The position numbers were made by a program, and so were the translations under genes. The notes beneath the pieces were generated by a model. The model was not told where the DNA came from, made no database searches, and was given only the letters and a program-made list of their open reading frames with translations. DNA of 64,000 nucleotides from Pseudobutyrivibrio ruminis CF1b (GTDB lineage: Bacteria > Bacillota > Clostridia > Lachnospirales > Lachnospiraceae), in NCBI RefSeq assembly GCF_000424005.1, contig NZ_AUJB01000008.1, forward strand, positions 1-64,000, written 5' to 3'. Positions 1 to 64,000 of the stretch are shown piece by piece; within the stretch, counting starts at the first letter, position 1; each line of letters opens with the position of its first letter.

Positions 1-1
1 A

Positions 2-1243
2 AAAGAATCAACTTTGGTAGTTGGAATTGATATAGGAAGTACTACACATTATGCCAGAGCCTTTGATTGGAGAGGCATTGAACTAGGTAAAGTTTTTAAG
101 TTTAGCAACAGTCGAGAAGGTTTTGATAGCTTCAAGAATTGGATGCAGTGGTTACTAAATAAAAACAATAAGTCAGATGTGATAGTAGGAATTGAGCCAA
201 CTGGTCATTACTGGTTTGACCTTGGCGCTTATCTTGAGGATGGAGGCATCCTACTGGTTATGGTTAACCCTTATGCGGTAAAGCAGACCAAGGAACTGGA
301 TGATAACAGCCAAAGTAAAAATGATTGTAAAGATCCGAAGGTAATAGCAAAGCTTGTTATTGAAGGCAGATATTCTGCTCCATATACACCTGATGGTGTT
401 TATGCAGATTTAAGAGTGTTGACAACCAATCGTAAGCGAATCATTAGGGAACTTACCCAGATTAAAAATCGCATTGCAAGATGGTTTGCCATATATTTCC
501 CTGAATATAAAGATGTGTTTGGGGACTATGAATCACAAAGTAGCATGCTCGTTTTAAGACATGCATGTACTCCAGAAGCAATAGTAAATCTTGGACCTGA
601 AGGAATAAACCAACTTTGGAGAAATGAAAAACTTCGAGCTGTTGGAATGAAAAGAGCAATGACTCTGTGGGAAACAGCAAAAAGAAGTATCGGACTGAAG
701 AAGGGAACTACCGCAGCAGAGTTTGAGATGAAAATGATGCTTGAGGATTATGATTACAAGATGACACAGCTAAATTCCATCATGGAAGAGATAGAAAGCT
801 TGTGTAAGAAGATACCTGAAAGCGAGCAACTGCTTGCCATTAAAGGTATAGGATTAATCACTGTTGCTGGATTCTTGGCTGAAGTTGGTGACGTAAGACG
901 TTTCGATTCACCAAGGCAGATACAAAAGCTTGCAGGGCTTTCTCTTAGAGAGAATAGTTCAGGAAAGCATAAGGGACAAACGACCATAAGTAAAAGAGGT
1001 CGAAGTAAGCTACGAGCTGTGCTGTTCAATGCAGCAATCCCTTTAATAGCTACAAATCCAGAATTCAAAGCACTGCATAAGTATTACACAACAAGAGCAC
1101 AGAATCCTTTAAAAAGGAAGCAATCAGTGATAGCAATCAGCTGTAAGCTGATAAGAGTTTTCTTTGCAATTTTAACTAAAGGTGTGACCTATGATCCAGC
1201 CAAGATGATGTCGGATATACATAGGCAGCCTGTAGCAGCATAA
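2..1243 (+). CDS. IS110-family transposase, 5' end outside the window
   Basis: DEDD transposase of the IS110 family, which moves a circularised element by site-specific recombination. The N-terminal part opens with VVGIDIGSTTHYARAF, the RuvC-like acidic motif, and the C-terminal third (about residues 265-360) has the Transposase_20 pattern LLAIKGIGLITVAGFLAEVG followed by a Ser-rich SSGKHKG segment that would hold the catalytic serine. The reading frame is open to the window edge; the first possible start inside is a TTG at 14, but four more in-frame codons lie before it and no ribosome site is visible, so the true start is probably upstream. About 410 residues are present, the usual size. 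The gene looks intact in what can be seen. It is followed by a long structured non-coding tail, as in IS1111-type members. Family certain; subgroup inferred. Confidence 0.93.
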   Translation, partial: KESTLVVGIDIGSTTHYARAFDWRGIELGKVFKFSNSREGFDSFKNWMQWLLNKNNKSDVIVGIEPTGHYWFDLGAYLEDGGILLVMVNPYAVKQTKELDDNSQSKNDCKDPKVIAKLVIEGRYSAPYTPDGVYADLRVLTTNRKRIIRELTQIKNRIARWFAIYFPEYKDVFGDYESQSSMLVLRHACTPEAIVNLGPEGINQLWRNEKLRAVGMKRAMTLWETAKRSIGLKKGTTAAEFEMKMMLEDYDYKMTQLNSIMEEIESLCKKIPESEQLLAIKGIGLITVAGFLAEVGDVRRFDSPRQIQKLAGLSLRENSSGKHKGQTTISKRGRSKLRAVLFNAAIPLIATNPEFKALHKYYTTRAQNPLKRKQSVIAISCKLIRVFFAILTKGVTYDPAKMMSDIHRQPVAA

Positions 1244-1530
1244 GAAAACAACTGTAAATTTCAGGAAGACGTCCGCCGAAAGGTGCTGAGATAAGCAGAA
1301 ACTTTTAAATACAACATAGAGAGCCGTAGTCGGATTTTTTCCCATCAGAGCATCGACTCAGCGAGTGAGCATAATGACGCCCCTTTATGGATAAGCAGAA
1401 CGAAGGAATTAAGGACCCTGGAATCAGGTGATCCCGTATGACATGGGAGGTTAGGCTGCCGTAAGGACTTGGGGATAAGAAGGGCCAATCATAGTGATAA
1501 TAAGACGACGTCTTATTAAATGCACCCCAA
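1244..1530 (+). ncRNA. Non-coding tail of the IS110 element, candidate bridge RNA
   Basis: The stretch after the transposase has no ORF and is more G+C-rich than its surroundings. It holds several short hairpins: CCTG-GAAT-CAGG near 1418, CCCGTATGACATGGG near 1433, and an 8-bp stem AATAAGAC/GTCTTATT at 1499-1517. In IS110/IS1111 elements the recombinase works with a bridge RNA encoded in the non-coding end, which lies downstream of the gene in the IS1111 group. Position and structure fit, but I could not fold it fully, define the element's end or find the guide loops. The limits given are approximate. Confidence 0.45.
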
Positions 1531-1664
1531 ATACCTGTATATCCGTAGTTTTGGCCGTGGGGAATGGCATGGACTTAGATAGCTTCATCTATGTGACTAT
1601 GAAAAAGTGAGAAAAAGTGAGTTAACAAGAGATATAACAAGATTAATATGGGAGGTACTGATTT

Positions 1665-2705
1665 ATGAAGAAAAACAATCCGTTTACATTAACTTTTGGT
1701 AAGCAGCCAGGAGAGTATATATACAGATATGAAAATACAGATACTATAGTTAGCACTTTTGAAGCAGATAATCCAATTAGTCAGGCATATCTTATAGAAG
1801 GTGTAAGAGGTAGTGGTAAAACTGTATTGATGACAGCTATTGCAAATATCTTTTCAGAAAGAGATGAATGGGTTGTCGTCGATTTAAATTCAACACAGGA
1901 TTTGATTACAGATTTTGCTCAGAGATTATGTGCTGAATGTAATAAGATACCTAATTTATTAAAATCAGGATTTAGTGTTTCTGTTGCAGGATTTGGAGTT
2001 GGTGTAAATGGCATAGGACAGACTCAGGACAATGTTGGAATAATAGATAGCATATTATCTTCTTTAAAAAAGAAAAATAAAAAAGTCCTTATCACGATAG
2101 ATGAAGCAATGCCAAGTGAGAATATGAGATTCTTTGCTAGTCAGTTTCAGATATTTATAAGAAAGGATTATCCTATATATTTATTGATGACAGGATTATA
2201 TGAAAATATTTATGCCATCCAGAATGATCCAGCACTCACATTTTTGCTTAGAACTCCAAAGATTAATATGGAGCCACTTAGCATTCCACAGATTACAAAG
2301 CAGTATAAAGCTATTTTTAAATTAGAAACAGAAGATGCGCATAAAATGGCATTAATTACAAAAGGCTATGCTTTTGCTTTTCAAGCATTAGGAATGCTTT
2401 ACTATGAATATAATGATACTTTGCAATGGGATGAACTATTATCAAAGTTTGATGATTTGCTTGATGATTTTGTGTATAAAAAGATATGGGAAGGTTTATC
2501 AGAGAAAGATAGAGAATTAGTTAGAGTAATCGGAACAGGAGTTACTAGCGTATCTGACATATGTGAGAAATTACAAATATCCAACACAAGCTTTCCTAGA
2601 TACAAGGAACGCCTGTTGAAAAAGGGGGTTCTCTCTATTGCAGGACGTGGCTTAGTGGAGTTGTCACTACCAAGATTTGCTGAGGTTGTCGAGCTTTATC
2701 CGTAG
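1665..2705 (+). CDS. AAA/STAND-type ATP-binding protein
   Basis: P-loop ATPase of 346 residues. Walker A is GVRGSGKT (about residues 47-54) and Walker B is VLITIDEA (about 140-147). The C-terminal 80 residues (DRELVRVIGTGVTSVSDICEKL...) read as a winged helix, the usual build of archaeal-type and STAND-like ATPases (AAA_16 class). There is no signal or membrane segment, so it is cytosolic. The start is supported by GGAGGT 8-13 bases upstream. It stands alone between an IS110 element and the flagellin genes and has its own terminator. The partner and function are not evident; proteins of this kind occur near mobile elements and are often poorly understood. Confidence 0.75.
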   Translation: MKKNNPFTLTFGKQPGEYIYRYENTDTIVSTFEADNPISQAYLIEGVRGSGKTVLMTAIANIFSERDEWVVVDLNSTQDLITDFAQRLCAECNKIPNLLKSGFSVSVAGFGVGVNGIGQTQDNVGIIDSILSSLKKKNKKVLITIDEAMPSENMRFFASQFQIFIRKDYPIYLLMTGLYENIYAIQNDPALTFLLRTPKINMEPLSIPQITKQYKAIFKLETEDAHKMALITKGYAFAFQALGMLYYEYNDTLQWDELLSKFDDLLDDFVYKKIWEGLSEKDRELVRVIGTGVTSVSDICEKLQISNTSFPRYKERLLKKGVLSIAGRGLVELSLPRFAEVVELYP

Positions 2706-2743
2706 ATATTAAATATATATATAAGAGAGAATATAATCGTTAG

Positions 2744-2775
2744 AAAAGAGCTTCCGGAAGGAAGCTCTTTTGTTA
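2744..2775 (+). terminator. Intrinsic terminator after the AAA ATPase
   Basis: A perfect 12-bp stem (AAAAGAGCTTCC / GGAAGCTCTTTT, arms 2744-2755 and 2760-2771) with a GGAA loop, followed by a T-rich run. Confidence 0.9.
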
Positions 2776-2972
2776 TATAGTAACATAATTTCTGGAAATG
2801 GTAATTTAAATATAACAAAACCGCATTTTGTCGTTATTTTTAAAGGAAAGTTAACAGGCAAATTATGAACAATTCGTGAAAAGTCTGTTAATTTCAGAAA
2901 TAGGTGTTATTATAAGGTTACAGAACGGAGGAGAAAGTTCTGTGCGTTAAAATTTTATAACGCAAAAAGAAG

Positions 2973-2995
2973 ACAGTATACCGCACGAGTACTGT
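2973..2995 (+). promoter_or_regulatory. Leader hairpin shared by flagellins 1 and 2 (copy 1)
   Basis: Arms ACAGTA (2973-2978) and TACTGT (2990-2995) enclose an 11-base loop with CCGCACGAG. A near-identical element lies at 4986-5008 before the second flagellin gene. The two copies are embedded in otherwise different sequence, which suggests a conserved RNA or DNA signal. Function unknown. Confidence 0.55.
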
Positions 2996-3106
2996 TGGTT
3001 ATGTATTAACATTCAAATCTTTTTGGAGATTCAGATTTGGGTGTTAATGAGAGGTTATTAATTGATGTGCCAGGCACATCACCGGGAATGGATTCTCGGA
3101 CAGGTA

Positions 3107-3122
3107 TCTACAAGGAGGTAGA
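3107..3122 (+). promoter_or_regulatory. Candidate CsrA-binding hairpin over the ribosome site of flagellin 1
   Basis: TCTAC-AAGGAG-GTAGA forms a 5-bp stem with the Shine-Dalgarno sequence, including GGA, in the loop. Ten of twelve positions match the CsrA consensus RUACARGGAUGU as I recall it. CsrA is known to repress flagellin translation in Bacillus through a site over the ribosome site. The same hairpin stands before all three flagellin genes here. Confidence 0.6.
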
Positions 3123-3126
3123 GATT

Positions 3127-4521
3127 ATGGTAGTACAGCACAATATGCAGGCAGCTAATGCATCAAGAATGCTCAGCATCACAGCAGGAAGTCAGGCAAA
3201 GTCAACAGAGAAGTTAGCATCTGGTTATAAGATCAACCGTGCAGCAGATGATGCAGCAGGTCTTTCAATTTCAGAAAAGATGCGTAAACAGATCAGAGGT
3301 CTTACACAGGCTTCTACAAATGCAGAAGATGGTGTTTCTGCAGTTCAGACAGCTGAAGGTGCATTAACAGAAGTTCACTCAATGCTTCAGAGAATGAATG
3401 AGCTTGCAGTTCAGGCTTCAAACGGAACAAACAGTGAGACTGATCGTACATCTATCCAGGATGAGATTAATCAGCTTACAACAGAAATCGATCGTGTTGC
3501 AGAGACAACAAAGTTCAACGAGACATATCTTCTTAAGGGTTCTAACGGAACTAAGACAATGAAGATTGATGCTCATGATGCAGGTCTTGAAGGAACACTT
3601 ACACAGAACACAGCTAAGGCTACATTCACAATGGATACTCTTGCTGTTGGTGATAGCGTAACAATCGGTGGAACAAAGTATGAAATTGGTGCTGAAGACT
3701 TAGATGAGGCTATTAGAACATTAGGTCTTACAAATCAGAGTACAGGTTCTATTACTATTTCTGGTAAGTCATTTGAGCTTTCTGATACAACTTCAGAGAA
3801 GGAAGCTAAAGTAAGATTTGCAGACATCAATAAGTTCGCTGGAGCTGGATCTTCTATTGGTTACAATGGAAAGACAGTATCTATCTTTAGCGAAGATTCT
3901 ACAATGGATCTTACGGCTTCTTATACAGATAAGAATACAAAGACTCTTATCAATGATAAGAAGGCTTATGAGATGGTTAAGACAGAGCTTGCTGCTGCAT
4001 CTTCAATTGGTGCTTCAAATGCAATTTCTACTGCTGATATTGACGATAATGAAGATGCATCAGCCAAGAAGATTTCTTTCTCATTCGATAAGGGTAGCAA
4101 TACTGTTCAGAATGATCTTACATTCAATCTTCATGTTGGTTCTGATGCTGATATGACAAATAAGATTGGTGTAACAATTAATGCTATGGATTCTACAGCA
4201 CTTGGTATCAAGGGACTTAATGTATCTGATGCTTCAGGTAAAGCTGCTACATACGCTATCGATGCAATCGCTGATGCTGTTTCTAAGGTTTCTGCACAGA
4301 GATCATCACTCGGTGCTATCCAGAACAGATTAGAGCACACAATCGCTAACGTTGATAACGTAGTTGAGAACTCTAACGCTGCTGAGTCACGTATCCGTGA
4401 TACAGATATGGCTGAAGAGATGGTTAACTACAGCAAGAATAATATTCTTCAGCAGGCAGGCCAGGCTATGCTTGCACAGGCTAACCAGTCTACTCAGGGA
4501 GTACTCTCTATATTAGGGTAA
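3127..4521 (+). CDS. Flagellin (paralogue 1)
   Basis: Structural subunit of the flagellar filament, exported through the flagellar type III apparatus without a signal peptide. The 464 residues have the conserved D0/D1 ends: N-terminal MVVQHNMQAANASRML, then KSTEKLASGYKINRAADDAAGLSISEKM, and a C-terminal helix with ESRIRDTDMAEEMVNYSKNNILQQAGQAMLAQAN. The middle, about residues 140-340, is a variable surface domain. The frame could be extended 30 codons upstream, but the AAGGAGG box 9 bases before 3127 and identical starts in the two paralogues fix this start. No sigma-28 like -10 (CCGAT) is visible upstream, unlike the next two copies, so its promoter may differ. It is monocistronic with its own terminator. 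Confidence 0.97.
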   Translation: MVVQHNMQAANASRMLSITAGSQAKSTEKLASGYKINRAADDAAGLSISEKMRKQIRGLTQASTNAEDGVSAVQTAEGALTEVHSMLQRMNELAVQASNGTNSETDRTSIQDEINQLTTEIDRVAETTKFNETYLLKGSNGTKTMKIDAHDAGLEGTLTQNTAKATFTMDTLAVGDSVTIGGTKYEIGAEDLDEAIRTLGLTNQSTGSITISGKSFELSDTTSEKEAKVRFADINKFAGAGSSIGYNGKTVSIFSEDSTMDLTASYTDKNTKTLINDKKAYEMVKTELAAASSIGASNAISTADIDDNEDASAKKISFSFDKGSNTVQNDLTFNLHVGSDADMTNKIGVTINAMDSTALGIKGLNVSDASGKAATYAIDAIADAVSKVSAQRSSLGAIQNRLEHTIANVDNVVENSNAAESRIRDTDMAEEMVNYSKNNILQQAGQAMLAQANQSTQGVLSILG

Positions 4522-4597
4522 TGTAACCCCTACTGGGGAATAATAAGTAACTATTAACCAATTTTATCGTGCGACTAGATATTAATGCATAATTACA

Positions 4598-4635
4598 GGG
4601 GCTTCTTCCAATTGGAAGAGGCCCTTTTTCTATAG
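4598..4635 (+). terminator. Intrinsic terminator after flagellin 1
   Basis: An 11-bp stem GGGCTTCTTCC / GGAAGAGGCCC with one G-U pair and an AATT loop, followed by CTTTTTCT. Confidence 0.9.
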
Positions 4636-4671
4636 TAGTAAATATTTTTTGAAAAATTTTTAATTTAGGGG

Positions 4672-4698
4672 TTAAGTTTATAACACTACCACCGATAT
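4672..4698 (+). promoter_or_regulatory. Sigma-28 (FliA/SigD) type promoter, distal, for flagellin 2
   Basis: TTAAGTTT, an 11-base spacer and ACCGATAT follow the sigma-28 pattern TAAAGTTT-N11-GCCGATAA with exact spacing. It lies about 400 bases before the start of flagellin 2 and after the terminator of flagellin 1. Confidence 0.65.
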
Positions 4699-4762
4699 AT
4701 AAGGTGTCAAGATGATAATGGCTTAAAACAAAATCCACAAAAAAAATTTTTTTAAAAAGGGG

Positions 4763-4790
4763 TTAAGTTTTAAATCGACTCATCCGATAA
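4763..4790 (+). promoter_or_regulatory. Second sigma-28 type promoter for flagellin 2
   Basis: TTAAGTTT at 4763-4770 and CCGATAA at 4784-4790 with one base more spacing than the consensus. It repeats the GGGGTTAAGTTT block of the promoter 91 bases upstream. Either or both may be used. Confidence 0.55.
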
Positions 4791-4985
4791 AGCATATGTA
4801 AGGTGAAAGAAAAGGAATTCTTTACCTTCGAAAAATAATAATCCAATTTCAAATGAATTCGAAACAGGACATGGATGTTATGGATCGAAAGTAATCAAAT
4901 TTATTTTCCAATATCGCTTTACAACTAAATATGCAACTTGAAAAACTTGTACTAACTTTACTAGATATTGTTTCGATATTCAAAA

Positions 4986-5008
4986 ACAGTATGCCGCGCG
5001 AGTACTGT
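4986..5008 (+). promoter_or_regulatory. Leader hairpin shared by flagellins 1 and 2 (copy 2)
   Basis: ACAGTA (4986-4991) and TACTGT (5003-5008), extendable by two A-T pairs, enclose a loop with CCGCGCGAG that differs by one base from the copy at 2973-2995. A second small hairpin, AGTGC-TAAG-GCACT (5039-5052), follows before the ribosome site. Confidence 0.55.
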
Positions 5009-5079
5009 TTTGGATATAAATGTAATTTGTTAACAATAAGTGCTAAGGCACTTCTTCCGGGAAAGGAATCCAGGAAGTA

Positions 5080-5095
5080 TCTACAAGGAGGTAGA
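5080..5095 (+). promoter_or_regulatory. Candidate CsrA-binding hairpin over the ribosome site of flagellin 2
   Basis: The same TCTAC-AAGGAG-GTAGA hairpin as at 3107-3122, 4 bases before the ATG. An upstream GGAATCCAGGAAG segment offers further GGA motifs that a CsrA dimer could bridge to. Confidence 0.6.
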
Positions 5096-5099
5096 ATTT

Positions 5100-6602
5100 A
5101 TGGTAGTACAACACAACATGCAGGCAGCTAATGCTTCAAGAATGCTCGGCATTACATCCGGAGCACAGTCAAAGTCAACTGAGAAGTTAGCATCTGGTTA
5201 CAAGATTAACCGTGCAGCAGATGACGCAGCTGGTCTTTCAATTTCTGAGAAAATGCGTAAGCAGATCAGAGGTCTTGATCAGGCATCTACAAACGCATCA
5301 GACGGTGTATCAGCTGTACAGACAGCTGAAGGTGCATTAACAGAAGTTCACTCAATGCTTCAGAGAATGAACGAGCTTGCAGTACAGGCAGCTAACGGTA
5401 CTAACAGTGAGTCTGATCGTTCTTCTATCCAGGACGAAATTAATCAGCTTACAACAGAAATCGACCGTGTTGCTGAGACAACAAAGTTCAACGAGACTTA
5501 TCTTCTTAAGGGCGATTATGGTAAGAAAGAAATCATGATTGCAGCACATGATGCAGGTCTTGCAGGAACACTTACTCAGAACACAACAACAGCTACATTC
5601 ACAATGGGCGCTTTAGCAATGGGCGATACTGTAACAATCGGTGGTACAAAGTATACAATCGGTGTTCAGGGCGCTACAGCTGAAAAGCAGTTAGCAAATG
5701 CACTTTCTGTATTAGGCATTGAAGAACTTAACGCAGGTGAAGTAGTTAAGATTGATGGCAAGTCATTCACAATTACAAAAGGAACTACAAATGCAGATAC
5801 TTCTGAAGTAAATCAGGATGATCTTGGTAAATTCGCAAGCCAGGGCTCTACAATTGAGTACAATGGCAAGACTGTTAAGCTCTTCAGTACATTATCAGAT
5901 GATGGTCCAGCAGATGGTGCAACTGATGATGGTGTTGATGATGCAGATGCAACACTTATCACAGCAAACAAGGCTTATCAGCTTATCGCTAATGAGCTTC
6001 GTACAGCATCTTCTATAGGCGCTGACAAGGTAATTGATGAAGTAAAGGCAAAATTTGATGGTGGAGATATTGTTGTAAAAACAGCAGCAGGCTCTACATC
6101 AGTAAATGGACAGAAGCCTACACAGGTAAGACCAGATTCTGGTGAGCTTAAAGTAGAATTCAAGATTAAAAAGGGCAAAGCATCAGTACAGAATGACCTT
6201 ACTTTCAACCTTCATGTTGGTTCTGACGCTGACATGACAAATAAGATTGGTGTTACAATCGCAGATATGAGCTCAGCTTCACTTGGTGTACAGGGACTTA
6301 ACGTTGCTGATGCAACAGGTAAGGCAGCTACATACGCTATCGATGCTATCGCAGACGCTGTTGCTAAGGTATCAGCACAGAGATCTTCACTCGGTGCTAT
6401 CCAGAACAGATTAGAGCATACAATCGCTAACGTAGATAACGTAGTTGAGAACTCTACAGCAGCTGAGTCACGTATCCGTGATACAGATATGGCAGAAGAG
6501 ATGGTTAACTACAGCAAGAACAACATCCTCCAGCAGGCTGGTCAGGCAATGCTTGCTCAGGCTAACCAGGCTACACAGGGCGTATTATCAATTCTTGGAT
6601 AA
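5100..6602 (+). CDS. Flagellin (paralogue 2)
   Basis: Filament subunit of 500 residues. The ends are nearly identical to the first copy (MVVQHNMQAANASRML at the start; DTDMAEEMVNYSKNNILQQAGQAMLAQANQ at the end). The central domain, about residues 140-380, is longer and has an acidic stretch (SDDGPADGATDDGVDDAD). The true start is the ATG 5 bases after AAGGAGGTAG, not the upstream codons of the open frame. Two sigma-28 like promoters precede it and a terminator follows, so it is a single-gene, class-3 flagellar transcript. It may be the major filament protein in view of the doubled promoter, but this is inference. Confidence 0.97.
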   Translation: MVVQHNMQAANASRMLGITSGAQSKSTEKLASGYKINRAADDAAGLSISEKMRKQIRGLDQASTNASDGVSAVQTAEGALTEVHSMLQRMNELAVQAANGTNSESDRSSIQDEINQLTTEIDRVAETTKFNETYLLKGDYGKKEIMIAAHDAGLAGTLTQNTTTATFTMGALAMGDTVTIGGTKYTIGVQGATAEKQLANALSVLGIEELNAGEVVKIDGKSFTITKGTTNADTSEVNQDDLGKFASQGSTIEYNGKTVKLFSTLSDDGPADGATDDGVDDADATLITANKAYQLIANELRTASSIGADKVIDEVKAKFDGGDIVVKTAAGSTSVNGQKPTQVRPDSGELKVEFKIKKGKASVQNDLTFNLHVGSDADMTNKIGVTIADMSSASLGVQGLNVADATGKAATYAIDAIADAVAKVSAQRSSLGAIQNRLEHTIANVDNVVENSTAAESRIRDTDMAEEMVNYSKNNILQQAGQAMLAQANQATQGVLSILG

Positions 6603-6684
6603 TAAATACATGAAAGTCTTAAGCATAGCTTAGGATTTATCCAAAATAATTGTTTCGCGCAGACTAGTTCCTAACTAGCAAATT

Positions 6685-6716
6685 GGGAACTCCTCGAAAG
6701 GGGAGTTCCTTTTTTG
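6685..6716 (+). terminator. Intrinsic terminator after flagellin 2
   Basis: GGAACTCC and GGAGTTCC arms around a CTCGAAAG-type loop, followed by seven T residues. Confidence 0.88.
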
Positions 6717-6726
6717 ATGTGTGGAC

Positions 6727-6753
6727 TAAAGTTTTTTTTCACACTTCCGATAA
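6727..6753 (+). promoter_or_regulatory. Sigma-28 type promoter for flagellin 3
   Basis: TAAAGTTT, an 11-base spacer and TCCGATAA form the best sigma-28 match in the window. It leaves a leader of about 230 bases before the ATG at 6991. That leader has further short inverted repeats (for instance CTACAT near 6811 with ATGTAG near 6889) but no reading frame. Confidence 0.75.
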
Positions 6754-6970
6754 AAAAAGTAGATGAATTAATATTCATCAATCGTAGCTTTAAAATTGAA
6801 TAAGGCTATACTACATAATTTCTTCTCTTGGTAACCTGGGGTGGTTGGTCACACCTCTTGTTATATAGATACGGATGCAGCCTAAAGTATGTAGCATTCC
6901 AAATCAAAAGAAACTTTAAAAATTTTGTTATGCGTTCGTCGCATCTCTTATGAATGGAATCAAAAGAGTA

Positions 6971-6986
6971 TCTACAAGGAGGTAGA
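6971..6986 (+). promoter_or_regulatory. Candidate CsrA-binding hairpin over the ribosome site of flagellin 3
   Basis: Third identical copy of TCTAC-AAGGAG-GTAGA, although the leader upstream of it is unlike those of the other two genes. Conservation of the paired TCTAC arm beyond the ribosome site argues for a function of the hairpin. Confidence 0.6.
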
Positions 6987-6990
6987 AATT

Positions 6991-8484
6991 ATGGTAGTAC
7001 AACACAATATGCAGGCAGCTAATGCTTCAAGAATGTTAGGAATAACAACAAATGCTCAGTCTAAGTCTACTGAGAAACTTTCATCAGGTTTTAGAATCAA
7101 CCGTGCAGCAGATGATGCAGCAGGTCTTTCAATTTCTGAAAAGATGCGTAAACAAATCAGAGGTCTTGACCAGGCGTCAACCAACGCATCTGACGGTATC
7201 TCAGCAGTACAGACCGCCGAAGGTGCCCTCACAGAAGTGCACTCTATGTTACAGAGAATGAATGAATTGGCAGTCCAGGCAGCAAACGGTACAAACTCTG
7301 AATCTGACCGAGGATCCATCCAGGATGAGATTCTTCAGTTAACAACAGAAATCGACCGTGTCGCTGAAACGACAAAGTTCAATGAGACCTATCTTCTCAA
7401 GGGGGATTACGGCACTAAGACTCAGGTAATCGCAGCTCATGATGCAGGTCTTGCTGGTACAATCACACAGAACACTACAACAGCCACATTTACAATGAAT
7501 GCCCTTGCAATGGGTGATACAGTTACAATTGGTGGCGTTAAGTACACAATTGGTGTTGAAGGTGGTGACGTAAAAACACAGCTCGCTAACGCATTAACAG
7601 TTATTGGCACATCAGCAGAAAAACTGGAATACGGTGAAGTTGTAAAGATCGACGGTAAGTCATTCACAATCGCAGCTAAGACAAATGCCGACACATCTGA
7701 AGTAGCAAAGACAGAAATTAACAAGTTTGCAAGTCAGGGTTCAACAATCGAGTACAACGGCAAGGTTGCAAAATTGTTCAGTACAGAGCTCGGTGATGCA
7801 CCAGCAGATGGAGTTGATGGCAGAGACGCAACACTTATTACAGCAGCAAAGGCTTATCAGCTCATGGCAAATGAACTTAGAGCAGCTTCATCAATCGGTT
7901 GTGACTCAATCATTGATGTTCCTAAGGCTTATTTCCAAGGCACAGAATTTGAGGACAAAATTCCAAATGGAGCTGATGAGGTTAACGGCCTTAAGCCAAC
8001 AAGTGTTAGCCTTGGAAACGGCTTATACAAGAAGGTTGAGTTCGTAATGAAGAAGGGTACTGCAGTAGTTCAGAAGAGTTTATCATTCAATCTTCACGTA
8101 GGATCTGATGCTGACATGACAAACAAGATTGGTGTTACAATCGACTCAATGACAGCTACAGCTCTTGGTCTTCAGGGACTTAACGTTGGTGATGCAACTG
8201 GTAAGGCAGCAACATATGCGATTGACGTTATTTCTGATGCTTTAGCAAAGGTATCAGCACAGAGATCTGGTCTTGGTGCTATTCAAAACAGATTAGAGCA
8301 TTCTATCGCAAATCTTGATAACGTAGTTGAGAACACAGATGCATCTGAATCACGTATCCGTGATACAGATATGGCTGAAGAGATGGTTACATACAGCAAG
8401 AACAATATTCTTGCTCAGGCAGGCCAGTCAATGCTCGCTCAGGCAAATCAGGCAACACAGGGTGTTCTTTCATTACTTCAGTAA
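6991..8484 (+). CDS. Flagellin (paralogue 3)
   Basis: Filament subunit of 497 residues with the same conserved ends (MVVQHNMQAANASRMLGITTNAQ; C-terminal DTDMAEEMVTYSKNNILAQAGQSMLAQANQ) but more divergence than between copies 1 and 2, such as SSGFRINRAAD in place of ASGYKINRAAD and a final LLQ instead of ILG. The codon choice is also more C-ending than in copies 1 and 2. The central domain is variable (about residues 140-380). The start follows AAGGAGGTAGAA. The gene has its own sigma-28 promoter and its own terminator. It may be a minor or alternative filament protein. Confidence 0.97.
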   Translation: MVVQHNMQAANASRMLGITTNAQSKSTEKLSSGFRINRAADDAAGLSISEKMRKQIRGLDQASTNASDGISAVQTAEGALTEVHSMLQRMNELAVQAANGTNSESDRGSIQDEILQLTTEIDRVAETTKFNETYLLKGDYGTKTQVIAAHDAGLAGTITQNTTTATFTMNALAMGDTVTIGGVKYTIGVEGGDVKTQLANALTVIGTSAEKLEYGEVVKIDGKSFTIAAKTNADTSEVAKTEINKFASQGSTIEYNGKVAKLFSTELGDAPADGVDGRDATLITAAKAYQLMANELRAASSIGCDSIIDVPKAYFQGTEFEDKIPNGADEVNGLKPTSVSLGNGLYKKVEFVMKKGTAVVQKSLSFNLHVGSDADMTNKIGVTIDSMTATALGLQGLNVGDATGKAATYAIDVISDALAKVSAQRSGLGAIQNRLEHSIANLDNVVENTDASESRIRDTDMAEEMVTYSKNNILAQAGQSMLAQANQATQGVLSLLQ

Positions 8485-8534
8485 TTAGCGTGGCCAAACG
8501 CAATAGAGTACTTTTACGTACTATCCACAAAATT

Positions 8535-8560
8535 GGGGTCCTTCGGGACCCCGATTTTAA
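8535..8560 (+). terminator. Intrinsic terminator after flagellin 3
   Basis: A 7-bp GC-rich stem GGGGTCC / GGACCCC closed by a UUCG tetraloop, then GATTTTAATTT. Confidence 0.9.
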
Positions 8561-8561
8561 T

Positions 8562-8590
8562 TTGCAAAAATGATATTAAACTTATATAAT
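8562..8590 (+). promoter_or_regulatory. Sigma-A promoter of apt
   Basis: TTGCAA, a 17-base spacer and TATAAT, directly after the flagellin 3 terminator and about 90 bases before apt. Confidence 0.7.
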
Positions 8591-8678
8591 TGATAAGGAT
8601 AATATCTTTTTATCCGACTGTGTTTTTATCATTCCAGAGGGGAAAAATTAGGGTAAATCGCACTAGAAGGAGTTTTAA

Positions 8679-9203
8679 ATGAAAAAAGTAGAAGACTACG
8701 TAAGAACTATTCCGGATTTTCCAGAACCAGGTATTATGTTTAGAGATGTCACAACAGTTCTTCAGGATGCTGAGGGCTTCAAGCTCGCCATCGATGAGAT
8801 GAAGAAGCTTCTTGATGGAGTTGATTTTGACGTTATAGCAGGAGCTGAGAGCCGTGGATTCATCTTCGGCGCACCACTTGCTTATGCAATGGGCAAGCCA
8901 TTTGTGCTCATCCGCAAGAAGGGTAAGCTCCCATGTGAGACAGTTGAGAAGTCTTATGACCTCGAGTACGGTTCAGCTACTATCGAGATGCATAAGGATT
9001 CAGTTAAGCCAGGACAGAAGGTTGTTGTAGTTGACGACCTTATCGCTACAGGCGGTACTATCGAGGCTGCTTGCGAGCTTATCGAGGAGCTTGGTGGCGA
9101 AATCGCCAAGGTTGTATTCCTTATGGAGCTTGCTGGACTTAACGGACGCGAGAAGCTTGCAAAGTATGATGTAGCTTCTGTCGTTACATACGAAGGAAAG
9201 TAA
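8679..9203 (+). CDS. apt: Adenine phosphoribosyltransferase
   Basis: Purine salvage enzyme that makes AMP from adenine and PRPP in the cytosol. The 174 residues match the family's usual length. The N-terminal IPDFPEPGIMFRDVTTVL hood segment and the PRPP-binding loop VVVVDDLIATGGT (about residues 112-124) are diagnostic. The start follows AGAAGGAG at good spacing. The gene has its own promoter and terminator and is not in an evident purine operon. Confidence 0.96.
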   Translation: MKKVEDYVRTIPDFPEPGIMFRDVTTVLQDAEGFKLAIDEMKKLLDGVDFDVIAGAESRGFIFGAPLAYAMGKPFVLIRKKGKLPCETVEKSYDLEYGSATIEMHKDSVKPGQKVVVVDDLIATGGTIEAACELIEELGGEIAKVVFLMELAGLNGREKLAKYDVASVVTYEGK

Positions 9204-9208
9204 TATGT

Positions 9209-9241
9209 TCCCTCCTCTTGTATTAAGGGGAGGGATTTTTT
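9209..9241 (+). terminator. Intrinsic terminator after apt
   Basis: An 11-bp stem TCCCTCCTCTT / AAGGGGAGGGA with one G-U pair and a GTATT loop, followed by six T residues. Confidence 0.88.
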
Positions 9242-9252
9242 ATTATTAAAGT

Positions 9253-9927
9253 ATGAATTTAAATCAGATAGCACATATAAACACAGGATTTACACAAAAG
9301 TTTGGTATACCTAGACAAAGTGGATTAGTTGGTGAAATAGGCCACATCATCTTCGAACCTGAATTCAGAAATCCCACATTTATCGATGGCATCACGGATT
9401 ACGATTATCTGTGGCTCATCTGGGGATTTTCAAAGAATAAGCCCTTAGAGGGAGGCACCGTTCGCCCACCTCGTTTGGGTGGTCAGAAGCACATGGGTGT
9501 ATTTGCCACCAGAGCGCCATTCAGGCCCAATAATATCGGTCTTTCTTCCGTGGAACTGTTGGAGGTGCAGGACACAGAAGAGTACGGACAGGTCCTAGTG
9601 GTAAAGGGTGTGGATATGCTGGATGGCACACCAATCTACGACATCAAACCTTACATTCCTTATGCAGATGCTCATCCCGATGCCAGGGGAGGTTTTACAG
9701 ATGAGCTTTCAAAGGGGGCACAGGTAAGGGTATATTTTCCAGAGAAACTTTTACAGAAGCTTCCAGAGGAAATCAGAGAATCAGCGGTGGAGGTCTTAGG
9801 ACAGGATCCAAGAGCTGGTTACGACCGTAGCAAGCAGCGTGATTTCAGGCTTGCATATCACGGGTATGATATAGTATTTTTAGGTAAAGATGGGGAAATA
9901 ACAGTTACTGATGTATTGAAAATTTGA
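9253..9927 (+). CDS. trmO: TrmO-type tRNA t6A37 methyltransferase
   Basis: TsaA/TrmO family beta-barrel protein of 224 residues, which N-methylates t6A at position 37 of certain tRNAs with S-adenosylmethionine. Diagnostic segments are DYDYLWLIWGF and RPPRLGGQKHMGVFATRAPFRPNNIGLSSVEL (about residues 74-105, here broken by one variable site). The length is that of the family. The ATG lies only 11 bases after the run of T residues of the apt terminator and has no visible ribosome site, so expression may depend on read-through or on an unrecognised start. The next gene begins 23 bases downstream and is probably co-transcribed. Confidence 0.88.
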   Translation: MNLNQIAHINTGFTQKFGIPRQSGLVGEIGHIIFEPEFRNPTFIDGITDYDYLWLIWGFSKNKPLEGGTVRPPRLGGQKHMGVFATRAPFRPNNIGLSSVELLEVQDTEEYGQVLVVKGVDMLDGTPIYDIKPYIPYADAHPDARGGFTDELSKGAQVRVYFPEKLLQKLPEEIRESAVEVLGQDPRAGYDRSKQRDFRLAYHGYDIVFLGKDGEITVTDVLKI

Positions 9928-9950
9928 TTCAAATTAAGGAGGGGCTCATT

Positions 9951-10523
9951 ATGTATGACTATATTGCCATTGAACGTACCTACGGTAGTGGTGGACACAA
10001 GATTGCTGAACAGCTTGCAAAGCGACTGAATTATCGCTTGTACGACCGCAGCGTAGTAGTTGAAACCTGTAAACGTATGGGACTGGATTATGATGTGGTT
10101 TCTACAATGGATGAGCAGAATCCTGTTAAGACATTCTTCAATGCTCCTGGTGATAATCCATCTATGGAGGAGAAGATTTATAATACTCAGGTGTCTATCA
10201 TTAAAGAGGCAGCTGAGCAGCCAGGTTGTATTTTCGTGGGCCGTGGCGCCAGTGAACTTTTAAAGGACAAGAAGGTCCTTAAGGTATTTATCACAGCAGG
10301 CGATGGCTATCGCCGTGGCCGTGCTAAGGATGTAGAGAAAATCGAAGAGAGCAAAATCGACGAGACTATGAAGAAGTTCGACAAGAAGCGTGAGAAATTC
10401 TTCACCACTCACTGCCCAGGCGCTAAGTGGGGCTCTATCGAGTACTTCGATTTAATCATCGATTCAGAGCATATCTCTGAGGAAGGTGCAGTTGCAATGC
10501 TTGAGGCACTTGCAAAGGCATAG
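9951..10523 (+). CDS. Cytidylate-kinase-like protein
   Basis: Protein of 190 residues of the cytidylate-kinase-like family (PF13189 type). The N-terminal segment IAIERTYGSGGHKIAEQLAKRL is a modified P-loop typical of these proteins, which in clostridia often stand beside regulators or transporters and have no proven substrate. It carries VGRGASELL in the middle, another family hallmark. The strong AAGGAGGGG box 9 bases before 9951 decides this start over a TTG 27 bases upstream that overlaps trmO. It is followed by a terminator. True CMP kinase activity is not established. Confidence 0.82.
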   Translation: MYDYIAIERTYGSGGHKIAEQLAKRLNYRLYDRSVVVETCKRMGLDYDVVSTMDEQNPVKTFFNAPGDNPSMEEKIYNTQVSIIKEAAEQPGCIFVGRGASELLKDKKVLKVFITAGDGYRRGRAKDVEKIEESKIDETMKKFDKKREKFFTTHCPGAKWGSIEYFDLIIDSEHISEEGAVAMLEALAKA

Positions 10524-10584
10524 GATTTTTATAAAAAATACCTCATTTTTATATAAAAAACTAAATTTTTCGCTTAATATTTAA

Positions 10585-10622
10585 CCCGTCAGGTATTGAA
10601 TTACCTGGCGGGATTTTTTATA
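10585..10622 (+). terminator. Intrinsic terminator after the cytidylate-kinase-like gene
   Basis: An 11-bp stem CCCGTCAGGTA / TACCTGGCGGG with one G-U pair, then ATTTTTTATAG. Confidence 0.88.
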
Positions 10623-10664
10623 GTAAATACAGGTACGAAAACGTTTAAGGGGGAATAAACTCAA

Positions 10665-12305
10665 ATGAAGAAAATATTCGTAAATCAGGTAGGTTTTTTA
10701 CCTTCAGAGGCTAAGAAGGCTGTTTTGAATTTTGATACGCCAGAGTTCAAGCTTGTTGACGCTGTTGGCAACTGCGTATTTGAGGGCAAGACAAGTCATT
10801 TTGGGACTGATGAGATTTCCGGTGAAGACACTTTTGTAGCGGACTTTAGTGGCTTCAGTGGACAGGGAAAATACAAAGTAGAGGCAGGCTCAAAGGAAAG
10901 CGTCACCTTTGCTATCGGAGATAATGTTTATGACAAGCTCATGCATGATATCTGCAAGTGTTTCTATTATCTCCGTTGCGGCGATGCTCTTGATAAAAAG
11001 TATGCAGGAGAGTACTATCACGAGCCTTGCCATCTTACAAAGGCAACAGTGTACGGAGAGGACGTTGAGCCTGTTGATGTGACAGGTGGTTGGCACGACG
11101 CTGGTGATTACGGACGCTATTCTACAGCAGGTGCAGTAGCGGTAGCTCATCTTTTATATGGAGTGCGTTTTTTCAAAAATCTTCTTGATGTGAAGTTTGA
11201 GATTCCAGAGGAGAAGTGTGAAAAAGGCACATTGCCAAATATCCTTGCTGAGGTAAAGGTGGAGCTGGATTTCCTTATGAAGATGCAGCGCGAGAACGGT
11301 TCTGTTTGGCACAAGGTTACCACATTCAGCCATGCACCATTTATCATGCCTGAGGAGGATAAGTCAGAGCTTTTCTTATTCAGCGTGTCTTCTCTTGCAA
11401 CTGCTGATATTGCAGCAGTATTTGCACTTGCTTATACAATCTATAAGGATTATGATAAGGCTTATGCTGATTTGCTGATGGAGCGGGCATTAAAAGCTTA
11501 TGCCTGGCTTGAGGCAAATCCACAGGCTACATTATTCAAAAATGCCGAAGGCTCTAACACTGGCGAGTACCCTGAAAATGAGGACAACTCTAACAGATTC
11601 TGGGCTGCAGCAGCATTATTTGAAGCTACCGGAGAAAAGAAATATTATGATGAGGCTCTCAAGCAGAAGCCTCTCATTGAAGCTTACGACAAGAGCGATG
11701 CCTTCAAGGAATACACAGGAAATGTGTTCACATGCCTTGGATGGGGCGATGTGGCAGGGCTTGGTTCATTGTCACTTATTCTTAAGGATGACGGCAGTGA
11801 GCTTTGCACATTTGTAAAGGATGCCTTTTTAGGTGAGGCAGACCGTCTCTGCAAAAACGCTGAGACCAACGGTTTTGGCCTTTGCATGCTGAAAGAGAAT
11901 TTCATCTGGGGAAGCAACATGGAGCTTTTGAAGTATCTTATGGTGCTTACTACAGCAAATGTTCTTAAGCCACAGGAGAAATTCGTAAATACGATTACAG
12001 CAGGATTGGATTACCTTCTTGGCTGTAACAGCGTGGACGTAAGCTACGTTACTGGAAATGGAGAGAAATCATATAAGAATCCACATCTTCGCCCAACAGC
12101 GGTAGATGACATTGAGGAGCCATGGCCAGGACTTGTTTCCGGCGGACCGAACACAGGTCTTCAGGACGAGCAGGCTCAGACACTTCCAAAGGACACAGCA
12201 CCAATGAAGTGCTACCTTGATCACGTGGATTGCTATTCTCTCAACGAAATCACAATCTACTGGAATTCACCACTGGTATTTGTGATGGCGGGATTACTAA
12301 AGTAA
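10665..12305 (+). CDS. Cytosolic GH9 glycoside hydrolase
   Basis: Family 9 glycosidase of 546 residues, an inverting beta-1,4-glucanase type enzyme. Residues 1-85 form the Ig-like CelD_N domain (KKIFVNQVGFLP at the start). The (alpha/alpha)6 catalytic domain follows, with WHDAGDYGRY holding the base aspartates D145 and D148 and SLNEITIYWNSP holding the acid glutamate E528. There is no signal peptide and no carbohydrate-binding or dockerin module, so it should act inside the cell on imported cellodextrins or other beta-glucan oligosaccharides. The start follows GGGGGAAT. It has its own terminators on both sides. The exact substrate cannot be read from sequence. Confidence 0.92.
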   Translation: MKKIFVNQVGFLPSEAKKAVLNFDTPEFKLVDAVGNCVFEGKTSHFGTDEISGEDTFVADFSGFSGQGKYKVEAGSKESVTFAIGDNVYDKLMHDICKCFYYLRCGDALDKKYAGEYYHEPCHLTKATVYGEDVEPVDVTGGWHDAGDYGRYSTAGAVAVAHLLYGVRFFKNLLDVKFEIPEEKCEKGTLPNILAEVKVELDFLMKMQRENGSVWHKVTTFSHAPFIMPEEDKSELFLFSVSSLATADIAAVFALAYTIYKDYDKAYADLLMERALKAYAWLEANPQATLFKNAEGSNTGEYPENEDNSNRFWAAAALFEATGEKKYYDEALKQKPLIEAYDKSDAFKEYTGNVFTCLGWGDVAGLGSLSLILKDDGSELCTFVKDAFLGEADRLCKNAETNGFGLCMLKENFIWGSNMELLKYLMVLTTANVLKPQEKFVNTITAGLDYLLGCNSVDVSYVTGNGEKSYKNPHLRPTAVDDIEEPWPGLVSGGPNTGLQDEQAQTLPKDTAPMKCYLDHVDCYSLNEITIYWNSPLVFVMAGLLK

Positions 12306-12329
12306 TTCTTTATATTAAGTTAAATAGTA

Positions 12330-12360
12330 GGAGCTTGCTTGTAGGCAGGCTCCTTTTTTT
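12330..12360 (+). terminator. Intrinsic terminator after the GH9 gene
   Basis: A 9-bp stem GGAGCTTGC / GCAGGCTCC with one G-U pair and a TTGTAG loop, followed by seven T residues. Confidence 0.9.
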
Positions 12361-12436
12361 GGACAATTTTACCTGTGTTTAGGGGTGTAAAATGAGGCTT
12401 AGATTTTCAGTAGTTTATCATGGAAGGAATTAGTGT

Positions 12437-13249
12437 ATGAATTATTCTGTAATAGCCCTTGATTTAGATGGCACACTTTTAAATAGCAAAAAGGAAATTA
12501 GCAAACGTAATAAAGAGACTATTATGAAGGCCGCAAAGGCGGGAGCAAAAATCGTGCTTGCTTCTGGTCGCCCTGTTCCAGGGGTCAGAAAAATCGCCCA
12601 GGCTCTTCATTTGGAAGAGGTAGGCGGATACATGCTTGCCTATAATGGCGGTATGATTATGGATTGTAAGACTGGGGAGGTGCTCCGTCGCGAGACAGTT
12701 CCTACTGAGTTTTACCATACAATCGTGCATATTGCTCACAAATATGGTGTGACACCACTTACCTACGATAGTGAGGGAATCATCACAGACAATGCTGATC
12801 ATGAGTATGTGCAGCTGGAGGCAAAGATTAACAACATCCCAGTGAAAGAGGTATTTCATCTTAATGAAGTGGCTGCACTTGATCCACCTGTAAAGTTTTT
12901 AATGGTAGGAGACCACAAGGTCTTGCGTCAGGCCGAGGCCGAGCTTAATGAGAAATTAAAGGGCGAAGTAGAGGTATTTTTCTCAGAGCCATTTTTCCTT
13001 GAGATTACTCCAAGGGGCATCGAAAAGGCATCATCTCTGGAGCTTCTTTTAAGCAGTATTGGCATGGAGCGCAAGCATCTTATGGCATGTGGCGACGGTT
13101 TCAATGACATCCCTATGATGCGTTATGCAGGTCTTGCAGTTGCCATGGAAAATGCCCAGGATGAGACAAAGGAATGGGCAGATTACATTGCTCCTCTCAA
13201 TGATAAAGACGGTGTTGCTGTGGCTATTGAAAAATTCGTGTTGACATAA
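12437..13249 (+). CDS. Cof-type HAD-superfamily phosphatase
   Basis: Haloacid-dehalogenase hydrolase of 270 residues, Cof/YidA group, which dephosphorylates sugar phosphates or small cofactors in the cytosol. Motif I is ALDLDGTLLNS (residues 7-17), motif II includes LASGRP, motif III uses the lysine of GIEKASSL, and motif IV is CGDGFNDIPMM (about 214-224). The large C2-type cap lies between. Substrate not predictable. It is a single gene preceded by GGAAGGA. Confidence 0.93.
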   Translation: MNYSVIALDLDGTLLNSKKEISKRNKETIMKAAKAGAKIVLASGRPVPGVRKIAQALHLEEVGGYMLAYNGGMIMDCKTGEVLRRETVPTEFYHTIVHIAHKYGVTPLTYDSEGIITDNADHEYVQLEAKINNIPVKEVFHLNEVAALDPPVKFLMVGDHKVLRQAEAELNEKLKGEVEVFFSEPFFLEITPRGIEKASSLELLLSSIGMERKHLMACGDGFNDIPMMRYAGLAVAMENAQDETKEWADYIAPLNDKDGVAVAIEKFVLT

Positions 13250-13319
13250 AATGTCCATAGTGTTATAACTGTATTACTACATTTAATACAGCTAACACAG
13301 AGAGCAAGGAGATTTTGAG

Positions 13320-13910
13320 ATGAAAAAGAGATTTTTAGTAATTATTATGGCAATGACAATGGGCTTATCCATGGTAGCCTGTGGCCAGAAGAATGATGAT
13401 TTCTACAATACAACTAGTGACTGCGGTGTTTGTTTAGATTGCGATGATGACGGTGAAGTTGATGACGGTTTAGCATCAGAGAATCCTCGTGAGGATACAT
13501 CTGTTTCCAGCGAAGTATATGAGATTAATGTTTCTTTAATGGATGATGCTGAGGAAGTATTCAAGACTCTTACAGATAACTGGGGTGATCCATATATTGA
13601 GGATTCTGGTGATTACAAGATAGCAACTTTCGATACTCTTAAGATTACATATTCTGAAGTTGATGGTAAGAAGGAGCTTATAGAGTTTGATGTATACTCT
13701 GACTGCTATAAGACAAACAAGGGCATCACAATTGCTTCTACACAGGACGATATAAGAGCAGCATACGGTGAGCCATTATGCGAGTACGATGATGGCGATG
13801 AGCACTATATGAACTATTTCTATAAGGATGGCTTCAGCATCTACTTTACAACTTCTTCTAAGGCTGGTGATGCAGTAACAATGTACCAGATCGTAAAGGG
13901 AAGAGGCTAA
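13320..13910 (+). CDS. Small lipoprotein of unknown function
   Basis: A 196-residue protein with a type II signal sequence: KKR, a hydrophobic core, and a lipobox ending MVAC with the lipidated cysteine at 21. A short Cys/Asp-rich linker (SDCGVCLDCDDDGEVDDG) follows. The rest is a soluble acidic domain with two similar halves (DNWGDPYIEDSGDYKIATFDTLKITYS and AAYGEPLCEYDDGDEHYMNYFYKDGFSIYF), the pattern of a small repeated surface fold. It would sit on the outer face of the membrane. I do not recognise a family. Confidence 0.78.
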   Translation: MKKRFLVIIMAMTMGLSMVACGQKNDDFYNTTSDCGVCLDCDDDGEVDDGLASENPREDTSVSSEVYEINVSLMDDAEEVFKTLTDNWGDPYIEDSGDYKIATFDTLKITYSEVDGKKELIEFDVYSDCYKTNKGITIASTQDDIRAAYGEPLCEYDDGDEHYMNYFYKDGFSIYFTTSSKAGDAVTMYQIVKGRG

Positions 13911-13949
13911 TAGTATTTTAGACTTAAATAAATAAAATTTTTACAAATC

Positions 13950-13996
13950 AGCCCTAACATGGTAAGATATAACTTGCCTTGATAGGGCTATTTTTA
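13950..13996 (+). terminator. Weak terminator after the lipoprotein gene
   Basis: AGCCCTA and TAGGGCT arms with a large, partly pairing loop, followed by ATTTTTATG. Confidence 0.55.
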
Positions 13997-14035
13997 TGTA
14001 TGTAAATATTTAATGTATAGATAAGGAGATATATT

Positions 14036-15136
14036 ATGCGTTTAGGCATTGTCGGCTTACCAAACGTTGGTAAGAGTACACTTTTCAATTCACTTACAAA
14101 GGCTGGGGCTCTTGCAGCAAACTATCCATTTGCTACAATCGACCCAAATGTTGGTATTGTTTCAGTACCTGATAAGCGTCTTGATGCACTTACAAAGATG
14201 TACAACTCTAAGAAGACAGTTCCTGCTACTATCGAGTTTGTTGATATTGCAGGTCTTGTAAAGGGTGCGTCAAAGGGTGAAGGTCTTGGAAACCAGTTTC
14301 TTGCAAATATCCGTGAGGTAGATGCTATCGTTCACGTTGTACGTTGCTTCGAGGATGCAAACGTAGTTCACGTTGATGGTTCTATCGATTCACTCCGTGA
14401 TATCGAGACAATCAACCTTGAGCTTCTTTTCTCTGATATGGAGGTTATGGAGCGTCGTTATTCTAAGACAGAGCGATCTGCTCGTATGGACAAGACACTT
14501 CAGAAGGAAGCTGCTATGCAGAAGCGTCTTCTTGAGCATATGGAAGCTGGCAATATGGCTAAGACTTTCGAGCTCAACGATGAGGATGAGGAAGGTTACT
14601 TCAAGGAGTACAACCTTCTTACAGCTAAGCCAGTAATCTATGCGGCAAACGTAGAGGATGAGGATCTTGCAGACGACGGCGCTAACAATAAAAATGTTCA
14701 GGCTGTTCGTGAGTATGCTGCAAAGGAAGGCTCTGAGGTATTCGTTATCTCAGCTCAGATTGAGCAGGAGATTTCAGAGCTTGAGTCAGATGAGGAGAAG
14801 CAGGAGTTCCTTGAGGCTATGGGTCTTTCAGAGTCTGGTCTTGATAAGCTCATCACTGCATCTTACAGACTTCTTGGTCTTATCTCTTACCTTACATCAG
14901 GAGAGGACGAGACACGTGCTTGGACAATCAAGAAGGGTACAAAGGCTCCACAGGCAGCTGGAAAGATTCACACTGACTTCGAGCGTGGATTCATCAAGGC
15001 TGAGGTTGTCAGCTATGATGCCCTTATGGAGAATGGCTCAATGACAGCAGCTAAGGAAAAGGGCCTTGTTCGTATGGAAGGTAAGGATTACGTTGTAGCA
15101 GATGGCGATGTAATTACATTCAGATTCAACGTTTAA
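14036..15136 (+). CDS. ychF: Redox-regulated ATPase/GTPase YchF
   Basis: Universal Obg-related P-loop protein of 366 residues, which binds ribosomes and hydrolyses ATP in preference to GTP. G1 is GLPNVGKSTLFNSLTK (residues 6-21), G3 is DIAGLVKGASKGEGLGNQFL, and the C-terminal TGS domain ends DVITFRFNV, as in the family. The length is standard. The start follows AAGGAG. The gene stands alone, followed by a small gene. Confidence 0.96.
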   Translation: MRLGIVGLPNVGKSTLFNSLTKAGALAANYPFATIDPNVGIVSVPDKRLDALTKMYNSKKTVPATIEFVDIAGLVKGASKGEGLGNQFLANIREVDAIVHVVRCFEDANVVHVDGSIDSLRDIETINLELLFSDMEVMERRYSKTERSARMDKTLQKEAAMQKRLLEHMEAGNMAKTFELNDEDEEGYFKEYNLLTAKPVIYAANVEDEDLADDGANNKNVQAVREYAAKEGSEVFVISAQIEQEISELESDEEKQEFLEAMGLSESGLDKLITASYRLLGLISYLTSGEDETRAWTIKKGTKAPQAAGKIHTDFERGFIKAEVVSYDALMENGSMTAAKEKGLVRMEGKDYVVADGDVITFRFNV

Positions 15137-15223
15137 TCCGAGAAATTCACACATTTTTGAATATTATGTATTATTATAAGGATTATAAATAGATTATTTT
15201 ATTTTCCTTTAAAGGAGGTACAT

Positions 15224-15460
15224 ATGAAGCTTACAAATATTAAAGACACAGAAGCATTTTTCAAGGTTATTGATAGCTGCACCGGTACAGTAGAGCTTGT
15301 TACTGGCGAAGGTGACAGATTAAATCTTAAGTCAAAGCTTTCACAGTTTGTATCACTTGCTAATATTTTCCAGGCCGAGGAGAGCATTCCAGAGCTTGAG
15401 CTTATTGCATATGAGCCTGATGACGCTAAGAGATTACTGGAGTTTATGATTAACCAGTAA
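15224..15460 (+). CDS. Small HPr-like domain protein without the phospho-histidine
   Basis: A 78-residue cytosolic protein with the strand-helix pattern of the HPr fold: TGTVELVTGEGDRLNLKSKLSQFVSLANIF, then a final strand and helix with YEPDDAKRLLEFM. The NLKSKLSQ segment matches the KS(I/L) turn of HPr. There is no histidine in the position of HPr His15, so it cannot be a PTS carrier. AAAGGAGGTACAT before the ATG is a strong ribosome site. The HPr assignment is by pattern only. Confidence 0.6.
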   Translation: MKLTNIKDTEAFFKVIDSCTGTVELVTGEGDRLNLKSKLSQFVSLANIFQAEESIPELELIAYEPDDAKRLLEFMINQ

Positions 15461-15479
15461 ACATAATTGAAAACTAACG

Positions 15480-15510
15480 GGGGCCACGCTTTATTTGTGG
15501 CCCCTTATTC
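15480..15510 (+). terminator. Intrinsic terminator after the HPr-like gene
   Basis: An 8-bp stem GGGGCCAC / GTGGCCCC with a 9-base loop, followed by TTATTC. The T run is poor, so read-through into the next gene is possible. Confidence 0.7.
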
Positions 15511-15535
15511 ATGTAATCAGCTAAGGAGCGACATA

Positions 15536-16474
15536 ATGTTAGAGAATCTTATTTTTTGTCTTAATGCAACTGTACCAATTTTCCTTTTGATGGTTTTGGG
15601 AGGAGTATTCAGAGCCACCGGGATTTTCACTGAAGACCTGACAAAGGGTCTGAACAACTTCGTTTTCAAGATAGCTCTTCCTGTCCTTGTTTATAAGGAA
15701 CTGGCCACATCTGATGTTGAAGAGCTGTGGGACACAGGTTTTATCGTATTTTGTTTTGTGGCCACATTTATCTCTATCCTTATTGGTTGGGCATTTTCAT
15801 TTTTAGCCCACGACAAGCGCACCAGAACAGAGTTTATTCAGGGAACCTACAGAAGTAGTGCGGCCCTTTTAGGTGTAGGTATCGCAGTTAATCTATACGG
15901 TACAGCAGGTATGACTCCACTTATGATTATTGGAGCTGTGCCTCTTTATAATGTGGCGGCTGTAATCGTTCTTACACTTGGTCAAAGCGATGGAAAGCTT
16001 ACACCGGCGCTGATCAAAAAGACTGCCATCGGAGTTATTAAGAATCCGATTATTATAGGTATTGCACTTGGAATTATTCGTTCACTTATTCCTGTGCCTA
16101 TCCTTCTTCCAAAGACACTGGAGTCAGTCAGTGCTTTGGCTACACCACTTGGACTTATGGCACTTGGAGCCAGCTTCCAGATGGGGGAGGCCATCAAAAA
16201 ATACAAGCCTACAATTGTGGCTACATTCTTTAAATTGATTGGATTTTGTGCCATCTGGCTGCCAGTGGCAATTGCCCTTGGATATAGTCATGACAAGCTT
16301 GTCGCAGTGCTTATTATGACTGGTTCCCCAACTACAGTTTCATCATTTGTAATGGCTAAAAGTATGGGGTATAATGGAAACGTTTCAGCAGGTATTGTTA
16401 TGCTGACCACCATATTGTCTGCATTCACGCTTACAGTATGGCTTTATATTCTGAGGTCTATGGGCCTTATTTAA
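15536..16474 (+). CDS. AEC-family auxin-efflux-carrier type transporter
   Basis: Integral membrane protein of 312 residues with about ten hydrophobic helices in two halves, the AEC (auxin efflux carrier) layout. Examples are TVPIFLLMVLGGVFRATGIF at the N-terminus and the ALPVLVYKEL segment. Bacterial members export or take up small carboxylates such as malate. The start used here has TAAGGAG 7 bases upstream; an in-frame codon 69 bases earlier lies inside the preceding terminator and is unlikely. pepT follows 13 bases downstream, so the two are probably co-transcribed. Confidence 0.87.
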   Translation: MLENLIFCLNATVPIFLLMVLGGVFRATGIFTEDLTKGLNNFVFKIALPVLVYKELATSDVEELWDTGFIVFCFVATFISILIGWAFSFLAHDKRTRTEFIQGTYRSSAALLGVGIAVNLYGTAGMTPLMIIGAVPLYNVAAVIVLTLGQSDGKLTPALIKKTAIGVIKNPIIIGIALGIIRSLIPVPILLPKTLESVSALATPLGLMALGASFQMGEAIKKYKPTIVATFFKLIGFCAIWLPVAIALGYSHDKLVAVLIMTGSPTTVSSFVMAKSMGYNGNVSAGIVMLTTILSAFTLTVWLYILRSMGLI

Positions 16475-16487
16475 AGGAGAATTAATT

Positions 16488-17705
16488 ATGAGAGCATATG
16501 AAAGATTGCTTAATTATGTAAAAATATACACCACCAGTGACGAGGACAGCACCACTGTTCCTTCAACAGCCCGTCAGTTTGATTTGGCTAAGATTTTGGT
16601 GGAGGAGCTTAAGGAGCTTGGCGTTGCCGATGCACATGTAGATGACAAGTGCTATGTTTACGGCACTATCCCTGCTACAGCAGGCTACGAGGACAAGAAG
16701 GCTATCGGCTTTATTGCCCATATGGATACAGCTCCAGATTTCACAGGAGAGAACGTTAATCCTATAGTTGAAGAAAACTATGGCGGCGAAGATGTTGTTC
16801 TTGGAACATCAGGCAGAGTTATCAAGGTGGCTGATTTCCCACATCTTAAGACATTAAAGGGACGCACCCTTATTCATACAGATGGCACTACACTTCTTGG
16901 TGCCGATGATAAGTCAGGTATCGCAGAGATTATGACTTTTGTAGAGGAGATTCTTTCAGGCAACGAGCCTCACGGCAAGATTTGCATTGCCTTCACTCCA
17001 GATGAGGAGATTGGAGCAGGCGCAGATCATTTTGATGTAGAGGGCTTCGGAGCTGATTTCGCTTACACAGTAGATGGTGGCCAGGAAAATGCAGTTGAGT
17101 ACGAGAACTTCAATGCAGCAGGCGCAGAGGTTAAGTTTAACGGTGTAAACATCCACCCAGGTGATGCAAAGGACATTATGGTTAATGCAGCACTTGTAGC
17201 GATGGAGTTTAACGCACTACTTCCACCTTCAGAGGTGCCATCACAGACAGAGGGCTATCAGGGATTCTTCCATCTTACAGATATGTCAGGTGATGTTGCA
17301 GAGGCTAATCTTTCTTACATCATCCGTGACCACGATGAGGAGAAGTTTGCTTACAAGAAGAAGATTATGGAGCACGCAGCCAATATCATCAATCAGAAGT
17401 ATGGCGAGGGCACATGTGAGCTTACTATAAAGGATCAGTATCAGAATATGCTTGAGATGATCAAGCCACACATGTTCTTAATAGATTATGCATTTGAGGC
17501 CTTAAAGGATGCAGGCGAGAATCCTAAGGCAGTTGCCATCAGAGGTGGCACAGATGGAGCAAGACTTTCATTTATGGGATTGCCTTGTCCAAACCTTGGA
17601 ACAGGTGGATACAACTTCCACGGTCCAATGGAGCATATTACAGCGGAGGGTATGGACACAGTAGTTAAGGTTCTTCAAGGTATCGTAAAGAGATTTGCTC
17701 AGTAG
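16488..17705 (+). CDS. pepT: Peptidase T (tripeptide aminopeptidase)
   Basis: M20 zinc metallopeptidase of 405 residues that removes the N-terminal residue of tripeptides in the cytosol. The metal site is visible as GFIAHMDTAPD (His and the following Asp), HTDGTTLLGADDKSG, and FTPDEEIGAG with the catalytic glutamate. The dimerisation domain lies between about 215 and 320. The length equals the family's. It is probably in an operon with the AEC transporter upstream and the YitT and udk genes downstream, all with short gaps. Confidence 0.96.
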   Translation: MRAYERLLNYVKIYTTSDEDSTTVPSTARQFDLAKILVEELKELGVADAHVDDKCYVYGTIPATAGYEDKKAIGFIAHMDTAPDFTGENVNPIVEENYGGEDVVLGTSGRVIKVADFPHLKTLKGRTLIHTDGTTLLGADDKSGIAEIMTFVEEILSGNEPHGKICIAFTPDEEIGAGADHFDVEGFGADFAYTVDGGQENAVEYENFNAAGAEVKFNGVNIHPGDAKDIMVNAALVAMEFNALLPPSEVPSQTEGYQGFFHLTDMSGDVAEANLSYIIRDHDEEKFAYKKKIMEHAANIINQKYGEGTCELTIKDQYQNMLEMIKPHMFLIDYAFEALKDAGENPKAVAIRGGTDGARLSFMGLPCPNLGTGGYNFHGPMEHITAEGMDTVVKVLQGIVKRFAQ

Positions 17706-17729
17706 TCCAGACGCTAAGGGGGAAGATAA

Positions 17730-18596
17730 ATGTCATCAGAGAAAAGAAAAGAATTAATCATAGATATAATTATGGATGCCCTGTCAGGTTTATTCATAGG
17801 TATCGCACTTTACAATTTTGCAGCAGATGCAAAATTTCCATTGACAGGACTCACAGGTATCGCTATGATTTTCTATCAGTACTGGGGATGGAAAATCGGT
17901 ATTGCCACCATCATCATGAACATTCCACTTATTATCTGGGCCTACAAGGTTCTTGGTAAAAAGTTCCTTTTAAAGTCGTTTAAGACTATGGCTATTGGCA
18001 CAGTTATGATGGATTTTGTGGCACCGCTGGTGCCTAAGGTAGCTATTGGCAATATCTTTTTAAATGCCGTAGTAGTAGGTGTGTTTACAGGACTTGGTTA
18101 TGCCCTTGTATACATGCGCAATTCATCTACTGGTGGAGCGGACTTCATCATGATGATTATCAAGGCGAAGCATCCACATATGTCCCTTGGAAGAATTTTC
18201 TTCATCGTGGACACTGTAATTATTGTTATCGATACCATTGCATACGCTCATTCATTTGAGGCTCTTTGCTATGGTTTTGTAATAAGCTATATTGGTTCTC
18301 TTGTAGTTGATAAGGTAATGATTTCTGCCGATGCAGGTATGATGTGTATGATTGTTACCAACAAGGCTGAGGCCATCGCGGACGCTATCGATAAAGCTGT
18401 GGAGCGTGGTACCACAATTTTTACCGCAAAGGGCGGTTACAAGGGAGATGAGAGACAGGTGCTTATGTGTGCCTGCTCAGACAAGCAGATGTATCAGGTT
18501 AATCGTGTTGCAAAGAAGATTGATGTGGATGCATTTATTGTCATCATGGAATCTAAGGCCGTTTACGGCGAGGGGTTCAAGCGTTTTAAGGGTTAA
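17730..18596 (+). CDS. YitT-family membrane protein
   Basis: A 288-residue protein with five or six N-terminal membrane helices (the YitT/DUF161 domain, residues about 15-200) and a soluble C-terminal DUF2179 domain ending RVAKKIDVDAFIVIMESKAVYGEGFKRF, a hallmark of the family. The role of YitT proteins is unclear; transport has been suggested for relatives. The start follows AAGGGGGAAG. It lies between pepT and udk with gaps of 24 and 18 bases, so co-transcription is likely. Confidence 0.9.
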   Translation: MSSEKRKELIIDIIMDALSGLFIGIALYNFAADAKFPLTGLTGIAMIFYQYWGWKIGIATIIMNIPLIIWAYKVLGKKFLLKSFKTMAIGTVMMDFVAPLVPKVAIGNIFLNAVVVGVFTGLGYALVYMRNSSTGGADFIMMIIKAKHPHMSLGRIFFIVDTVIIVIDTIAYAHSFEALCYGFVISYIGSLVVDKVMISADAGMMCMIVTNKAEAIADAIDKAVERGTTIFTAKGGYKGDERQVLMCACSDKQMYQVNRVAKKIDVDAFIVIMESKAVYGEGFKRFKG

Positions 18597-18614
18597 AAGT
18601 AATAAGGAGTATTT

Positions 18615-19241
18615 ATGTCAGAGAAAATTTGCGTTCTTGGTGTAGCAGGAGGTTCTGCTTCAGGCAAGACTACAATCATCAACAAGTTACAGGACTTTTT
18701 TGGAGAGGATATTGCAGTAATCAGTCATGATGCTTACTACAAGGCTCATCCAGAGATGTCTTTCGAAGAGCGTAGCCAGCTTAACTACGACCACCCAGAT
18801 TCATTTGAATCTGACAGAATGGCAGAGGATGTTAGAAAGCTTATCAAGGGTTATGCCATCGATATGCCTGTTTATGATTATGTAAATCACAACCGTTCAG
18901 CTGAAACTGTTCGTGTTGAGCCTAAGACTGTTATCGTTATGGAAGGTATCCTTATCCTTGAAAATAAGGAGCTCCGCGATTTGATGGATATTAAGATTTT
19001 CGTTGATACAGATGCTGACGAGCGTCTTATGCGTCGTATCCAGCGTGATATGATTGAGAGAGGACGTAGCATCGAGTCAATCATCGAGCAGTACTCAAAG
19101 ACAGTTAAGCCAATGCATGAAGAGTTTGTTGAGCCTTCAAAGAAGCATGCTGATATCATTATCCCACGTGGTGGTGAGAACGCAGCCGGCATTGAAATGC
19201 TTACAACATATATGACCAAGAAATTACACAGTGAGGATTAA
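18615..19241 (+). CDS. udk: Uridine kinase
   Basis: Pyrimidine salvage kinase of 208 residues (UMP and CMP from uridine and cytidine). Walker A is GGSASGKTT (residues 11-19). The pattern NYDHPDSFE, MPVYDYVNHNR and VIVMEGILIL are conserved in Udk. TAAGGAG precedes the ATG. It is the last gene before a terminator, probably the end of the 15.5-19.2 kb operon. Confidence 0.96.
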   Translation: MSEKICVLGVAGGSASGKTTIINKLQDFFGEDIAVISHDAYYKAHPEMSFEERSQLNYDHPDSFESDRMAEDVRKLIKGYAIDMPVYDYVNHNRSAETVRVEPKTVIVMEGILILENKELRDLMDIKIFVDTDADERLMRRIQRDMIERGRSIESIIEQYSKTVKPMHEEFVEPSKKHADIIIPRGGENAAGIEMLTTYMTKKLHSED

Positions 19242-19273
19242 TCCTCATTTGTCTTGTGCAAAGTGCTTTTTAC

Positions 19274-19325
19274 GCCACAGTGGATTTTGTCTATTTAGGA
19301 AAAAATCCCTGTGGCTTTTTTGTTT
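19274..19325 (+). terminator. Intrinsic terminator after udk
   Basis: A long stem GCCACAGTGGATTTT / AAAATCCCTGTGGC with one bulge, followed by TTTTTTGTTTT. It separates the salvage operon from the Ni/Fe-S operon that starts at 19439. Between the two, TTGACA occurs at 19374 and 19394, but no well-spaced -10 is convincing. Confidence 0.85.
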
Positions 19326-19438
19326 TCCTTTATTTGTGGAATACTTCTATGCTAGAATTGAATAGCAATAATTGACAAAAATTTATCAATCTTTGACAGT
19401 TATTGAATTGTGGTAATTAAAGGGAGAAATAATTAAAG

Positions 19439-20203
19439 ATGGAAAAGAAGCCTATAGTGTTGGCTGTTGCTGGTAAAGGTGGAGTAGGTAAGACTTCACT
19501 TGCGTCGGTGATGGTCAAGTTGTTAGTGGAAGCTTATCCAGACAAAAAAATCTTAGCAATCGATGCGGACCCAGCTGTTGGTTTGTCCACAGCACTTGGC
19601 GTGGAGCCAGAGCTTACTCTTGATGATATCAGGAAGGAAGCTGTGGAGGCGGCTGAGAATGGGGATGCCAAGGCCACTGTTGAGGTACTTGGTGAAGCCA
19701 GATATCGCATTTTCGATGCTATGGTTGAGATGGATGGCTTTTCTTTTATTGCAATCGGACGTCCTGAGGCTGCAGGCTGCTATTGCAAAATCAACACATA
19801 TCTTAAAGAGGTCATCGCTCAGGTGGCCGACAATTTCGATTATATCGTTATAGACGGCGAGGCTGGTATCGAGCAGATCAATCGCCGTGTCATGGAAAAG
19901 GTTACACACCTTGTTCTTATTACCGATTCTAGTAAGAAGGGCTGTGGAGTAGTTAAGACAATCAAAGAAGTGGCAGACAACCTTGTTATGTACGACGAAA
20001 TCGGAGTAGTTGTAAATCGTGTTCCATCCGAGGACGTTTTACAGTACATGGATTTGGGAGATATTCCACTTTTGGGTTGGATTCCAGCAGATGCCAATCT
20101 TACAGAGCGCGATCTAAAAGGAGAATCTGTCTTTTACATTCCGGGAGAAGCACCAATCGTAGAGGGCCTGCGTAGCTCTCTTAAGAAGATGGGTGTTTTA
20201 TAA
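19439..20203 (+). CDS. CooC-like nickel-insertion ATPase
   Basis: ParA/MinD-type ATPase of 254 residues closest to CooC, the ATPase that loads nickel into carbon monoxide dehydrogenase. The deviant Walker A is AGKGGVGKTS (residues 11-20), followed by AIDADP. The segment GRPEAAGCYC places a CXC pair at C114 and C116, where CooC dimers bind nickel. YIVIDGEAGIEQINRR is the switch II region of CooC. It opens a run of genes on one strand to 28156 that includes a HypA-like chaperone and an acetyl-CoA-synthase-like protein, but no CO dehydrogenase is present in the window. So it probably matures some nickel or Fe-S protein of this operon; the target is unknown. Confidence 0.85.
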   Translation: MEKKPIVLAVAGKGGVGKTSLASVMVKLLVEAYPDKKILAIDADPAVGLSTALGVEPELTLDDIRKEAVEAAENGDAKATVEVLGEARYRIFDAMVEMDGFSFIAIGRPEAAGCYCKINTYLKEVIAQVADNFDYIVIDGEAGIEQINRRVMEKVTHLVLITDSSKKGCGVVKTIKEVADNLVMYDEIGVVVNRVPSEDVLQYMDLGDIPLLGWIPADANLTERDLKGESVFYIPGEAPIVEGLRSSLKKMGVL

Positions 20204-20216
20204 AATTTTTAAATGA

Positions 20217-20302
20217 GCTGGTAGCTATCAATCTCTAAGTGTTGCACAGCGAGACGTGTTAGTCGAGCGGAGCAATATCTTAGGATTGAGAGCGTAACCA
20301 GC
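20217..20302 (+). repeat. 86-bp imperfect palindrome between the CooC-like and dehydratase-like genes
   Basis: Outer arms GCTGGT (20217-20222) and ACCAGC (20297-20302); inner arms TCAATC/GATTGA, CTAAG/CTTAG and GTTGC/GCAA. The loop is about 26 bases and ends in GTTAGTCGAGCGG. The whole would fold into one long imperfect hairpin in RNA or a cruciform. There is no T run, so it is not a simple terminator. It looks like an interspersed repeat or an mRNA processing/stability element inside the operon. Confidence 0.65.
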
Positions 20303-20324
20303 GGAGTAGGGAGAATTGAATATT

Positions 20325-21512
20325 ATGAAGGATTTAAAGCATTTATACTACTTTGAAAACCTTCTAATGGACGCTGATAATGATCTGGTTAGACAGGCCC
20401 AGGCTGAGGGCCGTGTCTGCGTTGGTTCAGTTTGTTATCAGATTCCAGAAGTGTTGATGAACTTAGGTAATGCTTTCACTGTAAGACTTCGTGCGCCACG
20501 TACAGGTTCCATGGAAATGGGAACCTATTACCTGACCAGTCTTTTATGTGAATATTCCAGAGCATTGCTTGAGCGTGCCATTGAAGGCGGATATCAGTTT
20601 TTAGATTGCCTTATGGCACCAGACGGATGCACCATGATCAACCGCTGCGTTGAGAACATGGAGCTCCTTAAGATGAATGACAAGGAGCATTTCTTCTACC
20701 AGTACCTAGAGGTTCCAATGAAGGCTGATGAAAATGGATTAAACCTCTATGTTGGACAGTGCAGAAGCAAAATCCTTGAACCTTTAAATGAAAAATTTGG
20801 TGTTGATATAAGTGATGAAGCTCTTAGAAAGGCAGTGGAGGAACACAACAAAATCTGCCGTCTTATCACAGAGCTTGGAAACTTCCGTAAGGAAGAGAAG
20901 CCTCGTATCACAGGATACGAGTTCCACATTATTACAATGTGTACTTATGTGTGCCCTCACGACTTACTTATTGAGAAGCTTGAGGAGACACTTGAGGAAG
21001 TCAAGAATCGTCAGCCAGACGAGAAGTGGCCATTTAGAGCAAGAGTCGCTGTGGTTGGTTCAGAGATTGACGATATTGATATGATTAAGCTTGTTGAGGA
21101 TTCAGGAGCTTATGTATGCGCAGACCGTTTCTGCTTCGGTTCATTGCCGGGACGAGAGGAGATTATCCTTAATGATGAGGAGGATGTTCTTACTCAAATT
21201 TGCCGCCATTATATGATGAGCTGCATGTGCCCACGTCATATGGACACACCTAAGATGAACCGCAGACGTGAATACGTGGACGAAATCGCGCGAGAATACA
21301 AGGCAGATGGAATCATCTATGAGCAGATGAAATTCTGCGACCCATGGGCATATGAGAGAATGGTGGGAAGTCATGTTTTACGCGACGAATATGGTTATCC
21401 AGTTCTCACTATCGACCGTCCATACGCAGTAGGAAATTCCGGACAGTTACGCACCCGTGTACAGGCCTTCGTGGAGAGTATCGAAATCAAAAAAATCCAG
21501 AGGGAGGTGTGA
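20325..21512 (+). CDS. 2-hydroxyacyl-CoA dehydratase-family protein, subunit 1
   Basis: A 395-residue protein of the HgdB/BcrB (PF06050) family, whose members hold [4Fe-4S] or double-cubane [8Fe-9S] clusters and perform low-potential reductions or dehydrations driven by ATP. Cysteines that could hold a cluster include VCVGSVC near 32-37, DCLMAPDGC near 95-102, the MCTYVCPHD segment, and EQMKFCDPWAYE, the classical family motif near the C-terminus. The ATG with AGGGAG upstream is preferred to a TTG nine bases before. It is followed at once by a 30-codon ORF and then a second family member, with the activator gene after that. No acyl-CoA pathway gene is near, so a dehydratase role is doubtful. 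Confidence 0.85.
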   Translation: MKDLKHLYYFENLLMDADNDLVRQAQAEGRVCVGSVCYQIPEVLMNLGNAFTVRLRAPRTGSMEMGTYYLTSLLCEYSRALLERAIEGGYQFLDCLMAPDGCTMINRCVENMELLKMNDKEHFFYQYLEVPMKADENGLNLYVGQCRSKILEPLNEKFGVDISDEALRKAVEEHNKICRLITELGNFRKEEKPRITGYEFHIITMCTYVCPHDLLIEKLEETLEEVKNRQPDEKWPFRARVAVVGSEIDDIDMIKLVEDSGAYVCADRFCFGSLPGREEIILNDEEDVLTQICRHYMMSCMCPRHMDTPKMNRRREYVDEIAREYKADGIIYEQMKFCDPWAYERMVGSHVLRDEYGYPVLTIDRPYAVGNSGQLRTRVQAFVESIEIKKIQREV

Positions 21513-21514
21513 TT

Positions 21515-21607
21515 ATGACGAAGTCAGAATCTACCATCACACCGACCGATGTGGCACTATTGCGGAAGCAATCGTGCCGATTCATTGTAAACGGAGGTAG
21601 AAAGTAA
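21515..21607 (+). CDS. Possible 30-residue peptide coupling the two dehydratase-like genes
   Basis: A short ORF starts 3 bases after the stop of the upstream gene behind a strong GGGAGGTG box and ends in TAATG, where its stop shares an A with the ATG of the next gene. The peptide starts MTKSESTITPTDVALL and ends IVNGGRK and resembles nothing I know. Its DNA also contains a hairpin (GGCAC-ATTGC / GCAAT-GTGCC, 21552-21577) and the ribosome site of the next gene. It may be a coupling leader or a real small protein, or it may be chance. Confidence 0.45.
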   Translation: MTKSESTITPTDVALLRKQSCRFIVNGGRK

Positions 21608-23157
21608 TGGGAAAAGCAGTCGGCAGCTCACAGCTTGGAAAGCTTTATAGTGGTGATAAAAAGGTTTTCAAGCATCGTGAATGGAGAGGAATTAAAGACA
21701 CTTGGTACGATTACACCAGATGGCTTGGAATCATGGCCATGCTGGGAAAGTTTATGCTTCATCCAAAGAATGTAAAGGGATTCTTTAGATATCGCTGGAT
21801 GCTCAATTATCTGGCTGTGCCAATGATGATTGACAAGCATTCAATGGGTCTTCGTGGCCCACAGCTTCGCATTTGTCGTGAGGAATACGATTTGGTTGCC
21901 TCAGACGTTGCAAAGCTTCTTACAAAGATCTTTTCTATGGATCAGAATCTTGGCGCAAAGCCTGAGAAGTCAAAGCATGTAGTCCTTATGGATGAAAATG
22001 AGATGACCAACATCATGTGTGGTTTCCCAAATCTTGAAGGACTTAGTTGGGAGACAGCAAGCTGTTATGTTTGCGTACTTCTTCAGGGAGATGCCATGAC
22101 ACATTATCTTGATGTAGTTCAGGAATGTGGTATGCCTGGTGATGTTTGCCCTATGCCGGCATCTGAGGCAGGTATCTGTATCGATGGAGATATGCCAATC
22201 TTTGGTAAGTGCGCTGTTCAGTGTAACACTACCTGTGATGGTTCTCTTATGGGAAATGGTGTTATTTCAAGAGCTCTTGAGCGTAATGGAATTCCAGTTC
22301 ATCAGCTTGCTACACCACTTCGTCATACTGAGCCAGGGGTACAGGACTACGCTGCACAGGAGGTTAGAAACGCTATTGCTTTCATCGAGGAGCAGACAGG
22401 AGAGAAGTTCGACTGGGATTACTACTTCGAGTGTGCAAAGCGAATCAACATCGGTGCACAGGAGTGTACAGAATGGCTTGAGCTTTCTAAGACAGATTAT
22501 CCACAGGTAATTGGAAACAACATTCTTCTTTACCGTGAGACAGAATACATGGCTATTGCTGGTAAGGTTTCAGCTTTTGCCAAGCTTGATAAAAAGATTA
22601 CAAAAATGGCTACAGAGGCCTACAAGAACAAGACAATGCTTGCAAAAGAGTACCGCCATCGTGCAGTAATCTGGGGCGTTCAGTCACAGTTCTATACAGA
22701 TTTTGTAGCATGGCTGTTAAATTGCTGGGGAATTCTTCCACTTTTTGATATGCTTACTATGGTCTCTCTTGATCCTATTTCAGAGGATGACAAAGAGCAG
22801 GCTATTTACGACATGGCTCACCAGTACGAGAACATGATTATGAGAAACCGTACCCATGGTGGTTACGAGGTTCTTCTTGATGATTTATGGCGTTACTGTG
22901 AGGAGTTCAATGCGGATATGGTAATCCTTTGGGAGCACATCGCCTGCAAGGCCCTTGATGGTATGCATGGCATGTTCGAGCAGCAGGCTCGTGAACACGG
23001 CATCAAGCTTGTTTGGGTAAACCACGATCTTTATGATCCACGCGTTATCCCACGCAAGAATCTTCGCCAGGATGTAAACCGCTACATGCGCTCAGTCCTT
23101 CGCGAGGAGCCACTTGACCCATCGTTAGAGGATTATGATGATACTAATTTATGGTAG
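21607..23157 (+). CDS. 2-hydroxyacyl-CoA dehydratase-family protein, subunit 2
   Basis: A 516-residue member of the HgdA/BcrC/double-cubane type family. The N-terminal 130 residues are an extension with basic and aromatic residues (WYDYTRWLGIMAMLGKF). Conserved parts are CAVQCNTTCDGSLMGNG (about residues 203-219) and VILWEHIACKALDGMHG (about 440-456). GGAGGTAG precedes the ATG. With the upstream protein it would form a heterodimer served by the ATPase encoded next. Compared with true dehydratases no CoA-transferase or acyl-CoA dehydrogenase lies nearby. A double-cubane reductase acting on a small molecule is an alternative; the substrate is unknown. Confidence 0.8.
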   Translation: MGKAVGSSQLGKLYSGDKKVFKHREWRGIKDTWYDYTRWLGIMAMLGKFMLHPKNVKGFFRYRWMLNYLAVPMMIDKHSMGLRGPQLRICREEYDLVASDVAKLLTKIFSMDQNLGAKPEKSKHVVLMDENEMTNIMCGFPNLEGLSWETASCYVCVLLQGDAMTHYLDVVQECGMPGDVCPMPASEAGICIDGDMPIFGKCAVQCNTTCDGSLMGNGVISRALERNGIPVHQLATPLRHTEPGVQDYAAQEVRNAIAFIEEQTGEKFDWDYYFECAKRINIGAQECTEWLELSKTDYPQVIGNNILLYRETEYMAIAGKVSAFAKLDKKITKMATEAYKNKTMLAKEYRHRAVIWGVQSQFYTDFVAWLLNCWGILPLFDMLTMVSLDPISEDDKEQAIYDMAHQYENMIMRNRTHGGYEVLLDDLWRYCEEFNADMVILWEHIACKALDGMHGMFEQQAREHGIKLVWVNHDLYDPRVIPRKNLRQDVNRYMRSVLREEPLDPSLEDYDDTNLW

Positions 23158-23169
23158 GAGAATAATAGT

Positions 23170-23958
23170 ATGAAATATTTTGGTGGATGTGATTCCGGCT
23201 CTACATACACAAAGTGTGTAATCATTGATGAGACCGGTAAGATGGTAGCTGATGTGACTCTCAAAAGCCGCATCAATGCAGTGCTCTCATGCCAGGATGC
23301 CCTTGATCAGGCGGTGGCTCAGGTTCCAGAGCTTAATAGCGCTGAGGATTTAACATATCTTGTAGGTACAGGATACGGCCGTAACAAGGTACCATTTGCA
23401 GATGAGAACATTTCAGAGATTAGCTGTCATGCCATGGGTGTGCACGTTGCAGACCCTGAGGTAAAGGCTATAATCGATATCGGTGGTCAGGACGTTAAGG
23501 GTATCGCTGTTGATACAGACGGTACAGTTCTTAACTTCGCCATGAATGATAAATGTGCAGCAGGTACAGGCCGTTTCTTCGAGGCAATGGCCAGAGCATT
23601 TGAGATGGATTTGGACGAGTTCTCAAATCTTTCTCTCAAGGCTAAAAACGTTATTCCAATCACTGCTCAGTGTACAGTATTCGCTGAGTCAGAGGTTATC
23701 TCACTTGTTGGTGAGGGTAAGCCTATGGATGAAATTGCTGCAGGTATCGAGCTTTCAGTTGCAAAGCGCTGCTTCGTAATGTCGAAGAAGGCTGGCGCTG
23801 TTGATAAGATTACACTTACAGGTGGCTGCGCAAAGAATGCGGGGCTTAAGGCTGCAATTGAGCAGGTTCTCAAGCTCAAAGTCATCGAGCTTCCAATTGA
23901 TCCACAGCTTATGGGAGCACTTGGAGCCGCTGAGTTTGCACGACAGAAAGGAATGTAG
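23170..23958 (+). CDS. Dehydratase activator ATPase (HgdC-like ASKHA protein)
   Basis: A 262-residue ASKHA ATPase of the BadF/HgdC family. These homodimers hold one [4Fe-4S] cluster between subunits and inject electrons into dehydratase or double-cubane proteins using ATP. Phosphate loops are GGCDSGSTYTKC (residues 5-16) and DIGGQDVKG (103-111). The cluster cysteines are C129 in NDKCAAGTGRF and C168 in TAQCTVFAESE, both conserved. The gene lies 12 bases after its presumed partner. Assignment of the family is firm; the role follows from the neighbours. Confidence 0.93.
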   Translation: MKYFGGCDSGSTYTKCVIIDETGKMVADVTLKSRINAVLSCQDALDQAVAQVPELNSAEDLTYLVGTGYGRNKVPFADENISEISCHAMGVHVADPEVKAIIDIGGQDVKGIAVDTDGTVLNFAMNDKCAAGTGRFFEAMARAFEMDLDEFSNLSLKAKNVIPITAQCTVFAESEVISLVGEGKPMDEIAAGIELSVAKRCFVMSKKAGAVDKITLTGGCAKNAGLKAAIEQVLKLKVIELPIDPQLMGALGAAEFARQKGM

Positions 23959-23960
23959 TT

Positions 23961-24006
23961 AGCCTTCCCCTTGAGGGGAAGGTGGCCTGAAAGGCCGGAT
24001 GAGGTG
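23961..24006 (+). repeat. Twin-hairpin repeat element upstream of the small membrane gene
   Basis: Two perfect hairpins in a row: CCTTCCCC-TTGA-GGGGAAGG (23963-23982) and GGCCT-GAA-AGGCC (23984-23996), followed by GGATGAGGTG. This resembles an interspersed repeat that I associate with many Clostridia genomes. Its GAGGTG end would serve as the ribosome site of the next small gene. Confidence 0.6.
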
Positions 24007-24012
24007 TTAATT

Positions 24013-24171
24013 ATGTTAAAAGTTTTATTAATTATTGCAATAGTTTTCATCTGCTTATTCGTATTATCGCTGATTGTATATTTCTTCAATTTGGATATGA
24101 AGCTTACAAGCGCTATTCAGCCATTACTTGCTAAGCACTACGACAAGATAAAGAGAGATAGAAAGATATAA
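24013..24171 (+). CDS. 52-residue single-pass membrane peptide
   Basis: Residues 2-26 form one very hydrophobic helix (LKVLLIIAIVFICLFVLSLIVYFF) broken here by one residue only, and the remainder is a basic cytosolic tail ending HYDKIKRDRKI. GAGGTG lies 7-12 bases before the ATG. Its conserved place between the activator ATPase and the ACS-like gene, 3 bases from the latter, suggests that it anchors or joins the complex. There is no known family that I can name. Confidence 0.65.
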   Translation: MLKVLLIIAIVFICLFVLSLIVYFFNLDMKLTSAIQPLLAKHYDKIKRDRKI

Positions 24172-24174
24172 TCA

Positions 24175-24894
24175 ATGAAGCTATATGATGAGACTATAAA
24201 GTGCATTATGTCTTCACTGGATGGGGCACCATTAAAGCAGCTTGATATCGCAAATGCGAATTGGGCTGACGCTGGTGACCACAATCTTATCCTTAGAGCA
24301 GACATGGCTTATGAGCTTGGTGGCGGTACCTGTCCAGCAGTTAGTGCAATGGGCGTCACAGCAAGCACAGAGCTTGTCTCAGCTGATGAGGTTTATCTTC
24401 TTGGTCCTGATTTGTCAGAGATTAAAGAAGACCAGCCTTATGCCAGAATTGCTCTAGTAAGGGTGGCAGAGGATAGCCTTGGGGATGGCAATGTACTTTA
24501 TAATGCTATTAGAAAAATCGAATATGTGAGATATCACATTAATCCAGAGGGGTACATGACTCGTATCTCTGCATCAAATGGCAGGGAGCCGGTTAGAGTC
24601 AGCAGGGAGGCCATTGATAAAGGTCTTGGCTTTGCCCAGGTAGGTAAGCTTTTCCTGGATAAATATCATGAAAATAAAAATATTGAAGCTGTAAAGCTCA
24701 TATTTATAACTCAGCCAGATTTTGATTACAAAGCATTGGCTGAGAATTCACGTCATCTTGAGGAGATCACTGGCACAATCGATCATATCTTCAAGAACGT
24801 GACAATGGACTGCGGAAGCTGTTCATTACAGCAGATTTGTGACGAAGTTGAGGGTCTTCGTGAGCTGCATTTTAAAGAAAGAAAGGGAGTATAA
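24175..24894 (+). CDS. Acetyl-CoA-synthase-like protein lacking most of the A-cluster domain
   Basis: A 239-residue protein that resembles the middle domain of the acetyl-CoA synthase subunit (AcsB/CdhC). The LLGPDLSE segment, the IRKIEYVRYHINPEGYM stretch, and REPVRVSREAIDKGLGFAQVGKLFLDKYHE correspond to the GPD..., IHH-INYA-GIMHIGQRD and RISKKAVE-GF-LKHIG-ILHAKY parts of AcsB as I recall them. It stops where the A-cluster domain should begin, keeping only C213-X2-C216-X5-C222 (MDCGSCSLQQICDEVEG). The later A-cluster cysteines are absent, so it cannot be a normal acetyl-CoA synthase. Neighbouring CooC- and HypA-like genes fit a nickel link. The homology is judged by eye. Confidence 0.65.
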   Translation: MKLYDETIKCIMSSLDGAPLKQLDIANANWADAGDHNLILRADMAYELGGGTCPAVSAMGVTASTELVSADEVYLLGPDLSEIKEDQPYARIALVRVAEDSLGDGNVLYNAIRKIEYVRYHINPEGYMTRISASNGREPVRVSREAIDKGLGFAQVGKLFLDKYHENKNIEAVKLIFITQPDFDYKALAENSRHLEEITGTIDHIFKNVTMDCGSCSLQQICDEVEGLRELHFKERKGV

Positions 24895-24898
24895 GGAA

Positions 24899-27781
24899 AT
24901 GCCAGAAATGAGTAAAGCAGTCATTCCACCACACATGAATGACAAGGCACCAAGCGACAAGATTATCAAGCTTGGAAGAAAAATTACAGACGTTGCTGGG
25001 CACAAGATGTTCGGCGTAAAGGTTGAAGATCCAGAGTACTGGGGTCTTGCAGAAATCGTTACAGAGGAGATGGCTGAGGTTGGTCTTACTATGAAGCTCC
25101 GCCATCATTACACATTTGCAGAAATGTGCAACATGAATCCTGAGAAGGCAAAGGACAAGGAAGCATTCCAGAAGCTTCTTGACGAGATGTCATACATCGG
25201 TCTTTTAGAGTACGATTACGGCGATCACTACGATCATAACGGACGTACAGCTGAGCCTTCAGAGAGAAGATATTGTCTTCCAATGTTCGTTCCAGGTTCT
25301 GCTGAGCTTTTCAACATGGAAGAGTCAGTTCCTGGCGAGCGTTCAAATCATAGATTAAAAGAGCATCCAGCTCTTGCATCATTCTTCGAGAGAATGACAT
25401 TCATGCCACTTGATGGTCTTACACACCTTATCCCACCAGGAGGCGCTGGTGTAGGTATGCACGTTATCCCTGTTGAGAAGGCTATCGAGTTCGAAAATGA
25501 GAAGTTAGACCTTGAGCAGATTTCATACTGGCTCAAGAAATACGAAGGCCACATCGGTGTTGGTCAGTGCTCATGCCGTGTATCAAGAGCTTGCCTTGAA
25601 GAAGGTTGCGGCGATGACGAGATGAACTGGTGTATCGGTCTTGGTGATTTCGCTGACTACTGCCGTGAGACTGGCAAGGGTCACGACATCACATACGAGG
25701 AGGCTATGCGCATCGTTGAGCGTGCTGAGACTCTTGGTTATGTTCACCAGATTACAAACATCGATGGTGAGAACAAGATCTTCGGTCTTTGCAACTGTAA
25801 CGTAAATATTTGTAATGCCCTTCGTACATCACAGCTTTTCAACACACCTAACATGTCACGTTCAGCTTACACAGCTCATGTTGAAGCTGAGAAGTGTGTT
25901 GCCTGCGGTAAGTGCGTAGAGTACTGCCCAGCTGGTGCTGTTAAGCTTGGCCAGAAGCTTTGCAAGAAGGACGGAAGCCAGGTTGAGTATCCAAAGGTAG
26001 TTCTTCCAGACAGAGTTCACTGGGGTAAGGAAAAGTATGATGAGGATTATCGTGATAACAACCGTAAGAACTGCTACGAGACAGGTACAGCTCCATGTAA
26101 GGTAGCTTGTCCTGCACACGTTTCTGTTCAGGGTTATGTAAATATGGCTAAGGAAGGACGTTACGAGGACGCTCTTGCCCTTATTAAGAAGGACAATCCA
26201 TTCCCAGCTATCTGTGGTCGTGTATGTAACAAGAGATGTGAAGCTGCTTGTACACGTGGTACAATCGACGCTCCTGTTGCTATCGACGACATTAAGAAGT
26301 TTATTGCTGAGCGTGACTTACACGCTGAGACAAGATACATTCCACCAATCGACATCCCTTCAAACCGTTTAACACAGTGGGATGACAAGATTGCTATTAT
26401 CGGTTCAGGCCCTGCAGGTCTTTCATGTGCTTACTACCTTGCAACAAAGGGTTATAAGCCAACAGTATTCGAGAAGAACAATCGTCCAGGTGGTATGCTT
26501 ACATGGGGTATCCCTTCATGGAAGCTTGAGAAGGACGTAGTTGAGGCTGAAATCGATGTTATCCGTCAGCTTGGCGTAGAGATTAAGTGCGGCGTTGAAG
26601 TTGGTAAGGATATCACTCTTGATGAGCTTCGTGCTCAGGGTTACAAGGCATTCTATGTTGCAATCGGATGCCAGGGTGGAAAGATTCCACCAATCCCAGG
26701 TACAGATGCTAAGGAAGGTATCGACATCGCTGTTACATTCCTTCACAAGGCTACAGAAGACCAGAACCAGAAGATGGATGGCAATGTAGTTGTTGTCGGT
26801 GGTGGTAACGTAGCTATCGACTGTGTGCGTACAGCTGCTAGATTTGGTGCTGGCAAGCCTCAGATGTTCTGTCTTGAGCAGAGAAATGAGATGCCTGCAA
26901 ACAATATTGAAATTACAGAGACACTTGAAGAGGATATCGCAATCAACAATGGTTGGGGTCCAAAGGAAATCCTTAAGGATGAGCAGGGCAACGTAGCTGG
27001 TATCGTATTCAAGAAGTGTACATCAGTTAAGGATGCTGAGGGCAAGTTCAATCCTCAGTACGATGAGAACGAGACTATGACTGTAGAGTGCAAGAACATT
27101 ATCTTCGCTATCGGTCAGGGCATCGAGTGGGGCGGACTCCTCGGTGATGGAAAAGAAAAGGTAGAGTTCTGGCACGGCAACTACCCAGTGGCAGATCACC
27201 TTACATACCAGACAGCACAGCCAGACATCTTTGTTGGTGGTGATGTTTACTCAGGTCCTAAGTTCGCTATCGATGCTATCGAGGCTGGTAAGTGCGCTGC
27301 TGATTCACTTCACAGATTTGTTCAGCCAGGATGCTCTATGACAATCGGTAAGAACCGTCGTGATTTCATCGAGCTTGACAAAGACAATATTCTTGTGGAA
27401 GAATATGATACAGCAGGACGTAATGAGCCTGCTATCGATACAAGCATTGATATGAAGCATTCATTTAGAGATGCTCACCTTACTCTTACAGAGGAGCAGG
27501 TTAAGGCAGAGGCTAGCCGTTGCCTTAAGTGTGGTGCGTCAGTGGTTGATGAGAATAAGTGTATCGGATGTGGTGTCTGCACAACTAAGTGTGCATTTGA
27601 TGCTATCCACCTTCACAGAACTCATCCAGAGTGCACACACATGGTTCCAGCTGAGGATAAGTTCAAGCATATCGGTGCTTACGCACTTAAGCGTGCTGCA
27701 AAGGTTGCCTTCTCTAAGAAGACAGAGGCTGAGAAGCAGGCTGAGCGCGAACACAAGGAGTATAAACGTAATCATAAATAA
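24899..27781 (+). CDS. Large Fe-S/FAD pyridine-nucleotide oxidoreductase (GltD/NfnB-like)
   Basis: A 960-residue soluble protein. Residues 1-310 are an N-terminal domain with two cysteine groups (GQCSCRVSRACLEEGC near 223-237; LCNCNVNIC near 298-305), of a type found in anaerobe ferredoxin-like proteins. A [4Fe-4S] motif CVACGKCVEYCP follows at 333-343, then the GltD-type N-terminal Fe-S domain (C400, C404, C439, C443, C447, C451). The FAD site is IGSGPAG (501-507) and the NAD(P) site VVVVGGGNVAID (about 630). A C-terminal ferredoxin motif CIGCGVCTTKC ends the protein. It should move electrons between NAD(P)H and low-potential Fe-S partners, possibly the activator ATPase of this operon. The ATG is preferred to a GTG 60 bases upstream inside the previous gene. 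Confidence 0.88.
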   Translation: MPEMSKAVIPPHMNDKAPSDKIIKLGRKITDVAGHKMFGVKVEDPEYWGLAEIVTEEMAEVGLTMKLRHHYTFAEMCNMNPEKAKDKEAFQKLLDEMSYIGLLEYDYGDHYDHNGRTAEPSERRYCLPMFVPGSAELFNMEESVPGERSNHRLKEHPALASFFERMTFMPLDGLTHLIPPGGAGVGMHVIPVEKAIEFENEKLDLEQISYWLKKYEGHIGVGQCSCRVSRACLEEGCGDDEMNWCIGLGDFADYCRETGKGHDITYEEAMRIVERAETLGYVHQITNIDGENKIFGLCNCNVNICNALRTSQLFNTPNMSRSAYTAHVEAEKCVACGKCVEYCPAGAVKLGQKLCKKDGSQVEYPKVVLPDRVHWGKEKYDEDYRDNNRKNCYETGTAPCKVACPAHVSVQGYVNMAKEGRYEDALALIKKDNPFPAICGRVCNKRCEAACTRGTIDAPVAIDDIKKFIAERDLHAETRYIPPIDIPSNRLTQWDDKIAIIGSGPAGLSCAYYLATKGYKPTVFEKNNRPGGMLTWGIPSWKLEKDVVEAEIDVIRQLGVEIKCGVEVGKDITLDELRAQGYKAFYVAIGCQGGKIPPIPGTDAKEGIDIAVTFLHKATEDQNQKMDGNVVVVGGGNVAIDCVRTAARFGAGKPQMFCLEQRNEMPANNIEITETLEEDIAINNGWGPKEILKDEQGNVAGIVFKKCTSVKDAEGKFNPQYDENETMTVECKNIIFAIGQGIEWGGLLGDGKEKVEFWHGNYPVADHLTYQTAQPDIFVGGDVYSGPKFAIDAIEAGKCAADSLHRFVQPGCSMTIGKNRRDFIELDKDNILVEEYDTAGRNEPAIDTSIDMKHSFRDAHLTLTEEQVKAEASRCLKCGASVVDENKCIGCGVCTTKCAFDAIHLHRTHPECTHMVPAEDKFKHIGAYALKRAAKVAFSKKTEAEKQAEREHKEYKRNHK

Positions 27782-27811
27782 TGATTACAGTGCAATTAGA
27801 AAGGGTAGTAT

Positions 27812-28156
27812 ATGCACGAATTAGGGATTGTATTTCATGTCGCTAAGCAGGTAGAGGAAGTTGCCGCGCAAAATGGCGCTGAGCACATCAGCGAGGTTGT
27901 TCTCTCAATTGGCGAGGTTTCTACAGTCATCCCAGATTATCTGATCGATTGCTGGGCATGGAATGCAAAGAAATATCCAAGACTTGATGGCAGCAAGCTT
28001 GTCTGCGAGACCATCAAGGCCGTTACTTTCTGCGAGGATTGTAAGCAGGAGTATGAGACAGTTGCCTACGGAAAGACTTGTCCACATTGTGGCAGCGGCA
28101 ACACATATCTTGTTACTGGTAATGAGGTAATTCTTAAAGAAGTTATAGCGGACTAA
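27812..28156 (+). CDS. HypA-like nickel metallochaperone
   Basis: A 114-residue HypA/HybF family protein, which hands nickel to enzyme precursors, classically [NiFe]-hydrogenase. It starts MHELG with the nickel ligand His2, and the zinc ribbon cysteines are C74-X2-C77 and C90-X2-C93 (FCEDC and CPHC). No hydrogenase genes or HypB are nearby. It ends the operon headed by the CooC-like gene, so a nickel protein is probably built by this operon. The gap of 30 bases from the previous gene suits co-transcription. Confidence 0.88.
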   Translation: MHELGIVFHVAKQVEEVAAQNGAEHISEVVLSIGEVSTVIPDYLIDCWAWNAKKYPRLDGSKLVCETIKAVTFCEDCKQEYETVAYGKTCPHCGSGNTYLVTGNEVILKEVIAD

Positions 28157-28162
28157 ATGAGA

Positions 28163-28195
28163 AATCCCACGGTGATGCCGTGGGATTTTTTTATG
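28163..28195 (+). terminator. Intrinsic terminator of the Ni/Fe-S operon
   Basis: A 10-bp stem AATCCCACGG / CCGTGGGATT with a TGATG loop, followed by a run of T. It closes the 19439-28156 operon. Confidence 0.92.
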
Positions 28196-28264
28196 TTAAA
28201 ATTTGGAATGGATTTCAATTATGATAAAATTATAGCAGACTAACATATACAAGAGGGTGTGGAT

Positions 28265-29146
28265 ATGTTTAAGATAAAATATATATTGCTGCTTTTACTT
28301 GTTTTATGTTTGTGTGGCTGTGGAAATCAGATTTCAAAAGATGACTCAGCTGTAGATAATCAACAGACAGTGCAGCAGATTCAGAAAAAAGAAAAAATTG
28401 ATGAAAAGACATTAGATGAAGATGTAGAAGTTGAAACATCTGAATCTGATGAACTTGCAAAAACGGAAGAACCTGAGGAAGAAATAATGGATGAAAATAC
28501 AGTGACAAATACAGTGACAAATACAGTGACAAATACAGAAGGCTTCTACTCCCTAGAATTCGACGAGACCAGCGATATCTTTGCTAGAATAAAAGGCAAG
28601 TCCTACAAGGATAATTGCACTGTCCCTGTATCAGATTTAAGATATTTACATGTCATGCATATTGGATTTGATGGTCAGCCACATGATGGTGAGATTATTT
28701 GTAACAAGTATATCTCAGAGGATTTGCTGGAGATATTTGAAGCCCTATATGAGGCCCAGTATCCTATAGAGAAAATCAGACTTGTGGATGAGTACGATGC
28801 TGATGATGAAAGCTCTATGGCTGACAACAATTCATCCAGCTTCAATTTCAGATTTATCAGCTATACTACAAAGATTTCCAAGCATGGCTACGGTCTTGCC
28901 ATGGACATCAATACTTTGTACAATCCTTATGTGAAAACAGTTAATGGTCAGCTTTCTATCGAGCCTGCCAATGCAGCAGCTTATGTTGACCGCAGTCAGG
29001 ATTTTTCACATAAAATTGATGAGAATGATTTAGCTTACAAGCTCTTTACAGAGCATGGCTTTGAGTGGGGCGGTGCCTGGAAAAAGTCCAAGGATTATCA
29101 GCATTTCGAGGTGCCAGACTCAGTGGTAAAGAAGCTTTACAACTAA
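28265..29146 (+). CDS. M15-family D-Ala-D-Ala carboxypeptidase-like lipoprotein
   Basis: A 293-residue lipoprotein. The lipobox is CLCGC (Cys at about 19), followed by an acidic, Glu/Thr-rich linker that includes a VTNT triple repeat, and a C-terminal zinc peptidase domain of the VanY/M15 type. Zinc ligands are visible in SKHGYGLAMDIN and YQHFEVP, with HGFEWGG between. It would trim peptidoglycan cross-bridges or stem peptides outside the membrane. GAGGG lies 8 bases before the ATG. It is followed 14 bases later by an acyltransferase gene, so both may act on the cell wall. Confidence 0.85.
   Translation: MFKIKYILLLLLVLCLCGCGNQISKDDSAVDNQQTVQQIQKKEKIDEKTLDEDVEVETSESDELAKTEEPEEEIMDENTVTNTVTNTVTNTEGFYSLEFDETSDIFARIKGKSYKDNCTVPVSDLRYLHVMHIGFDGQPHDGEIICNKYISEDLLEIFEALYEAQYPIEKIRLVDEYDADDESSMADNNSSSFNFRFISYTTKISKHGYGLAMDINTLYNPYVKTVNGQLSIEPANAAAYVDRSQDFSHKIDENDLAYKLFTEHGFEWGGAWKKSKDYQHFEVPDSVVKKLYN
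28499..28538 (+). repeat. Three tandem 12-bp repeats in the lipoprotein linker
   Basis: ACAGTGACAAAT occurs three times in direct succession and a fourth copy is begun. It encodes TVTN repeats in the linker of the M15 lipoprotein. A change in copy number would keep the frame and only alter linker length. Confidence 0.9.
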
Positions 29147-29160
29147 GGAGAATAGACATA

Positions 29161-30375
29161 ATGAAAAAAATTGCATCTACTATCTACTGGCTGGTGGTAG
29201 CAGCCTGTGGTTTAGTGCTGTTGAACTATACAAGCTATGTGAAACCACAGTGGATTTTCTTTGGAATAGCAGCTGCCATCGGTTGCGGCATTTGCATATT
29301 TAAATCATATAAAAATGAGGACTATGTAGCCCAGACTTTAGCCATTCCTAAGAACAATAACAGAAATCCAGTGTACGATTACCTTAGACTGGTGGCAGTG
29401 CTTTTAGTTATCATTATCCACGTTCTTAACCTGGATTTGAGACTGGCAGCAGATATGGCTGGCACAGGTATCTACAACACCATGAACTATATCCGCTGCT
29501 GGAGTGGTAATTGCAACACTTTCTTTATCATGATTTCCGGCGCACTTTTGCTTGTAGATAAGGATGAATCCGTATTTACGTTTTACAAAAAACGACTTCT
29601 CAGAATTGCCATTCCATTGGTAGTTTATTATCTCTGGTATTTATGGCAGTACGAGAAGATTGGTGTGCTTACCTGGAAAGAGATTACCTACAAGATTTTG
29701 TCGGCAGATGTTTATACAGACAATGTTCCTCATTTCTGGCTTGTATATGAGATTGTGGCCATTTATGTGGCAGTTCCATTCCTTAGAATCATGCTTAAGA
29801 ACATGTCATATACAATGCTGACACAGCTGGTGACTATTACATATGTGCTTTCCATATTCATGAAATTCTTCCCAAATCAGATTGGAACAATCATACCTCT
29901 TTCTGGCTGGTGTGGAGTAGCCATAATAGGATACTGGTATAGCAGGGAGGAGTCACGAAATCTTGATACATTGATGATTGTTGCCGGAGTATTGGTAAGC
30001 ATTTTAACCTATTTCAAGATTGATCCAAATATGGCTTATCAGGAATCAATGACAGGACTGACACATTACTTTATAATCACAGTTCTTGCAGTATTTGCCA
30101 TTTGCTTCAAGCTTCAAAAGCATCTTAAGAATTTCTACTTCCTAAGACTTGTTAGCAAATACAGCTATGGAATCCTTTTGATTCATATGTGGGTGCTGTT
30201 TTTCGTCGTAAAAAATATCATTCACATTTCATCAGTGATGTATAAGGGCGTGGGATTCATTCTTCTGGTGATAGCCACACTGCTTATTTCCACAGTAGCA
30301 GCGTACCTGATAGAAAATCTTTTTATAGATATTTTCAATACAGTAATTGCACTGTTTGATAAAAAGAATAATTAG
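29161..30375 (+). CDS. Membrane acyltransferase (acyltransferase-3 family)
   Basis: A 404-residue protein with about ten membrane helices of the OafA/YrhL acyltransferase-3 family, which O-acetylates surface sugars or peptidoglycan. The family signature is in YDYLRLVAVLLVIIIHVLNLD (about residues 76-96, shown here in part: RLVAVLLVIIIHV with the catalytic histidine) and the later helices end with LLIHMWVLFF. The ATG with AAGGAG upstream is used; the frame is open 96 bases farther but inside the previous gene. Substrate unknown. Confidence 0.85.
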   Translation: MKKIASTIYWLVVAACGLVLLNYTSYVKPQWIFFGIAAAIGCGICIFKSYKNEDYVAQTLAIPKNNNRNPVYDYLRLVAVLLVIIIHVLNLDLRLAADMAGTGIYNTMNYIRCWSGNCNTFFIMISGALLLVDKDESVFTFYKKRLLRIAIPLVVYYLWYLWQYEKIGVLTWKEITYKILSADVYTDNVPHFWLVYEIVAIYVAVPFLRIMLKNMSYTMLTQLVTITYVLSIFMKFFPNQIGTIIPLSGWCGVAIIGYWYSREESRNLDTLMIVAGVLVSILTYFKIDPNMAYQESMTGLTHYFIITVLAVFAICFKLQKHLKNFYFLRLVSKYSYGILLIHMWVLFFVVKNIIHISSVMYKGVGFILLVIATLLISTVAAYLIENLFIDIFNTVIALFDKKNN

Positions 30376-30384
30376 AACGATAAA

Positions 30385-30418
30385 GACCCTCGGGTGGCTG
30401 AAACCCGAGGGCCTTTTT
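30385..30418. terminator. Terminator between acyltransferase and DnaJ-like genes
   Basis: A 9-bp stem CCCTCGGGT / ACCCGAGGG with a T run on the plus strand. On the minus strand the tail is weaker (TCTTTAT), so termination of the DnaJ-like operon there is possible but less sure. Confidence 0.82.
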
Positions 30419-30498
30419 GTGTGTGCATATTCGTTCAAGAACATGCAGATATAGGGAGAAAATATATGATAGGTCCGAATGACCTGGAAATAATCTAA

Positions 30499-30930
30499 TT
30501 AAAAGAAACAGCATATGTTGCACAGCAGATTTAAAATAATCATGCTTGCGCACCAGCGGACAACACCGAAGTATGGGCGATTGTAGCCATAATAATATCT
30601 CTTGTATTCATACCAGTTGTCATAGTCCTGCTGATTCTGATTTTGGTTGCCATAGTTGCCATAAGGGCCGTAATTATTGTAAGGCCCATAGTTGGCAGAC
30701 TGGCTATTATTATAAAAATCCTGATAGAAAGGTCCGCCATTCTGGCGCTCATCCATGATGCGATTGTAAGCTGCCTGAATTTCTTTGAATTTCTCTTCAG
30801 CCGCTTCTTTATTGGGATTGTTTATGTTGGCATCAGGATGGTACTTTCTACTGAGACTTCTGTAAGCTTTTTTGATTTCGTCTTCAGAAGCATTTCTTGA
30901 TACACCTAAAATGCTATAAGGATCTGTCAT
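30499..30930 (-). CDS. J-domain protein with a prion-like Tyr/Asn/Gly tail
   Basis: A 143-residue protein. Residues 1-63 are a J domain ([23 protein letters not shown] at the N-terminus, HPD motif intact), which stimulates Hsp70 ATPase. Residues 70-120 are low-complexity, made of Tyr, Asn, Gly and Gln ([20 protein letters not shown]). The C-terminal 20 residues are hydrophobic and Cys-rich ([14 protein letters not shown]), so the protein may be tethered to the membrane. It overlaps the upstream DUF5685-type gene by four bases (ATGA type), which implies coupling. Confidence 0.85.
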
Positions 30931-31784
30931 CTACGATTCTCCTTGGAATTATTTTTTCTCTTTTCTTTAAGCTGAAGATATTCGTATCTGGTCCATACTC
31001 CTGAGTAAATAATGTTTCTCAGAATATCTACATTATCGACTATTGGAAGCCTCTCAAAGGACTTTGCACATTCCGTCATTAGGGATGTGAGATTGATTTT
31101 TACAAAGCACTCAAACTCCTTTGGTGATTCCCTTTTCATAAACAGGAGAGGATTGTAACTACCTCTTTTTTCATCCTTTTTTATGTCATCATAGGCATCA
31201 ATTAAATAAATGAATTTGCCCATGTAATAACCCATACAGTGAAGGGTCTGTCCCCAGGAATCCTGCTTCCAGTTGAACAGTTCACCTAGCATTTCGCCGG
31301 TGTAGCCTGAGACAAGGTCAATGTTTGTTTCGCCTGATTTTTCAGCGATTGTCAGCTTGTTGATATAATCCTCAACCGCCGCTGTTTGTCTAGGATATTT
31401 GGCACTTATTCTGTCGTAATCCTTTTTTAAGGAATTGGCAGCCATGCCAGAAAGCTTAGAGCCATCGTCAGCGTAATTATCCATAAGGCTATGGTAGGAA
31501 AGAATAATATCCATAGCTGCTGCGTATTCCATAGCTTCACTGGAAAATCCATTTTTCTTTTTGGCGGGATGAATCATGCATCTGAAATCTTCCTGATTAA
31601 GCTGAGGCTCGTAAAGGCTTTGAAGCAGTATAGCCAAAAAGCATAAATCAAAATTAAGAAGCATCTGGCCTTTGACTCCGGCCTGCTTACCTAACTCTCT
31701 GCACAAGCCACAGTAGAAGCTTTGATATGTACGCTTGTCCTCGGGGGACAGCTGACTTCGATCTGCGTTAATATATCCAAACAA
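30927..31784 (-). CDS. DUF5685-family protein
   Basis: A 285-residue protein that begins [31 protein letters not shown], in the pattern I know for DUF5685 (YCGLCR) - listed here in pieces: MFGYINAD and [10 protein letters not shown]. It is mainly helical, with [16 protein letters not shown] and [15 protein letters not shown]. Function unknown. It sits between a zinc-ribbon membrane protein and the J-domain protein with no gaps, so the three probably form one operon and one complex or pathway. Confidence 0.75.
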
Positions 31785-31787
31785 TAG

Positions 31788-32225
31788 TTATACCTTCTTA
31801 ATGAACTGAGTGTGACATCTGCTACAGTTAACCTGAATCTTACCTCTGCCTCTAGGTGCTCTAAGCTTTTGCTTGCAGCTAGGACATTTGAAAATCTTGT
31901 AGGTTCTTCGCTGTTCCATGTTGTAACGAGCTTTGATAATGCTGTTTCTAACATTTGGTGTAAGTCTCATAAAGAAGCCTCTAATCTTAGCTGTCTTCTG
32001 AAGAAACATTTGATTTTCGTAGTATCTTTTCTGATAGTTCTTAGAAAACATTCTCCAGATGCTATAAACGAGGCATGCCATTGCAAGCAGGTAGGCTATA
32101 TTCGAATGGGTGAACATTGTAACTATCATTAGAATCATGGCAACCCATGTGAAGGTTCTGCCAAGGGCATCTACGCCAGTTCTTCCGGCAAATAACTGTG
32201 CCATTCTGTATCTGAAATTGTTCAT
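31788..32225 (-). CDS. Zinc-ribbon membrane protein of unknown function
   Basis: A 145-residue protein with two adjacent membrane helices (about residues 23-55: WVAMILMIVTMF and IAYLLAMACLVYSIW) and a basic cytosolic part ending in a zinc ribbon, CPSC near 114-117 and CSRC near 133-136. The start chosen has AAGGAGG 7 bases upstream on the minus strand; the frame continues six codons farther. First gene of the three-gene minus-strand operon. Promoter not identified. Confidence 0.75.
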   Translation of the reverse strand: MNNFRYRMAQLFAGRTGVDALGRTFTWVAMILMIVTMFTHSNIAYLLAMACLVYSIWRMFSKNYQKRYYENQMFLQKTAKIRGFFMRLTPNVRNSIIKARYNMEQRRTYKIFKCPSCKQKLRAPRGRGKIQVNCSRCHTQFIKKV

Positions 32226-32350
32226 GAGCTTCCTCCTTAACAATTAGCTTATCTGCACTTTAAAGGTTTGAAACTTGTCCGTCAACACTTTATAATCCGA
32301 TTTAATAAAAGTTTAATAAATGCTTTAGAAAGCTTGATAAATTGCTGATG

Positions 32351-32376
32351 TTAGGTTAAACTAACTTTAGTTTAAC
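32351..32376. promoter_or_regulatory. DtxR/IdeR-like operator with a second overlapping palindrome
   Basis: TTAGGTTAAACTAACTTTA (32351-32369) matches 15 of 19 bases of the DtxR/IdeR box TTAGGTTAGSCTAACCTAA as I recall it. An overlapping perfect palindrome has arms GTTAAACT (32355-32362) and AGTTTAAC (32369-32376). It lies about 100 bases before a DtxR-family gene, so autoregulation by metal is the simplest reading. Confidence 0.6.
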
Positions 32377-32472
32377 AAGTTGCACAGAAGTTGGAAATAT
32401 GGTACTCTTAATTTACGGTGAGTTGTGTGCAATTGATTCACCCAAGGTTCCAAATAACAGGAGGTTTTTATT

Positions 32473-32853
32473 TTGAGAACATTTGTAAATGAGTCTTCAG
32501 AAAACTATTTAGAGACAATTCTTATACTTAGCAAGAAGCTCCCAGTTGTTCGTTCTGTAGACATTGCTAACGAGTTAAATTTTAAAAAATCATCAGTCAG
32601 CATAGCTATGAAGAATCTTCGTGAGAAGAATCACATTACAGTTACTGACGCTGGATATATTTACCTAACAGATGAAGGAAAGGCTATCGCAGAGATGATT
32701 CTCGAGCGCCATGAGCTTATTACTGATATTCTTGTGAAGCTTGGTGTAGATGAGGAGATTGCATCTGAGGATGCATGCCGCATTGAGCACGTAATCAGTA
32801 AGGAAAGCTTTAAGGCTGTTCGTGATTATGCGAAGGATAAGATTTTAAAGTAA
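32473..32853 (+). CDS. DtxR/MntR-family metal-dependent regulator
   Basis: A 126-residue transcription regulator. Residues 1-65 are the winged helix (ESSENYLETILILS, then VRSVDIANELNFKKSSVSIAMKNL) and the rest is the metal-binding dimerisation domain (ILERHELITDILVKLGVDEEIASEDACRIEHVIS) with the usual His and Glu ligands. No SH3-like third domain, as in MntR. The start is TTG, decided by AGGAGG 8 bases upstream. It is co-transcribed with a Fur-type gene two bases downstream, and a DtxR-like box lies upstream. Iron or manganese specificity cannot be told. Confidence 0.9.
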   Translation: MRTFVNESSENYLETILILSKKLPVVRSVDIANELNFKKSSVSIAMKNLREKNHITVTDAGYIYLTDEGKAIAEMILERHELITDILVKLGVDEEIASEDACRIEHVISKESFKAVRDYAKDKILK

Positions 32854-32855
32854 TT

Positions 32856-33323
32856 ATGGATATTGCAGTAAACAACAGTGAACAAAGAGACATAATTGTA
32901 CAGCAGCTTAGAGAAGCTGGCTGTCGCATTACAAAACAGCGCCTTGTGGTTTTGGATATCATTCTTAATTCAGACCCTTCCTGTGTGAAGGAGATTTACC
33001 GCGAGGCTATAAAAATCGATAAAAATATAGGTACTGCCACAGTTTACCGTATGGTAAATACCCTTGAGGAGATTGGCGTACTTAATCGCAAGAATATGTA
33101 TCAGGTAGATTGTACAGCCTGTGAGCAGCACTGTAAGGATGAGGACTGCGATCCAAACTGTCCAGGAGGTAGCTGTGTTGCATGTGAGACCAACGTAGTT
33201 GTCACTTTGGACGACGATTCAAAGATAGTGTTGAACAGAGCAGATTTACAGGATATTTTGTACGAGGGATTGAAGGCAAAAGGCCGAATTTCTGACCAGA
33301 AGATATCTAGACTTGCGTATTAA
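32856..33323 (+). CDS. Fur-family regulator with a cysteine-rich insert
   Basis: A 155-residue protein with the Fur winged helix (LREAGCRITKQRLVVLDIIL, then TATVYRMVNTLEEIGVLNR). The stretch that in Fur, Zur and PerR holds the HHDH ligands is replaced by a cluster of seven cysteines, C86, C89, C93, C98, C102, C107 and C110. There is no canonical His-rich motif. The C-terminal dimer part follows. The Cys cluster may bind zinc, an Fe-S cluster or another thiophilic metal. It is translated right after the DtxR-type gene and ends at a terminator. Confidence 0.85.
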   Translation: MDIAVNNSEQRDIIVQQLREAGCRITKQRLVVLDIILNSDPSCVKEIYREAIKIDKNIGTATVYRMVNTLEEIGVLNRKNMYQVDCTACEQHCKDEDCDPNCPGGSCVACETNVVVTLDDDSKIVLNRADLQDILYEGLKAKGRISDQKISRLAY

Positions 33324-33340
33324 AAAGGTGTATTATAAAA

Positions 33341-33376
33341 GGGCTGTCAAACCGTTGGCAGCCCTTAGTTTTATTT
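33341..33376 (+). terminator. Intrinsic terminator after the fur-type gene
   Basis: A 10-bp stem GGGCTGTCAA / TTGGCAGCCC with one G-U pair and an ACCG loop, then TTAGTTTTATTT. Confidence 0.82.
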
Positions 33377-33396
33377 ATTAGAAGAGGAGATATAAA

Positions 33397-35160
33397 ATGA
33401 CTCAGTCACGTACACACAACTGTAACGAGCTTCGTCTTTCAGATGCTGGCAAGCAGGTTACTTTAGTTGGTTGGTTCGAAAACATTAGAAAGGTGTCTAA
33501 GAATCTTGGATTCGTTATCCTTCGTGATTTCTATGGCACTACACAGATAGTTGTTGAGACAGAAGAGATGATGGCTGTTATCGATTCTGTTAATAAGGAA
33601 TCTACAATCTCTGTTACTGGAGAGGTTCGTGAGCGTTCTTCTAAGAACACAGAGCTTCCAACTGGTGAGATTGAGGTCGTTCCTACATCAATTGAGATTC
33701 TTGGAAAGTGTACTCACAACGAGCTTCCATTCGAGATTAATCGTTCAAAGGAAGCTGACGAGAATACACGTCTTAAATATCGTTATCTTGATCTTCGTAA
33801 CCCAGAGGTTAAGAGCAAGATTATCCTTCGTAGCAAGATCGTAGCAGAGCTTCGTGCTTCTATGATTGCTCACGATTTCATGGAGATTACTACTCCAATT
33901 CTTACATGCTCATCACCTGAGGGTGCTCGTGATTACCTTGTTCCAGCTCGTAATCACCCAGGAAAGTTCTATGCACTTCCACAGGCACCACAGCAGTTCA
34001 AGCAGATTCTCATGGCATCTGGTTTTGACAGATACTTCCAGATTGCACCATGTTTCCGTGATGAGGATGCTCGTGCAGACCGTTCTCCAGGAGAGTTCTA
34101 TCAGCTTGATATGGAGATGGCATTTGCATCTCAGGAAGATGTCTTCGCAGTTATCGAGGATGTACTTCCACCTATCTTTGCTAAGTATGGCGTTTACAAT
34201 TCAGCTTCTACAGCTCCATTTGTACGCATTCCATATCTTGAGTCAATGGACAAGTACGGTTCAGATAAGCCAGATCTTCGTATTGACCTCGTTCTTCAGG
34301 ACGCTACAGAGGTTATGGCTGATTGTGGATTCGGTCCATTCGAGGGCAATGTTGTTAAGGCTATCGTTGTTGATGGCCTCAACGCTACACGTAAGCAGAT
34401 TGATGCTATGATCGCTGAGGTAGAGGTTGCTACAGCTCAGAAGACATACTGGTTCAAGCTTGATGAGAATGGTGAAATCGTTGGTGGTATCGCTAAGTTC
34501 CTTCAGGAGAGAAAGCAGGCAGTCATCGATGCACTTGGTCTTAAGCCAGGCGATTTCGTTGGTCTTGCAGCAGGTCCACTTCTCGTTGCTCAGAAGACAG
34601 CTGGTGTATTCAGAAAGCTTCTCGGTGCAGCTGCAGAAGGTCACATGAAGAAGGATACTTACGAGTTCTGCTGGATCGTTGATTTCCCAATGTACGAAAT
34701 CGGCGAGGAGTCAGGCGAGCTCGAGTTCTGCCATAACCCATTCTCTATGCCACAGGGCGGAATGGATGCTCTTAAGAATAAGGCGCCACTTGATATTTTA
34801 GCTTACCAGTACGACTTAGTATGTAACGGCGTAGAGCTTTCATCAGGTGCTATCAGAAACCATGATCCAGAGATCATGATTGAGGCATTCAAGCTTGTAG
34901 GTCTTGGTGAGGATGATGTTAAGGCTAAGTTCCCAGCTATGTACAATGCATTCACATATGGTGCACCACCACACGGCGGTATCGCTCCAGGTGTAGACCG
35001 TATGGTTATGCTTATCGCTGGTGAGGAAGCTATCCGCGAGGTTATTCCTTTCCCAATGAACAAGAACGCACAGGATATCATGATGGATGCTCCTGCAACA
35101 GTAGAGCAGAAGCAGCTTGACGATGTACACATCGCAATCGTGATGCCAAAAGAGGATTAA
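33397..35160 (+). CDS. aspS: Aspartyl-tRNA synthetase
   Basis: Class II synthetase of 587 residues, the bacterial length with the inserted GAD domain. The N-terminal OB fold binds the anticodon (VTLVGWFENIRKVSKNLGF). Motif 2 is FRDEDARADRSPGEFYQLDMEM and motif 3 is GIAPGVDRMVMLIAG near the C-terminus (both given in part). GAGGAG precedes the ATG. It stands alone between two terminators. Whether it is discriminating (Asp only) or also serves tRNA-Asn is not decided here. Confidence 0.97.
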   Translation: MTQSRTHNCNELRLSDAGKQVTLVGWFENIRKVSKNLGFVILRDFYGTTQIVVETEEMMAVIDSVNKESTISVTGEVRERSSKNTELPTGEIEVVPTSIEILGKCTHNELPFEINRSKEADENTRLKYRYLDLRNPEVKSKIILRSKIVAELRASMIAHDFMEITTPILTCSSPEGARDYLVPARNHPGKFYALPQAPQQFKQILMASGFDRYFQIAPCFRDEDARADRSPGEFYQLDMEMAFASQEDVFAVIEDVLPPIFAKYGVYNSASTAPFVRIPYLESMDKYGSDKPDLRIDLVLQDATEVMADCGFGPFEGNVVKAIVVDGLNATRKQIDAMIAEVEVATAQKTYWFKLDENGEIVGGIAKFLQERKQAVIDALGLKPGDFVGLAAGPLLVAQKTAGVFRKLLGAAAEGHMKKDTYEFCWIVDFPMYEIGEESGELEFCHNPFSMPQGGMDALKNKAPLDILAYQYDLVCNGVELSSGAIRNHDPEIMIEAFKLVGLGEDDVKAKFPAMYNAFTYGAPPHGGIAPGVDRMVMLIAGEEAIREVIPFPMNKNAQDIMMDAPATVEQKQLDDVHIAIVMPKED

Positions 35161-35170
35161 TAAAGAAAAT

Positions 35171-35206
35171 AAAATTGGCTACCAACTTTAGTTGGTAGCC
35201 AATTTT
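35171..35206. terminator. Bidirectional terminator between aspS and the ECF gene
   Basis: A perfect 16-bp stem, 35171-35186 with 35191-35206, A-rich on the left and T-rich on the right, with a TTTA loop. It works on both strands. The stop codon of the minus-strand ECF gene (35188-35190) is inside the loop. Confidence 0.92.
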
Positions 35207-35754
35207 TTTATGAACGGATAAAGAATAGTTGAAATGACAACTCCGAACACACCCTGAATGATATTTGGTACGATGCCTGCCAGGGAGGCGATAACTCCAG
35301 CTGAAATAGATGTGTGATTTACAACTGAGAGCATGAATATTTCGAAGATGAAATATCCAAGCACCATGACAGCCTCGCCTGCGATTCCAGAAATAATTAG
35401 GGTAGGTAGCTCAGTTTTATTACTGAGTAATCTGGAAAGTGTTTTGAATACCACGTATCCAACGAGGGCTGTCAGTGCCTTGATAACGAATGTGGCTGGA
35501 ACATAAATGAAATAGCCGCCAATCAAATCTGAAAGAGCTGAGCCAATGCCTGCTGCCAGGGCGCCCCAAAGAGGTCCAAGCAAAAGGCCAGATAATAATA
35601 CAAAACCGTCGCCTGGGTGAATGTAGCCCATGGTAGGTGTTGGGACTTTTATAATCATTGTGCCCACACAGGTAAGTGCTGCCATCAGTGCTGCGATGAT
35701 AACTTTTCTTGTTTCAATTCTGTTTGCTGAGTAATGTGTTGCTGAGCTATCCAT
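35188..35754 (-). CDS. ECF transporter S component, possibly for vitamin B6
   Basis: A 188-residue membrane protein with six helices, substrate-binding S component of an energy-coupling-factor vitamin transporter (KVIIAALMAALTCVGT; GYIHPGDGFVLLSGLLLGP; GIGSALSDLIGGYF). The start with AGGAGG upstream is preferred to one nine codons earlier. The shared EcfA/EcfT module is not in the window. It is divergent from a MocR/PdxR-type regulator, which in known genomes points to pyridoxine uptake. This substrate assignment is inference from context. Confidence 0.82.
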   Translation of the reverse strand: MDSSATHYSANRIETRKVIIAALMAALTCVGTMIIKVPTPTMGYIHPGDGFVLLSGLLLGPLWGALAAGIGSALSDLIGGYFIYVPATFVIKALTALVGYVVFKTLSRLLSNKTELPTLIISGIAGEAVMVLGYFIFEIFMLSVVNHTSISAGVIASLAGIVPNIIQGVFGVVISTILYPFIKKLATN

Positions 35755-35829
35755 GATGTTCCTCCTAAACTCAAATGCCAAATAAATACCGATTAAAAAG
35801 AAATGCTTTCTTTTTTGTTATGTTGGGGC

Positions 35830-35835
35830 TATAAT
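35830..35835 (+). promoter_or_regulatory. Possible -10 box in the ECF/MocR intergenic region
   Basis: TATAAT lies in the 138-base divergent region, 58 bases before the MocR gene. The -35 (TTTCTT) is poor, as expected for an activator-dependent or weak promoter. Confidence 0.4.
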
Positions 35836-35892
35836 ACCACCAAACTGATACCTAAAAAATGGACAAAAATAGATAAAAAATAGGGGACAGAT

Positions 35893-37197
35893 ATGAAGGT
35901 ATATGAAAAGGTCTACAATTATTACATTGAGCAGATGAAGGAAGGCACCCTGAAAAAGGGTGATAAAATCCCGTCTTTAAGGGAAACAGAGGGGATTTTG
36001 GATGTGAGCCGAACCTCGGTGGAAACAGGATATATGCAGCTGGCAGCAGATGGATATATTTATTCTGTGGAGAAGGTGGGATTTTTTGTTTCAGAGATGG
36101 CAGAGCAACTTTCTGTCATAGATAAAAACAACCAAAGTCAGTCAAAAGAATCAAATCAGAAAAAGTCCAAAGCGAAACCTGTGGCAAAGTACGATCTTGC
36201 CACTATCGGAGAGGACAAAAGAAGTTCCTGCCTGGATTTGTGGAGACGTTACATGAAATCTGCCCTGAGACAGGAAGAGAGACTACTTACCTATGCCAAG
36301 AATCAGGGTGAGGATGACCTTCGAGAAGAAATCGCCAGCTATGTTAGAAAGAACAGAAATATCATTTGTTCCCCAGAGGATATAGTAATCGGTGCTGGTT
36401 TCCAGAGTCTTCTTATTATCCTGATGGGACTTCTTGATGGTGAGAAGAGCATATCATTCCCTACCAGGAACTTCTCAGATGGTGCTGCGGTATTTAGCAA
36501 CGGAGGCTATGAAGTCAGCTACAGAAACAAAGAAAGTCATGTGATTTATGTAACCCCATCCTACATGACCAAGTGGGGAGAAATCATGACAATGAAGCGT
36601 CGTCGCGAGCTGATAGAGCATGCCCAAAAGAACGACCATCTGATAATAGAGGATGACTATCAGAATGAATTTGTATTTTCCAGCAAGCCAACACCTAGTT
36701 TGTATGCCATGACAGGTGGTGACAGAGTAGCCTTCTTAGGTTCTTTTTCACGAATCCTTTTACCTAGTGTCCGTATAAGTTTCCTTATACTTCCTAAGGG
36801 ATATCGCGACCGATATGCTCAGATGCAAACCCTCTATAACCAGACAGCATCAAAGGCGGAGCAGATAGCCCTGACCCAGTTCCTCCGTGATGGTCACCTT
36901 AACAGACATATCAAAAAGACTGCCAGACTATACGAGGATAAAAGAAAAAAATTCCATGACCTGCTAAAAAAATATTTCAAAGATGATTCGGAAATCTATA
37001 TGGGAAACAGTGGAATGGAGATAGGCCTTGTTATCCATAAACCTAATCTCTCTGCTAAAATCAAAGCTTCAGGAGTGGATGTGTATATTGTAGATGAAGG
37101 GGAAGAAACCACTACACTGTTATTGTCCTGTGGTATTATTGAAGAAAGTGAAATGGAGGCTGCAATTAAAAAATTATATATAGGTTTACAAAAATAG
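35893..37197 (+). CDS. MocR/PdxR-type GntR regulator with a changed PLP lysine
   Basis: A 434-residue regulator. Residues 1-70 are a GntR winged helix (KKGDKIPSLRETEGILDVSRTSV, in part), followed by a Lys/Ser-rich linker and an aminotransferase-like domain from about 100. Fold type I marks are IIEDDYQNEF (the PLP-ring aspartate) and TPSYMTKWGEIM. In the Schiff-base site, normally (S/T)FSK, the sequence reads GSFSRILLPSVRIS with Arg at 287. It can therefore not form the internal aldimine with PLP. It probably regulates the divergent ECF gene. No other defect is visible. Confidence 0.9.
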   Translation: MKVYEKVYNYYIEQMKEGTLKKGDKIPSLRETEGILDVSRTSVETGYMQLAADGYIYSVEKVGFFVSEMAEQLSVIDKNNQSQSKESNQKKSKAKPVAKYDLATIGEDKRSSCLDLWRRYMKSALRQEERLLTYAKNQGEDDLREEIASYVRKNRNIICSPEDIVIGAGFQSLLIILMGLLDGEKSISFPTRNFSDGAAVFSNGGYEVSYRNKESHVIYVTPSYMTKWGEIMTMKRRRELIEHAQKNDHLIIEDDYQNEFVFSSKPTPSLYAMTGGDRVAFLGSFSRILLPSVRISFLILPKGYRDRYAQMQTLYNQTASKAEQIALTQFLRDGHLNRHIKKTARLYEDKRKKFHDLLKKYFKDDSEIYMGNSGMEIGLVIHKPNLSAKIKASGVDVYIVDEGEETTTLLLSCGIIEESEMEAAIKKLYIGLQK

Positions 37198-37263
37198 TTT
37201 AGTGTGGTAGAGTGATAAAGTAATAAAGCAATGGAACTAAAAAGAAATGAGGAGAGTATAAAT

Positions 37264-38103
37264 ATGAGGAAGAAGATTATTGCATTACTTTTATCAGCTT
37301 CTATGATGGCAGCGTCTTTTGTAGCATGTGGTTCTAAGGGACCTAATGACTCTGGCGACACAGCTTCAGCTCCACAGCCTGAGGAGACAGCCACAGAAAG
37401 TGATGTGGCATATATCCAGGGCAAGGGTACTCTTTTAGTGGGTATCACTGATTTCGCACCAATGGATTATAAGGATGATGGGGGAGAGTGGATCGGCTTT
37501 GACGCAGATTTGGCAAAGAAGGTCGCTGAGAATTTAGGCGTAGAAGTAGAGTTTGTGGAAATCGATTGGGACAATAAAATCTTAGAGCTTCAGAATAAAT
37601 CAATCGATGTTGTATGGAATGGCATGACACTTACACCTGAGGTTACCAGCTCAATGGAATGCTCAAAGGCATACCTTAACAACGCTCAGGTAGTTGTAGT
37701 TCCTGCTGATAAGGCAGATTCAATCAGGACTGCAGAGGATGCAGCAGCACTTAGCTTTGCAGTAGAGTCTGGTTCAGCAGGTGAGGCAGCAGCAGAGGAG
37801 AACGGTTTCGATTATGTAGCTGTTAAGTCTCAGGCTGATGCAGTTATGGAAGTAGCTGCTGGTACATCAGAGGCTTGCATCATTGACCTTCTTATGGCAG
37901 GTGCAATGATTGGTGAGGGTACAAGCTATCCAAACCTTGCACACACAGTAGAGCTTACTACAGAGGAATACGGCATTGGTTGCCGCAAGGGATCTGATTT
38001 AGCAAAATATATTAATGAGCAGCTCAAGACACTTTACGATGATGGAACAATGACTGACATTGCCACAGAGTACGGTGTACAAGAAGCAGTAGTGGCTCAG
38101 TAA
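37264..38103 (+). CDS. Amino-acid ABC transporter substrate-binding lipoprotein
   Basis: A 279-residue family 3 solute-binding protein. Lipobox FVAC with Cys at about 23, then a short disordered linker. The binding core starts GTLLVGITDFAPMDYKDDGGEWIGFDADLAKKVAENL (given in part: LLVGITDFAPMDY and WIGFDADLAKKV). It belongs with the permease and ATPase genes that follow at 15- and 11-base gaps. The ligand is a polar amino acid, not further defined. GAGGAG precedes the ATG 9 bases off. Confidence 0.93.
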   Translation: MRKKIIALLLSASMMAASFVACGSKGPNDSGDTASAPQPEETATESDVAYIQGKGTLLVGITDFAPMDYKDDGGEWIGFDADLAKKVAENLGVEVEFVEIDWDNKILELQNKSIDVVWNGMTLTPEVTSSMECSKAYLNNAQVVVVPADKADSIRTAEDAAALSFAVESGSAGEAAAEENGFDYVAVKSQADAVMEVAAGTSEACIIDLLMAGAMIGEGTSYPNLAHTVELTTEEYGIGCRKGSDLAKYINEQLKTLYDDGTMTDIATEYGVQEAVVAQ

Positions 38104-38118
38104 TTCAAAGGAAGAAAT

Positions 38119-38775
38119 ATGTTTACAACAGTTACGATGTCTTTATTTGAGGGTTTCTTAGGAACCCTCAAATTGTTTAGTTTAACACTTTTATTTTCAC
38201 TGCCACTTGGACTTATCATAAGCTTTGGCTCCATGAGTAAGAGTCCCATTATCAGATGGCCTATCAGATTTATCATCTGGGTTGTTAGAGGAACTCCACT
38301 TATGCTGCAGCTTTTGGTTATCTTTTACGGCCCAGGTATCTTCTTTGGTGCCAATCTTTGGGGCTCAGGAGATGGTGGAAGATTTACAGCAGCCTTAGTT
38401 GCATTTGTATTCAACTACGCCTGCTATTTCAGTGAAATCTTTAGAGGAGGAATCCAGTCTATCCCAAAGGGACAGTACGAGGCAGCTGCAGTACTTGGTC
38501 TCACCAAGTCTCAGACTTTCTTTAAGATTGTGCTTCTTCAGGTAGTGAAGAGAATTGTTCCACCTATTTCAAATGAGGTAATCACTCTCGTAAAGGATAC
38601 ATCCCTTGCAAGAGTTATCGCATTCTACGAAATCATCTGGGAAGGTGAGCGATTCATCAAGAGTGCCGGTATCATCTGGCCACTTTTCTACACAGGTGCA
38701 TTCTACCTTATTTTCAGTGGATTACTTACATTGTTGTTTGGATACATTGAAAAGAAACTTGATTACTTTAAATAA
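38119..38775 (+). CDS. Amino-acid ABC transporter permease
   Basis: A 218-residue HisM/GlnP-type membrane protein with five helices. The EAA loop that contacts the ATPase is QYEAAAVLGLTKSQTFFKIVLLQ (shown in part: EAAAVLGLTKSQTFFKIVL), and WVVRGTPLMLQLLV is the family signature. It should form a homodimer in the membrane. AAGGAAG precedes the start. Second gene of the three-gene transporter operon. Confidence 0.94.
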   Translation: MFTTVTMSLFEGFLGTLKLFSLTLLFSLPLGLIISFGSMSKSPIIRWPIRFIIWVVRGTPLMLQLLVIFYGPGIFFGANLWGSGDGGRFTAALVAFVFNYACYFSEIFRGGIQSIPKGQYEAAAVLGLTKSQTFFKIVLLQVVKRIVPPISNEVITLVKDTSLARVIAFYEIIWEGERFIKSAGIIWPLFYTGAFYLIFSGLLTLLFGYIEKKLDYFK

Positions 38776-38786
38776 TTTGGAGTGTT

Positions 38787-39539
38787 ATGGCTATTTTAGA
38801 GGTTAATGATTTAAAAAAGAAATTTGATAATATAGAGATTCTTAAGGGAATCACTTTTTCCATGGAAAAGGGTGAGACTCTGTCCATTCTTGGAAGCTCA
38901 GGCTCTGGAAAGACTACTTTGCTTCGCTGTCTGAATTTCCTTGAGACTCCTAACGAGGGTACCATAACTGTAAATGGTAACTGCCTGTTTGACGCAAAAA
39001 ATGGTCCTCTAAGAGATGGGGATTTACGAGAAAAGCGTCTTCACTTTGGAATGGTGTTCCAGCAGTTTAATCTGTTTCCACAGTATACAGCTCTTGAAAA
39101 TGTTACTCTAGCTCCAAAGCTAGAGGGCAGAGGAAAATCTCAGGAGGAGATTGTAGAAAATGGCAAGCGTCTTCTTGAAAAGATGGGACTTGGGGACAGA
39201 ATGAACAATTACCCACACCAGCTTTCAGGTGGTCAGCAGCAGCGTGTAGCCATTGCAAGAGCATTGGCACTTCGCCCTGATATACTCTGTTTCGACGAGC
39301 CTACCAGCGCCCTTGATCCAGAGCTTACAGGTGAGGTACTTAAGGTAATTAAGGAGCTTGCTGAGCAGCACACAACAATGATTATTGTTACCCACGAAAT
39401 CGGATTTGCCAGGGATGTTTCTGACAAAATCATCTTTATGGATGATGGCGTTATCGCTGATGAAGGCACCCCTGATCAGGTCATAGATAATCCTTCAAAT
39501 GAGAGGACGAGACAGTTTTTGGCTAATTATTTAAAGTAA
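38787..39539 (+). CDS. Amino-acid ABC transporter ATP-binding protein (GlnQ-type)
   Basis: A 250-residue ABC ATPase. Walker A is GSSGSGKTT (residues 34-42), Q-loop FQQFNLFPQYT, signature LSGGQQQRVAIARAL, and Walker B ILCFDEPTSALDPE, followed by the switch histidine in VTHE. It drives uptake with the permease encoded before it. The gap to putP is 19 bases, so putP may belong to the same transcript. Confidence 0.95.
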   Translation: MAILEVNDLKKKFDNIEILKGITFSMEKGETLSILGSSGSGKTTLLRCLNFLETPNEGTITVNGNCLFDAKNGPLRDGDLREKRLHFGMVFQQFNLFPQYTALENVTLAPKLEGRGKSQEEIVENGKRLLEKMGLGDRMNNYPHQLSGGQQQRVAIARALALRPDILCFDEPTSALDPELTGEVLKVIKELAEQHTTMIIVTHEIGFARDVSDKIIFMDDGVIADEGTPDQVIDNPSNERTRQFLANYLK

Positions 39540-39558
39540 TTTAAGAAGGGAGATTTAT

Positions 39559-41073
39559 ATGGCAACATTAGGTATCGTAATTGCGATAGTGATTTACCTT
39601 GCGGCACTTTTGATTATGGGCGCCACATTTGCCAAGGAAAATCACACAGTTGGAGATTATTATTTAGGCGGACGAAAGCTTGGCCCCTTTGTAACAGCTA
39701 TGAGTGCGGAGGCATCTGACATGTCTTCATGGCTTTTGATGGGACTTCCTGGAGTAGCCTATGCCACTGGTATTTGCGATGTTTTCTGGACGGCGCTTGG
39801 ACTTGGAATTGGAACTTACGTTAACTGGTTACTGGTGGCGAAGAGACTTCGAAAGTATTCTGAAAAGAATAATTCAGTTACAATACCGGATTTCTTTGAG
39901 AATCGTTTCAGAGATAAGAGTCATACACTGATGCTTATATCTTCTTTAATCATAGTAGTTTTCTTTGTACCATATGTTGGTTCAGGATTTGCTGCCTGCG
40001 GAAAGCTTTTCTCATCGCTGTTTGGACTTGATTATACAATTGCTATGATTGCCTCAGCAGCTGTTATCATCGGATACACAGCTACAGGTGGATTTATGGC
40101 AGCATCTGTTACAGACTTTATTCAGTCAATCATTATGACAATCGCTCTTATAGCAGTTGTTTGCTTTGGTCTTTCAACTGTTGATGGAATCAGCACTGTA
40201 AGCACTTACTCAAATTCATTGGACGGATATATCAGCCTTACAGCAATGCATGATTTCGAGACAGTCAGCCGTGTTTCCTATGGTGGCATTATCACTATAA
40301 TTTCAACAATGGCATGGGGACTTGGATACTTTGGAATGCCTCATATCCTTCTCAGATTTATGGCTATCGAGAACCCAGAGAAGATTAAGCTTAGCCGTCG
40401 CATTTCTACTGTTTGGGTATTCATCGCCATGGGCGTAGCTATTTTCATCGGTGTAATGACAAGAACTATGGTACATGAGGGAGCAATCGGAGAGCTTGCA
40501 GATTCAGAGAGAGCTATTGTTATCATCGCACAGACACTTGCAGAGCACAGCTTTATAGCATCTCTATTGGCAGGTGTTATATTAGCAGGTATTCTTGCCT
40601 GTACAATGTCCACCTGTGATTCACAGATGCTTGCTGCTTCATCCTCAGTATCAGAAAATATTCTTCATGAGACCTTCGGAATCAATCTTTCTGAGCACAT
40701 GCAGATGGTTATGGCGAGGGTGGTACTTGTTATCATTGCCGCCATTGGTGTTATCATAGCAAGAGACCCTAACAGCTCAGTATTTGGTATCGTATCCTTT
40801 GCATGGGCAGGCTTTGGAGCAGCCTTTGGACCAATTATGCTTCTGGCCCTGTTCTGGAAAAGAGCAAACAAATATGGCGCTATCGCAGGTATGATTGGCG
40901 GTGGTGTGATGATATTTGTATGGAAATTTGGTATCAAACCACTTGGAGGAATCTTCGGAATCTACGAGCTTCTTCCAGCATTCATCATAGCTTTAATCCT
41001 TTGCGTGGTAGTAAGTCTTCTTACACCTGCTCCAGAAAAGGAGATAGTAGAGGAGTTTGAATCCATAAGATAA
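39559..41073 (+). CDS. putP: Sodium/proline symporter
   Basis: A 504-residue sodium:solute symporter with about 13 membrane helices. The N-terminal segments YYLGGRKLGPFVTAMSAEASDMSSWLLMGLPG (here in part) and the GYFGMPHILLRFMAI motif are typical of PutP. It takes up proline with sodium, either as an osmolyte or a nutrient. AAGGGAG lies before the ATG. The nearness of the amino-acid ABC operon fits joint control. Confidence 0.92.
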   Translation: MATLGIVIAIVIYLAALLIMGATFAKENHTVGDYYLGGRKLGPFVTAMSAEASDMSSWLLMGLPGVAYATGICDVFWTALGLGIGTYVNWLLVAKRLRKYSEKNNSVTIPDFFENRFRDKSHTLMLISSLIIVVFFVPYVGSGFAACGKLFSSLFGLDYTIAMIASAAVIIGYTATGGFMAASVTDFIQSIIMTIALIAVVCFGLSTVDGISTVSTYSNSLDGYISLTAMHDFETVSRVSYGGIITIISTMAWGLGYFGMPHILLRFMAIENPEKIKLSRRISTVWVFIAMGVAIFIGVMTRTMVHEGAIGELADSERAIVIIAQTLAEHSFIASLLAGVILAGILACTMSTCDSQMLAASSSVSENILHETFGINLSEHMQMVMARVVLVIIAAIGVIIARDPNSSVFGIVSFAWAGFGAAFGPIMLLALFWKRANKYGAIAGMIGGGVMIFVWKFGIKPLGGIFGIYELLPAFIIALILCVVVSLLTPAPEKEIVEEFESIR

Positions 41074-41084
41074 AATAAAAAATT

Positions 41085-41132
41085 AAGAGCCGGTTAGATA
41101 CCCTTTTAAAATGGTATCCAACTGGCTCTTAT
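41085..41132. terminator. Bidirectional terminator between putP and the EAL gene
   Basis: A long stem (41085-41130) that starts AAGAGCC and ends GGCTCTT, with GATACC/GGTATC inside, A-rich upstream and T-rich downstream. It serves both convergent genes. Confidence 0.88.
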
Positions 41133-43031
41133 TTATTGTTCGTTGCAATATTTTATAAATTCATTAATTGGAATAGGCTTTGAATAGAAGTATCCCTGCA
41201 AATAATCACAGCCTATATCACGCATTTTTATGGCCATCTCTGCATTTTCGATTCCCTCCGCTGTGATTTCAAATCCACTCTTTTTAAAGGCTGTTATTTC
41301 ACTTGGAAGAATTTCGCCAGGCTTTTTGCAGTAATCCCACACAAGGCTCTTATCCAGCTTAATATTTATAAATGGTGTTTTGCGTATGCGATATATGTTT
41401 GAATAGCCTGTGCCATAATCATCTAAAACAAATCTAAAACCGCTTTTATTAAGTAAGGCAATTTGTTTTTCAATCATGTATTCATCTACAAATGCCTCCT
41501 CTGTGATTTCTAGATGAATGAATTCAGCATCCAGATTGTTGTCCCTGACAAATGTGGTAAGGCTTTGCTCCAAATCATTTCTCATTAGCTGTATAGGTGA
41601 CAGATTTACATTTATAAATGAAAGACCAAGTGCTCTGAATTCTGGAAGGTTTGCGTATTCACAGCATATTCTGAATACCTGCTTTCCAAGCTGATTGATT
41701 TTACCGTTTCTTTCAGCGATAGGAATGAATTCTCCAGGATAAAGTAAATCACCTGATGAATTTCTGATTCTAGAAAGAGCTTCAGCGCCTACCACCTTAC
41801 CTGTTTTGCTGTTTACAATTGGCTGGAGGAATACTTCCACTTCATTGTTATCAATAGCAAATTCCAAAGAACGCTTCATGTCGTTTTGGGCAACGATATT
41901 ATTGATATCAGCATTTTCTATAGTTATAAGCTCGTTATCAATAATTTTGTTTGGATTAGAATATGCGATGTTAAAAATACGAAGCAGGATATCCATAGGT
42001 AAGTTCTTTTCGGTCAGAGTAATGGCAGTTCCACCTATATCCCAGTATATTTCTGTATTCATGGAAATCCATGGCTGCTGGAATCTGTATAGTAGCTTTG
42101 AGTAAATCTGTGGCCATTCAGAAGGCTTGGAGCCAAAGATTATAAAACTACCTGCATCATTGTAGAATATCAGATTAGAAGGAAATTCCTTCCTGAGGTA
42201 GTTTTGTATCAAATACAGACCCTGATTTGTTTGGGCAAGACCATAGAGCTCCAGCTTATCTGTAAAATTTTTAATACCAAACACTAATGCATTAATAGAT
42301 TTTTTATTATAAAGCTCTGTTATGTAATCCCTTAAGCCAACCCTGTTGAAAATAAATGTTCTTTCAATTAGGTATAAATCAGGATTTTCAAATCCTAAAA
42401 AGAGTACTATAAACGATGTAAGGGTAAAGATATTCTCCAAAAGCAGGCTTGGGAAAGCATATCTGACAAAAAGCCCAATAGAAAGCATCGTATTACAGCC
42501 AACAAGAATTTCCCATTCCCTACGCCTAATTAGTAGATGTCGCTGCTTGATAATAAGAAGGAACGACAAGAGGATATATATAGCATAGATAAAATAAAGA
42601 ACATTGTATAATACACTGGCGTGATAGCCCTCATCATCTATGTAATAAAACCAATGTGTCCAGGAACTGGTCACTACAATGACATCACCAAAAATCATTG
42701 GCAATGTAATCAGATAGCGCTTAAATCCGTGTTCATATAAAGTTACATTTAAAACATTGGCTGTAAATATATGAAAAAGGAAGGCACATGCAAAGAAGGC
42801 AACAAAATAGGCACTATTCAAGACATAAAGAAAAGCATCATGATAGAACTCATCATGCATATCTGCCCAGGAAGAAATAATGTCTAAGGACATACATAGA
42901 CATATTGCAGATGTAAGGTATACAAATATGAGATTTTTCTTTACTGGCAATCTTGGTAGCGAAACGTAATGACCGATTAATACTGCCATTATCATTAAGC
43001 TAGGGATTACATAACTAAAAGTCCAAACCAT
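41133..43031 (-). CDS. Membrane EAL-domain c-di-GMP phosphodiesterase with a degenerate GGDEF
   Basis: A 632-residue protein. Residues 1-225 hold seven or so membrane helices, a histidine-kinase-like 7TM sensor layout. A decayed GGDEF domain follows (YNDAGSFIIF in place of the active site), then an EAL domain from about 375. EAL residues are intact: GAEALSR, NVNLSPIQL, HLEITEEAF, LDDYGTGYSN, IKLDKSL, TAEGIE and LQGYFYSKP. It should hydrolyse c-di-GMP. The ATG used has GGAAGGG upstream; a TTG five codons earlier covers that box. Ends at a bidirectional terminator. Confidence 0.9.
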   Translation of the reverse strand: MVWTFSYVIPSLMIMAVLIGHYVSLPRLPVKKNLIFVYLTSAICLCMSLDIISSWADMHDEFYHDAFLYVLNSAYFVAFFACAFLFHIFTANVLNVTLYEHGFKRYLITLPMIFGDVIVVTSSWTHWFYYIDDEGYHASVLYNVLYFIYAIYILLSFLLIIKQRHLLIRRREWEILVGCNTMLSIGLFVRYAFPSLLLENIFTLTSFIVLFLGFENPDLYLIERTFIFNRVGLRDYITELYNKKSINALVFGIKNFTDKLELYGLAQTNQGLYLIQNYLRKEFPSNLIFYNDAGSFIIFGSKPSEWPQIYSKLLYRFQQPWISMNTEIYWDIGGTAITLTEKNLPMDILLRIFNIAYSNPNKIIDNELITIENADINNIVAQNDMKRSLEFAIDNNEVEVFLQPIVNSKTGKVVGAEALSRIRNSSGDLLYPGEFIPIAERNGKINQLGKQVFRICCEYANLPEFRALGLSFINVNLSPIQLMRNDLEQSLTTFVRDNNLDAEFIHLEITEEAFVDEYMIEKQIALLNKSGFRFVLDDYGTGYSNIYRIRKTPFINIKLDKSLVWDYCKKPGEILPSEITAFKKSGFEITAEGIENAEMAIKMRDIGCDYLQGYFYSKPIPINEFIKYCNEQ

Positions 43032-43264
43032 AGGGGTCCCTTCCAAATACTAAGCATACCATCAGCCATTATCACCACTAATCTGATGATACACTTTATT
43101 TGTGAACAAAACGTAGTATTATTATGCCCATATAAAGAAAAGAATCGTAAGAGTTTTACATAATTATCAAAAATTGAACACGATTAAATCAAATATTAAA
43201 TAGATTTATTTTGTACCATCTAATAATATGTTCAAAGATAAAGAAGAGAAGGATGATATAAGGT

Positions 43265-44635
43265 ATGAAGAGTTCTACAATTTCAAAGAGTAAGACCATT
43301 GATTTCACTGATGGAAAGCCAGCAGGCTTGATTTTACGGTTTTTCTGGCCACTTTTGATGACTAGCATGTGTCAGCAGCTTTACAACTTCGTGGATTCGA
43401 TGATTGTTGGAAGGGGTATTAGTGATAATGCCTTAGCAGCAGTTGGTAACATGGGTTCACTATTTTTCCTGATAGTGGGCTTTTCATTTGGATTGGCAAA
43501 TGGATTTGGTATTATGATTGCCCAAAGCTTTGGTGCAAAGGATTTTGATGAGTTACATCACAGATTAGCAGGTACTATTCAATTAGGAGTAATCTTAGCA
43601 GTTGGACTTACAATATTCAGTGTTTTATTTTTGCCTAATGCATTAACGTATTTACGAACTGATCCTATTATTTTTCAGGACAGTCTCAAATATGGAAATA
43701 TACTATTTGGTGGATTGTTTGTAGGAATCACTTACAATATCTCAGCAGCTATTCTTCGTTCACTTGGAGATAGCCAGACACCTCTTATTTCCATCGTTGT
43801 TTCGTCAGTTACAAACCTTTGTCTTGATAGCTTGTTTATTTTTGTATTCAAGATGGGTGTTGAGGGCGCAGCAATTGCCACAATTATCGCTCAGATAGTG
43901 TCAGTTTTTATTTGTCTGAAGAAGCTATTCTCTATCGAGATGATTAGATTATCTAAATCTGATTTTGCAAACAACCAGAGAGTATGGTTGCTGCTTATCT
44001 CAAATGGTCTTCCAATGGCCCTTATGAACTCGATAACAGCTATTGGATGTATGGTAGTTCAGTATTTTGTAAATGGATACGGAGTAGTTTATACAGCCGC
44101 TTATGCAGCATGCAGCAAGTATCTGAATCTGTTTATGAATCCAGCGGCTACAATGGCTAATGCTATTAGCGCTTACACAAGCCAGAACTACGGTGCAAAG
44201 AAATATGACCGTATTGTTGATGGAATAAAGTTTGGCCTGAAGATTGTAACAGGCTTCTATGTAATTTTAGGTGGGGTAATGATTTTCTTCCCAGCAAACC
44301 TTGCCAGAGTGCTTCTTTCAGGAAAAGACCAGATTGATTTGGTGTGCATATTCCTTCCAACCTGTGGAATAATGCTAATTTTTTTGAACATTTTGTTTAT
44401 AGTCAGGGCAGCAGTACAGGGAATGGGAAAGCCAATGCTTCCAATGGTTTCCGGAATTCTAGAGATGCTTCTAAGAACGGCAGTGATTTCAATACTTATG
44501 AGCCGAATCGGTTTTAGAGCTACCGCATTTGCGGAAATCAGTGCATGGATAGGCGCTCTTGTTATTAACGCATATGCGATGTTTAAATATTTGTTACCAT
44601 CAATAAAAATGAAAAGAGTTTTGGAAGTTGAATAA
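43265..44635 (+). CDS. MATE-family efflux protein
   Basis: A 456-residue multidrug and toxin extrusion transporter with twelve membrane helices in two halves. Family marks are LQLYNFVDSMIVGR-like (here CQQLYNFVDSMIVGRGI), ALAAVGNMGSLFFLI, and the second half ALMNSITAIGCMVVQYFVNGYG. It exports cationic or other small compounds by Na+ or H+ antiport. A loose GAGAAGGATG ribosome site precedes the ATG. The 230 bases before it show no clear promoter. Confidence 0.92.
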   Translation: MKSSTISKSKTIDFTDGKPAGLILRFFWPLLMTSMCQQLYNFVDSMIVGRGISDNALAAVGNMGSLFFLIVGFSFGLANGFGIMIAQSFGAKDFDELHHRLAGTIQLGVILAVGLTIFSVLFLPNALTYLRTDPIIFQDSLKYGNILFGGLFVGITYNISAAILRSLGDSQTPLISIVVSSVTNLCLDSLFIFVFKMGVEGAAIATIIAQIVSVFICLKKLFSIEMIRLSKSDFANNQRVWLLLISNGLPMALMNSITAIGCMVVQYFVNGYGVVYTAAYAACSKYLNLFMNPAATMANAISAYTSQNYGAKKYDRIVDGIKFGLKIVTGFYVILGGVMIFFPANLARVLLSGKDQIDLVCIFLPTCGIMLIFLNILFIVRAAVQGMGKPMLPMVSGILEMLLRTAVISILMSRIGFRATAFAEISAWIGALVINAYAMFKYLLPSIKMKRVLEVE

Positions 44636-44658
44636 ACTTCCAAAACTCTTTTTTTTAT
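44615..44658. terminator. Terminator overlapping the end of the MATE gene
   Basis: A perfect 14-bp stem GAGTTTTGGAAGTT / AACTTCCAAAACTC (44616-44629 and 44635-44648) and a run of eight T. The MATE stop codon TAA (44633-44635) is at the loop. The minus-strand gene ends at 44655 inside the T run, so the stem could serve both strands. Confidence 0.9.
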
Positions 44659-46655
44659 GCCCATACCAAGATTTCTTTATTGCTATAATCAGCAAATGGG
44701 CCTGGTACAGGAGGGATTATTCTGTGGTCACCGAAATAATCTCTGCCGAATGTGATTGGTGTTCCATCAGGTCTTTCAAATGCCTGCTCTGGCTCGAAGG
44801 CAAGTCCAAGTGACTCTGTAGTGATGATATTTACATTGAAATTCTCAAGTACCTTTGCAAATTCACCAGTAAGATACCATTTTCCGTCCTTCTCATCTAA
44901 CTTAATTCCAGGGTTGAATGTTTTGTTCTCTAAGCGATGAATTTCGTTTTTATAAATGTTTGCACCGTTAAGATATACGTTTCCGTCAATCCATACCGGA
45001 AGATGTCCGAAGTGTGCCTCAGCAAGACCACCCATATCAGGATCTGTATCTGGAGCAAATGGCTCATACCAGTCATCGTAAGTAGGGAAAATATCAAATG
45101 GTGCTGTACCTACTGCCTGGTAATCAGCATCTGCAGCAGTCTTTGTGTTATCAGTAATAGGATAGTGCTGTACAAAAATATTATTGTATATACGGTCATC
45201 TCCATGGAGAATTGTCATGAAACCAGCTACCTCAGTCCTGTGTTGGATGTGATAAGGAGTGTAACGAGGTTCACGCTGTCCATTTATAATGCTGTCTACT
45301 CCAGAGTTAATTAAACTGAAGCTTCCTAGAATCAGGTTGTGCACGCATGCAATACCCTCACTTGGGATTGTGATTGAAACAGGAGAGAGAAGCAGGTTGT
45401 TGTCGATAAGTGTAGGACCATGGCCAACTTCAACAAATACATCAGTGTTGAACATGGCACCATCAGCCTGCTTGATTCCATCTGGACGGCAGTTATCGTG
45501 CATAAGATTTCTTGTTACTCTAGCGCCCTGAGCCTCCCAGTCAAGCCATACACCCATGATGTTGTTGTGGATGTGGTTTCTTCTGATTGTAACGTCGATA
45601 GCAGCATGTAATTTAATACCAGCTGTCTCAGCACCGCCAAGCTGCTGTGAGTTGCAGATGTGGTGAATGTGGCAGTCCTCGATTGTAGAGAATACGCCAC
45701 CCATACGGCCTACGATACCTGTCTGCTCGCAGTGGTGAATGTGACATCTTCTGATGATGTGATGTCCAATATTTTCCTTGAGCCATCCGTGATACTGGCC
45801 GCGACAAACAGCGTCACGCTCCATCTGAGTAGGGCTTTTTACCTTTTTAACTGTAAAATACATGTCGTTTTCTGGGTCAAGATATTTACCCAAAGAGATA
45901 CCGCAGCAACGGCTTCCGTAAATCTCACAGTCCTCGATAATCCATCCCTTGCTCCAGTGTGGTCCAATCATACCATCCTGATATGCAGCTGGTGGAGCCC
46001 ATGTAGTAGCAGCTTTATTGATGTTAAAGCCACTGACTGTGATGTAGTTTATGCCGTTTTCATCTGGCATGAAGCAGTTACGGCGGACAAGAATTTCAAC
46101 ATTTTCTTTATTTGGATCAAGACCCTGAAAGTTTGCGTAGAGAATGGTCTCGTCCTTTTCAGAATCCTGCTCTGTGAACCAAAGATAAGATGCTTCCTCT
46201 TTGTTCCATGCAAAAGGATTTGCCTCTCCCTTTTTGCATTCATCAAGAGAATCGCACTCGTACATCATTTTATTGTTAAGGAAAACTGCACCAGTGTGTC
46301 TGATGGCAGGAGAGAAGTACCAGTCTCCATAAACACGTGTAGTATATGGATTGTAATCAGCGAACACACCGTTATTTACACGTACAGTCCATAAATTTCC
46401 CTCTAAGTTTTCCCAACCAGAAATTTCCTCAGCACCTGTGATTACAGCTCCAAGCTTTTCAACTGAGCGATATACAATAGGTGCATCCTCTGTACCTGCA
46501 TTTCTTGGAGTAACCTTCTCGCGATAAACACCACTTGCAACAAGAATTTCATCACCTGCTACAGCAATGCTTGCAGCATCTCCAATATTTTTAAAAGGTC
46601 TTTCCTTTGAACCATCTCCATCACGGAAAGCCTTGGCATCAACGTAGTAAATCAT
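44655..46655 (-). CDS. GH120-type beta-xylosidase (right-handed beta-helix)
   Basis: A 666-residue cytosolic protein without signal peptide. It starts IYYVDAKAFRDGDGSKERPFKNI, the entry of a pectate-lyase-like right-handed beta-helix (in part), and coils of it follow to about 430 (HHIIRRCHIHHCEQTGIVG; IRRNHIHNNIMGVWLDWEAQG). The overall pattern fits GH120 xylosidases, with D372 in WLDWEAQG as nucleophile and E409 in VFVEVGHGP as acid/base. The two are 37 residues apart, more than I recall for the characterised enzyme. It would release xylose from imported xylooligosaccharides. A poor -10 like TATAGT lies upstream on the minus strand. Confidence 0.83.
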   Translation of the reverse strand: MIYYVDAKAFRDGDGSKERPFKNIGDAASIAVAGDEILVASGVYREKVTPRNAGTEDAPIVYRSVEKLGAVITGAEEISGWENLEGNLWTVRVNNGVFADYNPYTTRVYGDWYFSPAIRHTGAVFLNNKMMYECDSLDECKKGEANPFAWNKEEASYLWFTEQDSEKDETILYANFQGLDPNKENVEILVRRNCFMPDENGINYITVSGFNINKAATTWAPPAAYQDGMIGPHWSKGWIIEDCEIYGSRCCGISLGKYLDPENDMYFTVKKVKSPTQMERDAVCRGQYHGWLKENIGHHIIRRCHIHHCEQTGIVGRMGGVFSTIEDCHIHHICNSQQLGGAETAGIKLHAAIDVTIRRNHIHNNIMGVWLDWEAQGARVTRNLMHDNCRPDGIKQADGAMFNTDVFVEVGHGPTLIDNNLLLSPVSITIPSEGIACVHNLILGSFSLINSGVDSIINGQREPRYTPYHIQHRTEVAGFMTILHGDDRIYNNIFVQHYPITDNTKTAADADYQAVGTAPFDIFPTYDDWYEPFAPDTDPDMGGLAEAHFGHLPVWIDGNVYLNGANIYKNEIHRLENKTFNPGIKLDEKDGKWYLTGEFAKVLENFNVNIITTESLGLAFEPEQAFERPDGTPITFGRDYFGDHRIIPPVPGPFADYSNKEILVWA

Positions 46656-46752
46656 AGTATAGTAAAGCTCCTTTCGGTCATTTCGATACTATAATTATCA
46701 AACATATTGATGCCGTAAAACACCTAGAAAGTTTTGAATTTGCTAGGATAAA

Positions 46753-48948
46753 CTATATTATATCCTCGAAATCTATGACGCTCATAGGCTTATGGAAATA
46801 AAAGCCCTGCATTTCAACACAGCCTTTTTCCTTAAGGAAATTAGCCTGCTCCAATGTCTCAACACCTTCAGCCAGCAAATCGATTCCAAGAAGCTGAATC
46901 ATCTGAATCAGATAAGAAAGGATAATCTGTCCCTTTTCTTCGAAGCCTGGTCCAGTAAGGAAACGTAAATCAAGCTTAATGCGGTCTACTGACAATTCTT
47001 TAAGCATGTTAAGAGATGAGTAGCCACTTCCAAAATCATCCATTTCCACCTGGAATCCGTATGAACGAAGTGTATCGGTGGTTTTGTTAAGCATTGTTGA
47101 ATCTGCAACATAGGCTGATTCTGTTATTTCAATGTGAAGCTGATCGAATCCTAAATCGTATTTACGAATTAAACCTACAAACAGTAAATGAATGTTAGGA
47201 TTTTCTTCAATGTCATTTCGGGAAACATTGACTGATATAGTCATGCGTTTTCCAACGGTGTTCCAACGGTGAAGATCCTGACACACTTTTTCCCATACAA
47301 AGCAATCCAGCTCGTAGATTTTGCCAGAGTTTTCCAGGGCAGGAATAAATTCACCTGGGCTAATCCATCCAAGGTTCCCATGAGCCCAACGGCAGAGAGC
47401 CTCTGCTCCAATAATCTTATTTGTAGAAAAATCTACCTGAGGCTGGTACCAAACCTGAACCTCACCAGATTCAATAGCAGAAGATAAATGACCCACTATC
47501 TCCACAGCTCGCTTCTTAGATTCCCATTGATTTAGATTGTAGAATTCAAATCCTGTCTTTCCAGATTCGCGAAGTTTGCGCTCAGCAATTCTTGCGAAAT
47601 CTATCATATGATCTACATCCATATTCTGGATATCATCTGGCGTAATTACATAAATACCACTACAGATTTGAACCTTGAAATTTTTACCCTGACTAATAAG
47701 GTAATTATTTACAGGCTCAACTACGTCTTTTTCATCTTCGTAGATTCTTGCGTTTCCCTCGATTCGACGAAGGATAACAAACTGGTCAGAAGTAACTCGT
47801 CCGATTGCTTCATCATCAGATAGTATTTCTTTTGAGATTTTTGCCCAGAATTTTAGAAGCTTGTCACCAGTTTCCTTTCCAAAGCTATCGTTGATAAATT
47901 TGAAATCAACGATGTTGTTATATGACAGGAAGTAAGGGACTGAAGGATTCTTTCTGAGAATATCTTCGACTCGCTTCCTGAATCCGTTCATGCTATACAC
48001 ATCTGTAAGCTCGTCGTGGTCAATAAGACGTCTGACGCGTTCTTCCTGTATAAGAGAGATAGAACGTTGTCTGAAAACCATAGTGCCTATTACAGCAGCG
48101 AATAGCAGGGTGCCTAAAATAATGAAAGCACCATATAGATATAGGTAATCGAAAATATCATAGTGGTATAGGCGTCGAGTTGTGTAGTCCAGGGTGATAG
48201 CTTCCACCTGTGTTTCTTTTATCTTTGAAATGCCAGTGTCAAGTCGTTTGATTATTTCTCGTCCCTCAATGGTATCCACAGTTCCAGCTTTAAATCCCAT
48301 AGAGAACATGGCAGAAGGCTGGACATGAAGATTGATGTATGAAGGCTTCTGAAGCACATAGCTCCACACATAAGAGTTGTTAAGCAAAGCATCCACTTCA
48401 CCCCGCTTGAGGCCCTTAACACTTTCACCTATATCATCGTAATAAACGATTTTCATTCCTGGATGGAGTTTCTGAACAGTCTCAGACACGCCTTTTAGGG
48501 AGACAGGCATACCTATCTTTAAAGAGTTTAGTGTTGGCAGAGTATCATCTTTGATAGTTACAAGAGTAAATGGAGTTTCCATTATGTTTTCAGTTACGAT
48601 GGTGTTTTTTCCTTTTGCACTTTGGATGGAGCTGCCAAATGGCATAACTATATCGTATGCATTGTTGTCCAGTGCTTCCTTTAAATTTGGTTCAGTGATA
48701 GTTGTTATTTCTACATCATAGCCGGCTTCGTCTGCTACTTTCTTTATAAGATCTACACCGATACCAACAGTTTCATAGGAAACGGGGTCAACATAAAAGA
48801 CTGGACAGCGGTCAGAAGGGACACCGACCACTAGAGTATCTCTGGAAGGGGCTGCCTTAGAATTAAGGAAGAGCACAGCAAAACAAAGCACAATAAATGT
48901 GCCCAGGAATGCCAAAAATATTCTTTTTCTAACACGAAGCCTGTTCAA
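46753..48948 (-). CDS. EAL-domain phosphodiesterase with a periplasmic-binding-type sensor
   Basis: A 731-residue protein. A signal-anchor helix (residues about 8-30) leads to an extracellular SBP_bac_3-like domain of 240 residues (LVVGVPSDRCPVFY; IGVDLIKKVADEAGYDVEI). A second membrane helix at about 275-300 follows, then a degenerate GGDEF (RVTSDQFVIL) and an intact EAL domain (GAEALCRW, NVSRND, HIEITESAYV, MDDFGSGYSSLN, IKLDLRFL, AEGVET, QGFYFHKP). It should sense a small amine or amino acid and hydrolyse c-di-GMP. The TTG start after GGGGGAGG is preferred; the ATG nine codons earlier overlaps that box. Confidence 0.88.
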   Translation of the reverse strand: MNRLRVRKRIFLAFLGTFIVLCFAVLFLNSKAAPSRDTLVVGVPSDRCPVFYVDPVSYETVGIGVDLIKKVADEAGYDVEITTITEPNLKEALDNNAYDIVMPFGSSIQSAKGKNTIVTENIMETPFTLVTIKDDTLPTLNSLKIGMPVSLKGVSETVQKLHPGMKIVYYDDIGESVKGLKRGEVDALLNNSYVWSYVLQKPSYINLHVQPSAMFSMGFKAGTVDTIEGREIIKRLDTGISKIKETQVEAITLDYTTRRLYHYDIFDYLYLYGAFIILGTLLFAAVIGTMVFRQRSISLIQEERVRRLIDHDELTDVYSMNGFRKRVEDILRKNPSVPYFLSYNNIVDFKFINDSFGKETGDKLLKFWAKISKEILSDDEAIGRVTSDQFVILRRIEGNARIYEDEKDVVEPVNNYLISQGKNFKVQICSGIYVITPDDIQNMDVDHMIDFARIAERKLRESGKTGFEFYNLNQWESKKRAVEIVGHLSSAIESGEVQVWYQPQVDFSTNKIIGAEALCRWAHGNLGWISPGEFIPALENSGKIYELDCFVWEKVCQDLHRWNTVGKRMTISVNVSRNDIEENPNIHLLFVGLIRKYDLGFDQLHIEITESAYVADSTMLNKTTDTLRSYGFQVEMDDFGSGYSSLNMLKELSVDRIKLDLRFLTGPGFEEKGQIILSYLIQMIQLLGIDLLAEGVETLEQANFLKEKGCVEMQGFYFHKPMSVIDFEDII

Positions 48949-49033
48949 TGGTGTGCCTCCCCCAAAAAACGCCAATTTTCAATTTGAAAATATATCAAAT
49001 TTAATATATCAAACGAATGAGAAAAATCTGTGA

Positions 49034-49062
49034 TTGCAAGAAAAGTTATATCTTGGTATAAT
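49034..49062 (+). promoter_or_regulatory. Sigma-A promoter of the sodium symporter gene
   Basis: TTGCAA, a 17-base spacer and TATAAT with a TG extended -10. A hairpin TTAGCA / TGCTAA (about 49079-49097) follows in the leader. Confidence 0.75.
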
Positions 49063-49123
49063 ACTTCTCACGAGTGTTTAGCAGTTTAAAGTGCTAAGCA
49101 GATAAAGATGTGGAGGTAATATT

Positions 49124-50494
49124 TTGGAACAGGAAAATCGCGGTAGTTTTTCAGGAAAAATAGGTTTTGTGCTCTCGGCCGCGGGAGCGTCAGTAGGTTT
49201 AGGAAACATTTGGAGATTTCCTTATTTATGTGCTAAGTACGGTGGAGGAATTTTCCTTATTGTATATGTACTTTTGGCTCTTACATTTGGTTACACTATG
49301 ATTGTTGCTGAGACAGCAGTAGGAAGAGCTACAAATAAAAGCCCTGTTGGAGCATTCAACAGATTAAGTCACAATAATAAGCTTATGAAGATTGGTGGCT
49401 GGATTAATGCAATTATCCCAATTTTAATTGTGCCATACTATTCTGTAATCGGTGGATGGGTTTGCAAATATCTTTTTGAATATATTCGCGGTGATGTGAA
49501 TGCTATTGCTGGGGACAATTTCTTTGTAAACTTCATTACAGATGGTGCAGAGACTGAATTATGGTTTATCGTATTTACATTTTTAGTATTAGCCGTAATT
49601 TATCTCGGCGTTGAAAATGGTATTGAGAGAGTATCCAAGATTGTAATGCCTATTCTTGTAGTACTTGCAGTGATTATCTGCATTTATTCAGTTACAAGAC
49701 CAGGTGCATTAAGCGGTGTGAAGTATCTTTTCATTCCTAACTTTGAGCACTTTTCAATTATGACCGTCGTTACTGCCATGGGCCAGATGTTCTATTCCCT
49801 TTCCATTGCTATGGGTATACTTATTACATTTGGCTCTTATGTTAAAAAAGAAGTAAGTATCGAGGATTCAACAAAGCAGGTAGAGATTTTTGATACAGCA
49901 ATCGCTGTTATTGCCAGCCTTATGATTATCCCAGCTGTTTTTGCATTCTCACATGGAGATGAGAGCATGCTTAAGGCAGGCCCATCACTTATGTTCATCA
50001 CTATGCCTAAGATTTTCGCAAGCATGGGATTTGGAAGAGTAATCGGAATCGCATTCTTCGCATTGGTACTTTTTGCAGCAGTAACAAGTGCCATCGCTCT
50101 TACAGAGAGTGCTGTTTCTACATTTGCAGATGAGTTTAAGTGGGACAGACACCGTGGTGTTAATATCATGGCTGTTATTATGTTCCTTCTTGGCAGCCTT
50201 TCTTCACTGGGATACGGCCCACTTGCTGATGTTACAGTAATCGGTATGCAGTTTTTGGATTTCTTTGATTTCCTTACAAACTCAGTAATGATGCCAATCG
50301 CTGCTCTTGCTACATGTATCTTGATTACAAAGTTCATGACAGTAGAGAAGCTTGAGGCAGAGGTGGAGCAGGAGAATCACCCATTCAAGAGAAAGGGTGT
50401 ATTCAGATTTATGATTAAGTTCCTTTGCCCACTTTTTGTAGTAATTATTCTTGTAAGTGCAGTACTTAATGTGTTTGGAATCATTAGTATGTAA
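49124..50494 (+). CDS. Neurotransmitter:sodium symporter-family transporter
   Basis: A 456-residue membrane protein of the NSS (LeuT) family with 11-12 helices. The unwound helix 1 signature GKIGFVLSAAGASVGLGNIWRFPY (in part: AAGASVGLGNIWRFPY) is at residues 16-35, and helix 6 is GQMFYSLSIAMGILITFGSY. It imports an amino acid or related amine with sodium. The start is TTG, behind TGGAGG. A good promoter precedes and a terminator follows. The substrate, perhaps an aromatic or branched amino acid, is not certain. Confidence 0.93.
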   Translation: MEQENRGSFSGKIGFVLSAAGASVGLGNIWRFPYLCAKYGGGIFLIVYVLLALTFGYTMIVAETAVGRATNKSPVGAFNRLSHNNKLMKIGGWINAIIPILIVPYYSVIGGWVCKYLFEYIRGDVNAIAGDNFFVNFITDGAETELWFIVFTFLVLAVIYLGVENGIERVSKIVMPILVVLAVIICIYSVTRPGALSGVKYLFIPNFEHFSIMTVVTAMGQMFYSLSIAMGILITFGSYVKKEVSIEDSTKQVEIFDTAIAVIASLMIIPAVFAFSHGDESMLKAGPSLMFITMPKIFASMGFGRVIGIAFFALVLFAAVTSAIALTESAVSTFADEFKWDRHRGVNIMAVIMFLLGSLSSLGYGPLADVTVIGMQFLDFFDFLTNSVMMPIAALATCILITKFMTVEKLEAEVEQENHPFKRKGVFRFMIKFLCPLFVVIILVSAVLNVFGIISM

Positions 50495-50508
50495 TATTGT
50501 GTCAGTCC

Positions 50509-50536
50509 AGGGTCGCCTTTTTGGCGGCCCTTTTTA
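50509..50536 (+). terminator. Intrinsic terminator after the symporter gene
   Basis: A 9-bp stem AGGGTCGCC / GGCGGCCCT with one G-U pair and a T loop, followed by TTTT. Confidence 0.88.
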
Positions 50537-50558
50537 GTTTGATAATACTAACTTTCTG

Positions 50559-50587
50559 TTGCAATAGATGAACTTTTAGGCTACAAT
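50559..50587 (+). promoter_or_regulatory. Sigma-A promoter of the zinc-type transporter operon
   Basis: TTGCAA, a 17-base spacer and TACAAT, 21 bases before the first gene of the operon. I did not find a convincing Zur box. Confidence 0.65.
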
Positions 50588-50608
50588 CCCTATCGAGAGG
50601 TGAGAAAC

Positions 50609-50917
50609 ATGAGAGGTACAACAGGTTTTAATCGCATACTTGCAAGTGTAGCTATTTTAGCTACTGTTCTTGTTGTGCTTGTTTCAGGTGTGCTTCTTGC
50701 TGAAAATGCAGGACATCACTGCGATTGTCAGGAACATTGTCCTGTCTGCTCACTTATTCTTCAGTGTGAGCAGAACATCAAAACTATTGGTTCAGGATTA
50801 ATTGCTGTAGCTACAGTTATTTTCGTGGCTCATGCCATGACTGAGCTGGTTACAGCTTTTGAATATCAGTCTGTTCAGACTACATTAGTTTCCCAAAAGG
50901 TAAGATTAGATTCTTGA
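50609..50917 (+). CDS. Small membrane protein with a Cys/His cluster
   Basis: A 102-residue protein with two membrane helices (residues 8-31 and about 58-82) joined by an outer loop HHCDCQEHCPVCSLILQC with several Cys and His. Such a loop could hold a metal. It is the first gene before the zinc-type ABC transporter, so it may be a metal-binding accessory. GAGAGG precedes the ATG; a GTG 9 bases upstream overlaps that box. I recognise no family with confidence. Confidence 0.65.
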   Translation: MRGTTGFNRILASVAILATVLVVLVSGVLLAENAGHHCDCQEHCPVCSLILQCEQNIKTIGSGLIAVATVIFVAHAMTELVTAFEYQSVQTTLVSQKVRLDS

Positions 50918-50989
50918 TTTATGCCCTTTGCCTGCCAGTGCAGGTCTTATTTTGGTGCAAAATTTAGCGTATTTTGAAAGGATCTAATT

Positions 50990-52003
50990 ATGAAAAAGTT
51001 AATATCGTATGTACTTACTTGTGCTTTGGCACTTTCTGTTTTTATGGGCTGCGGAGCAAACAGCGCTCAGATTTCTGACGAGGAGGTGGCTTCAGCAGGT
51101 ACAGATTCTGAGGCTATCTCTGTGGTTACTACAATCTTCCCAGAATACGACTGGGTTCGCGAGATTGTAGGTGATAAGGCAGATGTGGAAATCACTATGC
51201 TTTTAGACAAAGGTGTAGATCTTCACAGCTACCAGCCAACAGCTGAGGACATTATGAAGATTGCCACATGTGATGTGTTTATCTATGTAGGTGGTGAGTC
51301 TGATGAGTGGGTGGAAGATGCCCTGAAAGAAGCTACAAATCAGAATATGCAGGTAGTAAATCTTCTGGATGTTCTCGGTTCTCAGGTAAAGGAAGAGGAA
51401 GTTGTAGAAGGCATGGAAGCTGAGGAAGAGGAAGAAGAAGGCGAAGAAGGTGAAGAGGAAGAGGTAGAATATGATGAGCATGTATGGCTTTCATTGAAGA
51501 ATGCACAGACTCTTGTAGATGCTATCGCCGAGGCTATTTCTGCTGTAGATGCAGCAGGTGCAGATACATATAAGGCTAATTCCGCCAATTACAACAGCAA
51601 GCTTGCTGATTTGGATAATCAGTATGAAGCTGCTGTAAGTGCTGCAAACGTGAATACAGTGCTTTTCGGAGACAGATTCCCATTCAGATATCTTGTTGAT
51701 GATTATAATATCAGCTATTACGCAGCTTTTGTAGGATGCTCAGCTGAGACTGAGGCCAGCTTTGAGACAGTTAAGTTCTTAGCTGACAAGGTGGATGAGC
51801 TTGGTCTTAAGACAGTATTTACTATTGAAAACTCAGACCAGAAGATTGCAAAGACTATTATCGAAAATACAAATTCAAAGGATGCACAGATTCTCACATT
51901 GAATTCAATGCAGTCTACAACATCGCAGGATGTTGCATCTGGAGCAACATATTTAAGTATTATGGAAGAGAACCTTAAGGTTCTTCAGGAAGGATTGAAA
52001 TAA
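50990..52003 (+). CDS. Metal ABC transporter substrate-binding lipoprotein (ZnuA/AdcA-type)
   Basis: A 337-residue lipoprotein of the SBP_bac_9 cluster. The lipobox ends MGC (Cys at about 21). Metal ligands visible are the His of LHSYQPT and the His of EHVWLSLKNA. The flexible loop that in ZnuA is His-rich is a Glu-run here (about residues 141-163, EEEEEEGEEGEEEEVEYDEH). In the region of the third ligand the sequence is FGDRFPFRYLVDDY, without a histidine at the usual place. Zinc or manganese as ligand. First of the three transporter genes, with 3 bases to the ATPase. Confidence 0.9.
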   Translation: MKKLISYVLTCALALSVFMGCGANSAQISDEEVASAGTDSEAISVVTTIFPEYDWVREIVGDKADVEITMLLDKGVDLHSYQPTAEDIMKIATCDVFIYVGGESDEWVEDALKEATNQNMQVVNLLDVLGSQVKEEEVVEGMEAEEEEEEGEEGEEEEVEYDEHVWLSLKNAQTLVDAIAEAISAVDAAGADTYKANSANYNSKLADLDNQYEAAVSAANVNTVLFGDRFPFRYLVDDYNISYYAAFVGCSAETEASFETVKFLADKVDELGLKTVFTIENSDQKIAKTIIENTNSKDAQILTLNSMQSTTSQDVASGATYLSIMEENLKVLQEGLK

Positions 52004-52006
52004 GTA

Positions 52007-52639
52007 ATGTCAGTATTATCAGCCAAGAATCTGTCTGTGGGATATGATCGCAGCCCTGTTCTTGAAAATATTAATTTCACAATAGAAGCGGGAGACTATT
52101 TTTGTATTGTAGGGGAAAATGGTTCCGGAAAAACCACTTTGATGAAGACCATTTTAGGGCTTCAGTCACCAGTGTCAGGAAAAGTAGAGTTTGGCGAAGG
52201 AGTGGAGAAAGCCAGCATTGGATATCTGCCACAGCAGTCTGATGTGCAAAGAGATTTTCCTGCTACAGTATACGAGATTGTTCTTTCAGGCTGTCAGAAT
52301 GGTCTAGGTAGGAGATTTTTCTACAGTAAAGCCCAGAAGGAAATGGCTCTAGCAAATATTGAGAGAATGGGAATTTTGGCTCTTAAGAATCGTTGCTATC
52401 GTGAATTATCAGGAGGGCAGCAGCAGAGAGTTCTTCTGGCAAGGGCACTTTGTGCTACCCAGAAGGTACTTCTTTTGGATGAGCCTGTGGCAGGCTTGGA
52501 CCCACAGGTGACAGAGGAAATGTATCAGCTTATTGAGGATTTGAATAAGCAGGGCCACACCATAATCATGATTAGTCATGATATTGAGAATGTAAAGCGC
52601 TACGCTACGAAGATATTTAATGTTACGGAGGTGGCATAA
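52007..52639 (+). CDS. Metal ABC transporter ATP-binding protein (ZnuC-type)
   Basis: A 210-residue ABC ATPase. Walker A is GENGSGKTT (residues about 37-45), signature LSGGQQQRVLLARAL, Walker B VLLLDEPVAGLDPQ. It closely follows znuA-type with no strong ribosome site, so it is probably coupled. Its stop shares an A with the permease start (TAATG). Confidence 0.93.
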   Translation: MSVLSAKNLSVGYDRSPVLENINFTIEAGDYFCIVGENGSGKTTLMKTILGLQSPVSGKVEFGEGVEKASIGYLPQQSDVQRDFPATVYEIVLSGCQNGLGRRFFYSKAQKEMALANIERMGILALKNRCYRELSGGQQQRVLLARALCATQKVLLLDEPVAGLDPQVTEEMYQLIEDLNKQGHTIIMISHDIENVKRYATKIFNVTEVA

Positions 52640-53469
52640 TGGAAAAATTAATAATGTACCTGGGCTTCCCCTTCGTCCGTTACGCCCTCATTGTAGGTGT
52701 GTTAATCGCCCTTTGCTCATCCCTCCTAGGCGTGACCTTAGTTTTAAAGCGATACTCATACATTGGAGATGGCCTTTCACATGTGGCATTTGGCGCTCTT
52801 GCCATCGCAACAGTGTTAAATCTTACAAATAAGATGATAATCATTTTGCCTCTTACAATCCTCGCAGCTATATTGCTTTTAAAGAATGGCAATAATTCCA
52901 AGGTTAAGGGAGATGCAGCCATTGCCATGATTTCTGTGGGAGCCCTGGCTTTTGGTTATCTTTTGATGAATGTATTTCCATCTTCGGCAAATGTATCAGG
53001 GGATGTGTGCTCCACACTATTTGGCTCCACATCTATCCTTACACTGACAAAAGAAGAAGTAATAATCTGCGGCATTCTTTCAGTTTTTGTGCTTGTAGTA
53101 TTTGTACTGTTTTACAATAGAATTTTTGCAGTTACCTTTGATGAGAACTTCGCAAATGCGGTAGGAACAAAGGTGGATTTCTACAATCTTTTGATTGCTA
53201 CTGTTACTGCTGTGATTATAGTTCTCGCCATGAATCTGGTGGGCTCTTTGCTTATATCAGCCCTTGTTATATTCCCTGCACTTTCTGCAATGAGCGTGAT
53301 AAAAAGCTTCAGGGGAGTGACAATTTTTTCTGCAGCATCCTCAGTGATATGTGCCTTTATTGGAATAATTATTTCCATATTGGGAGGCACACCTGTTGGT
53401 TCCACAATTGTGGCCGTTGATGTTGTTATGTTTTTAATTTGTTTCGTTATAGGAAAGGTAAAGGGATAG
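52639..53469 (+). CDS. Metal ABC transporter permease (ZnuB-type)
   Basis: A 276-residue ABC-3 family membrane protein with about eight helices (YALIVGVLIALCSSLLGVTLVLKRYSYIGDGLSHVAF, here given as CSSLLGVTLVLKRYSYIGD and LSHVAFGALA). The Asp and His pairs in this motif are conserved in ZnuB. It imports zinc or manganese. GGAGG before the overlapping ATG. The lipoprotein gene follows 4 bases later. Confidence 0.93.
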   Translation: MEKLIMYLGFPFVRYALIVGVLIALCSSLLGVTLVLKRYSYIGDGLSHVAFGALAIATVLNLTNKMIIILPLTILAAILLLKNGNNSKVKGDAAIAMISVGALAFGYLLMNVFPSSANVSGDVCSTLFGSTSILTLTKEEVIICGILSVFVLVVFVLFYNRIFAVTFDENFANAVGTKVDFYNLLIATVTAVIIVLAMNLVGSLLISALVIFPALSAMSVIKSFRGVTIFSAASSVICAFIGIIISILGGTPVGSTIVAVDVVMFLICFVIGKVKG

Positions 53470-53473
53470 GATT

Positions 53474-54004
53474 ATGAAGAAAGTAACTGTGTTAATCCTG
53501 ACTGGTTTATTAGCATTAGGGCTTATGGCTTGTGGAAAAACAGAGGCTCAGGTGGAAGATACTGTGGATGTAGCGGTAGATGATAACATTGCTCAGGTGC
53601 AAGAGGAGGATTTACAGGAGGAAGTCCCAGAGGAAGAGGTTCCTCTGGCTGACCCTTCTGTAGATTTGGATCTTACAGCCATGTCTTCCACAATGATTTA
53701 TGCAGAGGTATCCAACATGATGATGGAACCGTTAGAATATACCGGCAAGACAGTGAAGATGGAAGGTATCTGTGGCACATATCAGGATGCTGAAACAGGA
53801 AAGATGTATTATGCATGTGTAATTCAGGATGCTACTCAGTGTTGCTCCCAGGGATTAGAATTTGTTTTGGATGAAAGCAAGTATTCTAAAGATGACTACC
53901 CAGCTCAGGGTGAAGAGATTTCTGTCAAAGGAACATTTTCAACCTATGAGGAAAACGGCGGTCAGTACCTGACTATGCTGGATTCTGAGTTGGTGAGTGA
54001 TTAA
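53474..54004 (+). CDS. Lipoprotein with an OB-like domain, end of the zinc-type operon
   Basis: A 176-residue lipoprotein; the lipobox is LMAC with Cys at 20, followed by an acidic linker (residues 25-65). The C-terminal 100 residues form short strands with YTGKTVKMEGICGTYQD, KMYYACVIQDATQCCSQGLEF and GEEISVKGTFSTYEENGGQYL, an OB-fold-like pattern with Cys residues that might bind metal. Translated 4 bases after the permease, so it is probably tied to metal uptake or sensing. No named family is certain. Confidence 0.75.
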   Translation: MKKVTVLILTGLLALGLMACGKTEAQVEDTVDVAVDDNIAQVQEEDLQEEVPEEEVPLADPSVDLDLTAMSSTMIYAEVSNMMMEPLEYTGKTVKMEGICGTYQDAETGKMYYACVIQDATQCCSQGLEFVLDESKYSKDDYPAQGEEISVKGTFSTYEENGGQYLTMLDSELVSD

Positions 54005-54024
54005 ATAGGAGTTTTTACTGATTA

Positions 54025-54056
54025 AGGGAAGCTGATATTTTTCGGCTTCTCTTTTA
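54025..54056 (+). terminator. Terminator after the zinc-type operon
   Basis: GAAGCTGA and TCGGCTTC arms with a TATTTT loop, then TCTTTTATTTT. G-U pairs make it medium strong. Confidence 0.7.
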
Positions 54057-54062
54057 TTTTGT

Positions 54063-54180
54063 TTCAACCTGCTTGCTACAGTTTATATGGTCTTGTCTTG
54101 TATCAAGAGCAAGCCCTTCGGGAGCTGTGCTCTCTTGACACTGCGCCAATAGCCATATAAAAGGTAATCAAGCAGGCTTG
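54063..54180 (+). ncRNA. Self-folding left part of the 452-bp element
   Basis: CCTGCTTG (54068-54075) pairs with CAAGCAGG (54169-54176), and TTTATATGG (54082-54090) with CCATATAAA (54153-54161). Inside, TCAAGAG with CTCTTGA encloses a GCCCTTCGGGAGC loop. This fold competes with pairing of the left end to the right terminal repeat at 54502-54514. Whether it is transcribed is unknown. Confidence 0.5.
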
Positions 54181-54222
54181 AAAACGGGACTGTGGCAGGC
54201 CACAACCTATAAAATCAAATAC

Positions 54223-54458
54223 ACTACGTGGGGGTTATATTATTTTTCTTAAACCTCACGTAGTAAAATCATATATTTGCACTAGGGACTACGTGAGGTT
54301 TTGAAAAAAAGTGAAAACCTCTCGTAGTTTTTCTTGTTTTTTGCTGTCTTAATTACGTGAGGTTTGATCCAAAATGCTAAAATCTCTCGTAGTTAGACTG
54401 ATAATTAGGATCATATACTACGTGGGTTCTTATAAAAAAGCATCAAATCTCACGTAGT
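54223..54458. repeat. Array of four 65-bp units with inverted ACTACGTGAGGTTT sites
   Basis: Eight 14-bp sites related to ACTACGTGAGGTTT alternate in orientation, starting at 54223, 54251, 54288, 54315, 54352, 54380, 54417 and 54445. They form four hairpins (54223-54264, 54288-54328, 54352-54393, 54417-54458) with loops of 13-14 bases. The three gaps are each 23 bases and unlike each other, so the period is 64-65 bases. It is not CRISPR: the conserved part is a palindrome pair and the spacers are too short and AT-rich. Confidence 0.88.
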
Positions 54459-54657
54459 ATACTTGTTTTTATAGGTTATGGTGCTGCCACAGTCCCAGTT
54501 TCAAGCAGGTTGAAAATAAAAAGAGATTTAGCCATAGACAAAACTTTTGAGATAAACTCTTCTTTAATCCATATAAACCTTTGAATTGGAATTATAGATA
54601 ATGCCCTATGACTATATTTATAGTTAATCGAAGAATAGTAGACACCCCATCTAATTG

Positions 54658-54685
54658 TTGCCAATTTATTGTATTTCGCTATACT
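54658..54685 (+). promoter_or_regulatory. Possible sigma-A promoter of larE
   Basis: TTGCCA, a 16-base spacer and TATACT, 36 bases before the gene. The 200 bases between the hairpin array and this site show no gene. Confidence 0.5.
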
Positions 54686-54721
54686 ATGAGGAAAGAGAAA
54701 TATAATTAGGGGTATGATTAG

Positions 54722-55534
54722 ATGGTTCTATTAGATAAATATGAAGCATTAAAGAACTACTTCAAGGAGCTGGGCTCTGTGGCAATCGCATTTTCCAGCG
54801 GAGTAGATTCTACATTTTTGCTTTTTACAGCTCATGAGGCACTTGGCGATAATGTAATAGCAGTGACAGCTTCATCATGCTCATTTCCAAAGCGTGAATT
54901 GAATGAAGCTAAGGATTACTGCAAATCTATTGGTGTAAGACATTTTATTGTGGAATCAGAGGAGCTTGAGATAGAGGGCTTTTCTCATAATCCACCAAAT
55001 AGATGCTATTTGTGCAAGCATGAGCTTTTTACAAAGATTTTTGATTTGGCAAAGAAAGAGGGCATAGCATATGTAGCTGAGGGCTCAAATCTTGATGACA
55101 ACGGAGATTACAGACCAGGTCTTCAGGCTGTTAAGGAGCTTGGCGCCAAAAGTCCTCTCAGGGAGGTAGGCTTTACAAAGCAGGAAATCAGAGAGCTTTC
55201 AGCTCATTTTGGATTGCCTACTGCAAACAAGCAGTCTTTCGCCTGCCTTTCAAGCCGCTTCCCATATGGAGAGACCATTACAGAAAAGAAGCTTGGTATG
55301 GTTGATAAGGCAGAGCAGCTACTTTTGGATATGGGATTCAATCAATTCAGAGTTCGTATTCACGGAGAGAATGTGGCTCGTATCGAGTTACAGCCTGCAG
55401 ATTTTAGCAGAATGCTTGATGAGGAATTGCGTTTAAGTATTTATGATGCATTTAAAGAATACGGCTTTGCGTACGTTGCGCTGGATTTACGAGGCTATCG
55501 TACTGGTAGTATGAACGAGACACTTAATATATAA
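54722..55534 (+). CDS. larE: LarE-type sulfur-transferase for nickel-pincer cofactor synthesis
   Basis: A 270-residue PP-loop ATPase of the LarE family, which adds sulfur to the pyridinium dicarboxylate nucleotide on the way to the nickel-pincer cofactor. The PP-loop is SSGVDST (residues 25-31). Cys175 lies in QSFACLSSRFPYGE, the place of the sacrificial sulfur donor in Lactobacillus LarE. Two more Cys, C95 and C98 in NRCYLCKHELF, suggest the variant that binds a [4Fe-4S] cluster with three Cys and recycles sulfur. larB and larC are not in the window. Single gene or in an operon with the AraC gene. Confidence 0.87.
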   Translation: MVLLDKYEALKNYFKELGSVAIAFSSGVDSTFLLFTAHEALGDNVIAVTASSCSFPKRELNEAKDYCKSIGVRHFIVESEELEIEGFSHNPPNRCYLCKHELFTKIFDLAKKEGIAYVAEGSNLDDNGDYRPGLQAVKELGAKSPLREVGFTKQEIRELSAHFGLPTANKQSFACLSSRFPYGETITEKKLGMVDKAEQLLLDMGFNQFRVRIHGENVARIELQPADFSRMLDEELRLSIYDAFKEYGFAYVALDLRGYRTGSMNETLNI

Positions 55535-55566
55535 TATTACTAGAATGTTTTACCATAGGAGGGTTT

Positions 55567-56475
55567 ATGGATTACAGTCAGTACGTAAAAAAAGATTTTG
55601 AAGGAATAAGCGCATTTAGTTTATCAATGGGAGCAAAGGCAAGAAGCTACAATGCACATTGGCATTCCCATGGGGAAATAATACTTGTCGCGTCGGGTGA
55701 AAATAATGTATTTAAAGTAAATCAGGATACATATCATCTGTCTCCAGGGGATTTCGTACTGGTGTGGCCACGAGAAATGCATGAAGTGATTGATGCCGAT
55801 TTGGAAAATACACTGATTATTAGATTTAGTAATGCCTTTGTAAATTCGTTGTTTGATCTTCAGAGAATCATGCATTTTTATAGAAATTTGCATGTAATCT
55901 GTATCAATACACATCGTGAATTGGTGGCTAATCTTACAGCTATAGCATATAGAATGAAAGAGTATTTTATGTCTGATGTTCCTGATAAGGAGCTTAGATG
56001 TTGTATGCTCCTCATGCAGTTTATGCTTACTCTCGATGAGCACAAAAGTGAATTTGTTCCAGAATTAAGACAATTAGATGAAATTAATTCTTACGGAGAT
56101 ATCTACCGTAGGATGGTATTAGTTACTGATTATATAAAGAATAATCTTACAGCCGATGATTTATCTCAGGCCAGCATGGCTAAAATGGCAGGTGTAAGTA
56201 AAGATTATTTTTCTAGAGTTTTTAAGGAAACCACAGGAATGAATTATAGTAAATGGCTAAATATGATAAGGTTGGAGAAAGCCACCGAACTTTTAGCTAC
56301 AGAGGATAAGCCTCTTACAGAGATCGCCATGCTTTCGGGTTTTCAAAGTATCCCTAGTTTTAACAGGGTATTCAGGGCAGAAAAGGGCATGTCTCCAGGT
56401 GAGTACCGAAGCCTGTTTGAAAAAAGTAATCCATATTTAGCAAAATATGATAATCTTCATGTCAAAAATCGATAA
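55567..56475 (+). CDS. AraC-family regulator with cupin domain
   Basis: A 302-residue transcription regulator. Residues 15-95 are an N-terminal cupin (YNAHWHSHGEIILVASGENN; LSPGDFVLVWPREMHEV) for a small-molecule ligand, often a sugar. The C-terminal 100 residues are two helix-turn-helix units: LSQASMAKMAGVSKDYFSRVFKETTG and LTEIAMLSGFQSIPSFNRVFRAEKGMSPGEYR (in part). AGGAGG lies 6 bases before the ATG. Targets are not known; no sugar operon is adjacent. Confidence 0.9.
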   Translation: MDYSQYVKKDFEGISAFSLSMGAKARSYNAHWHSHGEIILVASGENNVFKVNQDTYHLSPGDFVLVWPREMHEVIDADLENTLIIRFSNAFVNSLFDLQRIMHFYRNLHVICINTHRELVANLTAIAYRMKEYFMSDVPDKELRCCMLLMQFMLTLDEHKSEFVPELRQLDEINSYGDIYRRMVLVTDYIKNNLTADDLSQASMAKMAGVSKDYFSRVFKETTGMNYSKWLNMIRLEKATELLATEDKPLTEIAMLSGFQSIPSFNRVFRAEKGMSPGEYRSLFEKSNPYLAKYDNLHVKNR

Positions 56476-56596
56476 GTATATTTTAAAATTTCGCAATATA
56501 CTTTAGTAGACGACATAAAGATTGCATGTAATCTTTATTCTGAATATTTATCACCACATTACGTGGAAGAGGTCTGGTTCAGCCCCAGGCCTTTTC
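56474..56596 (+). terminator. Series of hairpins ending in a terminator after the AraC gene
   Basis: AAGTATATT / AATATACTT (56474-56503), TAAAGATT / AATCTTTA (56516-56537), then the terminator stem AGGTCTGG / CCAGGCCT (56570-56592) and TTTTCT. The first begins at the stop codon of the gene. Confidence 0.7.
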
Positions 56597-56618
56597 TGCA
56601 TTTATAGGACAATAAATG

Positions 56619-56648
56619 AGAGGTTTGGGTTAGCCCCAAACCTCTTCT
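56619..56648. terminator. Terminator overlapping the stop of the MetE-like gene
   Basis: An 11-bp stem AGAGGTTTGGG / CCCAAACCTCT (56619-56629 and 56635-56645). The loop contains the TAA stop (56630-56632) of the minus-strand gene. After the stem the minus strand reads CATTTATTG, a modest T run. Confidence 0.8.
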
Positions 56649-57745
56649 GCTATTTCTTTTACTAATTTAAGTTTTGCCCACTGTTCTTCCTCAGTAAGCT
56701 TGTTTCCGATTTCACATGAAGCGAAGCCACACTGAGGGCTTAAGTATAATCTATCAAGCGGGATATATTTTGCTGCATCGTGAATACGTTTTATGATTGT
56801 TTCCTTGTCCTCTAGCTTTGGTGTCTTAGTGGTAATAAGACCAAGAACTACCTTCTTGTCAGGTGAAACCTTTGCAAGTGGAGCAAATCCACCTGAGCGG
56901 GCATCATCATACTCCAAGAAAAGAGCATCTACATTTTCCTTCGCAAATACGTAGTCGGCAACTGAATCATAGGGACCACTGGTGAAGAAAGTAGAGTGGT
57001 AGTTGCCTCGGCAAATATGAGATGTGATAACCAGGTCAGCAGGCTTGTTCTCAAGAGCAAGATTATTTACCTGGAGGAGTTGTTTCTTAACTTCCTCAAT
57101 ATCAATTCCAAGAGATGCATAGCGCTGCTTTGCTGCATCACCTACGATGGCACCCCATGTGCAGTCATCAAACTGAAGGTTGCGGCAGCCTGCCTCATAG
57201 AATTGCTTAATAACATCCTGGTAAGCAACACCAATATCCTGGATAAGCTCTTCATTTGTAGGATAAAACTTTCTTGTGGTCTCGTAGTTTGCTGGAATAA
57301 TCATCTGCTGGAATGTCTGAGCAGGTGCTGGGATTGTGTATTTTGCAACTGTGTTCTCATCCTCAAACTGCTTTAAGAATTTAAAATACTCCACAAAAGG
57401 ATGAGGTTTTGCCTTGATTTTTCCCACAAGATAAGTGTCATCCAAAAGGGCAAGCTCCCCGTTAAAGCTGACGCCGCCACCAGTATTTTCATGGGCAACT
57501 CCCTCAAGCCCCCACATGAAATCAAGGTGCCAGAAGGTTCTTCTGAATTCACCATCTGTGATTATGTGATATCCAAGCTCTTTCTGCTTGGCTACAACCT
57601 TTTCAATTTCTCTGTTCACTACATGATCATAGGCTGATTCAGCAATTTTTCCAGCAAGGAAATTTGCCTTTGCCTCCTTTAATGCCTGTGGTCTTAAGAA
57701 GCTTCCTACGAAGTCATATCTGTAAGGTGTCTGTATTGTACTCAT
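56630..57745 (-). CDS. MetE-like cobalamin-independent methyltransferase (YxjG/YxjH type)
   Basis: A 371-residue cytosolic protein that matches the C-terminal catalytic half of methionine synthase MetE. The zinc site is seen in ITSHICRGN (His and Cys), LEYDDARSGGFAPL (Glu) and LSPQCGFASCE (Cys). The substrate site DGEFRRTFWHLDF near residues 64-76 is typical of short MetE homologues that use a methyl donor other than polyglutamyl-folate. It is divergent from a LysR regulator, which probably controls it. Alternative roles are methyl transfer from S-methyl compounds. Confidence 0.88.
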   Translation of the reverse strand: MSTIQTPYRYDFVGSFLRPQALKEAKANFLAGKIAESAYDHVVNREIEKVVAKQKELGYHIITDGEFRRTFWHLDFMWGLEGVAHENTGGGVSFNGELALLDDTYLVGKIKAKPHPFVEYFKFLKQFEDENTVAKYTIPAPAQTFQQMIIPANYETTRKFYPTNEELIQDIGVAYQDVIKQFYEAGCRNLQFDDCTWGAIVGDAAKQRYASLGIDIEEVKKQLLQVNNLALENKPADLVITSHICRGNYHSTFFTSGPYDSVADYVFAKENVDALFLEYDDARSGGFAPLAKVSPDKKVVLGLITTKTPKLEDKETIIKRIHDAAKYIPLDRLYLSPQCGFASCEIGNKLTEEEQWAKLKLVKEIAEEVWG

Positions 57746-57842
57746 TATTATGTCTCCCTTCGCTGTAATTGTCGCGTGTTTGTTGAAATGGATTATATGC
57801 CTAGTGAGTAAATAGGTAAAATATGAAAAATTGGCATATAAC

Positions 57843-57859
57843 CATAGATAAAATCTATG
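57843..57859. promoter_or_regulatory. LysR-type operator between the MetE-like and LysR genes
   Basis: CATAGAT and ATCTATG arms with three A bases between, a perfect palindrome. A further half-site AATCTATG lies at 57880-57887. A TATAAT (57868-57873) next to it may be the -10 of the LysR gene, so binding would also repress the regulator. Confidence 0.6.
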
Positions 57860-57905
57860 ATAATGATTATAATTAGGAAAAATCTATGTTAACAGGAGAA
57901 GGATA

Positions 57906-58805
57906 ATGACTCTAAAACAGCTTAGATATGCGGTTACTGTGGCAGATACAGGAAATATTACGGAGGCGGCAAGGAAGCTTTTTATAGCTCAGCCCAGTCT
58001 TACATCTGCCATAAGAGAACTGGAAAATGAATATAATATTACCATTTTCACCCGTTCTAATAAGGGGATAGAAGTGACTCCTGAGGGGGATGAGTTCTTA
58101 GGATATGCCCGCCAGGTATTGGAGCAGACTAATCTTATAGATGAAAGATACACTGGGAAAAGCACAGGTAAACAGCGTTTTTGTGTTTCAGCCCAGCATT
58201 ATTCCTTTGCAGTGGAGGCTTTTGTTGAGCTTTTGAAAAGATATGGTGGGGATAAGTACGAATTTCACATGAGAGAGACACAGACATACGACATTATCGA
58301 TGACGTGGCTCACCTCAGAAGTGAGATAGGAATCCTGTATCTTAATAAGTTTAACGAGACTGTAATCAGAAAGACACTTAGGGATAATGGACTGACTTTC
58401 CACAGCCTCTTTAAGGCAAAGCCACATGTGTTTATTGGAAAAGACAGCCCACTGGCTAAGAAGAAGTCACTTACGCTCGATGATTTGAAGGATTATCCAC
58501 GCCTTTCCTATGAGCAGGGCAGCCACAATTCCTTTTATTTTTCTGAGGAGATTCTCAGCACTGTGGATTGCGACAAGGAGATTATTGTAAGGGACCGTGC
58601 TACACTTTTCAACATGCTAATTGGTCTCAATGGATATACAATCTGTAGCGGTGTTATCAGTGAGGAGCTAAACGGCCCAAGCATCATAGCCAAACCTTTG
58701 AAGGTGGATGACTATATGGAAATTGGATATATCCTGCCTTCTGGAATAACTCATTCAAAGCTGACAGGTAATTATATTGAGATGCTTAAGGCCAGCTGTA
58801 GGTGA
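57906..58805 (+). CDS. LysR-family regulator
   Basis: A 299-residue regulator. The N-terminal helix-turn-helix is TLKQLRYAVTVADTGNITEAARKLFIAQPSLTSAIRELE (in part: NITEAARKLFIAQPSLTSAI), followed by a linker helix and a periplasmic-binding-like effector domain (from about residue 92). It is divergent from the MetE-like gene with a palindrome in between, the standard LysR layout; by context the effector may be homocysteine or a related sulfur metabolite. GGAGAAGG precedes the ATG. Confidence 0.92.
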   Translation: MTLKQLRYAVTVADTGNITEAARKLFIAQPSLTSAIRELENEYNITIFTRSNKGIEVTPEGDEFLGYARQVLEQTNLIDERYTGKSTGKQRFCVSAQHYSFAVEAFVELLKRYGGDKYEFHMRETQTYDIIDDVAHLRSEIGILYLNKFNETVIRKTLRDNGLTFHSLFKAKPHVFIGKDSPLAKKKSLTLDDLKDYPRLSYEQGSHNSFYFSEEILSTVDCDKEIIVRDRATLFNMLIGLNGYTICSGVISEELNGPSIIAKPLKVDDYMEIGYILPSGITHSKLTGNYIEMLKASCR

Positions 58806-58811
58806 TGTTAT

Positions 58812-58840
58812 TTGACAAAAGGAAGGAAAGCAAATATTAT
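58812..58840 (+). promoter_or_regulatory. Sigma-A promoter of the rhodanese-TtcA gene
   Basis: TTGACA, a 17-base spacer and TATTAT. This is close to consensus. Transcription would start near 58847 and meet the hairpin at 58871 before the gene. Confidence 0.75.
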
Positions 58841-58870
58841 ATAGCTACCTAGTTAGTCGATAGGAGAATA

Positions 58871-58898
58871 AAGCAGATGCTAGCCATCTGCTTTTGCT
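58871..58898 (+). terminator. Terminator-like hairpin in the leader of the rhodanese-TtcA gene
   Basis: A 9-bp stem AAGCAGATG / CATCTGCTT with a CTAGC loop and TTTTGCT after it. It stops the LysR transcript, but because a promoter lies between (58812-58840) it could also attenuate the next gene. Confidence 0.7.
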
Positions 58899-58917
58899 AT
58901 GTATAAGAGGAACGTTA

Positions 58918-60084
58918 ATGAAAGAAATAACATATAAAGAATTAACAGAGCTTCAGGAAGGTAGCTACATTCTAGTAGATATCCGCAATGAAGGTAGTCT
59001 AAAATATGGCATGATTCCTGGTGCTGTAAGCATTACACATGAGTTATTTGATACTGATTTGGATGGTGTTGTGTCTCGCCTAGATAAATCAAAGCAGATT
59101 GTTTTATATTGCACCAGAGGACAGGTTTCAATAGAGGATGCGGAGCTTCTTTGCGACAATGGTTTTGATGCAGTAAGTCTCAAGGGTGGCTATAACAGCT
59201 ATCTTTCCGCACTTATGGAGCAGCAGGATGCAGAAGGCGAAGCTGAGCTTCACGCTCAGACTGCTGAAATAGAGAAGAGTATTAGAAAGAAATTTCATAA
59301 GACATTGTTTTCTCCTTTTGCCAGAGCTTGTAAGGAATATGAACTTATCAAAGAGGGAGATCACATCTGTGTTTGTATTTCAGGTGGTAAGGATTCCATG
59401 CTTATGGCAAAGCTCTTCCAGGAGATAAAACGTCATCAAAAGGTAAATTTTGAGCTTACCTTCCTTGTGATGGATCCAGGCTATAGCGCAGTCAATCGTC
59501 AGCTTATCGAAAGCAACGCGAAGCTTATGGGAATCCCTATTGTCATTTACGAGAGTGATATTTTTGATGCTGTAGACACAGTAGAAAAGAATCCTTGCTA
59601 TCTCTGTGCAAGAATGAGACGTGGTCATTTGTATTCAAAGGCAAAGGAGCTTGGATGTAACAAGATTGCATTGGGACACCACTATGATGATGTTATAGAG
59701 ACTATCCTCATGGGCATGCTTTATGGTGCACAGGTTCAGACTATGATGCCGAAACTTCATTCAACAAACTTCGAAGGTATGGAATTGATTCGTCCACTTT
59801 ATCTTGTGCGCCAGGATGATATCATCGCTTGGCAGCGTTACAATGGACTTCACTTCTTACAGTGTGCATGTCACTTTACAGAGACCTGTGACAGCTGTTC
59901 GGTGGATGGCACCAGCGCTTCAAAGCGTCTTGAGACAAGAAATCTCATTGCTGAGCTTAAAAAGACTAATCCGTATGTGGAGTCAAATATCTTCCGCAGC
60001 GTGGAAAATGTAAATCTGGCTACAGTAATAGCATACAAGCAGGATGGCGTGAAGCATCATTTCCTTGATACCTATGATGAGTAA
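58918..60084 (+). CDS. Rhodanese-TtcA fusion, probable tRNA thiolation enzyme
   Basis: A 388-residue fusion. Residues 1-100 are a rhodanese domain with the active Cys65 in LYCTRGQVS. Residues 125-388 are a PP-loop ATPase of the TtcA/TilS group: PP-loop CISGGKDSM (153-161), CYLC (C227, C230), and a late Cys cluster LQCACHFTETCDSCS. TtcA-type enzymes put sulfur on C32 of tRNA with an Fe-S cluster; the rhodanese would supply the persulfide in cis. GAGGAAC is a weak ribosome site before the ATG; other ATG codons 24 bases up are not better. Target base not proven. Confidence 0.85.
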   Translation: MKEITYKELTELQEGSYILVDIRNEGSLKYGMIPGAVSITHELFDTDLDGVVSRLDKSKQIVLYCTRGQVSIEDAELLCDNGFDAVSLKGGYNSYLSALMEQQDAEGEAELHAQTAEIEKSIRKKFHKTLFSPFARACKEYELIKEGDHICVCISGGKDSMLMAKLFQEIKRHQKVNFELTFLVMDPGYSAVNRQLIESNAKLMGIPIVIYESDIFDAVDTVEKNPCYLCARMRRGHLYSKAKELGCNKIALGHHYDDVIETILMGMLYGAQVQTMMPKLHSTNFEGMELIRPLYLVRQDDIIAWQRYNGLHFLQCACHFTETCDSCSVDGTSASKRLETRNLIAELKKTNPYVESNIFRSVENVNLATVIAYKQDGVKHHFLDTYDE

Positions 60085-60114
60085 AAAAATAAATATCTAA
60101 GAAAAAGATTAATT

Positions 60115-60148
60115 AAGGTCTGGCTTTTTGGCTAGGCCTTTATTTTTT
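60115..60148 (+). terminator. Intrinsic terminator after the rhodanese-TtcA gene
   Basis: A 10-bp stem AAGGTCTGGC / GCTAGGCCTT with two G-U pairs and a TTTTTG loop, followed by TATTTTTT. Confidence 0.82.
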
Positions 60149-60255
60149 CATAACCTTTTGAAAAAAGAATAGAGCAAAATAGATAAAAATTAGCAATAAA
60201 AATTAAAATATTTTAACAAATATCGTATAACAAGGCATATTTTTAACAAGCAATG

Positions 60256-60284
60256 TTGAAAAATTGTATAAAATGGGTTATAAA
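60256..60284 (+). promoter_or_regulatory. Sigma-A promoter of the GH43 gene
   Basis: TTGAAA, a 17-base spacer and TATAAA, about 70 bases before the start. The AT-rich stretch between 60149 and 60255 holds nothing else I can identify. Confidence 0.6.
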
Positions 60285-60312
60285 ATTGACTTAGGAAATA
60301 TAATATTAAAAT

Positions 60313-60332
60313 AGTTTAGTATATGCTAAACT
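60313..60332. promoter_or_regulatory. Palindromic operator before the GH43 gene
   Basis: AGTTTAG (60313-60319) and CTAAACT (60326-60332) with six bases between, a perfect 7-bp inverted repeat downstream of the promoter. A repressor there would block transcription. The protein is unknown. Confidence 0.6.
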
Positions 60333-60352
60333 AAAAGGAGAAGGGGGAACAA

Positions 60353-63300
60353 ATGAAGAAAATGAAAAAAGCCGTGGCATTGGGATTATCCATTGTTATG
60401 GCTACTTCAGGCGCGCAGCTAACTGGCCTAGGGGCAATGAAGGCAGAGGCTGCTTCAAACATTTCAAGAGTGTCAGTACATGATCCATCTATTTTTGCAG
60501 AAGATGGCAAATACTATGTATTTGGCTCACATATTGCTACAGCGTCTTCGGATGATTTAGTCAACTGGACACAGGTTTCGAGAGATTATCAGGATGTTAG
60601 CGGCAATGTAATTTATGGAAATTTAAGAGAAAATCTTGCAGAGTCATTTAAGTGGGCAGGATATGACGACGGCGACTGTGCTGGTGGAAATTATGCAGTT
60701 TGGGCTCCAGATGTAATCTACAATCCAGATTATGTTTGGGAAGATGGAAGCAAGGGAGCGTACATGCTTTATTACAGTGCTTCATCTACATGGCGCCGTT
60801 CTTGCATTGGCTATATGGTATCGAAGAGCTATGATGGTGGATACCAGTATGGTGGAACAGTAGTATATTCAGGCTTCACAAACACAGGAAGCGTAAATTA
60901 CGATGGCAATAGCAAGAGAGATACAACCTATACTAATGACTATTTACCTTTTAATGATTTAATTGCAGATGGTGTAATTGATGGGGATGTATCCACATGG
61001 AAATGCTTTAATAAGGACGGTAGCTGGAACAATAATTATGCTCCAAATGCTATTGACCCAACTCTTTTCTTCGATGCCACAGGTGAGCATTTATATATGG
61101 TATATGGCTCATGGTCAGGTGGATTATTTATTTTAGAGCTTGATAAGACAACAGGTGAAGCAATCTATCCTGGAACAGATGGAGTAGAGGAAACAAGTGG
61201 TAATTATGTGGATAGATATTTTGGTGTTCATATTGCAGGTGGAAATCACCAGTCTGGCGAGGGTCCATACATTGAATACGATAAGAATACCGGCTATTAC
61301 TACATGTACGAAACATATGGTGGACTTACAACAACTGGCGGATATAACATGCGTCTCTTCCGCTCTAAAAATGTTTTTGGTCCATATGTTGATCCAGCTG
61401 GAAATGAGGCCGGTGGAAGTGGTGTAAATTGCTATAAATATGGCGTAAAGCTGATTGGTAATTATCAGTTCTATGGACAGCCTGGATATAGAGCAGCTGG
61501 TCATAACTCAGCAATGATTACCGACGATGGAAAGTATTATCTTTTCTATCATCAGAGATTTTTGGATTCTTCTCGTGGTGAAGGCCATGAGGTTAGAGTT
61601 AGACAGCAGTTTTTAAATGAAGATGACTGGCTTGTAACAGCAGTATACGAAAATCGTAATGAGCAGATTCAGAAGTATACAAAGGACGATGTAGTTGGAA
61701 GCTATGAGTTTGTAAATCATGGAAATGCTGAAAAGGATGGCAGCATGATTTCTACTGAATCAGTTACTTTGAATGAAGATGGTACTATTTCAGGTGACAA
61801 AACAGGCTCTTGGACAATGGCAGATGCTGCTGATTATACCTATGTAACATTAAATATAGGTGATGCTACTTATAAGGGTGTTTTCTTTGAACAGACAAAC
61901 GATAATGATGAAAAGACAATGACCTTTACAGCTATTGGAAATAATAATCTGGCTGTGTGGGGAAGCAAATATGAAGAGTCAGAAGACCTGGTGGTTGGCA
62001 AGGTTATCGATCAGCTGGCAGGGGTGCTTCCAGATACAACAAGAGAGAACATTTCTCTTCCAAAGACTCTTTCAGGTGCAACTATCACCTGGAGCTCGGA
62101 TACACCAGCTGTACTATCAAACGAGGGTGTAGTATCAGTTCCATCAGTAGATACAAAGGTAAAGCTTACAGCAACAATTACCTGCGGTGCCGAGTCTAGG
62201 ACTGCAGAGTATGAGATAATGGTATACGATGGCCCACATATTATTGCAGGATATGATTTTGAAAATGTAGATGGGACAAGTGTTTCAGCTACTGGTGCCT
62301 CAGTAGTAGGTGGAAATGCAACATTAATGGGAACAGCTTCTGTAATCAATGATGAGACTAGAGGGGAGGTCCTGAAAGTTGAGAATAGTGAAGGGAATAA
62401 GCAGGTTAATTATTTATCTTTGCCAAACGACCTATTCAAGGACATTGATAAGTCTGGCTACACTGTAAGCATGTGGGTAAATATTGATGCTTCTACCTGG
62501 GAGCACAGTGCTCTTTTTGAAGCAGATATGGTTTCAGGTGGTGCAGTTACAGGCAATTATCCTATGACAAGAATCGGTGCTAATCTGATAGGAAGAATCA
62601 ATGCAAATGATTATTCTGACGCGGTTCCAGGAATTGCCTATGGAGAATTAACAGGTAAATGGCAGCTGGTAACATATACAGTGGATACAAAGGGTATCAA
62701 GGTTTATTTAAATGGTAACCAGATTGTATACGACAAGAAGGATATCTCTAATTGCTTCAGTGGCAAAAATGCAGCAATTCAGAATGCTAATCATATAATG
62801 GTTGGTGCAGGTGATATTTGGTCAGATGAGGATTGTAGAAATGCTTTATTTGATGATGTTCGTATATACGATACTGCACTGACAGCATCTGAGATAAGTA
62901 GTCTTTATGATGCAACATATATGGATAATAAAGAAGATGAGCCAAAAGAGCCAGAGCATAAGGTTAAGCCTATAGCAGAGGAGGAGCCTGATGCAGAGGG
63001 AATGACAAAGGTTTACATTAGACTAGAGGACGATGAGTTCTATGAGGAAGCAAATGTATATGCTGTAGACGCTGATGGAAATCCAGTAGGTTTTGGTGAG
63101 GAACCAGGAAAAGCAATGGCTCACATAGGAAATGGCTGGTATTCAGTAAACGTTCCAAATGAACTTTTAGCTGCAGAGAATGAGGAAGATTTAAAGGAGG
63201 AAATCAAAGAAGAAATCAAAGTAGAAAGCAAGGAAGAAAATAAGGAAGATTCTGAAGATGCTGAGCAGGAAATATTAGATGCTGAGAGTGAGGAAACAAA

Positions 63301-64000
63301 GTCTGAGGAAATTCCAACAGAGGAAACAATTCTTGATAAAGTGGAAGAGGTTCTTGAGGAATTAGTAGATGAAATAAAATCAGCATTTTCTCCAATGGAG
63401 GTAAAAGCAGCTGAGTCTAATATTTTTGCAGATGGAGTGATATTAAGTGTCAATAATGGTAAGGGCTACAGTATAGTAGGTGCAAATTCATTATTTACTA
63501 TGGTAAGACCAAGTGCTGAAGAGCTTATGCAGGAGGAGTCAGAGGAACCTGCACATTCTGAGCCAGCTCCAGTACCACAGCCTGCAGCCGGCAATCAGAC
63601 TGCTCAGCCAGCGCCATCTAATCAGAACAGCTCATCTAATCAGAGCAGCTCATCAAGCTCAAATAGCGCATCTACCGCAGTGTCAGCTCAGCCTGCAGCT
63701 AATAATACAGTTACAACAGTTGCAGAAGCTCAGGTGCCATTAGCAGGTGACACTAAGATTGCTAGTAACAAGGCAAACAAGGTAACTAAGACTAAAGCAA
63801 CAAAGTCAACAACAGATACAACCGAAGAAAAACTCTCAGAAGAAGCAAACACAGAAGAGACAGAAGAAAATGATACTGCTGAAAACACAGAGGAAGCTTC
63901 AGTGGCTTCCGGGGAGTCAGAAAAGTCAGTAACAGAGGAAGCTATTGAGGATGAGGAGGTAGCAAAAGCTGCCCTTGAAGAGGAGATAAACTCAAATGGT
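60353..64000 (+). CDS. Secreted GH43 arabinanase-type enzyme, 3' end outside the window
   Basis: At least 1215 residues. A signal peptide ends near AEAAS (residue 35). The GH43 five-bladed propeller follows: base D44 in SVHDPSIF, D235 in NAIDPTLFF, acid E303 in SGEGPYIEY. The pattern YGSWSGGLFILELD is that of endo-arabinanases. Then come the family's C-terminal beta-barrel (about 430-535), an Ig-like domain (about 545-625), a LamG-type domain (about 635-860), and a long Glu/Ser/Thr/Ala-rich stretch with a short starch-binding-like motif near 880-940. No stop before the window ends. AAGGAGAAGGGGG precedes the ATG. It should degrade arabinan outside the cell, probably surface bound. Confidence 0.9.
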   Translation, partial: MKKMKKAVALGLSIVMATSGAQLTGLGAMKAEAASNISRVSVHDPSIFAEDGKYYVFGSHIATASSDDLVNWTQVSRDYQDVSGNVIYGNLRENLAESFKWAGYDDGDCAGGNYAVWAPDVIYNPDYVWEDGSKGAYMLYYSASSTWRRSCIGYMVSKSYDGGYQYGGTVVYSGFTNTGSVNYDGNSKRDTTYTNDYLPFNDLIADGVIDGDVSTWKCFNKDGSWNNNYAPNAIDPTLFFDATGEHLYMVYGSWSGGLFILELDKTTGEAIYPGTDGVEETSGNYVDRYFGVHIAGGNHQSGEGPYIEYDKNTGYYYMYETYGGLTTTGGYNMRLFRSKNVFGPYVDPAGNEAGGSGVNCYKYGVKLIGNYQFYGQPGYRAAGHNSAMITDDGKYYLFYHQRFLDSSRGEGHEVRVRQQFLNEDDWLVTAVYENRNEQIQKYTKDDVVGSYEFVNHGNAEKDGSMISTESVTLNEDGTISGDKTGSWTMADAADYTYVTLNIGDATYKGVFFEQTNDNDEKTMTFTAIGNNNLAVWGSKYEESEDLVVGKVIDQLAGVLPDTTRENISLPKTLSGATITWSSDTPAVLSNEGVVSVPSVDTKVKLTATITCGAESRTAEYEIMVYDGPHIIAGYDFENVDGTSVSATGASVVGGNATLMGTASVINDETRGEVLKVENSEGNKQVNYLSLPNDLFKDIDKSGYTVSMWVNIDASTWEHSALFEADMVSGGAVTGNYPMTRIGANLIGRINANDYSDAVPGIAYGELTGKWQLVTYTVDTKGIKVYLNGNQIVYDKKDISNCFSGKNAAIQNANHIMVGAGDIWSDEDCRNALFDDVRIYDTALTASEISSLYDATYMDNKEDEPKEPEHKVKPIAEEEPDAEGMTKVYIRLEDDEFYEEANVYAVDADGNPVGFGEEPGKAMAHIGNGWYSVNVPNELLAAENEEDLKEEIKEEIKVESKEENKEDSEDAEQEILDAESEETKSEEIPTEETILDKVEEVLEELVDEIKSAFSPMEVKAAESNIFADGVILSVNNGKGYSIVGANSLFTMVRPSAEELMQEESEEPAHSEPAPVPQPAAGNQTAQPAPSNQNSSSNQSSSSSSNSASTAVSAQPAANNTVTTVAEAQVPLAGDTKIASNKANKVTKTKATKSTTDTTEEKLSEEANTEETEENDTAENTEEASVASGESEKSVTEEAIEDEEVAKAALEEEINSNG

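Follow-up and report, generated by a model that had tools for sequence, protein, structure and literature searches.

The window analysed here, a stretch of 64,000 nucleotides from contig NZ_AUJB01000008.1 of Pseudobutyrivibrio ruminis CF1b, contains an operon that, according to the ORF list and our reading of the sequence, comprises eight genes (19439-28156, plus strand), separated by gaps of 121, 94, 12, 54, 3, 4 and 30 nt and closed by a strong terminator. It splits into two separable modules, a core (module 1) encoding a CooC-type ATPase, HgdA, HgdB, an activator, a one-helix peptide and an acetyl-CoA-synthase-like protein (ACSl), and a second module encoding an IsrA-like oxidoreductase and HypA. 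The coordinates, strand, frames and small gaps reported in an earlier note on this DNA are confirmed, the gaps being counted from ATG 20325 for HgdA and ATG 24013 for the one-helix gene, and its family assignments are borne out by Pfam and NCBIfam. The single terminator it described corresponds to an intrinsic hairpin at 28159-28191 (plus strand; -21.7 kcal/mol, z -6.2), which is absent from the output of a consensus scan for promoters and terminators, whose sites were no more numerous than in shuffles. Only eight of the nine frames it counted can be retained as genes, because the 30-codon overlapping ORF (21509-21607) lies inside an insert at the HgdA-HgdB junction that is missing from 7/7 aligned relatives, and overlaps a GA-cis RNA-like match (RF02987; 21499-21588, plus strand; 43.9 bits, gathering score 34.7). 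The 112 nt between cooC and hgdA (20204-20315, plus strand) form a single long hairpin (MFE -42.9, z -6.4) and are possibly a repeat element.

The two large subunits of the core both match the HGD-D family (PF06050), HgdA with an E-value of 1e-86 and HgdB with one of 2.7e-34. HgdA (20325-21512, plus strand; start placed at ATG 20325, where the ORF tool gives TTG 20316) finds its best PDB match in BzdN (8s02_B, E 1.9e-34, profile search). It has six invariant Cys residues (37, 75, 102, 270, 302 and 338), which, in a by-eye reading of the alignment, match BzdN and DCCP at 6/6 positions each; four are retained in HadC and three in MbdN. Among 68 homologues (five short sequences excluded), four of these columns hold Cys in all rows, and the other two each deviate in a single row (67/68), truncated in one case and masked in the other; since all our homologue sets for Cys counts include near-identical relatives and paralogues, the rows of this and the following counts are not independent. 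The conserved pattern suggests that HgdA carries a double-cubane [8Fe-9S] cluster, so that the double-cubane proposal of the earlier note holds for this subunit. Its scores against equivalog models are low for BcrC (88.4 versus 421.15 bits), BzdN (87.7 versus 453.8) and HadC (84.7 versus 700), the best NCBIfam model being double_cubane (145.9 bits, cut-off 350). HgdB (21607-23157, plus strand; 516 aa), the substrate-type subunit, combines a 3-Cys [4Fe-4S]-type site with a helical N-terminal extension, and its Cys181, Cys210 and Cys447 are kept in 71/71 homologues (nine short sequences excluded). Its AlphaFold model (pLDDT 82.5) yields HadB (3o3m_A/3o3o_A) and BzdO (8s02_A) as top Foldseek matches. 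Three positions past its second Cys, the residue equated with His131 of BzdO by position rather than by residue-level alignment is Ser in 68/71 and Asn in 3/71 homologues, so that Birch chemistry cannot be assumed for HgdB. HgdA, HgdB and ACSl all score under the NCBIfam equivalog cut-offs from which a reaction could be read, and the NCBIfam results list no score for HgdB against the HadB or HadC models.

The activator ATPase (23170-23958, plus strand; 262 aa) belongs to the acyl-CoA dehydratase activase family (TIGR00241, 214.9 bits, cut-off 125.4) and keeps Cys129 and Cys168 in 75/75 homologues (five short sequences excluded), while its scores against the class I benzoyl-CoA reductase equivalog models stay below the cut-offs (178.3/578 and 154.4/380.2). 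A pair of HGD-D fold proteins with a BadF-type activator containing two conserved cluster Cys places the system in the superfamily of class I benzoyl-CoA reductases and 2-hydroxyacyl-CoA dehydratases (HAD). The MinD/CooC-type ATPase (19439-20203, plus strand; 254 aa) shows the marks of a CooC protein, namely the P-loop of an ATPase (GKGGVGKT at residue 12), a CxC motif (CYC, 114-116) that is kept in 61/61 aligned homologues (three short sequences excluded) and likeness to the solved CooC structure 3kje, its best PDB match (phmmer, E 4.5e-17). The one-helix peptide (24013-24171, plus strand, from ATG 24013; 52 aa), which we infer to be located in the membrane, has a conserved YFFNLDMK-type motif and no match in Pfam or NCBIfam.

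ACSl (24175-24894, plus strand; 239 aa) matches a fragment of CdhC (PF03598, 35.1 bits, cut-off 24), and the first 23 Foldseek matches of its AlphaFold model (pLDDT 87.2) are all ACS/CdhC proteins. The A-cluster of true ACS is held by four cubane Cys and a Cys-Gly-Cys motif for nickel. ACSl contains the middle domain of ACS followed by a C-terminal CxxCx5C motif, whose Cys residues are kept in 86/86 sequences and align with the leading three of the four A-cluster cubane Cys; the chain then stops. A fourth conserved Cys is lacking, with any Cys after CxxCx5C present in only 2/86 sequences, and Cys-Gly-Cys occurs in the tail of 0/87 sequences, including the reference. ACSl thus resembles ACS/CdhC proteins in the fold of its middle domain and in how the A-cluster motif starts, but it lacks the remainder of the A-cluster domain and stays well short of their length of about 400-730 aa. 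Because both the fourth cubane Cys and Cys-Gly-Cys are missing, nothing apart from the accompanying CooC speaks for nickel in ACSl. For the core, the description of the locus as a nickel operon has CooC and ACSl as its sole basis, the latter lacking the nickel-binding motif.

The second module begins with a 960-residue Fe-S/FAD/NAD(P)H oxidoreductase (24899-27781, plus strand) with Fer4_20 and Pyr_redox_2 domains, two 4Fe-4S ferredoxin motifs and, in a Cys-rich region, two CxC motifs 74 residues apart. It resembles IsrA, the putative isoprene reductase of Acetobacterium wieringae, whose CxC motifs lie at Cys180 and Cys254 according to its description (PMC10134865). Judged against that published account by domain order and motif spacing, it shares the layout of clade 9 (a Cys-rich N-terminal region bearing both CxC motifs, then Fd, DPD-II, the FAD/NAD domain and a C-terminal Fd) and the CxC spacing of 74. 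The HypA/HypB neighbourhood of this clade is also present, with HypA adjoining the protein encoded here and HypB adjoining a paralogue on contig C7; the operon of IsrA differs from the one described here, and isoprene activity is not implied. HypA (27812-28156, plus strand; 114 aa; PF01155, 102 bits, cut-off 28.9) is a HypA-type nickel metallochaperone with His2-Glu3 and two CxxC motifs and scores 61.5 bits against the TIGR00100 equivalog cut-off of 88.1.

The two modules differ in their distribution. Among 200 genomes of the family, including that of P. ruminis CF1b, HgdB (E <= 1e-20) and ACSl (E <= 1e-3) coincide fully (18/18 versus 0/182), whereas an IsrA-like protein (E <= 1e-100) occurs in 15/18 core-positive and 24/182 core-negative genomes (p 9.5e-10), so that each module is found without the other, the core alone in three genomes and the IsrA-like protein alone in 24. 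Three of ten further core genomes, reached by way of their loci (G200, G203 and G205), likewise have no IsrA-like protein at E <= 1e-100, although G200, a 2.2-Mb MAG, may be incomplete. Given these core-free carriers, the protein's own two-CxC site and its HypA/HypB partners, it is likelier to be a separate reductase than a dedicated donor, and the linear chain from NAD(P)H via ferredoxin to the activator proposed earlier fails as the sole reading.

Gene neighbourhoods were compared at 80 ACSl loci, the best 80 of the 474 that a single peptide pattern recovered; the counts therefore lean towards near relatives. Forty of them had full context (at least 8 kb upstream and at least 4.5 kb downstream; L055, with 7.6 kb upstream, was excluded). 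Counting genes on the same strand, these loci contain the activator and the one-helix peptide in 40/40 cases, the latter always adjoining ACSl (BLAST), CooC in 39/40, HgdA and HgdB in 35/40, and IsrA and HypA in 26/40 each; IsrA-like genes on the opposite strand (L069, L104) were left out. As 24/40 loci have both IsrA and HypA and only two each have one of them alone, HypA mostly accompanies the IsrA-like gene and forms no part of the nickel case for the core. HgdAB is missing beside ACSl at six loci (L044, L054, L055, L059, L089 and L101), and each of these genomes has exactly one HgdB match at another position (53-55% identity) with HgdA adjoining; in the L101 genome, CooC is placed with this separate pair, away from ACSl. 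In another class of the phylum, where a lone ACSl (E below 1e-40) occurs in 6/97 genomes, ACSl, activator and CooC remain together at 30-41% identity, with CooC directly downstream and the activator upstream of ACSl in 6/6 cases. HgdA-HgdB stand in front in three of these loci and the end of HgdB in one, the contig ending in the other two; the three loci with HgdAB have acyl-CoA dehydrogenases nearby and no IsrA-like gene. In relatives, the core genes stay together and do not scatter, as the earlier note required of its reading. Genes shared beyond the core at the 80 loci mostly reflect local synteny in Pseudobutyrivibrio, and no substrate-specific gene recurs beside the core in Lachnospiraceae among the matches listed. 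A HypB-like gene is present at 7/80 loci, in six of them immediately upstream of CooC; the one scanned matches PF02492.

In line with the earlier claim that the locus matches no characterised system, searches of the open-licence literature on the combination revealed no description of such a system or enzyme. Among the nearest counterparts is class I benzoyl-CoA reductase of the bzd type (BzdNO and BzdPQ), for which PMC11971306 gives the structure and subunit roles of BzdNO and places BzdO His131 beside the catalytic water. The predicted heterodimer of an [8Fe-9S] subunit, for which HgdA has the six Cys of the BcrC/BzdN type, and a 3-Cys [4Fe-4S] subunit is shared with it, as is the ATPase activator. 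However, the operon has one activator gene (two in the other-class versions), adds ACSl, CooC and the one-helix peptide, and lacks aromatic-acid genes, and HgdB has the three Cys of BzdO but, by position, Ser or Asn instead of its His. DCCP/DCCP-R proteins share the six-Cys pattern of HgdA, but DCCP forms homodimers in which both subunits have a double cubane (PMC11971306), whereas the predicted heterodimer here has a single six-Cys subunit, HgdB having only three invariant Cys, and the NF040772 scores of 145.9 and 38.6 bits fall below the cut-off of 350. Among HAD proteins, HadB (3o3m_A) is the best match of the HgdB model. HAD systems use a single activator, as here. Their second subunit contains a [4Fe-5S] cluster rather than a double cubane, the type predicted for HgdA from its six Cys. 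HadC, in contrast, has no equivalents of Cys37 and Cys270 of HgdA, and a CoA transferase is absent from our operon. With scores under all these equivalog cut-offs, HgdAB was not filed as BCR, HAD or DCCP.

On the observed basis of gene content, conservation, co-occurrence, Cys patterns and fold matches of predicted models, our preferred reading, which we consider somewhat more probable than its negation, is that the operon encodes an ATP-driven double-cubane reductase whose ACS-derived subunit, with Fe-S and possibly nickel, is served by CooC, and that an independent reductase using NAD(P)H is transcribed together with it. Module 1 would form a functional unit, a low-potential reductase of the benzoyl-CoA-reductase-I/2-hydroxyacyl-CoA-dehydratase family. 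A low-potential donor, probably ferredoxin, would reduce the [4Fe-4S] cluster of the activator, whose ATP hydrolysis would drive an electron into the predicted double-cubane [8Fe-9S] cluster of HgdA and on to an open [4Fe-4S] cluster of HgdB, the putative place of substrate reduction. ACSl, a subunit or partner that apparently descends from the middle domain of ACS together with the beginning of its A-cluster motif, would carry a Cys3 Fe-S (perhaps Ni) site served by CooC and may bind the substrate or an intermediate, and the one-helix peptide may anchor the assembly in the membrane. A single set of activator, ACSl and CooC could also work with HgdAB encoded at another locus. Module 2, which shares the operon in many Lachnospiraceae, would be an independent Fe-S flavoprotein that reduces a C=C bond with NAD(P)H and probably has a nickel-assisted Cys-rich site.

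A variant of this scheme to which we attach considerable, if less than even, weight retains module 1 as proposed but regards ACSl as a nickel-free subunit whose ordinary Fe-S cluster would go with a role in docking or electron transfer alone, CooC then serving Fe-S assembly of the double cubane. The missing nickel ligands of ACSl and the position of CooC beside HgdAB in the L101 genome argue for it, whereas the invariant CxC of CooC, a motif known for nickel in such proteins, and the placement of CooC directly after ACSl in all six other-class loci argue against it. Less probable is that the operon adds accessory genes to a conventional 2-hydroxyacyl-CoA dehydratase or benzoyl-CoA reductase: HgdA, HgdB and the activator are clear superfamily members, and the other-class versions neighbour acyl-CoA dehydrogenases, but HgdA lies far under the BcrC, BzdN and HadC models, its six-Cys pattern is missing in HadC, and Pfam and NCBIfam reveal no CoA transferase or ligase in the operon. 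To our knowledge, moreover, ACSl and CooC are part of neither described system.

We consider it doubtful that module 1 serves to mature or repair the IsrA-like enzyme, with HgdAB and the activator supplying strongly reducing electrons and CooC, ACSl and HypA supplying metal to its Cys-rich site. Although the two share an operon and are strongly associated across genomes, this idea conflicts with the occurrence of either without the other, again seen in the further core genomes (with the caveat for G200), and with the acyl-CoA dehydrogenases that, rather than an IsrA-like gene, lie near HgdAB in three other-class loci. Finally, CooC and ACSl, as CODH/ACS-family proteins, might belong to CODH/ACS metabolism with the HgdAB genes as bystanders, the more so as the contig of the operon also encodes a CODH, about 47 kb beyond where the window ends (TIGR01702, 499.8 bits, cut-off 478) and other-class ACSl genomes often have a true ACS (at least G369, G643, G646 and G623). 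This reading appears very improbable, and a role of the core in CODH/ACS maturation was rejected: a profile search for full ACS in the genome returned a single PF03598 match, ACSl itself, CODH is not significantly associated with the core (6/18 core-positive versus 35/182 core-negative genomes, p 0.22), HgdB tracks ACSl without exception, and the neighbourhood is conserved across classes. As a point against the preferred reading, CooC of the operon could serve the CODH of the genome as well.

The conserved operon of this gut and rumen bacterium resembles an ATP-powered Fe-S reductase with relatives among the benzene-ring-reducing enzymes, accompanied by a shortened portion of the nickel enzyme ACS. 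As a second, widespread family of heterodimers sharing this predicted arrangement of clusters, HgdAB offers a direct route to double-cubane function, and its ACS-derived partner a route to whether pieces of ACS act outside the Wood-Ljungdahl pathway. A bolder version, which we regard as a long shot, is that the double-cubane reductase and the truncated A-cluster domain, with nickel loaded by CooC and ligands from HgdB, represent a new class of ATP-driven metalloenzyme, whose Ni-Fe-S site would, at potentials like those of benzoyl-CoA reductase, reduce an unactivated small molecule, possibly one free of CoA, or join C1 units to it, in anaerobic bacteria, those of gut and rumen included. The rumen genera carrying the operon are known for biohydrogenation, and their IsrA homologue is a testable candidate for an enzyme that reduces conjugated C=C bonds in these genera. 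It is tempting to speculate that it is the rumen conjugated-linoleate reductase, for which no gene is evident in the accessible parts of the biohydrogenation literature.

The absence of CODH and hydrogenase genes stressed in the earlier note applies within the operon; the genome has, besides the CODH, a membrane-bound [NiFe]-hydrogenase-like cluster on contig C10 (partial PF00374 match, 49 bits), which we read as Ech-type. Its neighbours comprise PF00346, PF01058 and PF00146 genes, HypF and its own HypA-like gene, whose product, at 73.2 bits, is also under the TIGR00100 cut-off.

The operon at 19439-28156 comprises eight genes on one strand, with intergenic gaps of 3 to 121 nt and, as judged from folding, a strong terminator immediately 3' of the final stop codon. 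The protein families that the earlier note assigned to it agree with the family profile matches of the encoded proteins. Module 1, the core, consists of CooC, the six-cysteine subunit HgdA, the three-cysteine, substrate-type subunit HgdB, an activator, a one-helix peptide and ACSl, a truncated, acetyl-CoA synthase (ACS)-like protein of 239 residues whose gene has its nearest named relative in Pseudobutyrivibrio xylanivorans DSM 14809 (95% identity; near-identical records may be missing from the listing). Module 2 comprises an IsrA-like protein and HypA. Module 1 very likely represents one functional unit. ACSl is present in 18 of 200 Lachnospiraceae genomes, including that of the window, and HgdB occurs in exactly these 18 and in none of the others (Fisher p 5e-26). 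A scan of 84,980 species genomes with one conserved peptide pattern yielded 474 ACSl relatives, the best 80 of which were kept; according to their recorded taxa, most of these belong to Lachnospiraceae, some to Oscillospiraceae and a few to the spirochaetes. Of these loci, 40 extend far enough on both sides to be judged; all of them contain the activator and the one-helix peptide, 39 CooC and 35 HgdA plus HgdB. Rather than scattering apart in relatives, which the earlier note had named as evidence against its reading, the core genes stay together in most of these loci.

Module 1 is old. A search of 398 genomes spanning the phylum gave just two further genomes with a match to ACSl of E 1e-10 or lower. 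The first match was rejected as a true ACS, its frame being 748 residues long, and the other, in a genome from a different class (G369), is a genuine ACSl, encoded in a consecutive series of HgdA, HgdB, two activators, ACSl and CooC with 21-41% identity to the window proteins. In this class, 74 of 97 genomes match ACSl at 1e-5, and six contain a lone ACSl with an E value below 1e-40; the remaining matches, at E 4e-15 or worse, sit in longer frames (about 400-765 residues), in keeping with true ACS. All six loci with a lone ACSl have an activator before and CooC after it. HgdA and HgdB precede this trio in L187, L218 and L222, which also carry two acyl-CoA dehydrogenase genes upstream, and the end of HgdB is visible in L221; L219 and L220 are cut off by the contig end. 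In L218 (5632-14706), a single ACSl-CooC pair is flanked by two hgdA-hgdB sets with activators, the second directly behind CooC, and the last activator shows 58% identity to that of the window.

The closest solved structure to HgdA in a profile search is BzdN (E 1.9e-34), followed by the double-cubane cluster protein (DCCP). As read by eye from the alignments, the six invariant cysteines of HgdA are all shared by BzdN and DCCP, whereas HadC has four and MbdN three of them. Double-cubane [8Fe-9S] clusters are described for BzdN and DCCP, with six cysteine ligands in BzdN (PMC11971306). HgdB contains three invariant cysteines in 71/71 homologues, and its predicted model best matches the substrate subunits HadB and BzdO. 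The cluster layout predicted for HgdA/HgdB is thus the same as in class I benzoyl-CoA reductase (BCR-I). However, unlike in that enzyme, the position of BzdO His131 is occupied in HgdB by Ser (68/71) or Asn (3/71), and every equivalog model scores far under its cut-off, so that we do not file HgdAB as a class I benzoyl-CoA reductase. Module 1 is a new variant within the BCR-I/2-hydroxyacyl-CoA dehydratase family, not a new kind of protein, and probably works as a double-cubane reductase driven by ATP. What sets it apart is the combination with an ACS remnant, for which our searches of openly licensed literature yielded no described parallel.

The predicted fold of ACSl corresponds to the middle part of ACS (Foldseek matches 1-23, all ACS). 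In a profile alignment, its invariant C-x2-C-x5-C motif coincides with what we take to be the first three cysteines that ligate the A-cluster cubane in true ACS. ACSl probably carries a metal cluster. The protein terminates at this motif, with any later cysteine in just 2 of 86 homologues, and no Cys-Gly-Cys nickel ligands were found among the homologues. The main pointer to nickel is CooC, which has a CxC in 61/61 homologues, and the presence of nickel in ACSl appears doubtful. A CODH/ACS operon making use of these genes, which the earlier note had named as a finding that would refute its reading, was not found in the window genome, nor was a full ACS. A CODH catalytic subunit, His-rich at its N-terminus, is encoded at C1:111,492-113,591 (L179:9493-11595), adjoining ABC transporter genes (named by reading their sequence), with no CooC in the surrounding 19.5 kb. 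A close version (64-100% identity) exists in 11 of the 200 family genomes, including this one, and CODH shows no significant link to the core (6/18 core-positive versus 35/182 core-negative genomes, p 0.22). Contig C10 carries a membrane cluster resembling a [NiFe]-hydrogenase, accompanied by HypF and by a separate HypA-like gene.

The 960-residue protein of module 2 shares its domain order with IsrA of Acetobacterium wieringae, and its CxC motifs at 224 and 298 are 74 residues apart, equal to the Cys180-Cys254 spacing described for IsrA (PMC10134865). According to the same source, 73% of 988 IsrA homologues have HypA nearby and 56% have HypB, and nickel has been proposed at the IsrA Cys6 site (PMC10134865). 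The window genome has HypA in the operon and HypB beside an IsrA-like paralogue on contig C7 (L160:8251-11776; 61% identical), whose neighbour (7188-8186) gives weak esterase-family matches. A HypB-like gene directly precedes CooC in six of the 80 loci (L075, L077, L079, L081, L087 and L108); the only one scanned, L079:4340-5125, matches PF02492. The IsrA-like protein is present in 15/18 core-positive versus 24/182 core-negative genomes (p 9.5e-10). Module 2 may serve as an electron donor for module 1, but since this association is strong yet loose, we read it as a separate reductase that is co-transcribed with module 1.

Four loci (L044, L054, L055 and L059) have kept CooC, activator, peptide and ACSl and lack HgdA, HgdB and the IsrA-like gene; HypA is retained in the first three, and all four are flanked upstream by the same genes as in the window and downstream by related ones. 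Together with L089 and L101, six loci lack HgdAB. HgdB was nevertheless found in 10/10 genomes tested, and each of these six genomes has one copy elsewhere, of a second type (53-55% identical), adjoined by HgdA, with another frame separating the two in L166. In a seventh genome (L053), the second-type HgdB is in two pieces, and the upstream contig is too short to judge the ACSl locus. The window genome has both HgdAB pairs (L025), and in the L101 genome CooC lies with the second pair and activator-peptide-ACSl at a different place. A single service set thus seems capable of working with HgdAB pairs encoded apart from it. Near the second hgdAB pair of a Pseudobutyrivibrio MAG, nitrogenase-like genes (L167:11419-16423; PF00142 NifH-type and PF00148 components) follow an S-adenosylmethionine synthetase gene. 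The hgdA, hgdB, activator or isrA frames are in two parts in L047, L087, L092, L110 and L172, through either sequencing error or decay. The frames affected in Butyrivibrio fibrisolvens 16/4 (L047, L172) are those of hgdB, isrA and the second hgdA.

A ninth, 30-codon frame at 21509-21607, which the earlier note had counted as an operon gene, was rejected: the stretch containing it is missing from the hgdA/hgdB junction in 7/7 aligned relatives, in which HgdA directly abuts HgdB, and it overlaps a match to the Rfam GA-cis RNA (RF02987) at 21499-21588 that scores above the gathering threshold. We treat this stretch, which alters the C-terminus of HgdA, as a lineage-specific RNA-like insert; no Rfam family of any kind matched in 143,536 bases from seven related loci, and GA-cis may be a small mobile or repeat element at this junction. 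In the cooC-hgdA gap, positions 20204-20315 are predicted to form a single long hairpin (z -6.4), which may be a repeat or an RNA with a regulatory role. Between the activator and one-helix peptide genes lies a GC-rich palindrome (23965-23986), followed by a second small hairpin; it has one copy in the window, allowing up to 3 mismatches, and looks like an inserted repeat unit.
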